A DNA stretch of 64,000 nucleotides. It comes from Paralvinella palmiformis. Its lineage: Eukaryota; Annelida; Polychaeta; Terebellida; Alvinellidae. The notes under the pieces were generated by a model that was not told the DNA's origin, did not search any database, and saw nothing but the letters and a program-made list of their open reading frames with translations. The position numbers and the translations under genes are program-made. Of this stretch, positions 1 to 64,000 are shown in pieces (position 1 is the first letter of the stretch; each line of letters begins with the position of its first letter). The DNA lies in NCBI GenBank assembly GCA_025642065.1, contig JAODUP010000859.1, positions 1 to 64,000 of the forward strand, read 5' to 3'.

Positions 1-33
1 CAAAAAAAAACAAAAACACAAACACACAAAAAA

Positions 34-378
34 ACACTCAAAGACATCTGTCGAAGGGAAATACAATACAACGTCCTATTTACAATGTATCCATTGTCGT
101 TGTCATCAGGCAATTATCTAAAATCAATATAGTCGACATTACAAAATCTATAACAAGAATATCAATAATATGCTGTTGATCAATAACAAACTAAATGGAA
201 TGATTTAATTAAACAGCTGGAGACAGAGAAAAGAAATGTGTGTGTGCGTGTGCGCGCGTGCACTGTGATATTTATATACTTATACTAATGACAATAAAAA
301 CCACAAACTGCTTTTTTAGCCAGAAAATGTATCCTAACAACAACAACATATGGACTAATTTACAGCACCACTAAAAAA

Positions 379-441
<63 letters not shown>

Positions 442-919
442 TATATATATCACATCACAGGGCCAAAAGAAGAGCACTAAAATATCTTAAAATGCCTAAT
501 AATTTTCACTAAATGAGCATTTAAAAAGACAGTATACTACTGCTACTACTACTACTACTACTGCTACTAATGATAATAATAAAGTAAATAAATATATATT
601 GAAAAATAACTAAAACTAATTTTAAATCTTTTGTAGCAGCATGATAGTGATGATCGTAAAAATTAGGACCACTGGGTAATTGATAGTAAATGAAGTGGTT
701 ACACATAATCGACTGAGACATTCATTGACATTCTAATAACGTACAATCATCAATCAGCTGATTATGATTAGGTACTGATGAGTTCTGACAGCTGCCAATC
801 ACCTGAAGACTAGGATAACTGTTTTTATGTGATACATATTTACGATCATGCATAGCAAAATGGCAAATGGGTATCATCATTTTAAAATATTAAGCTAAAA
901 ATTAAAAAAGAACACACAC
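34..919 (+). repeat. Direct repeat, copy 1 (~0.89 kb)
   Basis: Nearly identical to 16397-17294 in the same orientation. Apart from the length of the internal CA/TA microsatellite, only a few substitutions were seen (for example CTGTCG versus CTGTCA near base 53). Both copies start ACACTCAAAG and end in a GAACACACAC tract. No terminal inverted repeats, open reading frame or clear target-site duplication were recognised. It also contains a short CTA trinucleotide run (538-562). It is an unclassified mobile or segmental duplicate. Confidence 0.9.
375..450. repeat. CA/TA compound microsatellite
   Basis: (CA)n followed by (TA)n within direct repeat copy 1. Its length differs from the copy 2 tract at 16740-16825. 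Confidence 0.95.
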
Positions 920-1892
920 GAAGTGACATTGCAAATAAGGATTCCTAATGTTAAAGGAGGCTGAAAACCGATGTTGCACTTGGTACACGTGTGAAGTGAG
1001 AACAAAGTTAAAAACTACGAGTACCGAAGACATTTCTATTAAATTCGACAGCTGCTTAGGACCCCAACAATCAACTAGTCGACTTCCTGACACAGGACTT
1101 TAACAAGTCTCTTCATGTGATTAGACAAGAATGGGCTCCCGATCGATCAGCAAATCATTTCTGCCATCTCCGTGTAATGTGACTGCGATAACAAAGATCT
1201 GGATGGAGCCATCACCCGACAAATCAATGGTTATGGCCGACAAAGAGAAAACGCTCCAATTGATTTGTTTGTTCACAAAACATATGCCACAAAGAATCCA
1301 CACGAAAAGACTTAATGAAGGGGAAATCACTGAGTGGCTATGATTTCTATCGTAAAAAGACTTCCATTGAAAGAACAACAACAGAATCCAAGAAGAGCAC
1401 CAGATGACCTGTAAGCATTGCCAATGTAGGTGTAGATAGAGAAATACATATGAAAATGATGCAGTAAAATGGCAAACATTGCCGCTTAATTTGGTGGGGG
1501 GGGGGGGAACCTAAAATTAATACCATTCCAAATTTCCAGTCATTTTCAAGCAATCACGTACACACAGAGAAAAGTGTTAGTGAACAGATATTTAAGATAA
1601 AGACATAACAAAGAAAATAGAGAGCATATTTTAGTCTATGATTGGAAAACATTTCATAATTATTTAAGCTTCAGTTGTTAATTGTTGGATATCAGACTGA
1701 TAAAGGGGGATATCATCTTCATAGGTCATGTGAGTACATTTTTTTTTTGATGAGTACTGATGCATATATAGTGTACGAAACAAACTTCAACACATAACAA
1801 TGCCTGAATGTTCATCAGGTATAAATCAGACAAAATCATGGATCATTTGCAAATGTTTGCACAATTTTCAAGTCATCCCAGTATAAGTTTAC

Positions 1893-2784
1893 CTGTTTCC
1901 AATTTCTCATCTAGTAATATTTCAGCCATTCTATTTATCTTCATTGTTGACGTAGGAGCACTTGGTCCTTGGAACTTTTGCACTCTCATGGATCTAATGT
2001 CCCATAAAGCATTCCCATATCAGCATTAATTATGTCACTACCATCATCAATGCCAATGGCAGGTGGCTGATTAACAGAAGAAGCTCTTCCAGAAATCTTA
2101 ATAAGGTCAATGCCTGATTCTGGATTGCGAACATTAATTGGTTGATCCAAAAAACAAGTATGATAAGTGGCCTTGATGTCTTAAATCCTATATTTTTACA
2201 TTCAGAATTGTTAGCATTTTTGGTGTCCCGATTCAGGGATCTTATAGATGCGCATGAAGCAGCGACATCAGTGTCTGAATTAGTGAAGTGCTGTGAATTT
2301 GTACAAGAAGCCACAGTGTTAGAAGTATGTTTATTAGTTTGAGGTTTATAATGATGTTAAAGGATGACATCTGGATAGTGTCGGCTATCTACATGATCAA
2401 GAACATTGAGACTATTTAAATAATTAATGCAGTTACTGAGATCACTGAGATGAATGAAAAAATCCAGATCATCATCAGAAGTGGATCTGACAGCATGTAG
2501 TTCTGGATCAGCTTCATGCAAATGGCTAGTATTAGTCTCTACCCCACCAAATACAAGAGTATCTTCCACCAAAACTTTCAAAGATTCATGCTGTTTTGAG
2601 ATCTGGATCATTTTGGATATTCTGAGTACTGACTACTAAATGATCACTCTGGATACTCAGTGCATCCAGAATATTTCCAAAATCAAAACTCTTACCACAA
2701 TTAGGATTGAGGTAGGATTATCTACTATTGTTATTATTATTATTACTGCTGCAGTGATGTGACCTTGAGTGTGCACCTGGTGAA
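1893..2784 (-). pseudogene. Frame-broken continuation of the acidic linker coding sequence
   Basis: Beyond the TGA at 2785 the same acidic style continues in shifting frames. One frame gives SFDFGNILDALSIQSD. The next gives STSDDDLDFFIHLSDLSN and DVAASCASIRSLNRD. A third gives PAIGIDDGSDIINADM. The original frame returns with INRMAEILLDEKLETG and a GTAAACTT donor at 1892. Breaks lie near 2787, 2600, 2150 (at a T6 run) and 1990, with in-frame TAA codons near 2720 and 2362. The frame changes cancel, so the final donor is at phase 1, like the other linker junctions. Possible causes are assembly indels, erosion of an exon end that is now spliced out, or unannotated small introns. It is not a clean open reading frame. 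Confidence 0.5.
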
Positions 2785-5700
2785 TCATGCCTTTCTATTT
2801 GTTGATCCGGAACTAAAACTATTAAGAGAAATGGATCCATCAGGGCATATAACAGAATGTGAATAATGTTGTGTCCGATTGACCACCACCAATATTAAAC
2901 AAAGGGTTAAAATCTCGTTGAAACAAGAAATGACTGCAGCTGGGACATGGGCCCTCAGCCCAAAGCATCCAGCTTGGTGTGTGTATTTTTTGAGTACAAA
3001 ACCACCACCCAAGATAGTACCAGTGGTATGAAGATCAGTACCTTTGTCAGGATCACCATCAACACAGGAGTCCTCAAACTGTAGATTACAATAGAGTTGT
3101 TCAAAGCTACTGCTTCTTTCAAATACTTCATCATCAGAGAGATGGTCATCATCAGGTGACGTTTTCTTCTTGTTTTCATCAAGCTCACCTTCAGTTAAAC
3201 ACATCTGTCCAGGCAACATCTGTATGGTTTTTGCTGAATCCTCATCTTCACGAAAAGATGTCAGTTTAGATGAAGAAGCCTGTTCTTCATCACTTTGATC
3301 ATGTTGCTTTTTTGACTCATCATTCTCATGAGGAGACAGATGCTCAACTTCCACCTGCTGCTGTAATCTCTGAACTTTGCTGTCTGTTTCATCATCGAGC
3401 ACTGATGATGCTGTTCTTTTTGATGTTGTACCAGTAACATCAACTGAGACCAGATGTTGATGCTCTTTGACCTCATCTGTTGTCATTTCAAAACATCCCT
3501 TTGACTCACTATGTCCAGATCCAGTTTGAGTTATTTCCAGATAATCAGCGATGGCCTTCACCAAATGATCACGCGAGTTATCCAGTTGTTCTCCCCTGGC
3601 TGCTATTTTCTGGTATTCAACAGACTGGTCCTGTTCCAGTCCACTCTGACAGCTTTCACAGGCTGGTTCCAATTTGTTGTTGTTCTGGATTAGATACGTC
3701 TTAGTATCACACTGAATGTCAAACTCCTTCAGGAAACTCATCACAGGACTAATGCCAGCATCTTTGGGTACAGGGTCAACATTGGCCACCTGACATGAGG
3801 ACAAACTGCATTCTTCATTCATCATTCCCTGCCACCACACCTCCTCCTGTTTTGGCGTACTGGTGCCGTGAGCTGATGGCATACTCGTGCCATGAGCTGA
3901 TGACGAGTGAGAAACAGGATCTTTGCTAAATAATTCCTTCAGATCACTGACTGAGGCAATTGGTGATCTGTCCACGAACTCTGACCTTCCTGGCTTCTCC
4001 CTCATCTCTATGATGTTGTCTGATGTCTCAATTTCAGTGTCTTCCACTATGATTATTGGAGCCTTCATGAAGTTTGTGTCTGGATGCTGCTGAACAGCTT
4101 CACTTTTCCCAGATTTGTTGGATACTCTCTCCACAACATCACTCCTGATCCTAGAAGCTCCCTGTTGAGGAACAATAAGTTGTTTATCAAGCTGGGTGGG
4201 ATCAGAAATTGGTTCCATTTCTCTGTCATAGGACATGCTCAAAATGATTTCTTCCATTTCTGCATCGCTGATGAATCGTCTATTGCTCTCAATAAGACTA
4301 TCCAGATCATCATCATTGTCATCCATATCAGTTTTACTATTTGCAGAAGATTCCAACTGACCTTGGCTCTCATTATGGAAACTTAAATTCTGGCTCTCAA
4401 CTAAAGCATCCAGATCCTGATTATCACAAAAATCACCCAGCTTCTGTATGCCAAATGAATTATGAGAAGTTTTATTTATATAAGAGGCATCATCACTGTT
4501 GTAGTTCTCAGCTATTCTAGATGATGTATCCTCTGTGTCAGCCTCTACCAAGTCAAGCTTCTTGTGTTTTTCTAGATTTTTATTCACTGATTCCTCAGCG
4601 GCCACTTCTGATGACATCACCTCATCTTTAGCTGATTCGGTCTCGGAATGTTCTGATGTCTGACTGATATTTTGTTCTGTCAGCGTCTTCGGCAGGTTAC
4701 TGTTTGAGTGATATGGCCTGTAAGGCATGGTTGCTTCCAGTTTCAGAGCAGCTGAGTTCGAATGGATAGGAACAGGGTCAGTTTCGATCACCTCAGTCAC
4801 CGTTATTTTGTCCTTTAGATCCGGCCCACTGAGATTCATCATCACATCCAGATCTAAGGAATCGATATCTGATGATGATTCATCCTTAACCGTTCCATTC
4901 TCATCATCACTGTCAACAGGTTCTGTCTTCTCACTGATCACACTCAAAGAATCGGCATCATCTTCTGAAGCTGGTACCAGTCGACTGTAGTGTCCTTTTT
5001 TAATCATTTCCAGCACCTCACGGATATAGTCAAGCTGTTCAGGTGAATACACATCCTTTTCTTCAAACCACTGTTCCAGTGCCTTGGGTCCAAACTGCAG
5101 ATCCGATTCCATGCCACACATTGCTTCATGGGTGCGTTCACCCGAAAATCCAGCAGCCAACAAGTTGTTCTTCAATATCTGGATTGCACGTTCTCGTTCT
5201 TCATCTCTGTTGTTGTGCTCCTGTTTGACATCATGCTGCTGATGCTGCAGGAGATGACCACCAGATGACACATCATGATCCCATTCCATCTGGTCAGATG
5301 ACGATGATGCTTCTTTATCATCTCGGTCACTGTCATCTTTTGCCCAAAAATCACCCTCTCCATGCTCCGTGTTTTGCCAACTCCACTCATGATGTTCTTG
5401 ACCCTTCACATCAGCCACGTGCTCATCTTCTCGTCTCTCCCCATAACCATCATTAGTGGTCTCTTTTTCCAAGTGGCCATCATTCAGGGATGTAAGATAA
5501 ACAGGTAACGATGGCTTCAGGGGATCCACAGACTTGTCATTATCATGATCTGGTGTGGACAGTGAAGACCGCATTTCCACATCCTGTTCCTCCACCACTG
5601 AACACTGAGTTCCAGAAATGGTTGACAGCCCACCACCATTACCGCTAGCCACAACTCCACCTTTACCATACCTCGCCAGGAGAGTATTAACCTTGTCCTG

Positions 5701-5948
5701 GATAGGATCAGGAGAAGGGATTGTATGAGGAGATAGTCCATCACCGGGGACAGGATTCTTACACTTTTTGTTCTCTAATGAAGCCTCTGCATCGACGTCA
5801 TCTAGATCTGAATTTGAGCTGCTGGATGACATAGGCAAAGAGATCGATTCCTCGGCAAGAAATTTCCGATCCCAACTTGGTTCTGATTGGTCGATGTTCA
5901 GATCGTGTGATTTTTGTTTGGGCTGAGTTTCATCAAGGAACTGATGAT
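2785..5948 (-). CDS. SYTL: Synaptotagmin-like protein, long acidic linker exon
   Basis: The exon begins after a CTCCCCTCAG acceptor at phase 1, reading DHQFLDETQPKQKSHDLNID, and stays open for more than 1,050 codons to a TGA at 2785-2787. It is acidic and Ser-rich, with a more structured-looking stretch (NLLAAGFSGERTHEAMCGME, then ALEQWFEEKDVYSPEQLDYI). Acidic LDxL-type motifs recur (DLDALVES, DLDSLIES, DIDSLDLDV), and SAHGTS is duplicated in tandem near 3870-3905. No catalytic or C2 domain is present. The last part (about 2785-3000) is hydrophobic and may be read-through of a splice site; an AAAG/GTACTG donor near 3040 is one candidate. Very long linkers are known in bitesize, whereas vertebrate Slp proteins are much shorter. 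The exon body is confident; its true 3' end is not. Confidence 0.78.
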
Positions 5949-6136
5949 CTGAGGGGAGAGAAACAACCGATTGTTAGTAATTTATCAGAGTAAGTGTGAC
6001 CTATTTAGCAAGTGCTGAAGTTATTGTTTCTATGACTATGGTTAATGCTAACAGAATTATGTCAATAATTATCAACTTCCAAAATGAGGGTTAAGTAATA
6101 AGAAATTGTTTAATTATTGAATCAAAACACATGCTA

Positions 6137-6138
<2 letters not shown>

Positions 6139-6181
<43 letters not shown>
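6139..6181. repeat. AT microsatellite
   Basis: About 21 AT units in the intron just upstream of the acidic linker exon. Confidence 0.95.
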
Positions 6182-6182
<1 letters not shown>

Positions 6183-7084
6183 TTCAATGAGCATGTTGTT
6201 AGATCATTAAATAAACTATTCATAAAGGTTCTTAAGAGTTGGGTAGGTGATAATGTAGCTAGTTAACTAAATAAATATCTATTGTATGTTTACTATTATC
6301 ACTGTTAGTCACATGACATGTTAGATTGTTAAAACATCAGTTAGCTTTCTGCTAATGTTACTAAATGTCAACTATAATATCTGTAATACATTATACATTA
6401 CATAAACATTGTATGTATGTGTTTGTGCGTATTCCTTCACCTGGACATGCATGCACACACATGCATAAGGGCATGAACATAAAAGCATCAAAATCAACAA
6501 AAACATGACAGTAGAATTGAATACATGTACAATGAAAAGTTAAAAAGGTGTACACTACGTGTGCATGCATACATAACAATACATGCATGCAAAAAACAGA
6601 GACAGTTAAAAAAACGAAACATCAATAGAAAAAATACATTTGCAACAAAAAGTACTAAGACTTCGCCCAGATATCTGGTACCAGACATATAACAGCAGAC
6701 TACTTGGACTTCAGGTAGACAATCTAGACATCTATCAGACTAGTTATCATCACAGAGACAGAGAGGGATAAGACATAAAGCTAAGGAAGCCGGAAAAGCA
6801 TAAACGGTGTAACAGCACAAGAGACCAGGAATGATATGATGACAACACCATGTTTTGTAATGGTGGCACAGGGATTATTCTTACCTTATGCCAAGATGCC
6901 ATCGTAATGATCCGTCAGGCCCTTCCAGACAGATGATGCTCATAAACAGAAGAGACACGACACAACAAACAAAACATAATTGCCTTACAGGTTCTAATTT
7001 GTCATTCTTTCAATACCGAGGTTGGACTGAATGTTGTTCATCTATTCTCATTTTAAATGGGAATAGATTTACAATGAAAATCTA

Positions 7085-7085
7085 A

Positions 7086-7138
<53 letters not shown>

Positions 7139-7139
7139 T
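7085..7139. repeat. CT/GT compound microsatellite
   Basis: A (CT)n run passes directly into (GT)n. Confidence 0.95.
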
Positions 7140-7484
7140 ATTTTTAACTGGTCATTCCTTCATGTATTTTCTATCTTTCAGATCCACAAAATAGTAAACA
7201 TCTAAACTCAACACAAACAAACAAAACAACTAACAGTTTTTTAGCCTAATTATGTCATGAAAGATAACACCGTTGATGATCAGGTTTTCTGTTTCTGGTT
7301 GAAGGGAAGGCAGAATCGCAGGGGATGTCATAAACAATCATAAACAAAACAACTTCATAACTGGCCGACATTTTTTAAAAGGAGCTGCACTTCTACATTG
7401 GATCACACAAGGCAATGTTGGACCATCAGTGAAATAAAGATTTTTTTAAATTATCCTTAGAGATAACCTATACTACTGAGGATG

Positions 7485-7667
7485 GGTATGGCGCCTCTGT
7501 GAGCTAGCGGTAGCATGTTGGACCACAGATCACTACCACCCGTGTTCGAATCTTGGCGTGGGCATATCTGAAAGTTGTTTCGTCTTTGACGTCGCCTCAT
7601 TACCTTTGGAGTTCACTCAGCCCATTTAGCCTACCTTGTGCACAAATCATCAATCATCATCATCATC
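7485..7667 (+). mobile_element. tRNA-derived SINE, family A, with target-site duplication
   Basis: The head resembles a tRNA: an A-box-like segment with GTAGCATGTTGGACC and a B box GTGTTCGAATCTTGG. The body carries TTGACGTCGCCTCATTACC and CCCATTTAGCCTACCTTGTG, and the tail is CATCATCATC. The 12-base sequence CTACTGAGGATG flanks it exactly at 7473-7484 and 7668-7679, a target-site duplication. It is non-coding and lies in the intron between the two linker exons. Confidence 0.85.
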
Positions 7668-7719
7668 CTACTGAGGATGATGTCCTGATAGCACTCTTCT
7701 GTTAGATTACTGGGCATTC

Positions 7720-7800
7720 CGATGGTGCAGTGGTTGCTGCCTAGTTCTGTCTTAGAATCCAGCCCACAACTGTATTTGTGGGATTTATTCCATTAGTGTG
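7720..7800 (+). mobile_element. tRNA-derived SINE, family B, partial
   Basis: Forward copy: GATGGTGCAGTGGTTGCTGC head, TTAGAATCCAGCCCACAAC, then CTGTATTTGTGGGATTTATT. It lies directly after the family A SINE at 7485 and may mark a favoured insertion area. Confidence 0.5.
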
Positions 7801-8548
7801 ATTGCATTTCATGATGAACCCAGTGACATTATAGACACCAATATAAACAACCCAAAGAATTGTTTGTCCATTGATCAAAATGTATCGTTGTCAGATACGG
7901 TAACATTTAGCCAGACAGCTAACAAGCCCATTAAAGGAAGCAGGTCAACAAAATGAACCATCACCGACCATTCATAGAAGAAACATCAGCAAATAACAGG
8001 GAGGTTCATCACATCCCGATGGCAAGTAATCGCCCACGGTATCCGTCTGCGGTGTGTTTCACAGATCTGGAGAGATCCCAGCAGATGACTGATGATTGAG
8101 GAATGGATTAGATGACCGCCCACAACAAAACAAAACAACATGCAATAGTTTGAACTTATCTGTGGCTAAAGGTTCTTGGGTCACGTGGCACATTTGGTCT
8201 CAGTCTCAATCTTTGATTACCTCCAGGGAAGAAATGACCTCCAACAAACGAAATGTCATCATGTCAATTAGTGTAAGAGAGGAATTACTGGTGGGCTGAA
8301 CAGAGGCGAGAGGATATAAACAGGCATGCAGACAGAGACAAACAGACAGACAAATGCGCGCGCACGCCCACGTACGTACGCACAAATATCAGAAGTAATG
8401 TATTCTGGACCAGCATAAATTGCAGTTGACTACAAGGAGAAAAGACGTATGACAAATTATCACCCAAAACAACTATACTGTATCCATGTACACCTTATTG
8501 ATATAAACAACACATCCAGACTGCCAGCCAATAAGTGAGAGGTTTGTA

Positions 8549-8675
8549 TAGCCTCAGGATTGATCACACCTGGGACATAATTAGCCAAGATGGACACTCT
8601 TTAGGGTAACATCCCTCCAAACACAGGTAACTTGATTGGATTCAAACTCCGAGCTGACAACACATCACCGTAACA
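8549..8675 (-). mobile_element. tRNA-derived SINE, family B
   Basis: Reverse copy recognised by TAGCCTCAGGATTGATCACA, CCTGGGACATAATTAGCC, CCAAACACAGGTAAC and GGATTCAAACTCCGAG. Family B reads, in its own orientation, a tRNA-like head with a GCAGTGGTTA-type A box, then TTCGAATCC, then CATACCTGTGTTTG and a GTCCCAGGTGTGACC 3' part. Confidence 0.65.
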
Positions 8676-10849
8676 CATTATTATGATCTTTTCAAAAGTC
8701 ACTGATACAAAGAATACCCCCCCCCCTCCCATCAGAATGCCGTATATCTCGTCTGTCTACTGTCTGTCTTCCTACTCAGATTATCTTAAACCAAATTCTC
8801 CCACAATCCTGCATAATATCAGTTCATAAATCTTCAGGTCTCAGGTCACAGTGAAGCATCTCAGAATTATTTTGTGATTAAGGTGCTATCACTTAATGTT
8901 GTTATCATCATCACTATACCGCACCATGCATAGCAAAACTTACATGCACCTGAGTGTGATATTGCATTACGTTACAACCACACTGTTATAAGACCCAAAA
9001 CATTGTTCTTGTTGTCAAAGCCATACAATTTCGGATGTTAAGAGTTCTTAGGGCTTCTGATGTTTGTATCCGCCAGCAACCACAATACAGGAAGAAACCC
9101 CACAAGTTCATGCTGAGCCAGGGCTGGCATCAGCCTCAGCAGATCAAGCATTTATATGCTGCCCACAACATTTTAATCAGTCTTCCGTAACTGTCTCATA
9201 ACAAATAGCTGTAAGGGATGTGACAGCCACTAACAATTCATTCAGCCATAAACAATTTTTTTTTTGTTCAAGCCAAAACTTCATTCTGTTAATAACTACA
9301 CTAGTTTGAGGTTTTAGGTGGGCAACAAATAATTTTCCAAATGGTATTAATATAATTTATGATAATTTATTATCAATAACATTTACTTAGTTGTCATAAA
9401 ACAAATATTGGCATATGTATAAAATGGATGGGAAAATAGCTATGCTTGCCATTTTATTTCAAATAAAGGCAGATACATTATGTCAGAAATGTCAGTTAAC
9501 ATCAAAGACATTAAGAATGGTGACAAATAAATATTTTTATGCACTTTCACCTCTGGTATTATTTAAGCTTTCACTCTGTGCATGTCCATTTAAAAATATA
9601 CAATACCTTAACACTTGTTTAGATTTATTTAGAAGTAAAGAATGAGTTCATGGGATGTGATATATGCTAATTAGCGTGTATCAGAAAGGAATCGTCCATA
9701 TGCACATCCAATCAATCTAGATTCTAACATTTTAGTTATCAACAATAAATAAATATATTATGTCATTCTAAATGTATTAAAATGTTCGTAGACTGGAAGG
9801 CATATTTAGTGAGTCACTGATGTCAAGTATAGTTTTCTTCTCTCACTCTATGATTGACCAGTACTCTGATAAATATATCCCACACTCTTATAAAACTAAT
9901 CCCATTGTAAATTTAGACAATTTTATGCCATATTATAATAGGAAAAAAATTAAGTCAAAGTATGGAGGATTTTACAAACTGATGAAATCTGATTGAAAAT
10001 ACTGAAAAAAATCATACATACAGACTTAGTTTAAATGTGCTACCACACTCCAGTGGTGTCTTAGAACTTTATAAGTGTGATGAGCTATAAATTATATAAG
10101 AACTATTTAAATACCCCAGCTTTACAGTCTAATTAATAATCCAAGTTCTCTTCACAAAATAAGTGCTCAAAATGAGGGAGCCATTCTATTTGAGAAAACA
10201 ATTAAATTTTAGTATGCAAATATACTGTTATAATGTATGCCATGTCTTAGGTTGGACTGAACTATCCCAGTAATCTGCAATTATTGATAATGGCCACCTC
10301 ATCGTGTTAACCAAATGCAATCAGGTTGTGATATTTCTGAAGTTAAAGTGATTAGTATTCACTTGCGGAAATAATGTCCTTATCCAAGGAAACTGGAATT
10401 CTGCTTCATCCCTCCCTGACATTACAACTCAACCAATAGAACACTGCACTAGAAAATATCTCAGATCCAATCTCCAATTAGATATGCTAATCCTTTATGT
10501 AATTACCGGTTGGGGTTATGTTAAGTTGTAAATGATGGCTGCAGGGTTGGTTGATAGACTTTAGAATTAGAGTTCGGTACCAGGCAATTATTGGATGTTA
10601 GAAACAGTCATACTCCAGAGAAATTAATTCTTCGGCTACATTTGACATCTCTATAAGCCATATTGAGGTTAAAGTGACCTGAGTAATGTATTCAATAAAT
10701 ATTTCAGCCTTAATCCAAACTGTCAGATTTTTATCAATACTGATAGATTTTATCTTTACCGTATAGCGTTGTCTATAAGATTAAGAAACAGTCCTAGAGA
10801 GTATTACTATTAGTATCAGACACCAGCCATATTACCGTCACATATCTAT

Positions 10850-10965
10850 AACAGTTGGGTTCTAACCCTGACCTGGCTAGCTCAGAAGGGTGTTTCATCT
10901 TTCACTACATCTTATTACCTTTGGAGGTCATCCATCCTTTTTAGCACAAAAGTGTCTGTAAAACT
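10850..10965 (+). mobile_element. tRNA-derived SINE, family A, partial
   Basis: A diverged copy recognised by AAGGGTGTTTCATCTTTCAC, ATTACCTTTGGAGGTCATCC and TTTTAGCACAAAAGTGTCTG. The tRNA-like head is mostly lost. Confidence 0.65.
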
Positions 10966-11596
10966 GTATCTTTTACATTTACATTTATCAGACTTTAGCC
11001 AAATTTGTCTCATCCCCACAAAAAGGTCTACTTCTGTAAATAGTGGTCGGGATAATTATATTAGCAAACAAACCAAAACTGTCATGGGTGATAATCAGAG
11101 AAAATTACCTCAACAGCTGTCTGCATAGAAATGTATCTTATTTCACAGATATCAGCATTGGCATAAACATGTCATATGTCATAATCTGTGCACATCCACA
11201 GTACATGTGAATGCTGACTTCCATCCTTGTCCAACATTTGGTGCAATACAAAAGTAGCCATGCTATGGTAAAACCAACTATTTTTAGGGAACATTTATCT
11301 ATTTTTGTAAATCATGGTGACGACTCGACTAGTACAATACTTTATAGGCAATTGAAATTTTTAGAAATGACGTTATATCATAAAACGTTACATATAAAAA
11401 GAGATAACGATTGATCGAACACTTCCTCCACAAAAACTGCAACAGACACCCAGGATAGTGCAATACCATTAAAAGTGAAACAAAACTCAGCTTACCCACA
11501 CCTAGAGACATACGTCTGGTAAATGCAATAACTGACACCATGGCACCATCAAAAAAAGTTCTAATGTAAAACTAAAAGACAATAATTCAAACCTAC

Positions 11597-12718
11597 CACC
11601 AGTGGGAGTAGTTGATCTATTTTCCAAGCCAGCATGTCTGTCGTCAGGTGAAGGGGTCCTGGATCCATCCTTACGGTTAGCTCGTCGCCTAATTCTGGGA
11701 TCCTTATAAGAAATGCTCTCGGAGTCGGTGGAGCTGGCACTGAACTCACGGCGAGGCGAATCTTTTGGGTATACTGCATTCACTGCATTTCTGTTGGTTG
11801 GTGAGGGTCCGGGACTACACTTCTGGTTCGACTGTGATGGGTGTGGACTACGTCTCTGTGGACTGTTACCACTACGAGGACTGTCCTGGTATGGTCTGAG
11901 TCTATTTGGGCTATCTCTATAACCATCATCTCTCTTGGTATGTTCTTCGCGTGAACTTTGTGGACTAGCTCTGTGTGAACCACTTCTTGAGGAACTATCT
12001 CGGTATGTGCTACTTTTGACCACGTTCTCACCAGAGGGACTACTTCTGTAGTCTTTTGGCGGGTTATTTCGGTATCCTTCGTTATATATTGGAGTTGAGC
12101 AAGCATCCTGTGAACGACTACTTCCTAGATCACTCGATCCAGAAAAACCCTGATGATCAGGAGACAGTGAGCCATTGTAATTTCGAGCAGAGGTGGTGTA
12201 GTGGTCCTCCTCTTGGTCCCATGAGCTGATGGTGCCATACGCCATCGTATCAACGCTGGCAACCTCCATATCAGAAATGCCACCAACATCGGTGACAACG
12301 GTGATACGACCATCACTGGACACCAGTGAACTACGCAGAGAGCTGCGCAATGAATCAGTGTGAGTGAACATTGATTCATTGCGACTGGAGAACTGGGGAG
12401 AGCTCGGAAAGCTGTCCGAGTCTGAATCGGAGTCACGATATCGGTTGCTAGTCACTCGCTTCACCTCAACATGATGCTGTCCAATGACAGGTTGTTCAGG
12501 ATCCCGACGTCGTGACTTGATCAGTTCCATTAGTAGCTGTTTGTCTTCCTCCTCTGGGAATGCCACACGTTCCAATCGTTTGGTAGGTGGTAACCCCTCT
12601 GTACTTTGTGTGTCACTGTTTTCACCATCTGCAGGTGACTTGCTAGGTGTGTTTGGGTTATTGTTATACAAGGCACGTTTGACTTCCTCTGTTAAGCTGT
12701 TACCTGCTAGAACAGTTC
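11597..12718 (-). CDS. SYTL: Synaptotagmin-like protein, basic Ser/Arg/Pro-rich linker exon
   Basis: A 1,122-nt exon (373 whole codons plus split codons), open throughout. It begins TVLAGNSLTEEVKRALYNNN and passes through a charged segment with EEEDKQLLMELIKSRRRDPE, then a Ser/Asp run (DSDSDSDSFPSSP). The last third is strongly basic and repeats YRDS/SP modules (for example YRDSSSRSGSHRASP, YRDSPNRLRP, SPQRRSPHPS), ending DGSRTPSPDDRH and TTPTGG. No folded domain is recognised; long disordered linkers between the Rab-binding module and C2A are usual in Slp and bitesize proteins. The many SP/TP sites suggest proline-directed phosphorylation, which is inference. The acceptor is TTTCCAG and the donor is GTAGGTTTG, phase 1 at both ends. 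It is shared by the long and predicted short isoforms. Confidence 0.85.
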
Positions 12719-14189
12719 CTGGAAACATAAATTTTTTCAATTAATGCAAGGCCTAAGGAACATACAAGACAAAAGTAGTGCACTGAAGTCATTCATTGTG
12801 TGCGTGCGTGCATGCGTGCGTGTTTGTGTGCGTATATACACTAATGAGACATTACAAGTCTCAGTATGAAAACTTTTATGTTAGAATAATACCCTGATGA
12901 ATCACCCAGAAGTTGTATTCATAATTTGCTATTCTTGCTGCCAGTGCCTTTTCACATATGTTAAAATACACACAAATTATCAAACAGTTACTCTTGCTGT
13001 CTGATATTTTATTTTAATCGCACTAATGTTGTATAATATTTAAGTTAATTAAATAACATTAAACTTATAACTGTGTGCATACATGCATGAATATGAGTTC
13101 CCCCCCTCTCTCTCTCTCTCTCTGTGTGGATTTGTACATATGTCTGTGTGCATATAAACACCTATGCACAAATTTAATATATATTTAGAGCATTACAGGG
13201 CAGCCCTTGAGGGCCATGAAGCAACAATGTACAAGTCAAAGATCAAATCCAAATAGCATTCCTTCATATATATTAAACAAAAAGCAATTACTTTTATTTA
13301 AAGAACCTCTAGTGTGTTAATTAATTTGCTAAAATTGCCATACTTATTCCGGAACAAAATAAACTAATTAATCACCACGGCAACTCGTGTTGGCATAACC
13401 ATCCAAATAGACCAAAATAATTACATCGGCAGCCAAGATTTCTAAAATCAACGGCTGGCAAAAAATCTCATGAATCACATGACCCACAACTAAAATAAGA
13501 TAATGATGAGAAACACCTCTTACTGGATCTGACGTCAAGGGGATGTGAATCAATTTGTATCAGAATTCAGTTACATGACATTGGACGTCCCCATCTCGTG
13601 GACCGAGTCTCTGAGTCCACAGCTCTAGGCCACACAGTGGCAAATCAAACCAAACACGATAACTGTCACAAGAGACACTTCAGCTGATGGGATTTCTCGC
13701 TTTTGATTGGCAAAGCCAATAATACGCTGCCATTAAATCAGCACAGTTGACGCCAGCATCCAGCATTAATTCTGTCCTAGTCCAGGTAGGACATCAATCT
13801 GGAATCAATGCTCCAGAACAACACGAGGCCATCGATCTTTGTCCTCTTATGAATAAATGTAATATTCTGACACTCCTAGGAGAATAACTGGAAATGACCG
13901 ATTCTGCGGCATAGAATCATAAATATGATCTCTGTCGAGGGAAATACCGCAATCAACACGTCAACACTACAACAAACAGTTCGGCCTTCCCTACATTAAC
14001 AAATAGAGTGAGAAAACGGACATCTTAAATATGGGATCTATACAGATTTGGGCAGATTATGTCAGGTTTGTGGCAAGTTAGTAACTCTTTAACAATGGCT
14101 CTGGTCAGCTTGATGTATGATGCAAAATCTTGCAATTAATCATCAACACTGATGATTTAACCGATTCTGCCACAATACCTGAATATCTG

Positions 14190-16154
14190 AATATTATAAT
14201 AAAAAGATCAAAGCATCCAAGGGAAATCAAAGGACTGTTTTCAGTGTTGTGAATAAAGTATTATATAAAAGTCAAACTGTCCTCCCAAATAATATCAACT
14301 CAGATAGAAATATGGCCCATTGTTTTAATAACTTCTTCTGTCCAAAAATATTAAATATACATAGTGGGTTCCAGTCCAGCACCTTATCACAGGGTAAGCC
14401 ATTGGTAGAAGAGTCCTGCATATCCATGATGAATATATTTGAGCCTTTTACAGAGACTGATATCAGACAGTTGCTGAAAAAGTCATCTAATGCGTTCTGT
14501 GCAGTTGACCCTATGCCTACATGGCTTGTGAAAGATTGTCTGGATGTTCTGATAAACCCAATTACAAATATAGTTAATAAATCATTATCTCTGGGTGTTT
14601 TCCCAAGATCCATGAAAGCTGCCCTTGTAAAACCATTAATAAAAAACCACACTATGGACTGTAATATTCTAAACAATTACAGACCTGTTTCAAATCTTAC
14701 ATTTTTATCTAAAGTTATAGAAAAGGCAGTTGCTTTTCATTTAAACAAATATTTAATCAATAATAACCTTAATGAACCACTACAGTCTGCCTATAAAAGT
14801 GGTCACAGCACTGAAACAGCCTTGGTTCGAGTGAAAAATGATATATGATGTCAATTGATCAAGGTAAGCCAGTAATACTTGTTCTTCTGGACCTGTCTGC
14901 TGCATTTGATACAGTTGACCATAATGTACTTTTCTCTAGGTTAAAAGACATGTTTGGTCTGTCAGGTAGAGTACTTAAATGGTTTAGATCCTATCTGGAA
15001 CAAAGCTCCCAGAGATGTCTGTTCTTGGTATTTTATCTGACATTCAGTTTTTGTTATCTGGTGTACCACAGGGTTCAGTTCTTGGTCCTCTGGTTTTCAC
15101 AATGTATACCCGTCCTCTTGGGATCATTGCGCAGCGATATGGGATTAAATATCACTTGTATGCTGATGACACACAGCTGTATATATCACTGGATCCTGAC
15201 AATGAGTTAAATTTCTCCTCTTCCTTGAAGAATTTAGAACATTGTATTGCCGATATTCGGCTATGGATGACTCAAAACCTTCTAAAACTAAATGATAATA
15301 AAACAAATATTTTATATTTGGCATCACCACATTGTGTTAAATCCCTAAAGACACCAGCATTATAGATGGGTGCATCTTCGATTACCCCTAATGGGTCAGT
15401 AAAAAATCTAGGGGTTATTTTTGACCAATGTATTAACATGCATGAACATGTCACATCAGTATGCCGAGCTGCCTACTACCATCTTAAGAACATCCACTGT
15501 TTAAAAGCATTCTTGACACAAGAATGACTTGTAACTATAGTTCATGTCTTTGTTACATCTCGTATAGACTATTGTAACTCCCTGTTATATGGCATATCTG
15601 ATTATGACATTAATCGCCTTCAGCGAATTCAGAATAGTGCAGCTCGCATTGTAACAAATACTAGAAAATATGATCATATCACCCCAATTCTTCAAAAAAC
15701 TACACTGGCTACCTGTTAGACAGCGTATCCATTTTAAGATTCTGTTAATAACTTATAAATTTATTAATGATATGGCGCCAGAATACCTGTGTGAACTGGT
15801 GTCCATTAGAAAGTTATCCCGAAAACTCAGGTCATCCAGTCAGATACTATTGCAGGTGCCAGTGTCATATGGTGATTGTGGGTTTAGTGTTGCAACCCCC
15901 ACTTTGTGGAATAAGTTGCCGGCAAATATTAGAAATGCGTCGTCTCTTGGAAATTTTAAGTCTATTCTAAAAACACACCTATTTAAGGTCGCTTTCACAG
16001 ATAAATAATTATTATCTTTTAAATCATTACAGGGTTTTTACCAACTTTATTTGGGGTATTATTATATTACATATTATTTGTACAGCGCCTTTGGATGGCT
16101 CCTGCTAGTAAGGGCACTTTATTAAATATACATTATCATTATTATTATTATTAA
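14190..16154 (+). mobile_element. 5'-truncated jockey-superfamily LINE (CR1/L2/Rex-like) with decayed reverse transcriptase
   Basis: The element carries the 3' two-thirds of a non-LTR reverse transcriptase, antisense to the host gene. Recognisable pieces in order are [58 protein letters not shown] (catalytic YADD) and the C-terminal LHWLPVRQRIHFKIL with APEYLCEL. Frame changes occur near 14846, 15010 and 15693, with stops at 15363 (TAG) and 15525 (TGA), so it is inactive. The 3' end has a short conserved tail (GCGCCTTTGGATGGCTCC) followed by ATT repeats, which is typical of CR1/L2-like elements. The endonuclease portion is missing, consistent with 5' truncation on insertion. Confidence 0.88.
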
Positions 16155-16396
16155 TACCTGAACTGGGTTTTCTTCTTTCTTGGCTTGAGTAATGATAATT
16201 TATTACCTGAGTGAAGCTCAAATGCACGCTTCCAGATTTTGTGACCCAACAAAAGAGATAAATTACATAACATCCCACTGTTGCTCAACATGACAAATTC
16301 GAACGCTATATATATCTCTCTGTGTGTGTGTGTGTCGGTGTTAAATAGAGAGAATATCTTAAAATGATCACTGATATACAGTCACTAATAAATTAT

Positions 16397-16733
16397 ACAC
16401 TCAAAGACATCTGTCAAAGGGAAATACAATACAACGTCCTATTTACAATGTATCCATTGTCGTTGTCATCAGGCAATTATCTAAAATCAATATAATCGAC
16501 ATTACAAAATCTATAACAAGAATATCAATAATATGCTGTTGATCAATAACAAACTAAATGGAATGATTTAATTAAACAGCTGGAGACAGAGAAAAGAAAT
16601 GTGTGTGTGCGTGTGCGCGCGTGCACTGTGATATTTATATACTTATACTAATGACAATAAAAACCACAAACTGCTTTTTTAGCCAGAAAATGTATCCTAA
16701 CAACAACAACATATGGACTAATTTACAGCACCA

Positions 16734-16816
<83 letters not shown>

Positions 16817-17294
16817 TATATATATCACATCACAGGGCCAAAAGAAGAGCACTAAAATATCTTAAAATGCCTAATAATTTTCACTAAATGAGCATTTAAA
16901 AAGACAGTATACTACTGCTACTACTACTACTACTACTGCTACTAATGATAATAATAAAGTAAATAAATATATATTGAAAAATAACTAAAACTAATTTTAA
17001 ATCTTTTGTAGCAGCATGATAGTGATGATCGTAAAAATTAGGACCACTGGGTAATTGATAGTAAATGAAGTGGTTACACATAATCGACTGAGACATTCAT
17101 TGACATTCTAATAACGTACAATCATCAATCAGCTGATTATGATTAGGTACTGATGAGTTCTGACAGCTGCCAATCACCTGAAGACTAGGATAACTGTTTT
17201 TATGTGATACATATTTACGATCATGCATAGCAAAATGGCAAATGGGTATCATCATTTTAAAATATTAAGCTAAAAATTAAAAAAGAACACACAC
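16397..17294 (+). repeat. Direct repeat, copy 2 (~0.9 kb)
   Basis: Second copy of the 34-919 repeat, about 16.4 kb away and 12 bases longer because of the CA/TA tract at 16740-16825. It lies within the large intron of the synaptotagmin-like gene. The two copies bracket both linker exons. High identity over non-coding sequence indicates recent duplication, gene conversion, or an assembly artefact. Confidence 0.9.
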
Positions 17295-17423
17295 ACACAT
17301 TATAATGGAATTATGTATGAAGAATATTTCAGTTAAATGGTAAAATTGCACTCAACTGTTATATGAAATTCTGAAATAACCCACAACGTTCCAGGAAATA
17401 GCCAAATGTCTTTAAGGAAGATA

Positions 17424-17472
<49 letters not shown>
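17424..17472. repeat. CA microsatellite
   Basis: About 24 CA units; another CA tract lies at 17692-17724. Confidence 0.95.
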
Positions 17473-17473
<1 letters not shown>

Positions 17474-17687
17474 CTGTAGTCTAATTATTGATAATTAACT
17501 GTTGATATTTCTCAATCTGAAATCATGTAGCGAAGAAAATGGGCGGTTTCCACGACAACGCCATCAATTAAATAGCAAAAAAAGGAATTATGCTTATGAC
17601 TGTCCACGACCGGTAATCTGACAGAGAGTAAAGTAGTAGTAATTTTATTTACATTTTATGTGGTGAGAAATGTACACAAAAATGTTA

Positions 17688-17728
<41 letters not shown>

Positions 17729-19734
17729 TCAATTAAATGTCCAAATTAGTTCTTTTGATCTTTACATATCAATGCTCTATTTTGTATTGTTTAAATATCT
17801 TTAATTCATATTCTCACAAAGTTTTAATGTTTTGCTACACAGGGTTGATGTAGTTTCATAATCTATTTGCTTGAAGAGGGTACTGATGTCAGTGTACTGA
17901 TCAATGTTTGTTCAGAGATGATTGGATATGTAGGATATACATTCTTCAACGTCCACCTTGGGAACAGCCTGAAGCTGTTTGTGTTATAACGCTATTATGC
18001 TTAGTATATGTCAGATTACAACTGGAATCTAGTCATAACATTCCTCACTCAGATAATAACCCCGGAAAGAGAAAATTCACTACAATAATTTAGGACTATT
18101 GGAAGGGTGTGGAAAGAAACCGGAGTAAAACTTCCCATCTATTGTTGATGGGAATTACTGGCTAGATCATCAGATAACAAAATATATTGCTTTTCGACTT
18201 CACTATAAAGTGGCGATATTGGCTTAGCCCAAGGGGGTCATGAGATCGCTGATGAATACGTCATCAGATATGAATCCGATCAATCTGGAACCTCAGGAGC
18301 TGCGACTATTGCGCTTCTGTCGGGTGTCTCTTAGCGCTGAGATAACCTTGACCTCTAACCTTATCCCGCCATTCCCATTAGTAGTGTATTTACATGCATC
18401 AGTGTAGCGAGGTCAATCCAGGTTTACATCTCTGTAGATGAGGAGGGTGTATGAGGTGGTAAGAGAGGTCAGGTGGATCGATGGTGAACTGTGACTGCTC
18501 TTTGTGATGAGCCAATCAAAAGGAACGGTTACTAAGTGCTGCTTAAATGGTTTCGCTTTGTGAAGAAATTCGTCTCGAAGCAAATGGAACAACTTCCGCG
18601 ATAAGGGCACGGTGTCACTGGTCCAATACCATCATGTGGCAGTGTTATAAACACACACGTGATTCCATTATTCAGCACTAGCCCATGTTATTTATTGGAT
18701 TATGACCTTCAAGTGACATCTACAAAATTCCAGTAAACTGGCAGGGATGAGGTGAGTTCCCTGGCTGTAGATAATATCTAAAATACAAAGTTGACGGTGA
18801 CTCAACACAAGCCACATACGGCGACAACTTCGGATATTTATTGTCACAGACTGGCGGATCTCGGCTCCAAAATGTGGCCACTGAGGAAGTAAACATCATT
18901 GCTGACCTATATACCACTCTTCTCGTTTCTTTATAATTTATATCTTAGCCGAGGTCGGACAGAAACGATTCACATCAGATGCCACACCTAGACATGTACC
19001 TAAACACCTAGGTGCACCGAAAATCAAAACTATGACATCTGCCGCTTTGATCTCGGACGAAAAAATCAACTGCCTGCAACGCTGCTCATTGATGTTGCCT
19101 GATATTATCTGATATGACACGGTGATGTCACTTTTCCTTGATGCGATGATCCCGGCGATAAGACACCAATGACAGACAGTAAATAACGCTACGAATTACC
19201 AGGCAATGGCTGTCCCGGAGAGAAAAACAATTATCTTTATCTGAACGTTCTTGCTGAATTAGCCCGCTGATTGGCTGATGAATGGTGCTGTCATAAACAG
19301 ACAGATAACACGCTGACGATATCAATGATGATGATGATGATGGTGATGGTGATGATAATGAACATGACAAAACCAATGTGACATCCAGTCAATAGCTTAG
19401 ATGATGGCTCAGTTAGTTATATTTGCCGGATGCGAGTTGGACACGTAACACTATTTAAGCCTTTAAATTTCGTGACCTTGATAACATATTGCAGATTCAA
19501 CATCAGTAATAATCATCACCAGCACAGAAACCTGTCAGGTATTAATAGAGAAATAGTAATTTATATACTAAATTATATCTCCTGGCAGCCGCCGGAGTTG
19601 TAGTGGTCATTTAAATTTGTTTTATAATCGTCAATCATGAACCAGTCATCAATTAAAGATATCAGATCTCTGAATTAAAAGGGGATTCTTTGAAATTCAC
19701 TATGCCAATGACTTATTCCATACTGCTAAGACAG

Positions 19735-19909
19735 GCGCCTCTGTAGTCTAACAGTATCGTGTTGGATCACAGATAACTACCACCCGTGTTCGAATCTCGG
19801 CGTAGGCATATCTGAAGGGTGTTTCATCTTTGACTTCGATTCATTACCTTTGGAGGTCGCTCGGCCCATTTAGCTTACCATGTGCACAAAAGTGGCCGTA
19901 AAATCATCA

Positions 19910-19911
<2 letters not shown>
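19735..19911 (+). mobile_element. tRNA-derived SINE, family A
   Basis: Same structure as the copy at 7485: GCGCCTCTGTAGTCTAACAG head, CCGTGTTCGAATCTCGGCG B box, GGGTGTTTCATCTTTGACTT body, and TTAGCTTACCATGTGCACAA near the 3' end. An eight-base CATACTGC lies on both sides, but spacing makes it uncertain as a target-site duplication. A CA microsatellite follows directly. Confidence 0.82.
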
Positions 19912-19940
<29 letters not shown>

Positions 19941-20196
19941 TCACACACACCCCACTTTTTGATAAACATTGACGATCACAATTAGGTTAATAGTTCATGT
20001 CATAATGAGCTACACGCAATAGGAAGTAAATGAGGAACCGACATCTATAGTAGAGACAACTTGTTGGATACCGTGGCAAGAACACGACAACAACAACAGC
20101 TAATTCTGTCATAAACTGTTGACCTGAGAACAACCATGGCAAAACAACACCACAAACCGTTGGCGGCATTTCTTAGACCTTATTTGTTCGTTTTCA

Positions 20197-20245
<49 letters not shown>
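20197..20245. repeat. CA microsatellite
   Basis: About 24 CA units; a shorter CA tract followed by poly-G lies at 20776-20818. Confidence 0.95.
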
Positions 20246-20247
<2 letters not shown>

Positions 20248-20772
20248 AATCAATCACCTTCTTACAGCAAAGATGACCCGTTTTCCTTGAAACTAATTAC
20301 CAATTAGTTTTGGGAAACATCAACTTGGTGGATGCTCTCCGGAGTATACAATGAATATCACAAAAGACTGTTATGATTGAGGTGATGTCAATGTCAAGTA
20401 GAGGTCAGTCATAATGAGAGCTGAATATGAGAAAACAAATAATTGTTTACATCACTGTTTTCACCCCATCATGACTGACTGCAGTATTTTCTCATAAATT
20501 AAGATTCAGTTGAAATAAATTATTTCTTTTCCTGGCTATTAAACAACACCAATTGTAAAACTGCACCTGAGCTTGCCAAGAGAATATCCAGAACAAAATT
20601 TTGGTTGCTGCTTAATATTTTTTATAAATACTGTCATTTACTTCTGTGGATCAAATTCTGTGAAACCTGATCTTTCTTTAAAAGTAGTGAAGTGAATAAT
20701 AGCTTTAAAATAAATAAAACATTTGCTTCAAAATTTTGTTTCTTTTTATCCCCCACACCCCCACAGAGAGGA

Positions 20773-20810
<38 letters not shown>

Positions 20811-22437
20811 GGGGGGGGATTGTTTCTTCAATACATGTTCACAAACAGTCTGAACCTCATAAATGTTCAGTTTTGATGATGGCATGATGGATGGCTCATC
20901 AAATATAATCATCACCAGACACATAATACATGGATTTACACCATTATTTGACATTCATCCTATGAGATCCAGAAGAGAACTTGCCATCTTTTGGTGACAG
21001 GAAATCGATACGCTTTATTCATTATACGCTATAACCGAATCTATCTTTGCACTTTTGAAATCCGGTCCAAAAGCAGCACATCTTTTTCAACACTCACTCA
21101 CTTTATCAATCACCAGAAGAATTCTGTAACTCAAGACTGTAGATGTTTTGGGTCTGTTCGGGACAACAAGATTTACGTCTAGGCATTTTGTTTTTGCTGT
21201 TTTTTAGCAAAAGATCCGTCTATATTTCTCAAAGTACACTGTATCTTGATTAAAATTATCACAATCTGAACTTAATAGCTAACACATATATGGCCATACC
21301 TTAAACCTGTTAATATCAATCTATACGTATGTCAACAATAGAGGTCAACTGGTGTGAAAAACAAATGCAGGCTGTTTAAATGGTGAATTTTTGTATTAAA
21401 TACCATCCAGAGTACAGGTGAATTGTCTAGCTGGCTAAATCACTGATGTAAGCGGCAGCATTTCACCTGGATAAATGATACCTGGAGATATCCAGACACC
21501 AAACATTTTATTATTCAGTAATGTTGATATCATTATCGCACAATGGGGAAGGTTATTAAAATAATGAGCTGAAAGCGTCACCATGACAACAGGGATGAAG
21601 CCAGGTATGTGATGGGTATGTCTCCAACCGTTTTTAAAGAATTTAATATCCAGGCACTCTCTCAGTTGGATATACAAAAATTATTACATTCAAAATATAA
21701 TGATCTATTTAATCGTTATATTTCCGGCTGAAGCTGGTCTTAAACTGGAAGTTATCACAAACTGATTACCTTAATGAATGCACACCTTGTTCAATAATTA
21801 TCATTCAATAACTGTTTGCATTTTTTTTAAATTATGACATGCTTCAAACATGATTATATTACCTATTGCTTGATATTAGAATTAAAACTGTAATGCATTG
21901 GTTTTCAAAACTGTCTAGATGCGCAAGTAAAAGCACTCAGTGTATCCGTCACCAATCTTAAGGTTCTACTGAGTTAACAAAATGAATGACTCTTAACTGA
22001 GGGAAATTCTAAGTAATAGAAGTTATATTTCTTCTGATAAAACAATTCTCCACTTAACCAGCAATTTTAATGGTTCCCCTTAAAGGCGATATGTTATTAG
22101 GATATCAAGTATAACACAACCTGCTTTAAGGGACCGCCCTGGAAGCAGCCTTGAGGCAGTCAGAAAACTCACTTCAGTTTGATTGCAATCTGGTTATAAC
22201 TTAATATTTGCCTATCGTTTTGTCAAGTCTTTAATTGCTAGAATATACCGGAATTATAGAAAATAGGTTATTAGAATGATGATGAGAAGTCTGATATGTG
22301 TACATCGGCGACAACTAAAAATGAATTATTAGCGCATCATCAACCATTATCTATTTCAGGTGAGATGGAGTTTATTATAGGTCAAATCTGACATCACCTG
22401 TAAGTGTGTAACAACACAATAGTTTGTTGGTTGATTG

Positions 22438-22598
22438 GTTGCTTTAGCTTCTGAGCTCCGGTCAGACATGGCACAATTATGGTCGACGGGCACCTCCTTA
22501 AGGAAATGTTCCGCAAACACAGGTATGAGCTGGATTTGAACTTACGACCTAGAGGTTTATGGTGCAGTGCTGTAACCACTGCACTGCTGAAGCGCTCA
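22438..22598 (-). mobile_element. tRNA-derived SINE, family B
   Basis: Nearly full-length reverse copy: TTAGCTTCTGAGCTCCGGTC at the 3' part, CGCAAACACAGGTATGAGCT, TTTGAACTTACGACCTAGAG (B box complement) and GTGCTGTAACCACTGCACTG (A box complement). Confidence 0.78.
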
Positions 22599-23437
22599 AG
22601 TGTAACAACGGGATACCCAAGAGTTGGAGTTATAATTTAATGTATATGATAGATGGTACACTGGTATTTTCTCCATCAAACAACAGACCACTTAGAAATT
22701 ATTAGCCATATTCTGAATAGCTCTTTATGGTATTTTGTGATATATAAACTAATATAGCATAACCATCATCATCTTCATCATCACTGTCTTATCATTATCA
22801 TGTGAATTGATACAAGGATAAGAAAGTTACATTATTTTATTTATTATTATTATTATTAAGGTGAATGTAACCAAGTGATTGTGGAATGATCTGGATATTA
22901 ATATTTATTGAATTGATCAACAGGCCATGGATCAATAATCATTTGTAATTGTTTAAGGCAAATCAAACACTGAGTATATTTGATTATTAATGAAGTGAAC
23001 TATTGTGTGGGTGTGGCTGGGAAAGGGTACTGAGGGTGTGAGCTCTCTCTCTCTCTCCCCCTCTCTCTCTCTCTCTCTTTCTCTGCGTGTGCGTATGTGT
23101 GTGACAGTGTCATTGGATGAGTTGGCAGATAATTATCTGAAGGTTCCGAGTTCGATTGCAGTGTGACCATAAGAAGTGGGAGAATATTTCCCATTAGACG
23201 ATGCGGTGTCCCAGTCCACTGAGCAGTAGATATAGATCTGGTAGATTATATATGATAATGTTCGCGGAAAAGGTTCTACTAGGAGAGTATAGAACAAGAT
23301 ATTGGCTGGATGGAGAGTTAATAGTGTTGTCATCCTCAGAGAGTAAAGGAGTAAAGGTTCACAAGAGAATGTGATAGTCTTCACAAACAACAACGTATTG
23401 GTTTCATTAACCTCTGATGATGGAACAACCCTAACAT

Positions 23438-23474
<37 letters not shown>

Positions 23475-24938
23475 ATGTGTGTGTCTGACTGTGTGCATGG
23501 GTGCGTGCGTATGCGTGAGAGAGAAATACTGTGTACAATATAGTACAGCGTTCCGGGGAGACAGATACTATCAGCTAGTTAGGCCCACCAATAACATTAC
23601 CTTCCATAAGGCCATAACCCAACAACAACAACAACAACATTACTTAGCAGACGCTATGGACGAGGTAAGTCACCTGTTATTTAGCCATTTTCTCCGGCAG
23701 CAGCCCAACACGCACATAACAGAGCACATCAAAGAAAACCATCTCTAATGAGGACCTGGAAGCTTCCTCCTCAGCGCTTCTCCTAATACTTCCTGAATCC
23801 GTCACCTGACTCATTTCCTGACCAGATCTCCCTCCCCCCTCACCCGACACACTCTACACCCTCATGCTGCACATCCCACTCTATCTCATGTGAACTGGCA
23901 GCAGACTGGAGACATCTAAAAGCTTAAGAGTTTATCTGACCCTTAAAATAGACCTTTATTATAGGCATAATATTGTATATGGTAAATGAACTGAGATATT
24001 TTATGTTGATGTTGTTGGATGTTTCAATAAACAAGATGTTAAAAAAACGGACAGTCTTCAGCGATGCAACAATTTTATTATAATGTCAGGTGTTATACAA
24101 TTGGTTCAACAACCATTTTCAAGGTAGAATAGCGGGATGCCTAGAAATTTCTTCACTTTCCATCCTCATGTGAGTTCCAGTCACCATTTATTAGCACATA
24201 ATGCACAAATAATCCATTAGTCAACTATTCCTTTTATCACCAGATCAACCAAATTGTGCACATGCAGATGACCAGCAGTGAGTCGTCGGCATGACGAACC
24301 CCCCAGATCCCACAATATTCTACCCCACTACTGATAGTATTCTAACCCATTAAGCAATCATCCCAACCTGAAGATTAAAAGATAAACTTTATGTCACTCA
24401 TTTATTATAATATCATTATGTTATATGTACCATTAATCCTCAGTGAACTAGTAGTCTGACTTGTGGTCACATTATCACTCACACCCCCTAAGGGCCTGAG
24501 AACACATTGACCAGTCATATACATGGTATGCTACCTGTTTATAACAGTTAGGACTGACATCTGGAAGCTGAACATGACATCAACTCCTCTCATCTTGACG
24601 TAAGCTTTAAGATTCAAATGCCCACTGAATTCCACATAAAGAGGTTACCGAGTACAGCTAATAACCATAAGCCAAATGAAAACACCCCGCTTCCTCAATG
24701 ATAATTCTTTTTCTCAGACTTATAGATAACTATTAGAAAGATGATGATGATGCCAATGATAATGCAAAATAATTAATATATTCATTATCATACTTGTTAT
24801 TATAATTACCATCATTAGTTACTATTTCTTGGTATAATTAATTTTATAATTATTATTATGTTACCATAATAATTATTTGTCATGTTACAGTTATTACCAT
24901 CACACTTCTTTTTTTACTGATGGGTTACAGGTAGACAG

Positions 24939-25670
24939 CCTTTAATGACTCCTCTGATCTGTGACTGAGGGGGATTACAGGTAGACAGTTATTACCATCA
25001 CACTGACTGAGGGGGATTACAGGTAGACAGCCTTTAATGACTCCTCTGATCTGTGACTGAGGGGGATTACAGGTAGACAGCCTTTAATGACTCCTCTGAT
25101 CTCTGAAGGGGATTACAGGTAGACAGCCTTTAATGACTCCTCTGATCACTGAAGGGAATTACAGTTAGACAGCCTTTAGTGACTCCTCTGATCTCTGAAG
25201 GGGATTACAGGTAGACAGTCTTTAATGACTCTTCAGATCACTGAGAGGGGTTACAGGTAGACAGCCTTTAATGACTCCTCTGATCTGTGACTGAGGGGGA
25301 TTACAGGTAGACAACCTTTAATGACTCCTCGGATCATTGAGGGGGATCACATGTAGACAGCCTTTAGTGACTCCTCTGATCTGTGACTGAGGGGGTCGCA
25401 GGCAGATATCCTTTAATGACTCATCGGATCACTGAGGGGGTTACATGTAGACAGCCTTTAATGACTCCTCTGATCTGTGACTGAGGGGGATTACAGGTAG
25501 ACAGCCTTTAATGACTCCTCGGATCATTGAGGGGGATCACATGTAGACAGCCTTTAATGACTCCTCGGATCACTAAGGGGGGTCACAGCTAGATAGCCTT
25601 TAATGACTCATCGGATCACTGAGGGGGATCACTGGTAGACAGCTTTTAATGACTCCTCGACAGGATACTT
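24939..25670. repeat. Minisatellite, ~46-52-bp unit, about 15 copies
   Basis: Each unit runs TTACAGGTAGACAGCC, TTTAATGACTCCTC and a variable join (TGATCTGTGACTGAGGGGG or GGATCATTGAGGGGG). Unit types are mixed. One unit near 24987-25010 contains AGTTATTACCATCACAC, which also occurs just before the array at 24888, so flanking sequence was pulled into the array. It is intronic and non-coding. Confidence 0.93.
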
Positions 25671-26621
25671 ATAACAAATTATATTTATAAATATTGTATA
25701 ATGTTTGTACATGTCTGTTTGTCTGTGTGTGTGTATGAGTGTGTGCCTGTCTGTCATCTATCTATGGATATATCTATCTATCTATCTATACAAATAAACA
25801 CAAACTATCAATAGTACCAGATCATCAGCTAACCTAAGGTAGTTATTTATGGATAAGTCAATCAACGAGCAGAAGGAATTAAGTGGGGTGTCTCAAATGG
25901 CTTATCTGAATCAATACCCTCTGACGTTTCCACCACTGAGCCAGCACCCGAAGTCAAGGCCTTTATACATTTAGTGTGGGGTCTTTATATTTTGGTCAAG
26001 CGGAAACCATTACATTTTGTCTGCTTTCATCGTCAAAATGACCAATCCAAAAGTCAGTGATTGAGGTGACATAAAGTCCCGTGTCTATGACATGAGCACC
26101 GTATTCACTTGGTGATGGCGCTAACATCACGTAACATCACGTGACATCATCGCTTACCGGTTGGTGATTCGTGAATGAGAACAGTCGGTTAGAACAGATT
26201 AGACGTAATTAATTAGAAATAAAGCGGTGATATTCGATGGCGAAATGGCCTTAGTATTTGAAGCCTTAATGCTTATAGATCTGTGGCCAGCCATTTAGCT
26301 ACCAAATCTGCCCAAAACGCACCCTGATACTGGATAGTGAAGCTGAGAGGAACATTGTGTGTGTGTGTGTGTGTGTGTGAGAATGTGGGTACACCAGAAA
26401 ACGTCAACAGTGGATTAGTATGCTGACGGAAGCCCACATAATGAAATGCAAATGATAAGCAATACATTCTTTTACCGGGAGGAGGGGATGTTGGTGAAAA
26501 TGATGTGCACATTTCATTTTATTTGAAGAGAATGACAGGCACTTTGCTTTAATACATTTAGTTTATGTGAAATAACGCAAACGGCCGACGTCCAGTTGTC
26601 AGACCAGAAAAGAGTATGTGT

Positions 26622-26745
26622 CCAAGGAAGCAAATCTTACACATATCAATCGAAGCAAATCTTACACATATCAAGGGAAGCAAATCTAACATATATCAAG
26701 GGAAGCAAATCTTACATATATCAAGGAGAGTAAATCTTACAAATA
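26622..26745. repeat. 23-bp tandem repeat, about five copies
   Basis: Units read AAGCAAATCTTACACATATC followed by AAG/GG. The first lies at about 26630 and the last, more diverged, at about 26740. Confidence 0.88.
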
Positions 26746-26754
26746 CAAACATGA

Positions 26755-26822
26755 GCCTGAATCGAATTCACAATCTGGAGGTTTGCGGCACAGTGCTCCA
26801 ACCAATGACTACCACCCTAAGA
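26755..26822 (-). mobile_element. tRNA-derived SINE, family B head
   Basis: Head only: CTGAATCGAATTCACAATCT, GGAGGTTTGCGGCACAGTGC and CAACCAATGACTACCACCC. It directly follows a 23-bp tandem repeat. Confidence 0.5.
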
Positions 26823-26887
26823 ACATAATTTACTATAGAAATAATCTTTACTAAGAATATCTGTTTTCCAGGGACATTCTCCAATTG

Positions 26888-26932
<45 letters not shown>

Positions 26933-28694
26933 CGCCCCCACCCGCTCCACACACAACAAAAACAAACACACCCAGACGTTCACGCGAAACACGTATTCTT
27001 GGTTTTACGGCTCTAGTTTCCAGGTAACGCCGTACATCATTATACCATTAAGGGGACTAATCCCATTACAGTGTTACCACTTAGCTTGGCTAAAAGTGCT
27101 TAAAAAGACAACAATCTACTCCAAGTGAGATCATTAAACACCTTCTTCCATTAGCCAGAAGGCCAATCTAAATCTTTTTAGAGATATTTCCGGATCAGAT
27201 TGGTCAATTTAAATGATACAGGAATAATCATCTTCGGTATTAATGTTCATAATAGATGGTTATACTAGTCAAATGTCAGCTAATACTTATATCCTAATAT
27301 TTAACATTAAAACTAGTTTGTTTAATTATGCTCTCTCTCTCTCTTTCTTTCTGTGTGTATGTGTGTGTGTGTGTATACGCGTGTGTTTAGGAATGTCAGA
27401 AAGAGTTCTAGCAAATAAGATTCCAAATTATAAATACCGGTGACTTTTAAGTGACTTTTAATGCTGAAATGTAGTATCTCACCATTATTCAATATTACAA
27501 TCATTATTCTGCTGATTTCATGCTGCACAAAACACATCTAACGTCAACAGACCTGTAGACACTGAATAATATGTTAATAATATGTCAACAAAAACGGTGA
27601 AGCCTGGACTTATTTATTTTTCTCTTATACATAATTAGAGCCGACTAAGTGATCCAGAAGTGATCTGAATCTGGAACAGCTCAAAATTGGAGAGAAGCTC
27701 TTCCTTATCCTGAATCATCAGATAAATAGCTGTCAGAGCAGGACGTCAGCCTTATCCAGAACATCTTGTTTCGGCAGTCCTAAAATGACTCTAACACACA
27801 CTTCAACAGTCTGGTCACAGACCAGTCAGTGAAGTCCTATCAATATCCCATTGTTCCAACTCACACACAGAGACATCCACCAATAATTGACCTGTCTATC
27901 AGGGATACGGCTAACCATCCCAAATCGACTCGCTCTAGACCCCTCCTCCCCCGAGAATGTACGTAACACATTAATAGTCTATAGCTGATAAACTAACAGA
28001 AACTAAATCCTCCCTAACACCTGATGGGTCACCTACTTGTCTATCAGGTGGCAGAAGAGACATGAATGAATCTCATCGCTGACATGACAAAGCATATGAT
28101 CCAGCTTACCTGTCAAAGGTGTATGTGGCAGATAGAGGGGGAGTGTGCGGGGGGAAGGGAGGAAATGGAAAAAGCGATTATTATGCAGAAAACAAACTAT
28201 TCCTATTACATAATTGATGCTGATCACCACAATTCCTTCAAATGAAAATGTTATATGTTTTCTTCATAATGATTCCCCATCCAGAACATCACACATGCCA
28301 CATCACAACATTACATCATCATCACCTGAAGTATTCTGTTATCTTATTTCTGTATAAATACACTTAACAAAAATTAACAAGTAGTATTGCAAATGTTTTG
28401 ATTAGAGTAATTGAAAATAAACCAACTTTCCAATTTTTCTTTCATAGCTGTAAAGATATCAAAACACACATATTAATAGTAATTAACTGTGTGTACTGAA
28501 ATCTGACTGCTGTCAGTAATGAATGTTTGTTGCAGCTTCGGTTGAGATCTACTTCAGGAAATACTGCTTTGTTTTACTGAAGTAATTACTAGGGCTGAGA
28601 ATTTTTATAATTGGGTTTAAGTTGTTTTACTGGAGATGTGTTAAAAGAAAACCTATTCAGAGCTCCAGGAGACATTGTTAAATATAACGTTTTC

Positions 28695-29738
28695 CTACAT
28701 TTTGCTAGAAACCAAGGAACCAGCTAGATTTTTGTGTTTAGAATAAGCTGTGATAATTCTATATTCATAATCATTCAACACTTCTTTCTGTTGGAGAATT
28801 TTATCATGTTTTTTAATTATTCTTGCTGCTATGTTAGCCGTTTTTGAAAATGGTACCACAAATGGGACAACGTCCTCATTTTGTATAGGTTTTATAACAT
28901 CTTCATATCTTTTCTTATTAAGACCTCCCGGTTCTAATGTACCTAGGGTATCTATCCAAAATGTTTCCCGAATTACATCATAATCTTCTAGAGATGGTTC
29001 GGGCAAGTCTTTATTTATCTGTGTATGTTCTAGAAGATGCGTGAATAACGCAGAAGACATCACTTTTGAATTAATCGCAAATCTGTGGCCATTCATTCTA
29101 ACACGAAGTTCGCCATTACTCTCGCCTACATACTGTTTAGAGCAACGTAAACATTCACTAATATATATTATGTTAGATGAGCTACAGTTTAAATTGCCTA
29201 TTATTCCATGTGTTTTATTGGTAACTGTACTTGTGATATTGTGACAAGAACACAATATCTCGCATGATCTACATCTGCTAATCCCACATGGTTTTGAACA
29301 CCACTGACTATTTGTAGGATTAGTTGGATTAATACGACGTTGTTCTATTTGTAGTTCACGGACAGTTTTACTTTTAATATGGCGTAGCCATCTTTTTGAA
29401 TAATTCCTTTTGCATAATGAATGAGACAATATCTGCCATGCTTCATCAAAATCTGTAATTTTTGAACAAATCCTAAAAAAACGTGAGATCTGAGACTTCA
29501 GGATTCCTTGAAAGGTATGTTTAGGGTGAAAGGAATCCTTATGCAAGAGTTGATGAGTGTCTGTCGGTTTAAAGAAGACCTTTGTTAATAATCCATTTTC
29601 ATTTTCTGGATCTTTAAATATAGTTGTATCCAAGAAATCAATTTTCTGCTTATTTAATGTAGCTTTAAATCTAATCAGTGGTTCGTGATTATTTAAACTA
29701 TCCAAAAATCCATAAAAAGCCTTTTTTCCGTGGGCCAC
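28695..29738 (-). CDS. Penelope-like element, RT C-terminus and GIY-YIG-like region (partial)
   Basis: An open stretch of about 347 codons with no internal stop. It starts just after the YLDD catalytic motif, which lies in a different frame immediately upstream. It has KKAFYGFLDSLNNHEPLIRF and DFLDTTIFKD, a typical post-catalytic RT segment, then a thumb-like region. A Cys-rich patch follows (CSKPCGISRCRSCEILCSC). Then comes a GIY-YIG-like core at about 29172-29095 with YISECLRCSKQYVGES and VRMNGHRF. The product would act in target-primed reverse transcription of the element. Separated from the rest of the RT by frameshifts, it is a fragment rather than a host gene. Confidence 0.75.
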   Translation of the reverse strand: MAHGKKAFYGFLDSLNNHEPLIRFKATLNKQKIDFLDTTIFKDPENENGLLTKVFFKPTDTHQLLHKDSFHPKHTFQGILKSQISRFFRICSKITDFDEAWQILSHSLCKRNYSKRWLRHIKSKTVRELQIEQRRINPTNPTNSQWCSKPCGISRCRSCEILCSCHNITSTVTNKTHGIIGNLNCSSSNIIYISECLRCSKQYVGESNGELRVRMNGHRFAINSKVMSSALFTHLLEHTQINKDLPEPSLEDYDVIRETFWIDTLGTLEPGGLNKKRYEDVIKPIQNEDVVPFVVPFSKTANIAARIIKKHDKILQQKEVLNDYEYRIITAYSKHKNLAGSLVSSKM

Positions 29739-29813
29739 ACAATAAATACGTCATCTAAATAACGATAGTATGTATGTGGTTTTAAAGCTGCTTTATATAA
29801 GGCCTCCTCAAAT

Positions 29814-30467
29814 TTAGCCATAATGAGGAGCCCAATCCCGGCCCATTGAAGTGCCAGTGGCCTGAATATACCATTGCCTGTTAAAGAGAAAATCGTTATT
29901 TTTTAATGATAATTCAAGGAGTTGCATTATACCGTCATATAAGGGACCTCGAAATTGAAGTGCTTCACTCACTGCATTAAGCCCTTTAGCATGGTCAATA
30001 TTTGTATACATGCTCTCAACATCTAATGTTATAAGCAAGCATCCATCAGGTATGACTAGCTTTGCAATTTTATCTACAAAATCGTAGGTACTTTTTATAT
30101 AAGAAGGGTGCTTCATTGCAGGTGGTTTAAGAATACTGTCGATGAAACTTGCAACATTTTTAGATTCACTATTACAGTCAGATACTATAGGTCTACCAGG
30201 TGGCATCTTATCTGGAAAAGTCCAACTGTTAAATGCCTTATGAATTTTAGGAAGCATATAGAATCGCCGAGGCCTTGGATTAATTGGCGGTAATAAAAAT
30301 TGCAATTGTTTATCTGTGATAACACCAGAATTTCTTAGCCTATTTAATATTTCTGCAACCTTTACTGATGTTTGGGGAAATAAAGGAGTTTTAATTTTTG
30401 TGTAGTGGTGAGTATTATTTAGTTGTCGATAACCTTCAGCTAAATAATACTTTTTATCCATTATCAC
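29814..30467 (-). CDS. Penelope-like element, reverse transcriptase core (partial)
   Basis: About 217 codons encode the fingers and palm of a Penelope-type reverse transcriptase. It opens in the nucleotide-binding region with a lysine/acid motif just upstream in another frame (ADKGSATVIMDK). It continues through PPINPRPRRFYMLPKIHK, GRPIVSDCNSESKNVASFID and LLITLDVESMYTNIDHAKG, where the first catalytic aspartates lie. It stops at WAPHYG because of a one-base frame change near 29830. Translation resumes in the next frame with EEALYKAALKPHTYYRYLDD. The fragment is decayed but only modestly. Confidence 0.78.
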   Translation of the reverse strand: MIMDKKYYLAEGYRQLNNTHHYTKIKTPLFPQTSVKVAEILNRLRNSGVITDKQLQFLLPPINPRPRRFYMLPKIHKAFNSWTFPDKMPPGRPIVSDCNSESKNVASFIDSILKPPAMKHPSYIKSTYDFVDKIAKLVIPDGCLLITLDVESMYTNIDHAKGLNAVSEALQFRGPLYDGIMQLLELSLKNNDFLFNRQWYIQATGTSMGRDWAPHYG

Positions 30468-32745
30468 TGTTGCTGAACCTTTGTCTGCTTTTTAAATACT
30501 AAACTCTTATTTTTGCGGATATTTCTGAGGGCTAATGATTCCGACTGGTCTATATTATTTTTTTCCTTCAGAATGGTTAAGCTTTTTATTTCTGATGTGA
30601 AGTTTGAAATACACTGAAGAAGATCTGGGTCTATTACTTTATCAGTTGGGATCCAGTTGGATTTCGACACAAACGTCTTACTGTTTTTAATATAGTTGTT
30701 ACGGCAACATCTAAAAAATATATAATTTTTAATCTTCTACCCAAGTTAAAAACTGCATTTGTGATTGCTGTTTTATCAATATCAGGGGTAGGGACAAATG
30801 ACAAACCTTTGTTTATTAAATTAATCTTCTTTTCCGAAAGCATATAAGAAGAAAGATTAATAATATTACGATTATTGTTAGAACAGGGGTCAAATTGACC
30901 TTCTGGTTTATTTAGTTTAAATAAATTAACCAGTGACGTAACATAGCATTGGCCGTGTCTTCACTCCATTCATTATTATGAATATCACTGGAAGAAGTCT
31001 GGAAGACCTTCTCATCTAATTTGGGTATAATGTTGACTTCTTTATATTGAGTCATTGATTTATTTATCCTATTTAAATTTGAATGTTCTGCTTGTGGAAG
31101 CAGAGAGGAATAATTAATTTCCATTAAATATATTTTAATTGTTGTGTGTGTGTGGGGGGGAGAGGTGTATCTGTTTGTTGCATCCCCTCCAGATTCTTCC
31201 AGGTGATTTACATAAATCTCAGAACGGATTCATTTCGTCACGAAAAATTGGAGAACTGGAGAAAATCAGAACTCCCCATCACTGAATGACATAAATGAAG
31301 TCATCTCTCTTTCTTATCAATTAAACAAGCTGATCATACTTTCTTAATCGTAAAATAAACTAATATGACATCTATCAATCACAGTATGCTACAAAACAAA
31401 TAATAACCATGCCACATTTTATGTACTACTAATTGCTCATGAAACGTAATAATTCTTCATACGTGACTACCAAAACATGGTGCAATCATGATCACTCTGA
31501 AAGGCGCTTTACTGCCCTTTTGGAGCACCCAGTTTAATATTGCCTACAAATGGTCATGTGCAAATATTAGCTTAAAGGGACAACAAAAGGAGAGCAGCCA
31601 ATTGACACCTACTATTTATGGTTGTGCAATTAAGATAATGGAACGAAATTAATATTTACCAAAATATTACAAGTTATTAAAGGATCAATCAAGTGCGTAG
31701 ACAATGTATCCAGATACTGAATTCCAGTAGGTGATTTTCGTGTACCAGTTAACTGTCTGGTCCAAATTGTCAGATGCTGACATTTTTTCTCTCCACAATT
31801 TGTAGGTAAGTATTAACTGGATAGGGAATCGTTATGAAGAAAGCATATGTCCCAATGATGTGGCCATAAACCTCAATTAGATAGTAACCATTAAATGAAT
31901 TATTTAATCAACTCCAGCAGAAGAAGATATTCATCAGGATCATCCCATAAGCTGATAACATTATTACTATGGCAACCCAGACAGGGATAGTTTTTAACTG
32001 GAAATAGATCAGGGAGACAGCTTTGGATATGATGATAAATTAATGAGAGCAGCCTTAATTATTTACTATCAGTTTGAGGATAGGATGTGGATGGTATCAT
32101 TGGGGGGGGGGGGGCTTAATTAATATGAGTTAAGGCCAAACCTACTGCCAGTCCCGATCAGGTGGATGATAATGGTGCATCTAAGGTGCCTACAGAAACA
32201 GAGGCAAGCGTGCATCCATACCTGTATGGATAGTTGCACGCGCGCGCATGCACACACGCATGCACGCACACTGTAAATATAAAGGCATGCACCAAATGTT
32301 GATAAATCACCTTCACAGACAGACAGACACGCACTGATAAACAAACAGACATTTTCTCTGGAACAAGACCTCACAGCTGATATCCGGCCATCATTGTACA
32401 CATTAAGATCGGGTGATCATCAACAGCTCTGACTTACTCCTTTTATACTTGTTAATATGACAACTGAAGTCCCCTAGCTACAGACTAGTTAGCTACTGTA
32501 TGTCACAGTTCTATTATTTATAACTAATACAGCTTCCTGCCTTCTACAATAACAACATAATACTGTACACCGAGGCCTATATATGACGCCATTTCGTAAA
32601 GGGGGGGGCTGGGCAAGAACAGATATCTTTATACCTATCTACCATAAGATGGCTAATTATGGTTTATATAACACTGGAAATAACATTTTGGTATCTAATT
32701 ATTTATAGTGCCAGCAATATGAATTGGGTATGCCCTTAAGAGATC

Positions 32746-32926
32746 ACCCCTGTTGGTGTAGTTGGTAGCGCACTGGACCACAGATCACTACCACCCGAGT
32801 TCGAACCTTGGCGTGGGTATACCCAAAGGGTGTTTCATATTTGACTTTGCATCATTACCTTTGGAGGTCGCTCGGCTCATTTAGCTTACCATGTGCACAA
32901 AAGTGGTGGTAAAACATCAATCATCT
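32746..32926 (+). mobile_element. tRNA-derived SINE, family A
   Basis: The tRNA-like head here is the best preserved: GTAGTTGGTAGCGCACTGGA (A box) and CCGAGTTCGAACCTTGGCG (B box). The family body follows (ATTACCTTTGGAGGTCGCTC, ACCATGTGCACAAAAGTGG) with a CATCAATCATC tail. Confidence 0.85.
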
Positions 32927-35057
32927 ATTAACAGACCACACTGTCTTAAAAGATTAAGAATAAAACTTTTTTCCCTAAATGTCCAATTAAATTACTGTTA
33001 TAATGAGCAGAAACTCTCTTAAAGGATTAGACCCCTGTTAGATTGAACCGTAGTATCTCAGTACAATTATTTTGGGAGCACCCATGAGCGAGCACACACA
33101 CAGAGAGACACACACACCCACGCAGGCACGCAAATACATTATAATATTATAATCTACATAAATCTGTTGAAATGCTGCCATCTAGTGGATACATCATCCT
33201 GATTAATGTCACATGATCCTCAGGTGACATAACCCTGAATGACAATTACGTTCAGTGTGATAAGAGTGGTGCATCAGACTATGACGGGTTACGAGTTGAA
33301 GGTCGGTGACATGCCAAGGAAAAGACATAGAGAAATGACCAGCAAGAAACTCGTATGCACCCTGGGCAGTTTAAACATCAGTCAATTAAAATCTGAACCA
33401 AACGAATGCCAAGAAGAAACAATCCAGCCAATTATTTTATGTGATGATGATCTTGATATAATATAGGTATACGCACACACGCACACACACACACACGCAC
33501 ACATAAGTATCTAATTTATTTAAGAAATGACCAGTCTCTGTTCAAAGAGAAAAATCTTCACAACAAAAATGTCCTACTTAAATATTTACTTCTGTTCACA
33601 CACACACACTGTCCTCCCTAAATGTCAAAAACATTAGAGAAATTGGAAGCTCCCTAAGATGAGCTCATCAAAAAATTTATTATCTCATGACGCAAAAGGC
33701 ATCATGTTAAAAGTGAAGTGGATAGTTAATGAAATAAACGAATTTACTCCAAAAATTGGTGATTATTTACTAAAAATTATTCTGTGCAGAAATGTCGAGA
33801 AAAGATCACTCCGCGTCTACTGACCGCAGGTTATTATCAATCATAACCAATGCTGGAGCTCGTCAATAGGTGGCAATAATAAACACCTGGAAATCTCTCA
33901 GCCTGTCCACCCACTGAACCACCCACTGTTCAATTGGCCCCATTTGAGAAGCCATAGAACAACACCCACACCGACTCATTAGCTGCAGTGTTAATATTGT
34001 CTCAGGTCTTGCAACTGTGACAGCCCATACATCATGGTCGACTGGCATCTGTCAGCTGGCACCATCCGACCTTCACAAAGGTCAACCATCATCGGCGAAG
34101 ATCGGGCTAAAATGGTATGAATGAAAGATGACCACCTTCATTGAAACAGTGTTAGAATAGTCTGGCCAAGAAAACCAGCAATTAAGGACCTGAAGAATAC
34201 ACCTGGTTATTATCTAAATAAATCTCCACATCTGATTACGTCTTTCTGCTTTGTTTATAATATTCTTTCTTTCCGCTTTGTTAGATATTTTTTATGACCT
34301 TTTTCTCTCAAATTAACGAGCCTGACATTTTCCTGTGTCAATGCCATTTGACAAGCGACAATAACAAGTGTCAAATGATATAATGAATGAGAATGGTATT
34401 GACGCTTGAGTGGAAAGCAGCACAAGAGCTTTAACTGTCAGGTATCTTTCATCAACTACAGGCTACTTAAATCTGTATTCTAACTGATGAAATTATTAAT
34501 TTGGAAAACTCATGTTAGCATTCTCCACCATATATATTATAACAAAATACACACACACACACACACAGCTTAATAGGTTTTCATTTCTGGGTTAAGGAAA
34601 GTATACTTTACTCCCCAGAAAAAATACAATAATAATTACATAATTACAGATAGGGGATTTTCCTTTTAAAAGTTATTTCAAGTGAGATATATTGTTTTAT
34701 TTACCGGCACTCATACTTCGTATTAGGCTTTGATTTTTAATACTATTTAACACGATTTGCATATTTAAAGTTGTGTCTGTTGATGATGTGGTGGCACCGA
34801 CTGTACACTTTTTCATAAGCAACATTATGAACTTTACATAGTTATGTATGCAACAGCTGACAATTCGAGGAGATGCTGGCCAATGTTTATGATATCAAGA
34901 ACCAAAAACGTTTTTAAACAATTGTTTACCATTACTTAACAATATGTTATCTAAATATCTATAACTGAGGCTGATGTCATAATTATTTTAAATTAAATAT
35001 TTAATGAATATCAAAATGTTGAGAGTGGATGATTGGAGTTGCAGTCTAAAGATTGTC

Positions 35058-35058
35058 T

Positions 35059-35112
<54 letters not shown>
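35058..35112. repeat. CT/AT/GT compound microsatellite
   Basis: Three dinucleotide runs are joined end to end. Confidence 0.95.
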
Positions 35113-35113
<1 letters not shown>

Positions 35114-35297
35114 CACATACAGGCGCGCGAGCACACACACATATGTAAAGTGGCACATCTGAAATCTCAACAGTGACCATAACATTACAGACAATGGTCA
35201 TTTGAGGCAGTAACACAATCACTCAAGTAAGTTTTGTTTTGTTGTTGACATGTGATGTGTCATGTGATCTGGTCAGGTGTTTCATCATCAGAACTAC

Positions 35298-35330
35298 CTA
35301 ACATAGGCTTCAGTTGATCTGGCTAAGATG
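35298..35330 (+). repeat. Dispersed 33-bp repeat, copy 1
   Basis: Matches 52887-52919 with two differences; it begins CTAACATAGGCTTCAGTT and ends CTGGCTAAGATG. It is probably a fragment of a wider interspersed repeat. Confidence 0.7.
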
Positions 35331-36395
35331 TCCAGGTGTCTCAAAATGTACATTTATGACATAAAAAGCGAAGTCATTTTCATGTTTTATTTATAAGTAT
35401 GTGTGAACTACAAATGATTAACAAAATGATCAAATGTTATTGTTTTGATGTTGGTTCTGTATTTAACTTAAGTTTATTTCTGCCTGGTTTATCACAGTTA
35501 CATATATTATATAGTGGCATGTATTAACTTACTTCTATGTCCTTGTTAATTGTTTAAATTGTATATGGTTTGGGATCCTGATTGTGTATTTTACTGTATG
35601 TCTCTTCAATACTATTGTGCAGGTTACTGTATTCATCTCCTAACTTGTCCAAAATGTCCTAGATTCTTGTGTGTGTGTATCAACACACACGTGCGTGCGT
35701 GTGCGCACATACACACACACGCAAACACATATACAAACACACACACATGCACATACACACACAATTGACAAACACGCAGTATGACAGATCAATAGTACCT
35801 ACATATACATCCTTCAAATCCATAAGGTCACCAGATCACCACAGAATTGACAACACGATGGTAAAAACACAACCAAGAAGATGAGCAAAGATGCATCAAA
35901 CAACTACCATAATCCAAACATCACACAAACAACGTCTACAACATCCACAATAAATATATAGGTGACGCTGAACACGTCCTTGATCTGTTCTGACCTGACT
36001 CACTTATTTATTGATGTAACAACTCTGTCTGTCTGTCTGTCTCAGTATCTAAGGGACGTCTATATACCACATTGTAGACAATAGCTACGCTGGCGTAAAC
36101 TACAATCATAACAAAGCTTGTCTCACTTAATGGGTCACCAATCCAGAGATCAATACTGGCAGCGTAAAATGGCTGGAAACTAATCCAGGAAGGCTCTATG
36201 TCAACACCAAAACATAGAGGAATATTTGGAGGGGGCAGGGTCAGGAAATCTGATACATTATGACTATAGGATTAGGAGGGTGTACAATATATCATAGGAA
36301 GAGAGGCACTAAATGGGAGGGTGGAGTATACAATACCAACATACAATGCACATCTAGATGCATATTAAGGTAAATTAGTTTTCAATAATAATAAT

Positions 36396-36438
<43 letters not shown>

Positions 36439-37349
36439 TGGTGTGGTATGTTGAAGTACATCACATTTAAACAAGGATAGTGGGAAGGGGGGTGAAGTTT
36501 GTCATACTGAAGATGGCCATGTGTACTGTGGACATATCACAGGTATACCTAAGTTAAGTGGTGGAAGGCTTAAAGTACACAATAAACAGATGGGCAAGCT
36601 GGTTAGGTGGTATCATAAACCTGTCACTAAAACCACCCACCATAAGTAACACCTCTCTAAATGATCGTTACAAATTAGATCCCCCGCCCTAATTTGTTAG
36701 CCATCTCTCTCTCTGTACACAGAATAATACCTGTGCTCAAAGAAAACCCATGCCCATGGAGCACTTGATGTGGTGCTCTCCAAGTTGTCTGTTAAGATAG
36801 GTTTTAGTGTATCATACCAGGGAGTGAGGTGGGCTTAAAGATTAAGCCATTCTTTTAACAGTGTGGCGTTTAGAAACTATGCTTCCCCCCCCCCACACAC
36901 ACACAGACACACCCAATAATGACTCCCCCCGCTGACAATATACGTAGCTATTTACAGAAAACGAAGGAAAAAAACCCAGTTAAAATGCTTGATTGGTTCT
37001 TTATAATACGTTAGATAAGCTAATAATAATAATAATAACGATGCACATGTTTATCTATAATTTATAACTGATAACTAAAAACAAATTAAACACACTAGAC
37101 AAGAAATAGAAATGATCTTTCCTCAAATGGGATCATTCCAGTTCAAGGATCTTATCAGATCTCCGAACTCTCCATCGGCAATAGTTGTACAGGCATCTGA
37201 GAAACTTGGTGGGATATATATACTGAAAGGTAGCAATAAATCCTGGAGATCTGAATGGGATTATGTAATTCTGGATCACTAAAGCGTTTCTTGTATTTGG
37301 TGTATAAAGTGTCCATGGCAGCTCAGTTTAAAAAGGCACTTCAATGCTA

Positions 37350-37436
37350 GTTTAAAATGGGTGCAAGTCGGATTCATACATACAACCTGGGGTTTTGCAG
37401 TGCAGTACTCTAACCACTGCACCATCAAAGTGCCTC
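37350..37436 (-). mobile_element. tRNA-derived SINE, family B head
   Basis: Only the tRNA-like head is clear: GGATTCATACATACAACCTG, then GTTTTGCAGTGCAGTACTCT and AACCACTGCACCATC on the plus strand. Confidence 0.65.
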
Positions 37437-37612
37437 TATAATGGATGTTATTGATAGCATGTTAGTTACTGCTTATATTGCGTAATTATACATAACAGCT
37501 GTAATAGCAGCTGCCTATAAATATCCTAACATCATATATCACCAGCTGTCATGTCACCGAACTTGTGCATTAATTGAGCTGTAATCATTGCTGTCTTACG
37601 GATACTGTTGGC

Positions 37613-37748
37613 GAAATAGGTTAGGCAACTTCCAAAGGCAATGAGGCATGGTGAAAAATGAAACACCCTTCAGACATTATGCGATAGTGGGATCTAAACC
37701 CATATGCTTCAGGTTAGTGGCCAACTGCCCTATCAGTTAGGCCATTAA
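37613..37748 (-). mobile_element. tRNA-derived SINE, family A, diverged
   Basis: Reverse-orientation copy. Plus-strand sequence shows CCAAAGGCAATGAGGCATGG, GAAACACCCTTCAGA and a degenerate B box (GGATCTAAACCC), ending in AGTTAGGCC. Confidence 0.65.
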
Positions 37749-38690
37749 GTTGGAATATGCCCCACTGTCAAATGGACTATCCAGTGTATAGCATCCCCAA
37801 GCACCGAACTTCCTTCATACACTGTCCATTACTTAAACTTAAGGGGTGATTCAATGGCCTTAAGTGGTCAGAGCACTGTACTTGAAACCTTCAGGCTGCA
37901 ATCACAGACAGTAGCCCCTCAAACAAACATCTTAGGTGTGACTGACTCAAATCAACACATCACTAATACACTAGATTCTTAAAGTAGCGGTAATATACTT
38001 AAACCAGATAATAACCCAGAACATAACATAAACAGCTATGTGATCTTACACGCTACCAACTGGACTATTTGATTGTTCAACCTAAACTAATCATTTATGT
38101 CAGTGAGTATTTTGTATAGCCTAAACAATGCTCACAATTTAGATATATGGTTCAATGATGGTTCTCCAATGAAACATCTCATATATACAGGTATGAGCTG
38201 GTTTCAAACCCTGACCTAGAATGAGTGAATGAGTAAAGTTTGTTTCACCACCAATGAAGGTGCAGCAGTTATATTAATGATATCTGGCCGAAGACTGTCT
38301 CCCAGTGAATTTAAGTTCCCACAAATGCATGGTTCCTAAGTTTAATTCAGACTCTGACATTTCTAATTAGTTAGGTCTTCCATAATTAAATATAGGTACA
38401 CATGCTTGCATGCATTAATGTACATATGCACCCACTTGAATGCTACATAAATCCCAAAACAAATAGCATGATGGTCAAACATTAATCTCATAACAAGACA
38501 CAAACCTTATAACAAGATATAGTAACACAATGGACAAATCAAGAGACACCTCTTATATCCAAACCTGAAAGTGTTACTGAAAACAAAGACTTATCTCACT
38601 ACGCCAGCGGCATAACAGATAACAAACAATCAGAATGAAAACAGCTATGACAGAGAGACATTTAATATAGTCTCATTGTAGGTCTCATAC

Positions 38691-38751
38691 CTGCTTTTGT
38701 CACCTCAATCACCTCCTCAACAAGAACCCGGAATCGTTCGAGCATGGCCAT
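38691..38751 (-). CDS. SYTL: Candidate alternative first coding exon of the synaptotagmin-like gene
   Basis: A short exon with its own start inside the large third intron. It reads MAMLERFRVLVEEVIEVTKA followed by one base, then a GTATGAG donor. The ATG is preceded in frame by TGA six bases upstream, so the reading cannot extend further 5'. The phase-1 end joins the basic linker exon at 12718 to give TKA-G-TVLAGNSLTEEVK, the same junction used by the long transcript from 42709. The peptide looks like a short amphipathic helix. A TATA motif and CCAAT lie upstream. A product starting here would lack the Rab-binding helices and zinc finger but keep the linker and whatever lies downstream. Sequence logic is strong, but no transcript evidence is available here. 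Confidence 0.68.
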
Positions 38752-38799
38752 CTTTCAAGCGGGCTATTCCATAAGAAACAAGGAAATCTGCGACAGAGT

Positions 38800-38911
38800 G
38801 TTTTTATAAAATCGTAAACTACACCGAAGCATCACACGGTCTCGTTGTGCCAACGACGTCCCTCAACGAACGTTCGGCATACATCCCTCGTTCGTAGATG
38901 GCACAATTGGT
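38800..38911 (-). promoter_or_regulatory. Putative internal promoter for the short isoform
   Basis: On the minus strand a TATAAAA lies at 38808-38802, about 50 bases before the ATG at 38751. This places a start site near 38775 and leaves a short leader. A CCAAT motif lies near 38906-38910, and a palindromic GACGTC (ATF/CRE-like core) lies near 38856-38861. Local CpG density is higher than in the surrounding AT-rich intron, continuing to about 39540. The arrangement fits a TATA-type core promoter, but start-site data are lacking. Confidence 0.5.
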
Positions 38912-40070
38912 GAGGACATGATGATGATGACGAGCGAGTGGCATTCAAGACGACTCTACCATCTCGGTGTGCTCGCCGTCACCATTACACCCACCAAGTG
39001 TCTGTTGGTAGTCGAGGTATGGTGATAATGATGATGATGCTGCTGCTGCTAAAACGGGATGATGTGACACTCTCAGTGAACACCCACGAACAGCCGATGA
39101 TATTGGCCAACTCATGAATAATACAGAGCTCCGTGGGGGGGGGGGAAGGCAGACAGCCCCCAGTCTCGGCAGCCAGTCAGAGGACCAAATGGGCCGGGCA
39201 TCACACAACACACCCACAGAGTTACCAAATAGACGAATGGCGGGACTTTGCAGAACTGGGAAGCGACTCCCCCACATATACATACACAGAAGCATGCACC
39301 CAACACCCTTTTGTAACTGTCTGCGAGGATGAATCTCACTTCGGCCAGCCACGGCTAGCAGTCAAAGCTGACCGTATTAGTGATGGGATTATCTTCTGAG
39401 ATAACCGACTAGTAAAGCAATTAATGGTAAATCAATTGGACCGCCATGAGCCTCGGTTCTAAGACAAGAAGAACCAATTAGGCGGAACCACAACAAGGAC
39501 CGGTCATTGTCTCCGATCAGCGGATGTAGAGGAGGTCGGCTGAGCTTAAGAGTGTCGTTTTAGATTATGAATCATAATAATCAATCTATGTCAACAGAGA
39601 CGTGATGTGTACAAGCTGATAGATATACAAAATACGGCCAGACAGACGGGTAGACACAGACAAACTGTCACATAGACAAATATACGGACAGGTAAACAGA
39701 TAGGCAGGCTGAATGATGTAAACGGTAGAGAAACATCATTATGACTGCATTTCCTGTCAAACAAATGCCCTATGCCGGATGCGCGCGCACGCACACAAGA
39801 AAAAAAACACGAAAAACCGGACACACCATTTTCCTGCCAAGATCATCCTAACCTCATCCTGTGCGGGAACAATTACTGACACAGAAAGGCAATGATCCAC
39901 GTCAGAGGTCACAGGTGAACATATTTGGCAGCTTATGATCCCTGCTGAGGACCACTGACGTCATTGATACCACCAGCGGCTTGGGCACTCTAAGTCCAAA
40001 ATTAGTTAGCCTATAACATGCTCAGGATGGCAGTACCTGATCCGTGGATGTCTAAATTCTCCCCCCCCCC

Positions 40071-40074
<4 letters not shown>

Positions 40075-40109
<35 letters not shown>

Positions 40110-40230
40110 TTTGAGGCGTTAGTACACAGCCTCTGTAATGCCAGTAATATTGTCCTATAATAATCAATGCTGGCTAGGCCACAGTCTTGAGAGAGTGATA
40201 GAGGGAGAAAGATATATATATATATATATA

Positions 40231-40285
<55 letters not shown>

Positions 40286-40380
40286 AAGTCTGACAGACAG
40301 ATAGATAGCTAAATACGGAGAGAGAGAGAGCGAGAGAGACAGAGAAAGAGAGATAGAATGAGAGAGACAGAAAGCGAGAG
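40075..40380. repeat. GA-rich polypurine tract
   Basis: (GA)n runs at 40075-40106, 40245-40278 and 40317-40380 surround an AT run at 40213-40246. It lies 0.5-1.6 kb upstream of the internal promoter region on the minus strand. Confidence 0.9.
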
Positions 40381-41544
40381 TGGTTGTTTTAGATCTTCAC
40401 CCTAGAGACAACAAATGCCATATCATGTATACCATCAAACATAAGGCAGAAAGTTATCATATATGACAACCTAGTTATCATAAATGAAATACATTTTATA
40501 TTTTCCAGCAAAACAAAAATAGTTAACAACATAAAACAACTGAAACTAGCTAAAACCTGAAATATGTCTGAAACAAGTTTCCTTAAAAGATCAACATTAA
40601 GGAACTGATACAATTTTGGTCCTACATCACCACTTTTTCTAATATATACTGGTCATTGGGCATGTAGGTTGTGTAATATTAGCATCTTGATTTAACTGGG
40701 AAAATGTATAACATATTTAGGCCTGGAATATGTTTGATCAATGTATGGAGATAAACCTCTCTGAGGATCGGCTCACAGTGTGTTAAATAAGTGGCTCGAT
40801 CATATTAAACTTGCAGCAAGTAAAATCAATACATTGTAAAGTTCTTAAATTCACTGATTTAAATTGGCCTAGTTACATTATTTATAAATCAATATGTTTA
40901 TGTTATAAAATGTGTTTGTGTTATGTAAGCCAGAATAATAATTAGGATAATAAAGCCACTCCAATTTGTTATTAAATGCTCATTCACCTAGAATAATAAC
41001 AATCTAGCATAATCCTGATAATATATATTTATTATCACAAATCTTAACCCCTGGTAGTCATTTCATTTTTTATTCCAATATATAATCAAACTTGTCAGAT
41101 CCCAAATAACACTGCTTTAAGGCCTGTTTAGAATGTTACAATTTAAAGAAAAGTACTGACTATAGAGTTTCCTCGAATTTTCAAATTTTGAAGAAAATGT
41201 GAGAAATAACTGATAATGTGATATGAAATATACTGATTTGAAAATTTCAATAAAGAAAAGGTTTAAAATATGTACAATTGGAATACGAAGCTCAGAAATG
41301 ACAAATTCCATGTAATCACATCTGAGTGCAATCTAAGTATCATCCGTACAGATCCTGTGAAGATCACCCGAAGCAATGTTCGATTTATCTGTCTAAGAAA
41401 GATAACGGATAGAAAAGAATTCCAATGGTCAGACTTTAGGTGGAGAGTGTGGGTGTTTTGTTCATCCTCGGTACAGATCACACCTACACAAGCCTGTTGT
41501 TTGACTCCCTAGAGAAATGAGACGATCAGATGAAATATCTCACA

Positions 41545-41625
41545 GAAACAGGGAACAGTGTCATTGGGATTCAAACCTCAACCCAGAAGTCTACAGCACA
41601 GTACACTATCAACTGTCCTTAGATT
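41545..41625 (-). mobile_element. tRNA-derived SINE, family B head
   Basis: Diverged reverse copy: AACAGTGTCATTGGGATTCA, AACCTCAACCCAGAAGTCTA and CAGCACAGTACACTATC. Confidence 0.45.
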
Positions 41626-42708
41626 TAGTTCAAATTATAATTGATTGAATTTCTTCTTCCCTTTAACAGATAAATAAGTCTTAAGTTTGTATCCAAAAAA
41701 AATATACTCTAGCTTCTATAAGAGTTTGAGTAACCCATACAATATTTAGTAATCAATAAAGAGCGAAGGTTATGGATTGATGTGCTCGATAAAAGCCCAC
41801 ACTCAGCTTTCATATGTTCAGTGGTTGGATGTGCCCTGTATGACTTACTCTGTTACTATATATACATACATTGGCTAACAAATTTGATAGTGAGAAAATT
41901 ATGCTTCCCCAGGGAGTTCAGATAGCCTTGCATTATACAACTCCAAAAATGGTGAAGTGGTGTGTAAAAATCTTAAAATAGCAGCACAAGAGCATACCCA
42001 TAATCCTCATGGGAATGCTGGATTTACTGTGTAATGCCAACATCTATATTTGGTGTACTGTGGGAACAGAATATGATTTGAAAAGAACACAGAAGAAGTC
42101 AAAACACACAGCAATAAAAATCTATCATATTACATTAAGATAATAAAATATAATATAATTATCACCATCTTACACAATACATTTCAGCAAATATAAAATG
42201 TAATAAAAAAATGTTTCACCAAATTAGCAGAAAGGTTTATTTAAAATTCTACCTTTGTTAGATACAGATTAAATAATAGTGAAAACACATATATCAAAGC
42301 AAGTTAATCCTATGCTGCTATTTTATGCTTAATTCCAATAGTTACATCATTGGGAACTTGTTAGTTTTATAAACGTTTCCGATAAATCGCATTTATGAAA
42401 CAAAATAGATTACTTAAAATATATTTTTAAAAGTTTATACTCTCCCATGAAATTAACTAGTATTTAAAAGCTTTCCACATTTAACCAAATATTTGGGATT
42501 TCCACAGACATAATTCCAACATTTTGTTGTTGTTATCTTTCAGGACAATTCTTATGACCATAAAAACCTTAAAAGAACACCTTTTTTAAGAACAGCCCAT
42601 ATTACTTATTATCTCGCAGTATAATTGTTACTGTAATTTACTGCTTACTGAAGTAATCATTATTCGCTAAAATGCACACACTACATATCAATACTGTTGC
42701 ACACTTAC

Positions 42709-42848
42709 CATCTTCCGATGCACGACCAGGTCTTCGAAATGACGCTCGTACTATTTCTGAGCCTGAAATCACACGGTTCGTCTTTTTTGAACGTTTGCTC
42801 TTACGAAATTTTGAATAGAACCAGTGGTTTGTCATAGCTTCCAATTCC
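42709..42848 (-). CDS. SYTL: Synaptotagmin-like protein, second Rab-binding segment exon
   Basis: This 140-nt exon finishes the Rab-binding module. The two carried bases AT plus the first G make Met, then ELEAMTNHWFYSKFRK follows, and later SGSEIVRASFRRPG. The family landmarks are a WFY aromatic cluster after the zinc finger, a basic stretch, and a GSEIIRxSLR-like motif; all are present in order. The basic run KSKRSKK lies between them. The acceptor is TTACAG and the donor is GTAAGTGTG, with phase 2 in and phase 1 out. The next coding exon in the long transcript lies about 30 kb away at 12718, and the phase matches exactly. The alternative first exon at 38751-38691 sits in that intron. Confidence 0.88.
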
Positions 42849-43889
42849 CTGTAATTGAAAGGAAATATAAATTATATTGATAGCATACCACTCAGAACAA
42901 TAAATATTGTATGTATGCATGCTTGTGTGTGTGTGTGTGTATGTGTGTGTGCATGCATATGTGTGTGTAACATAAATATTGATGGCAGCACTGACTAGTA
43001 CAAGTCATTTAAATTTTTTTAAATTAATTTAACCAGTTAGCATTGAGCAAGTATATCATTAAGCTGTATGATAATAAAAATCATACTTAATCTGTACTTA
43101 AGTTAGAAAAGAAAATAAGAAAACATTAGGTCTGTAGTAAATTATTCTGATTTAATTACTCTACGATAATACAAAATTATCAAGCTTATGTAACTAGTCC
43201 AACTTAATGAAGCCAATGATAATAATTTATACACTAATTGAAATCAGTTTTTTTATGTTAGCCCACAACAAACAATGCCAGAACCTCAAATGGAAATCTG
43301 ATACTACATTTTTATAAGAAAGCATACTAATCAGACATATTATCTACTATTTGATGTGTGATATGTGTTAGAAGAATGAGCTATTTTGACCAAATTAAGC
43401 TAATTTAATCTTAAATAAATAAAAAAACAAAGAACATTCTCAATTGATTAAATTATTTACAAAATTATTGACCTTTGTTCAACGTTAGTAAAATATACTG
43501 CCATGTATGTTTCATTTCTTACATAGATATTTATTGCATTCAAGTGACGCGTAAGGTTAACACTAACTGCATCACTCGGAAAATTGAGCGCTATGACGAA
43601 CTAAAGCGGGTGCATTATGACAATAGAATACTTCTCAATTAATTAAGCCATTGGTATGGTGGCATATTTTGTTAATTTATCCTTGAATGACATCTCTTAT
43701 TTTGTCAATTGAAATACAACTTGGTGACTATCAAATGGATTATTTTTATTTTATATCAGGTTATGTTTTGGCAGAAGTAAATGCAAATAATTTAATATTT
43801 TGGTTGCCTTATTCTAAACTCATGAATGGCAACTATCAACAAATATGCTTATGTTATAAAGGAATAACAATTTGAACACTTCTCTACTG

Positions 43890-43890
<1 letters not shown>

Positions 43891-43926
<36 letters not shown>
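43891..43926. repeat. GT microsatellite
   Basis: About 18 GT units followed by poly-G, in the 1.26-kb intron between the zinc-finger exon and the 42.7-kb exon. Confidence 0.95.
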
Positions 43927-43927
<1 letters not shown>

Positions 43928-44105
43928 TGGGGGGTTTCATATGCATGCACATGCATATGCAGCCACCATTATTACAGTTATAATACTATCAAATTAATTT
44001 ATAAACGACTACCCACCGATCTGTTTGTTACACCATCTAGGACACACGCATACATATGCACACACAGACACACAACTAACTACATTTTTAGGACATATAT
44101 CTTAC

Positions 44106-44318
44106 ATCTGTCTGAAGCAAAGTATACATAGCCACGTGTTTTTATCCTTGTGTTGACGACATTTCTCACAAACTCGATGCTGACAGTTTGGACACATTGC
44201 TCCCGTGTTGAAGAACCACCCAAATGGTTCCCGACACCTAGCACACGTTTTGGTAGCATCCTGACCTTCTCTTATAACTCCCTTTAGTCGTAACTGTTTC
44301 ACTTCACTCTTCAGGTTC
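44106..44318 (-). CDS. SYTL: Synaptotagmin-like protein, zinc-finger exon
   Basis: This 213-nt exon carries the FYVE-like zinc finger found between the two Rab-contacting helices in Slp3/4/5, rabphilin and bitesize. Eight cysteines are visible in four pairs: CARC, CPNC, CEKC and CILC, the normal zinc-binding set for two ions. It opens with NLKSEVKQLRLKG, completing the helix of the preceding exon, and ends CILCFRQ plus two bases. The acceptor is a TTTCAG and the donor is GTAAGATA. Both edges are phase 2, so the exon is length-neutral for the reading frame. Slp1 and Slp2 of vertebrates lack the finger, so this gene belongs with the finger-bearing members. Rabphilin and Noc2 also have such a finger, but the flanking helices and the later TGS-type motif fit Slp better. 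Confidence 0.9.
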
Positions 44319-45429
44319 CTGAAAGATGAAGAAAAACATCGACTCTAAAAAACAAACAAATAATGACCCACAGTTGAAAGCCACTGTCACATTGGAATGA
44401 ACCTTGACATTTTCTTAATTCTTTCAAAATAGATAAATAAAATCCCACAGTTTCTGAAATGGATTGAAATTTGTTTTATTCAAACTTAGGACTATAAGCA
44501 AGGAGACGTTATTATGAGGTTAATTTCAAGTAATAAATCAATGCATTATGTGAATTGTTTTGGCAATATTATAAAAAAATAGGGTGAAAAGTAATGGATG
44601 AAAGTTTATGTTTTATAGCCACTTTTGTACACATGGTTCGCTAAATAAGCCAAAACAGGACTGAAAGTTTATATATATATCTATCTATATCTATATCTAT
44701 ATATATATAAATAATTATTTACCAATAAGAAGTTTTAATAATATGTTGATCATTTATTGTTCAGTTAAATCAGATGAGAATGATAATGAATCTATTATAT
44801 GAATATTTTATTATGTTAATTATTTAATTTTTTATAGTGTTAATTTCTGAGACTACATCTACTTTTCTGTCCTATCTTGAACTAAACAGTAAATACATTA
44901 TCTACCAAGTTGATGCTCCTTATACATGTCGATTTACTTTTGTCATTTACAGCTGAATGGACTGATACATTCCATACAGAGATCAAAAGACTGTTGTCTA
45001 CAGGCTGATGAGTAAATATATCGGCAATTTCCCAGTAATACAACATTCCATTATATTAATACAGTTACAGTTGATATTTGGACCAGTACCATAAGATTTC
45101 CTTTAGATAAATGCTTTTGTTGTTATCACAAAACCTAAACTTGATGTTTACACTAACTATAGATATTAATAAATATGATGTAAACAAATTATTTTGAACA
45201 AAAGAATTCAAACTGGCACCAAATAAAATAACTGAAATACAACTGCCAAAATGCTAGTTTTATATTAAAAACAAAACAATAATATATTTATTGAGACACT
45301 GCTCAAATGGCCTGACTGAATATGGTACAAATGCATTATGAAAATTGAGGAAAATACTACCTAAAGATAAACATATTTCATAAAGGCCCTTCACCAGAAA
45401 TTCATAAGAAAACATATAAACACACTTAC

Positions 45430-45441
45430 TTGTTCAATTCC
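45430..45441 (-). other. Candidate 12-nt microexon in the synaptotagmin-like gene
   Basis: Minus-strand sequence reads TTACTTCTCAG, then GGAATTGAACAA, then GTAAGTGTG. It is a pyrimidine-containing acceptor and a consensus donor only 12 bases apart. Inserted between the helix exon (ends phase 2) and the zinc-finger exon, it keeps the frame and adds four residues to give ERIRELNKNLKSEV, with no stop. The insert falls in the helix leading to the zinc finger. Its first bases resemble the start of the exon at 42848 (GGAATTGG), so a chance match or duplicated splice edge is possible. Confidence 0.42.
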
Positions 45442-45816
45442 CTGAGAAGTAATGAAATCAGTGATTAACAATTAGATATTTTGGTTTAACAGAGAACACA
45501 CACACACACACATTGTTAGCTATAAACATTATTGGAAAATTGTTGATTAAAGTTTTCGGCCAAATTAATCTGTCTATTATTGTTATTAACCATCACTTGA
45601 GGTCAGTGCCTATCAATCACTAGATTTATGATCAAGAGGTATCAAATCAGACTGCTATAGTGAAAACATAGTGTACTACTTTTTGGGGTTGTTAATGACT
45701 ACCAGTTTATATAAGAGCACAATGATTGGGTTAAGGAATTATTAATGGGACATGTTGTTGATTACAATGGGTGCTCATACAGGAAAACTGGATAATCACT
45801 ATTTTGTGTGTTTGTG

Positions 45817-45817
<1 letters not shown>

Positions 45818-45860
<43 letters not shown>

Positions 45861-45880
45861 AGTGTGTGTGTGTGTGTGTT
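45818..45880. repeat. TA/GT microsatellite beside the first coding exon
   Basis: The tract lies only about 27 bases inside the intron after the donor at 45906. It is long enough to affect pairing or splicing near that site. Confidence 0.95.
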
Positions 45881-45906
45881 TGTATGTATGCTTCAACCAA
45901 ACTGAC

Positions 45907-46016
45907 CTAATTCTTTCCTGTTCCTTTTTGCGAAGCTCATCATCCCGTCTAAGGACTTGAAGTATCTGGTCGCGCTCTGTCTCTGTCAGCTGTTTTAGGT
46001 CAATATCAGACAGCAT
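45907..46016 (-). CDS. SYTL: Synaptotagmin-like protein, first coding exon (Rab-binding helix)
   Basis: This exon encodes the start of a Slp homology domain, the N-terminal Rab27-type effector helix of synaptotagmin-like proteins, which link secretory vesicles to the plasma membrane. The 36 codons begin MLSDIDLKQLTETERDQILQ and continue with RRDDELRKKEQERIR. The family pattern is an acidic start, then LxxxERDxIL, then RDEELRK and a KRIR helix, and all parts are present. The ATG has an in-frame TAG 15 nt upstream, which supports this start unless an acceptor intervenes. The exon ends in a GTCAGT donor at phase 2, and joining to the zinc-finger exon gives ERIR-NLKSEVKQ, the expected continuous helix. 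Rab27 binding is known for the family and is inferred here. Any untranslated exon further upstream was not located. Confidence 0.88.
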
Positions 46017-47439
46017 TGTAATGGCTCTCTATCTAACCGTTATCTTCACAAAATACGAAACACATCTGCCATCACATCTGTGGAGTAGAGAAATGTAAAA
46101 CTCACAACGAGAACAAGTAAAAGGATCAACAGTTTCTATTTCTAGATTATTTTCTTTCATAAGGGAACATCTCACATAAAATATAAATAAACATATTAAC
46201 AGTTCTTAACTGTATTTTTTTTAAACAAGGAAAAACCAATCAATCTGTGATACAATCAAATGCCAACTCAAGATTCATCAAATTCATTGGCATTGTTTGT
46301 CAGTCAAGAGACTGTCATATAATTATAAAACGTCAGCCTCTGTTCTCCCCTCACATGGTCAGTTACAACTGAACAAAGCCCCAAATAAGCTAGCTTGATG
46401 ATAAAAATTTTACTGAAGAGAACAGAAATAAATCTGTTATGAAAACTGATTTAGCTTTCCATCAGCACAAAATTCCCCAAATTCCTTCTGAATATTGAAC
46501 ATGTGCTATCTGCACATGAAGTTTGAGTACAGTTTTAAATGAAAATGGTTTGCTTACTAAAAACAATACTAAATGGCAATGCTGAATTAAAATTGGGATA
46601 TGAAAGACTCTCTTGAAGGATGGCGAACATTCTGTTCGGGATCTGATTTACCTCAGGATATTTCAGTGGCATCTTTTCACACTGCTTCCCCCAAAGAGTT
46701 GCTGGAAGGAGTATTTTTGTTACTCTATAATAAACAGGCATGCCTTTAGTTAATCTGCTTTGCTTTATGCCTGTTTCATGATCAAAACAACTTTTAAATT
46801 GAAATTTAAATTAGAAATTGTATTAAAATAATCTGATTGCTTATGTGTTGGAAGCTGATTATGGTGTGTATGTTTTTATGTGTGTGTTTGTAGAGGTGTA
46901 CAGCTGCCTAAATTTAAATAGTTAGGATGTGTGCATATTGCATGCAAATGCGTATGAGAATGCCGGTATTCATAAATTAAACAAGGATAAATATTATTAA
47001 TAACAACAAAGCACGGCCATACTATCATAACGTAGCGGAATATTACATCATAATGCGCCAAATCATTTTTAAGTTATTCACTTTCACATAACATGTCCAT
47101 CATCTACAATACGACATTAGAAGTTATTACTGTTAATTAGTTATAAAGAAGAACATCATTTAAAGGCACTGCGGCACAGCTGCTGAAATTAGTAGGCACT
47201 GATACCAAAGTCTTAGGTACATCGTCCACAAATATTGTTACACATCTTGGTCATGCAGTCTTGTCATGGATCCGAACATTAATTTTTAAAAAGTACCTGG
47301 CATATAGCAATGTACTGGAAAAAAGGTTTGTGTTCAAAGAAGTTGAAAGTGAGTTTGTAGCTGAGTGAGCAAGTGAGTGAGTAAATGAATTGTGTAGCCT
47401 CAGCACTAGTCACAACTGATGGATATGTAGCCAAGATGG

Positions 47440-47588
47440 TACAGCCACTTATGTGCCCATGGTAGGTTAAACGGGCCGAGCGAGCTCCGAAGCTAACAAA
47501 GCAAAATCAAAGATGAAACATCCTTCAGATATGCCCATGCCAAGATTCGAACTCAGGTGGTAGTGATCCATGGTCCAACACACTACCA
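47440..47588 (-). mobile_element. tRNA-derived SINE, family A, apparently nested in a family B copy
   Basis: Reverse copy with GGTTAAACGGGCCGAGCGAG, GATGAAACATCCTTCAGAT and the B box complement CCAAGATTCGAACTCAGG. It is bordered on the left (47393-47440) by the family B 3' part (TAGCCTCAGCACTAGTCACA) and on the right (47588-47625) by family B head sequence (ACCTGGAGGTTTGTGGTGCA). Confidence 0.7.
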
Positions 47589-47889
47589 ACTAGACCTATA
47601 ACCTGGAGGTTTGTGGTGCAAGGCTCGAACAATTCTGTCAATCCTATGTTCCTTCATTATACAACTCCACACAATCCATACCCAACGAGAAAATTAACAA
47701 GTAATAAACAGACATGTACAAATATCAGAAAGGATTAACATTAAATACTTATCTATCAGATAAGTAAGAATCTTCAGTGAAATATTGTGACAAGGTTATA
47801 ATCTACTCAGGTTTCTCTTAACATTTGATTTATGAGTGGTCAATAATTTGACCTGTCTGATCTATAGTACACCAATGTCATCAGACACA

Positions 47890-48190
47890 TACAGAGAGGG
47901 GGGGGGGGAGATGTAGAGGCAGATAGAGTGAGAGAGAAAAAGGACATACAGGGAGTAAGCAGAGAGGAGGGATAGAGTGAGCGAGAGATAGAGACGTAAA
48001 GGTAGATAGAGAGAAAGAGACAGAAAGGAGATAGAGAGATAAGTAGAGGGGGAGGTCGCGAGGTAGAGTGAGAAATGGAGAGATCGAGAGGGGATGTCAG
48101 GGAGACAAGTGGGAAGAGAGAGAAGCAGGAGTAATAGAGAATGGGGAGATGAGTAAAGAGAAAAGGAGAGACGGGTAAGAGATGTCTCGA
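47890..48190. repeat. GA-rich polypurine tract
   Basis: A 300-base run dominated by GAGA/GGAG words starting with poly-G. The long apparent reading frames on the opposite strand here are low-complexity Ser/Leu/Pro artefacts. Confidence 0.85.
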
Positions 48191-51100
48191 TTTTGCTGAA
48201 GAACCACATGTTGCCATTATACATCACGTGACAGAAATCGAACATCTGGTATACAGAACTATTAGTATTGAGGATTAAAATGAATATCATATAGCTGAGC
48301 ACTAGTGACACACACACATACACACACACTCGCACGCACGCACGCACACGCAGACACACAATCACATACACGCAAAAACAAATACGCACAAATACAAATT
48401 TAGATGCGTGATGAAATTTATATCTGCATCTCACAAAACCATTAACACAAACTATTTGCTATCTATTTGACACACGCACACACACACACACACAAACTCA
48501 GACAAACACACACACACACACAACATAGTCTCTCAGCCCGCAGTATTAACACCGATAATAATCTGTGTGGGAATTGTCCTTGCACAAAATACAGGCTGAC
48601 ATACAGATATCTGACAAGTATTTTATACTGATAAAAATATGAAGTGGTCACACTCACGGCATAGATATACTGGTATTTAAAACTAAAAAAAACATACTGT
48701 AGTTGGAGGTTAACCTCCTAAATGTGCAAATGTAAAACCCTGTATTCTGGGTAGCCTATAGCGGGTACATTACCTTCTCTCACTAACATGTTCTATCTAT
48801 TGTTAAACAATGGTTTATTACAAAAGAAATTGATCCTTAGTTGAAGGGAGTTTAATTTAGTGGTTGTTTGTCATTATCTGTATATGTGATGATAAGGTGA
48901 TTGTTAGCTCTAGTATGATGAGGGTGTGAGAGTCGTATTGTGTGGGTGTGCACGCACACGACCGTGCATGATAGAGAGAGCATGTATGTATAAAAACATA
49001 GTTAACATAGGTGTATGGGTACCTGTTTATATTTGTTTGTCTGTATGTCCTGTATGTCTGTCTGCCTCTCCATCTGTCTCAGACTCTCTATGTCTAAGTG
49101 ATTAAATGCTATATTTACCTTCAGCGACATTGGCATTATGCCTAAGTGTGTATTTTAGGGACCATTTAATTATCTCAGTGAAATACCTCAGAACGTGTTT
49201 CCACATTTTATTACATAATTCATACACATAAATTTATGCAACATGACTCATCTATGTTGGTAATTGAAATTATTTCAATTAGCCAACCTGACTGGATTTT
49301 AGCTATTTAAATCTAACCGCAAATTAAGTGATCTAAAATTAGACCAAACACTAAAATTATTTTCTCTGACGATCTTCCAAAAACAAAAGTCAAATTTATG
49401 CCGTCAATCAATAAGGTTACTGATGAATATGATAATGATGATATTGATAATAACAATTTAATAAAGTACCTTTACCAGCAGTAGCCAATCATTATTACCA
49501 AATCGCTGAAATAATCAGGTGTTCATGTCATCATCTTGCCAGTCTTGCTGGAGGTCGCAATTCACATGGGAATGTTTGGTTACCCTTTCGTTTGATGTTA
49601 TTGTTAATGGCTAAAAAATAACTTGCATGATAACATTTCATAGACAACCACTTGTCAAATGTCGGTAAAAGGCTTCATTGTACAAGTTTAGTAAAAAGAA
49701 ATACCACATAAACACCTGCATAAAGAATTAAGAGTTCTAAAGATGGCTGCATCCATGAAGTGGGTTGTCATTAAGAAAAATCTTTGATGACAACATTGAA
49801 CGCGATGCTTGGATGATAAGTCAACTGGACATAGTTGCTTAACAAATCCTTACAGGTGGAACAACAGGTAAGTAAAAAGATGGTGACTGGCATTCATGAT
49901 CAAAGGAAATCCTAGGAACAGAACGATCGGATCCCAGTAAATAGGGCTTTATGTATTATATCATAGATAGGTGTTCACTTGCATCAAAAAATTTAAACAA
50001 ATATTTGACCAACAATGTGGACGCGCACACGCACGCCACACACACACACACACACATAACAGAGAGAGCTTTATTTCCATACATGCAGAGAAACTTATGT
50101 GAAATGGCACTGGCTCACAGATTAGTATATTATTTCCTCTCCAACTTTTATAACGTCAATCATCTATGACCACCTAGAGAAACATCCCACTCAATCAAAA
50201 CAGAAAAACAATAACACCATATAAAAAACATCAAGTGAGATGGATGTTTACAGAACAAACTGTAGCAAACATTATACATCCCTAAGTCATCAGGCATAAA
50301 CAAACAAATGGAATTTTAATTCACCAACACCAATACAGTGAAACTTTGATACACACAACCAAAAATAGTTGTTCTATAATTGGGCTGAGTGAAATATCTG
50401 ATATTACTGCTATCATTGGAGGTATCAGAATTATAGCTACATTATATTATATTTACTAATACACATAAATATAACTTTGTTTTCTAATCAGGTAGTGGTC
50501 ATTTGGTCATAATTCTATAAGATTTATAAACATTGCGAAAACCTGGAAAGCACGCCTTTACTTTATGATACATACAAATAGATTATGTTAATCAATTTAC
50601 AAAACTGACTTGATTTCTTCCTAAATGTTCATTGTCATTAGCCATTCCTCATCGACAAACTGCTCAAGACCCTCCTCATGACCCTTTAACCCCCTCTGTC
50701 TGATAATGACGTAAAATAACTTCTTATGTCCAATACCGGGATTTCTATTTTAATACAAATGCATTAAAACTGCTATTCTATGGATACCACACATTTCTTC
50801 TGGAACAAGGATGCGATAAGAGTAGACACACGTCTGACGATAGACGGATTACTGGACTGGTCATCATTTCATGGATGAAGCTGCTGTTGACTAGAAACCT
50901 TCACAGATTTATAACACTCATAGCAGCATTAATTGTCTTCTACGTCACCACATTATCAACTGATCTATTATGGTGTGTTATAACTGACCATCAAAGGTTG
51001 TTGTAGGTTGGTGGACTATGTGAAGCCTGGCCATTGATTTTTGTGGACAAACTTCACTCCGATATTACAGCTTGGCTTATAGACGATGATTGGCACAAAT

Positions 51101-52689
51101 ACTATGTGTAATGTGTCATATAGTATCGATCAACTATCTGTCTGATAACACACACGCATGCGCGCGCGCACGCACGCACGCACACACACCACTACTATAA
51201 TAACATCTATCCACGCCCGTAACATCCCACAGCAAACTGATATCTAGCCAAATATTTTCTTTCTAAAATGAAATTTGTTGTATTTCTCAACAAAAAAATC
51301 CATAAATATTCCTAATGAAACTTCCACTAAAATAACAGATGTACAACTGAATACAATTATAAGGATGGTTAATTTAGACAGACCAGTCAAAATAACCAAA
51401 ACTGTCAAACATACATTTGTCGATTAATTTTTGATTGATTGATTTTGTTTCATGATGGGATAGCAAACGAAAGTGCAAGCACCTATTTCTAGTGTCATTG
51501 ATGAATTATCATTATGACCCCCCCCAAAAAAAACCCACACCAAGTAATTTATAAAAAACAACTATTTTTCTCCTGGAACAAGAGATCCTAAAGTGAACAG
51601 AATTATTGTGGAAGTACAGAAAAGACCGTAGATGATTAAGCTCAACACTGTCATTTAACTAATTAGGATCTAGGACTTGTTTGATGGGAGAATTTGACTC
51701 TCCATGAGGCAGTCACTACCAGCGCATTTAAACTCTATAACACACACACACACACACACACACAACATATATATCGTCAAACCCGACAACAACAAACATT
51801 ACCTAACTGACCGCCAGAATCCTACCGGATGTCAATCAGATGCAGAGTATTATATATATATGCCACTAATTTGCCAATTCTCTCTAACAATCATCAGATT
51901 GACATGGTCTGTTCATAAATATGTCTAATGGTAAGAAGAATCTGACACAATCGTGATAACAATAAGTGAATAACAAAAATATTTTATTTATTTAGAGTTG
52001 ATGGTAGGCAGGTATTATTGTAGGTAAGGATTATAGTAGACAATGAAGATGATATGATGATACTTTAAAGCTGAACAATGACATGATACAATTAACGAGA
52101 GAGAGAGAGAGAGAGGGGGAAGGAAAAAGTGTGAGAGAGATAGAAAGTGGAGGGAGAGAAAGAGAACACAGAAATATTACGCTAGTTTTCTAAATTCATC
52201 AGTGGCTTTCCCCCAGACAGGGTCTACCTTTAATGCTCTTCACCGTAAAACACTTCATAAACTGACAGGCGATTTACAGATCTAAACGCAAAGTTCCTAT
52301 AATATGTTGTCAGCCAATTCAAGTCAAATATTACCGAAATGCTCGATTTACACAGTTAACCTCTTCAACAGAGTTCCGCCAATATAACCAAAGTAGATTG
52401 TTTTATATCGTTTTCCTTCCAAAACACAGAAGATTAAAATGAACACTCAAACAGCTGTTAACACAGGACAGTGGGAATACCCGGACAACTGTCTATTACG
52501 TGACTGGATCTTGTTTTATGAACTTCTTCCGCCATCGTTGAGAGGAGAGCAGTTTGGGAAGATTGTGTTGGGTCAAATAGGTCTCAGGCTGATAACCCAT
52601 TCTGTCTGCTTTATAAATGGTCAGTACTGTTTATGACATGTTCTGTAAACGATATGTGAGCTTGAGAGCCAGTCAGCAGTTTGTTAAGA

Positions 52690-52790
52690 ATAGCCTCGGC
52701 GCTATAGTCACACCTGGGACAGTCATGGCCGAGGTAAGAGTACCTGCCTATTGAAACATCCTACTATACTAAGATAGGGATGAATCGGAT
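52690..52790 (-). mobile_element. tRNA-derived SINE, family B, 3' part
   Basis: The 3' region is clear (TAGCCTCGGCGCTATAGTCA, CACCTGGGACAGTCATGGCC). The head is diverged after GATGAATCGGATTCTG. Confidence 0.55.
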
Positions 52791-52886
52791 TCTGCTATCA
52801 GAGCACCGTTTGCACACACACACATGCACGCACGCACACACGCATACACACGAACGAACGAACGCACACATATATACATTTACTAT

Positions 52887-52919
52887 CTAACATAGGCTTT
52901 AGTTAATCTGGCTAAGATG
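52887..52919 (+). repeat. Dispersed 33-bp repeat, copy 2
   Basis: Second copy of the 35298-35330 sequence, placed between two CA/GCAC microsatellite tracts. Confidence 0.7.
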
Positions 52920-53549
52920 CGCACGCACGCACACACACACACACACAGAGAGAGAACAGAGAGAGCTGTATACTAGAAGACTGGAAACATCGTCTTTTCT
53001 GGTGTCAACCACAACAAAAAAAAACATCACAAACAAGAGGTTCGTTTCAGTGACAAAGCAGTGACAACATTAACGACGGCGACAACAACAACGACCAGAT
53101 CAACGACCATCACACAACAAGAGCAGATGGTCTCCGACGACACATGCTAATATTAAAGAAGGAAAACAGAGATAAAACGGCTCTGAAATATAATACAGAC
53201 AGCTGTATTGTGGGGGTAGGTTGAGTGATATAATGGTGCTTATTTCTCTTAATTTCACTGATGATGATATTTATTAATGAATATGATAAAAATAATGATG
53301 TTCAGCATCATTATTATCAGTAGAAGAACCATTCACTTTTATCTATTATATATATATATAAATATTGTATGAATATCACTTAGTTCTAAGAACTCCGGGA
53401 CAAGTAAGATGCAAGTAAAAGTTGGAAACATTAAATGACCTTTTGGGGGTCAATTTTGTCTCACGTACCAAGATGGCGGGACCATTGTTACATGAACACT
53501 AACAACTGTGCCATTCTAGTTTAATGGTTAGTGAAGCAACAAAATTCTA

Positions 53550-53573
53550 CCTACCTACCTACCTCCCTCCCTC

Positions 53574-53612
<39 letters not shown>
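53550..53612. repeat. TACC/TCCC/TA compound microsatellite
   Basis: (CTAC)n, (CTCC)n and (AT)n runs are adjacent. Confidence 0.93.
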
Positions 53613-53613
<1 letters not shown>

Positions 53614-54136
53614 CTTAATAACACGTGTTTGATACAATCTCAGTATGTGCTTATTAGCAAATTAGCTAATTGTACAATTTCAACATAAAGTTACCTGATA
53701 CATTTCCATATGTATCAGATTGGCAATCTACTTACAACATCTGCTGTCACAATACTGTCATCAAACAGAGAGTGTACTTCAACATCTCTACGACAACTCT
53801 GGCTTTTAAATATCAGCAAAATCAAGTAGCAGTTTTGTTGTATGGTGGGTGAGTGTAATGTATCAACATTATTGCTATAGCTGGCAGCTGGTATGATAGA
53901 CACGAGTTATGATAGAAGCAACAGTTTATATTATTAGGTGGCTCTGATAATGCTGTGTGTGTGTTTGAGTGTGTGTGTGTGTGTGAATGGGGGGGGGGGT
54001 TTATATCCGGCTATGGGAAGATGTAGTGCGCTGTCAAATGTCAAGTTTCTCCGTTGGTTAGCAAAGCCCGATTAGGTCTGTGTTACAGAGATTAGGCCAT
54101 GCACAGCTTCAAGCAGCCATATCCATACGATCACAC

Positions 54137-54176
<40 letters not shown>

Positions 54177-54368
54177 ACACCAAATACGTACAAGCTTGCA
54201 ATCAATAGATAAGTGATATCTAGCTATCTAGTTTCATCACAGACTATCACATAATCATATATTAGCTATATTAAAATAGTTTACAGTTACAATAAAATAA
54301 CACTTTTGTAAGCAATATGGCTGTATCACTGTAATCTGATAATACTAATATAATAACTAATATTGGTG

Positions 54369-54409
<41 letters not shown>

Positions 54410-55324
54410 GGTGAGTCAGCGAGTGAGTAGAGTGATTTTGTTCAATCAAAGCACTGGTCACTTGGAGCACACGATCCAAGGGATGACTCATCGAATGGTA
54501 ACACAGGGATCTGTGCAATCTCTGAAGGTCGTAATGGTGGTGAAGGCAAGGATGAAATACCATTCATACTGGATCAAGGAGTGGATACCCATCTTAAACA
54601 TATTATGACCAACGACCTAGTTACTGACACACGGATTTTATTGTTGATAGAAAGGCAAATAATAATAATAATAATACAATATCTAAAATATCTAGCACAA
54701 ACACACACGCACGCACATTTATTTATTAATATGTGGGTCCTTCTATTTATCATAAGCATGCTAGATCTGAATTATGATATACAATAAAACATGTGTTAAA
54801 TCGCCCCCACCCCCACCCCCTGCATCACTTCAATTTACTCAGACTCAGAGTGGTCCTTAAATACACAAGTTCAGGTTGCGTGACGAACAATGATGGCCAG
54901 TGAATCATAGACTATAACTTGTTGTTCTCTAGGTTTTAAGACAGTTAATCTAATAAAAAGGACAGTCATAGCGAACTTCTACTGTCAATAATACAACTGT
55001 AAGCATTATCACATTGTGAACATTCCTGAATTTTAACAAAGCTGTCATAATCGTGTTGTCATAAGCGGTGTTGCAGCCCAAACACAAAAAAACCAGTACA
55101 GGAACTGAAACAGCACCTGGAGTGGCCAATTATTTAAAACAGTTGACACATGAATACTGGATCAAGGATTCAAATAACTAGTAATTTCTTGCTGACTAAA
55201 ATAATGGCTTCTTATAACTGATGACGTCAAATACTACTATTAGTAAGTTGGATATTAAAATGATATTCCTATTACCAGGATCTAGAGATATCTTTCACAC
55301 CTTTCTGTCTGAGTGAATTGGTGT

Positions 55325-55425
55325 TCTGATGGAGCCAAGGTAATAGAGGGCTGCACTGTAAGCCTATAGGCTGTTTGTTGGAATCCATCTTATACCTGTA
55401 TTTGTGGGATATGCTTTCTTACACT
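55325..55425 (+). mobile_element. tRNA-derived SINE, family B, partial
   Basis: Forward copy recognised by GGGCTGCACTGTAAGCCTAT, GTTGGAATCCATCTTATACC and TGTATTTGTGGGATATGCTT. Confidence 0.5.
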
Positions 55426-55544
55426 GAGCCACCTCTCAGCCATATCTCTCACATGTTACAGCTCAAATTCTATTTGGGCCAATTCTATGTCATTTAATAT
55501 AATATAATGTTATATAATCCTTCCCTTTATGTAAAATGTTGCTG

Positions 55545-55704
55545 TTTTACAGCCATTTTATGCACAAGCTAGGCTAAATGGGCCAAGCTACCTCCAAAGG
55601 TAATAAGGCAAAGTGAAAGATGAAACACCCTTCTGACTAGCCCGGCCAGCGTTTGAACCCAGGTGCTATAGATCTGTGGCCAACCCCACTACCAGTTAGG
55701 CCAC
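55545..55704 (-). mobile_element. tRNA-derived SINE, family A
   Basis: Reverse copy with GGCTAAATGGGCCAAGCTAC, GATGAAACACCCTTCTGACT and the B box complement CAGCGTTTGAACCCAGGTG. A 13-base ATATAATATAATG occurs at 55497-55509 and 55707-55719 and may be the target-site duplication, though it is low complexity. Confidence 0.75.
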
Positions 55705-56491
55705 GGATATAATATAATGGGGTTATAATAAAAATAACAATAACATTAATAATTGATAGTAATAACTAATACAAGATAAACAACTAGATGTCAATAGTTC
55801 ACTGGCACAAAATACTAATAATAGACAGGTGGGGTGACTAGGTACAACTCAATCAGAGCTATGAAATTAGTGCCAATGCATTAAGATCATCAATTGATCC
55901 GGATTAAATATGCTGAACAATTAATCAATTACCGGAAACTACATCTTTCTGGTGATATTAGTAATGTTTAACCGATATTTATGCCAAGTGGCAAAACACG
56001 ATCTGAGCTGAGAGCATACAAGTTGTGACTCACATGCTCTAATATTCCATACAGGCACGTAACATGCAGTATACCATTACACTACTACGGTGATTATTGC
56101 ATACTTCATTCTGGCTGGAAGAGTACGTCACCAAATCAGTAAGGATTCGAAGCCAGTGAACACATATTATTGTTTAAAACACTACCCTCCAATAATTAAC
56201 CTTACGTTAATGAAGACTGACACACCATCCAGTTCCGCCATCTGTCAATAATATTTTACCGAAATATAATATCTCATCAGGCAAATCAGATTCTTAAAGG
56301 TTGACAGTTACCTGCGGGTATCTTTCTGAAAGACTTAATCACTGAGAAGGCTTCTTTCTGTAAAACATCGTTAAACTGATAATGATAAGTGATTTATCTA
56401 GTGACGTGGTTAGTTTGTGTGTTGGTAAGATAAAGAGAGCAGTTAGTGGGTGTAAACCTTTAAACTAACAAGGAGGTAAACAATTGATAAA

Positions 56492-56492
<1 letters not shown>

Positions 56493-56538
<46 letters not shown>

Positions 56539-56582
56539 GATGGGTTATGGTTTATACTATCACAATTGTGTACATGGGTCTG

Positions 56583-56617
<35 letters not shown>
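56493..56617. repeat. Paired AT microsatellites
   Basis: AT runs at 56493-56534 and 56588-56616 lie just left of the possible DNA transposon. Confidence 0.93.
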
Positions 56618-56619
<2 letters not shown>

Positions 56620-56776
56620 GGGTCTGGTGGGTGTGGGTGTACACACATTCAATTGTAATTATTTTTATCACTCCACTATATAACAACTCAACAATACCTA
56701 GAGTAAAGCAGTGTCCGACATTAATGCTCGACCGCGACCAGTGTTTCAATGACCGGTCTAGTATCAGTGCCACAGT

Positions 56777-58576
56777 ACTGGACCAGCCGGTCTAGTGTCC
56801 ATTTTAATGGAAAACAATTTTAAAAACCGGCTACCCGACAAATAACCAAGCTCATGATATGTTTATTAACTTGTGACATATCAAAGGACAAACACACAAA
56901 TAACTTCACTGGCGATATTTCGTCAGATCTACGACACATGCCTTCCATCTATGAATCAACTTGGCTTAAAACCTGGCAACGTCACAATTCACCCCTTCCC
57001 GAATGACCAATTTTCTGCAATTTATCTGAATATGTAAATGATCCTTCCCAAAAAAGACAAAAGTTGTACAAGCTAAAATCCCTCAGCTGCAATTTCAGCA
57101 TTTTTTTCTCTTTCAATTCTTGTCATGTTTTCCCGGTATGGGTGTTTGATAAAAATGTTGTGATTTGTAAAAGGAGTGAAGGAGTCAAGTGTACCAAAAT
57201 TATAAGTTGACAAACCATCAACTAGATCTCAAGCAGAATACAAAAAAATAAGCGCAAACAAACGTTCAAATCACACCGAAAAATTGGTAAGATAGCTTAC
57301 TTATAATTATAACTACGTGCATATGAAAGCGTTGTGTTCATCTTTTTGATACTACACTGGAATGTTGCCAAATAAATAAAACCAATCAAAAAGCTGCCGA
57401 TGAGTCCGGGTTTTCATGCGTACTGAATGGGTTAAAGTTATTGCTCCCGATATCCTGACCTTGAATCTCTTCCGTAAAACGAGTAACTGACGCCATGCAT
57501 GTATAAAAGTGTGGTTAAAGCATTTCTTTCGTGGCCAATATCCTTTTCAGATTTATCCAATAGTAATTAATTTTATTCTAATGATTGATTACTCCGTCAC
57601 TTTTGTCTTGCATCTATTACATACATTGTTTGTATGGGCAGAAAGGCTACAAAAAGCTGGCAGCTATGTGGATAATTAATTATGCGATATTATAGGCACA
57701 CATGCTCAGTGCTTGTATACAAAGAGTGGTGACGTCACAAACAACTTATGAATGACAGCATTTTACTGGCCAAAGGTAGGATAGTACCGAATATCCACGA
57801 TGATTATATACATGGATATTGAATGCTGCCCAGAGACAAACTACGTGTACGCGCGTGCGACATTTTGTTGAACCATTATGCACACTTTAAATTATGATAT
57901 TTAAAGGGGCTTTACACTTATTAAATCAATGTGTTTCACACAAAGAAAATGATATATGCATTTAAAGTCAGGTTTGTTGACACCAAACATGGAGTTGCGG
58001 AAACCACAAGAATTGCAGATTTTACTGCTTGGGCATAACATTACAACAATGATAGGATTGATTTTGGAAACAGTGATGTTGAGGTTATAACAACCCACTT
58101 CAAGGACATACATGAAAACAGTGATGCTAAGATTGATGATAGACACGATAAAAACTAATATTTATGGAAGGCAAGTTGAAGCAGGTCAACTTAAATACGA
58201 ACCATACATTAATAATTAGATTTAGCTTTTTTGTTTATTTATGAAATAAGTCTACTTATAATCTAATCTGCCTATGTAACATCAAACATATAATTTTAAA
58301 ATACAGCACTAAATGATCTGACGACCATTCAGCTGACATGTCCAATTGTTGATAAGGTTGACCCAGATCCTGCAATCCTGAAATTTAAATTAATGGGTTT
58401 TTTCTTTCACCTGAGAAGTCATTTTCATGCTCAAAGTGCAATAAATGACTGTATTTTAATTGTATTTGTTTAACTTTCATGGAGGTCTGATTTTCGTACC
58501 TTTTTGCGCTCACTCGGTCTAGTGTGAGCACTGCAGGTCTAGGGTTAAAATATTTTACTAGACTGGCAGGTCCAGT
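56777..58576. mobile_element. Possible decayed DNA transposon with inverted 20-bp motifs
   Basis: ACTGGACCAGCCGGTCTAGT at 56777-56796 is matched by ACTGGACCTGCCAGTCTAGT on the opposite strand at 58557-58576 (18 of 20). Between them, plus-strand frames near 57959-58140 give VRFVDTKHGVAETTRIADF and, after a stop, RIDFGNSDVEVITTHFKD. The latter loosely resembles hAT-type transposase-derived proteins, but this is a weak recollection. Exact ends and a target-site duplication were not found. Confidence 0.35.
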
Positions 58577-60604
58577 TAGGCTACAAGTTAGTTTCACAAA
58601 CCGGTAAAGTATTATAAATCTATTGTTAATTAGTTTCACTGATGAATCAACCACACAATATAACAAAGAGCTTTGTATCATTGCATCAGTAACTTCACAC
58701 AGTGAAATCGTGTGAACAACTCCACATATGCATGCCCACACCTACATGGACACACAGATTCGTATGTGAATATTTAACTTTTCACTTTAAAAAACAAATC
58801 AAATCTGACAACAAGATACATCACATACCCCAAGCCATTACATCACATGACCCATGACATGACCCAATAAAGCAATGCCATATCTAGGTCATTGACTCTA
58901 TTCACATCAACATACCGTAGCCCAGATCTAGTTATATCCTGTCAGTGTTGTCAATTATCTGTTCAGATTTATCGCATGGCCTCTAATCTGGAAAGCACCA
59001 CCATCAGCACTCCATCATGGAACATTCTGAAATAATAATATATGTGTTGGAATTGTGATAAATTTGATGTCATCAAACAAACAGTGCATTATATTTATAT
59101 ATGGTCATGATAGTTATTAGTTTTGTGCATTAATTAAAGAATTACTGCACGGGACAGGGGTAAGTTATAGGGTGTTTAGACTATTAGAGGTATGAAGTAA
59201 GGTATAATGAGTTAATGTTGGTACACCTCTTAGTTTATAACTAATGCTCTTAGGCTCACTTGCTCATTACCCCCCCCCCCCTCTCTCATTGTCTCTGTGT
59301 GTATATATGTGTGCGCTCTTGCATATATACATACCTGGACATGTATAAATGGAAGCCCCCCTCCACACACAGATACCCGTATATAACAGATTATACACAC
59401 CAAGCAAAAATAACAAAACAGTCTATAGCTAACAATAAAACAATAGTCTTATTACCATCAACATATACATTCTCTGATAAACACAGAGATATCAGGAAAC
59501 TGAGTTTTACTGTCTCTACAATTATCTACAAATAGACCATCATAAAGCTACCACATAAAGTGGATCACTTCAGCCTCACTCCAACTAGATCAACGTTATA
59601 AATTAAATGCTCATAAAACACATACACACAACTCATCTAGCACAAACAGCTGTTACAGAGTCATTGCAAAGGAATATCCTGAAATTCCAGAATATGATTC
59701 CACACTGGACATTGATATTATTATATAAAACAGTGCTAAATCTCAAATTATCAAAACATGATGTTACATAACAACAAATTTGTTATCTCTGAATGAACTG
59801 CCATTAAGAATCCACGGATTTTTATAAATATCTGGATCATGTTATCGTATTGATAGCAAATTATATGAACTAGATATGAATAAAGAGTCATTATCCATCC
59901 TTACATGCGGTGGCACTGGCAATAACAACCTATTTTTATTACTGTTTACAAACAGTAAATAAAAGACAATTGTTTCCATCCTATTGTAATAACATAAATT
60001 TACATAAATCATGGGAAAATTGTAGAAAGTATGCTATAGAATTGAGAAATGTTGATTTTAACAACCATTTTACAATGTGGCTCAGGCATATTGTGTATTG
60101 GTAGTATATTGGTAAATTGAGGCTTTTATTTCACAAACCTTTATTCAATTTCAGATACTGACAGCTATTGTCTGTTAGTGTAGACAATTGTGCATTTCAG
60201 TTTTGTTTTTCTTCTTCAAAATAACACACAGTTAAGCACCATTAAGGTAACAGACATTTAACTATAAAATGTGTATTTACCGGCACTGGGAGACCCACAC
60301 ATTGACCAAATTCTCCTCTGACAATCACTAAAACTACTTTTATTTTATATAGTAATGCCCATGACATCAAGCATTAAGTTTGAGTTTGCCTGAAAGCTGA
60401 ACTGTCAGTAAAGACATTAATCCTCAGCATGTACTGTTGTGTGAGTTTGGGGGTAAATTACTTAGAGAAGACAGGATTTTGTACAATTATGGATGTGTCA
60501 TGCTATAAAAAGGTGCATTGTAGAAAACTCTGCACACTGAGTAAAAGTAAGTATGAAAGCATATAAGACCTCCCAGGTAAGTAAAGTATTGGATACTGAG
60601 TTGA

Positions 60605-60765
60605 GTTGTTTAACCGTGGCACTTGTCACACCCGGATCATATGGCCGTCAGGAGTCCCTGGCCTAGGGTAACAAATCCCACCAACACAGGTTCTGGATAA
60701 GCCGGATTCGGGCTCATAACTTGGAGCTTCACACCACCACAACGCCATCACAGCGTCTGAGGGCC
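60605..60765 (-). mobile_element. tRNA-derived SINE, family B
   Basis: Reverse copy: TTGTCACACCCGGATCATAT, CCACCAACACAGGTTCTGG, CCGGATTCGGGCTCATAAC and a head rich in CACCACAACGCCATC. Confidence 0.7.
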
Positions 60766-60924
60766 TTCTGGCATTTAGTGAAATACTAAAGTTTATTGGC
60801 TTAATCTGATATATGAAGTCAATAATGTTATGTTGTCTATAGGACAGGCTAATTAACCCATGTCTACAGTAATATAGGCTGAATTATACTAGTTAGGTAA
60901 CTCAAAGCAGCCATCATGATAATC

Positions 60925-61385
60925 TATAGCTAGGTCAGTATATAGTCAGAACAGGGTATAGGTAGGTCAGTATATAGCTAGGCCAATACCGATATATAGT
61001 CATAACTGTATATAGCTAGAACAGTGTATAGCTAGGTCAGTATATCATCAGAATAGGGCATAGCCAGGTCAGTATGTAGTCAGAACAGGGTTTACGTAAG
61101 TCAGAATATGGCTAGGTCAGTATATAATTAGGTCAATAATCTCCCATAATGCCTCTACATAATCATATCAGTCAATAGACGAGTGTTTAAGTCCGGTCAG
61201 TATATAGTTAGGTCAGTGTATAGTTACGTCAGTGTATAAGGTGGGTAATTTGTATTGCTAGGCCAGTGTACAGTTACGTCAGTGTATGTCTAGGCCATTT
61301 TATAGTTACATCAGCATATTAGCCCGGTCAGCTGGTCAGTATATATCTAGGCCAGTGTATAGCCAGACCACTATATATCCAGGTC
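60925..61385. repeat. Degenerate minisatellite built on GGTCAGTATATAGCTA
   Basis: A ~14-24-bp unit (GGTCAGTATATAGCTA, TCAGAACAGGGTATAG and variants with GGCCAG) recurs irregularly for about 460 bases and runs into an AT microsatellite at 61387-61418. Confidence 0.85.
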
Positions 61386-61421
<36 letters not shown>

Positions 61422-61737
61422 TTTAAGGCACAGACACGCCAGGCTATATAGACTCCTGAGGACAGAGATGATGACCTGATGTTCTACGTTCTATCATCAC
61501 AACTATCATAACCTCAGTTTAATCAAGTTTCTAACACGTAAACAACAGCTTAAGGTCGGATGGGGAGATACCATATTTAATGTGACTTGATTATAAATGG
61601 AAAACCAGTATTTGTGTGTGAGTGTGCATGTGTGTGTGTGTATTTTACAGACAGTTCCAATAATTATCTGCCTTGTCCCTTACATATAAAACGCTTCTTC
61701 AGCAATACAGTCTGTGTTCCATTGTTTAGCCTTCAGT

Positions 61738-61890
61738 GGCTGGTCACACCTGGGACATTAATCGCTCGGACGGGGCCTGCCATCGGAAACAAACATCACA
61801 AACACCGGTATGAGCTACATTCGAACTCACAACCTAGAGGTTTAAAGCAGCAGCACAGCGCTCTGAATGACTGTGCCATCCGAACGACCT
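61738..61890 (-). mobile_element. tRNA-derived SINE, family B
   Basis: Reverse copy with GGTCACACCTGGGACATTAA, CACAAACACCGGTATGAGCT, ACATTCGAACTCACAACCTA and AGCGCTCTGAATGACTGTGC. It is one of the best preserved members. Confidence 0.78.
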
Positions 61891-63194
61891 GAACATTTCA
61901 AATATTATAACACGTCCCGAGATGAAACATAAAAAAGACCTATCCTACCTAACTACGTCAGTTTCGTGTGTCAATGGTATTATACCATTACGATGGCGGC
62001 TCCTACCTAGACCGTTGCTGACCACGTCCAATGGCAATCAATGATTCAATCGGTTCTTAAACTATTACTAAAGACAAACACCTGCTAGCTAGATAGCCAT
62101 CACAATTAATAGGAATAAGTGCAAGCCGAGCTTAGGACAAGCCAATTATTAACACCCGGAATATGTCTACCTCATTATTGTTCCGGTAAGCCACACACAG
62201 TAGATTAAATCTACAGGTAACCACAAATCTCTAATATTAACAACAACAACGAGAACAACTTACAGTACTGAAGCCGACCTATCCCGTGACTGAATCAAAA
62301 AATGCTTAATTCATTTATAACGTGACGGGGCAACGCCGTTGAGAATTCAGATATTCAGAGTGCAGCCTTTTATTATGGGATGAAACATCCAACAGGAAAA
62401 GGTAATGCTGGGTTTCAAACCCACAGCCTCGGGGTTTCCAGTTTTAATCATTCTACCAAGTTGGTAGTATTAACCAGACGACGGAACATCTATATTATAA
62501 TTAACAGACTTACTTCAAGCAGTATATGCCGATTAAAAATAACGGCAAAACCTGTCACAGCAACCACCTGTTTTGGACATAAAATTAAATATAAACCTCC
62601 AATTTTCTTAGAGTTATGATTATAATGAACAAAATCTACCATACAAATATATCTTTGTTAGTGGACTATGTATGGTAGGTAGTCTGTTCAGATTTAACTG
62701 AGTAAGCTGTCATTAATGTATGGTTAGGATGAGATACATGACACGCGCTCGCACACGCACACACGCAAACGCATTCCAACATAAGTACTTACGCTCTAAC
62801 TTCATCAATCAAGGCCACAATTTATAATCTTATTTCTATCTTATCTAACTGTTAAACCTTATCAGCCATCAAAATACTTGGGCTACTTAAAGATGTATAC
62901 TAACTATCCAGCGGCTTTAAAGCCTCTTGTAGACACCCACCATAACATTACATACAAGTCACTGAATATGAGCTATACCATATAGGCACATATATCCTAA
63001 AATAAGTGTTACCGAAGACACGCATATATATATATATATATGTGTGTGTATGTATGTGTATTGCACTAATATTGTGTTTCTCTTTCTCTCTGTGTGTGTG
63101 TGTGTCCATATTAGCTGTGATACCAAGTTCAACTCTGTGTCTATAGCAATATGATACAGGGTGTTACATGATAATGTACAATGTACCGTTGATA

Positions 63195-63500
63195 CCTGGG
63201 TATAGTGGGTTAGTCTGTTCTGCTGGGGCAGTGTGTCGGGATGGGTCAGTGTGTTGTGGTCGGTCAGCATTGTTTCGTGGGTCAGTTGAGGCCTGGTGAA
63301 TCAATGTGTTATGGTGGGTCAGTGTGTTGTGGTGGGTCAGTTTCGTTTTATAAGTCAATGTGGTTTGGTGAGTCAGAGTGGCATGGTAGGTTAGTGAGTT
63401 GTGGTGAGTTAGTGTGGTCTTCTAGATTACTGTGGTCTGGTGCATCAGTCTGGTATGTTTTGGTCTGGTGGCATAGCAGGTTAGTGCGGTAGAGTGGGTC
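63195..63500. repeat. Degenerate G/T-rich minisatellite
   Basis: Units of about 18-20 bases with GGTCAGTGTGTTGTGGT as the clearest form. They decay rightwards, and similar GTGGGT/GTCAGT words persist to about 63,800. Confidence 0.8.
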
Positions 63501-64000
63501 AATGCTGTTAAAAGTAGTAGGTTTGGGTGAGAACCTGGGTTAAGGTACGGTATGGCGGTTCAGTGTGTTAGTCATGGTGGGTGAATCAGTTTTCGGTATG
63601 GTTGGATTAAGTTATTTGGAATGCGTGTATTAAGATGAGAGAGTTGTTAGTTTGAGTGGGTGTATTGGGCTGGGTGAGTCTATCATTCTGGGTACGGTTT
63701 AGTTGCCAGTCTCAGTAACTGTTACAACATTCTAGGATTTGTCAGTGTGTGTATTGGTGTGGCAGTATGTGTGTTGGTGGGTCACCGTGGGCAACAGTCC
63801 ATGTCAGTGAGGGTGTGCGTACGTGCGTGTGAGTGTGTCACTGCATGGATCAGGCTGAGCCAGTTTACAGTGTCCACATGGAAAAACGTCAGTCAAAATG
63901 GCTGGCTACAGCATATCCCTGTAATTAGTTCACACGACAATAACCCATCAGCTTAAATCCAGGTTTTTTACTTTATCTATCACGGTGCTAGCACATCTCT

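Follow-up and report, generated by a model that had tools for sequence, protein, structure and literature searches.

The mammalian Slp (SYTL) family, like the gene analysed here, possesses an N-terminal Slp-homology domain (SHD) and has splice variants, and Fukuda et al. 2001 (BBRC 283:513) are said to have described mouse Slp2 and Slp3 forms without the SHD. Linker variants of the mammalian Slp proteins, as presented in the available part of the source, retain both the SHD and the C2 domains (PMC2329822). In Drosophila, the single gene bitesize (btsz) gives rise to nine splice isoforms, several of which carry an N-terminal Rab-type zinc finger and which vary in the inclusion of a Moesin-binding exon; the word "several" in the available part of that article implies that not all isoforms carry the finger and that zinc-finger-less forms occur in the fly (PMC10153138). 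In the same part, Slac2 is described as being without C2 domains (PMC10153138). Within the literature searched, an internal promoter of an Slp gene was named in no title or abstract opening.

The window, that is the whole stretch of 64,000 nucleotides that was analysed, is animal-type genomic DNA, and its minus strand contains the 5′ portion of a gene in which coding exons 1–3, the first two of them readily recognised, encode a complete SHD (Table 1). Inside the 30-kb intron right behind this module, the original prediction placed an internal TATA promoter and an alternative first exon that would give rise to a synaptotagmin-like isoform without its Rab-binding domain. On balance, it is slightly more likely than not that this stretch holds an internal promoter with a TATA box, followed by a short first coding exon that is used as an alternative start, as proposed.

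Table 1. Features of the gene and of the candidate internal promoter, in window coordinates
Feature	Positions	Strand	Details
First coding exon, long form, SHD first half	45907..46016	-	MLSDIDLKQLTE...QERI; ends phase 2; joined frame open
SHD zinc-finger exon	44106..44318	-	phase 2 to phase 2; acceptor score 8.5; FYVE_2 match
SHD second half exon	42709..42848	-	phase 2 to phase 1; ELEAMTNHWFYSKFRKSKRSK..., ...NHWFYSKF...
CpG-dense stretch, candidate internal promoter	38501..39300	.	CpG counts
CCAAT box, candidate	38906..38910	-	read directly
TATAAAA, candidate TATA box	38802..38808	-	50 bases from ATG
Candidate alternative first coding exon	38691..38751	-	20 codons + one base, phase-1 donor; 61 bases
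Shared exon	11597..12718	-	phase 1 to phase 1; alternative in-frame acceptor gives start 12703
Shared large exon	3189..5948	-	begins in phase 1; strong phase-1 donor at 3188 (score 7.1) tentatively taken as the 3′ end, although the frame continues open as far as 2785

The SHD module and the shared downstream exons

The SHD is 154 residues in length, and its last exon ends in phase 1 ahead of the phase-1 acceptor at 12718. A direct splice from the zinc-finger exon to 12718 was rejected, as the junction reads ATG AAC TGT TCT AGC AGG TAA, and this reading into a stop led to the search that found the exon at 42848–42709, which was absent from the original prediction and had not been picked up by prior motif searches. 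The search covered open stretches of 50–260 bases from 44080 to about 12750 with a phase 2 start and a phase 1 end (acceptor score of at least 3, donor score of at least 1), and of the three stretches that passed, 42848–42709 was the best by far (23.3, compared to −0.4 and −1.3). Once this exon was included, the match to Pfam FYVE_2 (PF02318) rose from 73.7 to 86.3 bits (E = 2.3e-24; cut-off, 27.2 bits) and the match to melanophilin from 54.2 to 62.2 bits. Against solved structures, the SHD matched melanophilin (5e-16), rabphilin (1.1e-13), and the Slp4 zinc finger (3.6e-8), and the product of the first coding exon aligns with the N-termini of melanophilin and rabphilin. This N-terminal domain has helices flanking a zinc finger of the FYVE_2 type and, in its second half, a W-F type motif, a defining feature of SHD/FYVE_2 Rab-effector proteins; here NHWFYSKF aligns with LEWYYQHV of melanophilin and GAWFFKGF of rabphilin, tryptophan on tryptophan. 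The predicted gene product is an SHD-containing Rab-effector-type trafficking protein. Upstream of the first coding exon, two further CpG-dense stretches (52300–53300 and 61500–62500) are candidate main promoters.

Behind the 30-kb intron, the exon at 12718–11597 and the one starting at 5948 meet in phase 1. A weak score of 1.3 was obtained for the 12718 acceptor (compared to 7.5 at 5948 and 8.5 at 44318, using approximate weights), a stop closes the frame directly upstream of it, and an in-frame AG 15 bases beyond it would also keep the frame (exon start 12703). Use of one or the other acceptor would add or drop five residues in either isoform. The joined frames are free of stops, with 1524 residues in the long form and 1390 in the alternative form, both read to an arbitrary end at 2961, and extra small exons may lie within the introns of the gene. 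Slp/bitesize proteins are characterised by tandem C-terminal C2 domains. There was no Pfam match in the frames of the two large exons, nor any C2 match in 10 of the 16 open frames listed left of 2960, and the gene, its C-terminus included, apparently continues past the edge of the window. As the search of these frames turned up no C2 domain, we infer a Slp/bitesize rather than a Slac2 or rabphilin identity from the one feature that favours it, the very long middle region; the gene is probably the synaptotagmin-like/bitesize gene of this animal.

Elements of the candidate first exon

The sequence observation behind the original prediction was confirmed on the minus strand for every element that it listed. 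The ATG at 38751–38749 is directly preceded by TGA AAG, placing an in-frame stop two codons upstream, and has a strong Kozak context (A at −3, G at +4). The 20 codons encode MAMLERFRVLVEEVIEVTKA and are followed by a single G at 38691 and then by GTATGA, a donor in the top 0.54% of the 4289 minus-strand GT sites when scored with approximate weights. The claimed fit of this phase-1 donor to the 12718 acceptor holds, as the junction codon is G|GA (Gly), identical to the Gly codon formed from the last SHD exon, and the predicted junction peptide is MAMLERFRVLVEEVIEVTKA joined to GTVLAGNSLTEE or NSLTEE. Both the TATAAAA, said to lie about 50 bases upstream, and the CCAAT further up are present, with an additional CCAAT at 39106–39102 on the same strand. 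From the usual spacing of a TATA box, we take the start site to be near 38778. A mini-frame, ATG GAA TAG, occurs at 38772, between the TATA and the start codon and 21 bases before the ATG at 38751.

Given its phase-1 donor, the phase-1 acceptor at 12718, and its position in the intron upstream of that acceptor, the candidate exon could replace the whole SHD with 20 residues. Because of the in-frame TGA, the frame that begins at 38751 cannot extend further upstream. Both of the other frames contain stops across the exon, which makes it unusable as an ordinary coding exon behind either phase-2 or phase-1 SHD donors. Its use as a regular internal exon following the SHD was therefore rejected, the sole AG between the TGA and the ATG being one that needs a phase-0 donor.

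CpG composition and the extent of chance

The raised CpG of the original prediction was also evident. With 32 CpG, the interval 38701–39300 ranks first in CpG count among the 600-base intervals of the window (step, 100 bases; mean, 10), and CpG observed/expected was 0.81–0.94 in the three intervals starting at 38501–38701 (0.94 at 38501–39100; mean, 0.47). The CpG-rich stretch reaches about 39900 and so exceeds the proposed promoter, an extent which, together with the weak codon signal of the 20 codons, is consistent with an internal start that is real and serves a non-coding RNA, an unrelated transcript, or a 5′ leader spliced elsewhere, the 20 codons being incidental; the in-frame phase fit to the 12718 exon and the strong Kozak context argue against such a transcript, which we regard as improbable. 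The three longer frames scored within 38945–39396 were without coding-like bias, among which the 138-codon minus-strand frame at 38945–39361 was rejected as an exon (codon score, −0.11).

How far chance explains the pattern was explored using 100 simulated introns (second-order Markov), in which the unit sought was an in-frame upstream stop, an ATG, a phase-1 donor with a score of at least 4.6, and TATAAA. The pattern was present in 15 of the 100 introns, rising to 24 with TATA[AT]A, and with a donor cut of 3.0 it was present in 35 (TATAAA) and 56 (TATA[AT]A). In the window itself, the opposite strand shows the same pattern once, at 14845. The ATG/donor/TATA pattern is by itself not significant, and with 15 of 100 simulated introns containing it, the list of elements in the original prediction is weak when taken alone. 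These frequencies speak for a reading in which the ATG, donor, and TATA are a chance match in a CpG-rich intronic enhancer or an old repeat, with no transcript start, a possibility that we take seriously without favouring it and that also accords with the presence of other CpG-dense stretches in the window. The region 38300–39399, however, occurs just once in the window, as blastn gave the self-hit only, and the CpG-dense position strengthens the candidate exon beyond the bare pattern.

Within the 30-kb intron, there are 23 phase-1 ATG-to-donor units (donor score of at least 3, nested ATGs counted), and both ATGs of this exon outrank all the others in CpG. Among the 12 of these units that were listed, a TATA was found only at the two ATGs of this exon and a strong Kozak context only at 38751. 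A count across the whole window, on both strands, in any phase, with a donor score of at least 3.0 and no upstream stop required, yielded 183 units (112 minus, 71 plus). Four of the 183 combined at least 18 CpG per 600 bases with TATA[AT]A, namely the two ATGs of this exon and the plus-strand units at 26926 and 62625, and the addition of a strong Kozak context left 38751 as the single unit. A purely chance match has to account for this coincidence of the top CpG count, TATA, Kozak, donor, and fitting phase (1 of 183), though the thresholds were set after the exon was known, and figures of this type serve to rank the exon, not as probabilities. Among positions sampled in CpG-rich places, TATA[AT]A was found at that distance for 39 of 291 on the minus strand and 20 of 288 on the plus strand, so that the TATA adds roughly a tenfold factor.

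Codon usage, peptide helix, and related sequences

The codon usage of the candidate exon is ambiguous and does not decide between the readings. Of 9255 GC-matched open windows outside the exons, 10.5% attained its score of 0.12 per codon, placing it in about the top tenth, a value that also accords with a chance match, and 7.8% of 6868 unmatched intron windows did so; the score was lower than that of 89% of windows in the accepted exons, which had also served to train it. The special 20-residue helix of the original prediction was not borne out, as the hydrophobic moment of the peptide is not unusual (reached by 21% of 5000 shuffles), and amphipathicity was rejected as evidence for the peptide.

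The protein collection was searched with a method that needs exact shared words and admits only sequences of 0.55–1.75 times the query length. For the alternative N-terminus (residues 1–110 of the joined 1388-residue query), none of 173 word-sharing candidates had E ≤ 1, and the SHD control (residues 1–150 of the joined 909-residue query) was equally empty, with none of 156 word-sharing candidates at E ≤ 1. As the control was empty despite the matches of the SHD to mammalian solved structures, the empty N-terminus search is not evidence of absence. The alternative exon had 100 pattern matches in prokaryote contigs, none of which was confirmed, as expected, and two sliding clamps matched to the first 43 residues among solved structures (E = 0.44 and 0.62) were rejected as chance. 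There was no Rfam match at the gathering score and no tRNA match.

Several other features occur within the 30-kb intron. A non-LTR-type retroelement remnant lies in several frames at 14183–16008 on the plus strand, and in the one piece of it that was scanned (14186–14845), the match to reverse transcriptase stayed below the cut-off (E = 1.2e-5). A second remnant, which looks Penelope-like, lies at 28695–30960 on the minus strand; two pieces of it were scanned, and one of them (29817–30491) has a weak reverse transcriptase match, also below the cut-off (E = 0.0087). A tandem array at 24925–25658 consists of 15.7 copies of a 46-base unit with a higher-order period of 188.

The predicted isoform and comparison with known systems

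If the internal promoter and first exon are used as proposed, transcription would begin near 38778 and translation at 38751, 38691 would be spliced to 12718 (or 12703), and the product would start with 20 residues of its own where the long form has the 154-residue Rab-binding SHD, with the remainder kept. Proteins of the Slp/bitesize type characteristically bind GTP-loaded Rab27 (or Rab3/Rab8). A form without the SHD would be expected to keep the downstream functions and would not be recruitable through that domain by Rab27/Rab3-type GTPases. We infer the promoter activity, splicing, protein, and function of this candidate isoform; judged from sequence, it is a good prediction, if an unproven one, and ordinary in kind. 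The idea of an isoform without Rab binding stood in part: the complete SHD, the matching phase 1, and an exon with promoter-like composition in the intron behind the module all speak for it, whereas the special helix gained no support. A more far-reaching proposal is that an invertebrate gene of the Slp/bitesize type uses an internal promoter dedicated to this purpose, and not exon skipping, to switch between a form recruited by Rab and a Rab-blind one with its own conserved N-terminal helix; this is tentative and rather unlikely.

Were the exon used, this animal could make the protein with or without the Rab-binding part and regulate that part separately, as is suggested by the isoforms of fly bitesize, and one promoter with one 61-base exon would offer a clean handle for separating vesicle-tethering from cortical roles. 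Even then, an SHD-less isoform would not be a new principle, and the idea is less new given the zinc-finger-less forms implied for bitesize. Melanophilin/Slac2 and rabphilin/Noc2 share the same SHD/FYVE_2 module, with melanophilin and rabphilin being the two best solved-structure matches by sequence; the C-terminal parts of these proteins differ, and the gene here is read only to the window edge. In the available text on bitesize, the word "promoter" occurs 0 times (PMC10153138). The linker variants of mammalian Slp proteins, in the part of the source available, retain the SHD (PMC2329822), whereas here a separate start would remove it. The candidate resembles bitesize, in which, as would be the case here, a single gene has forms with and, by implication of the available text, without a Rab-type zinc finger (PMC10153138).
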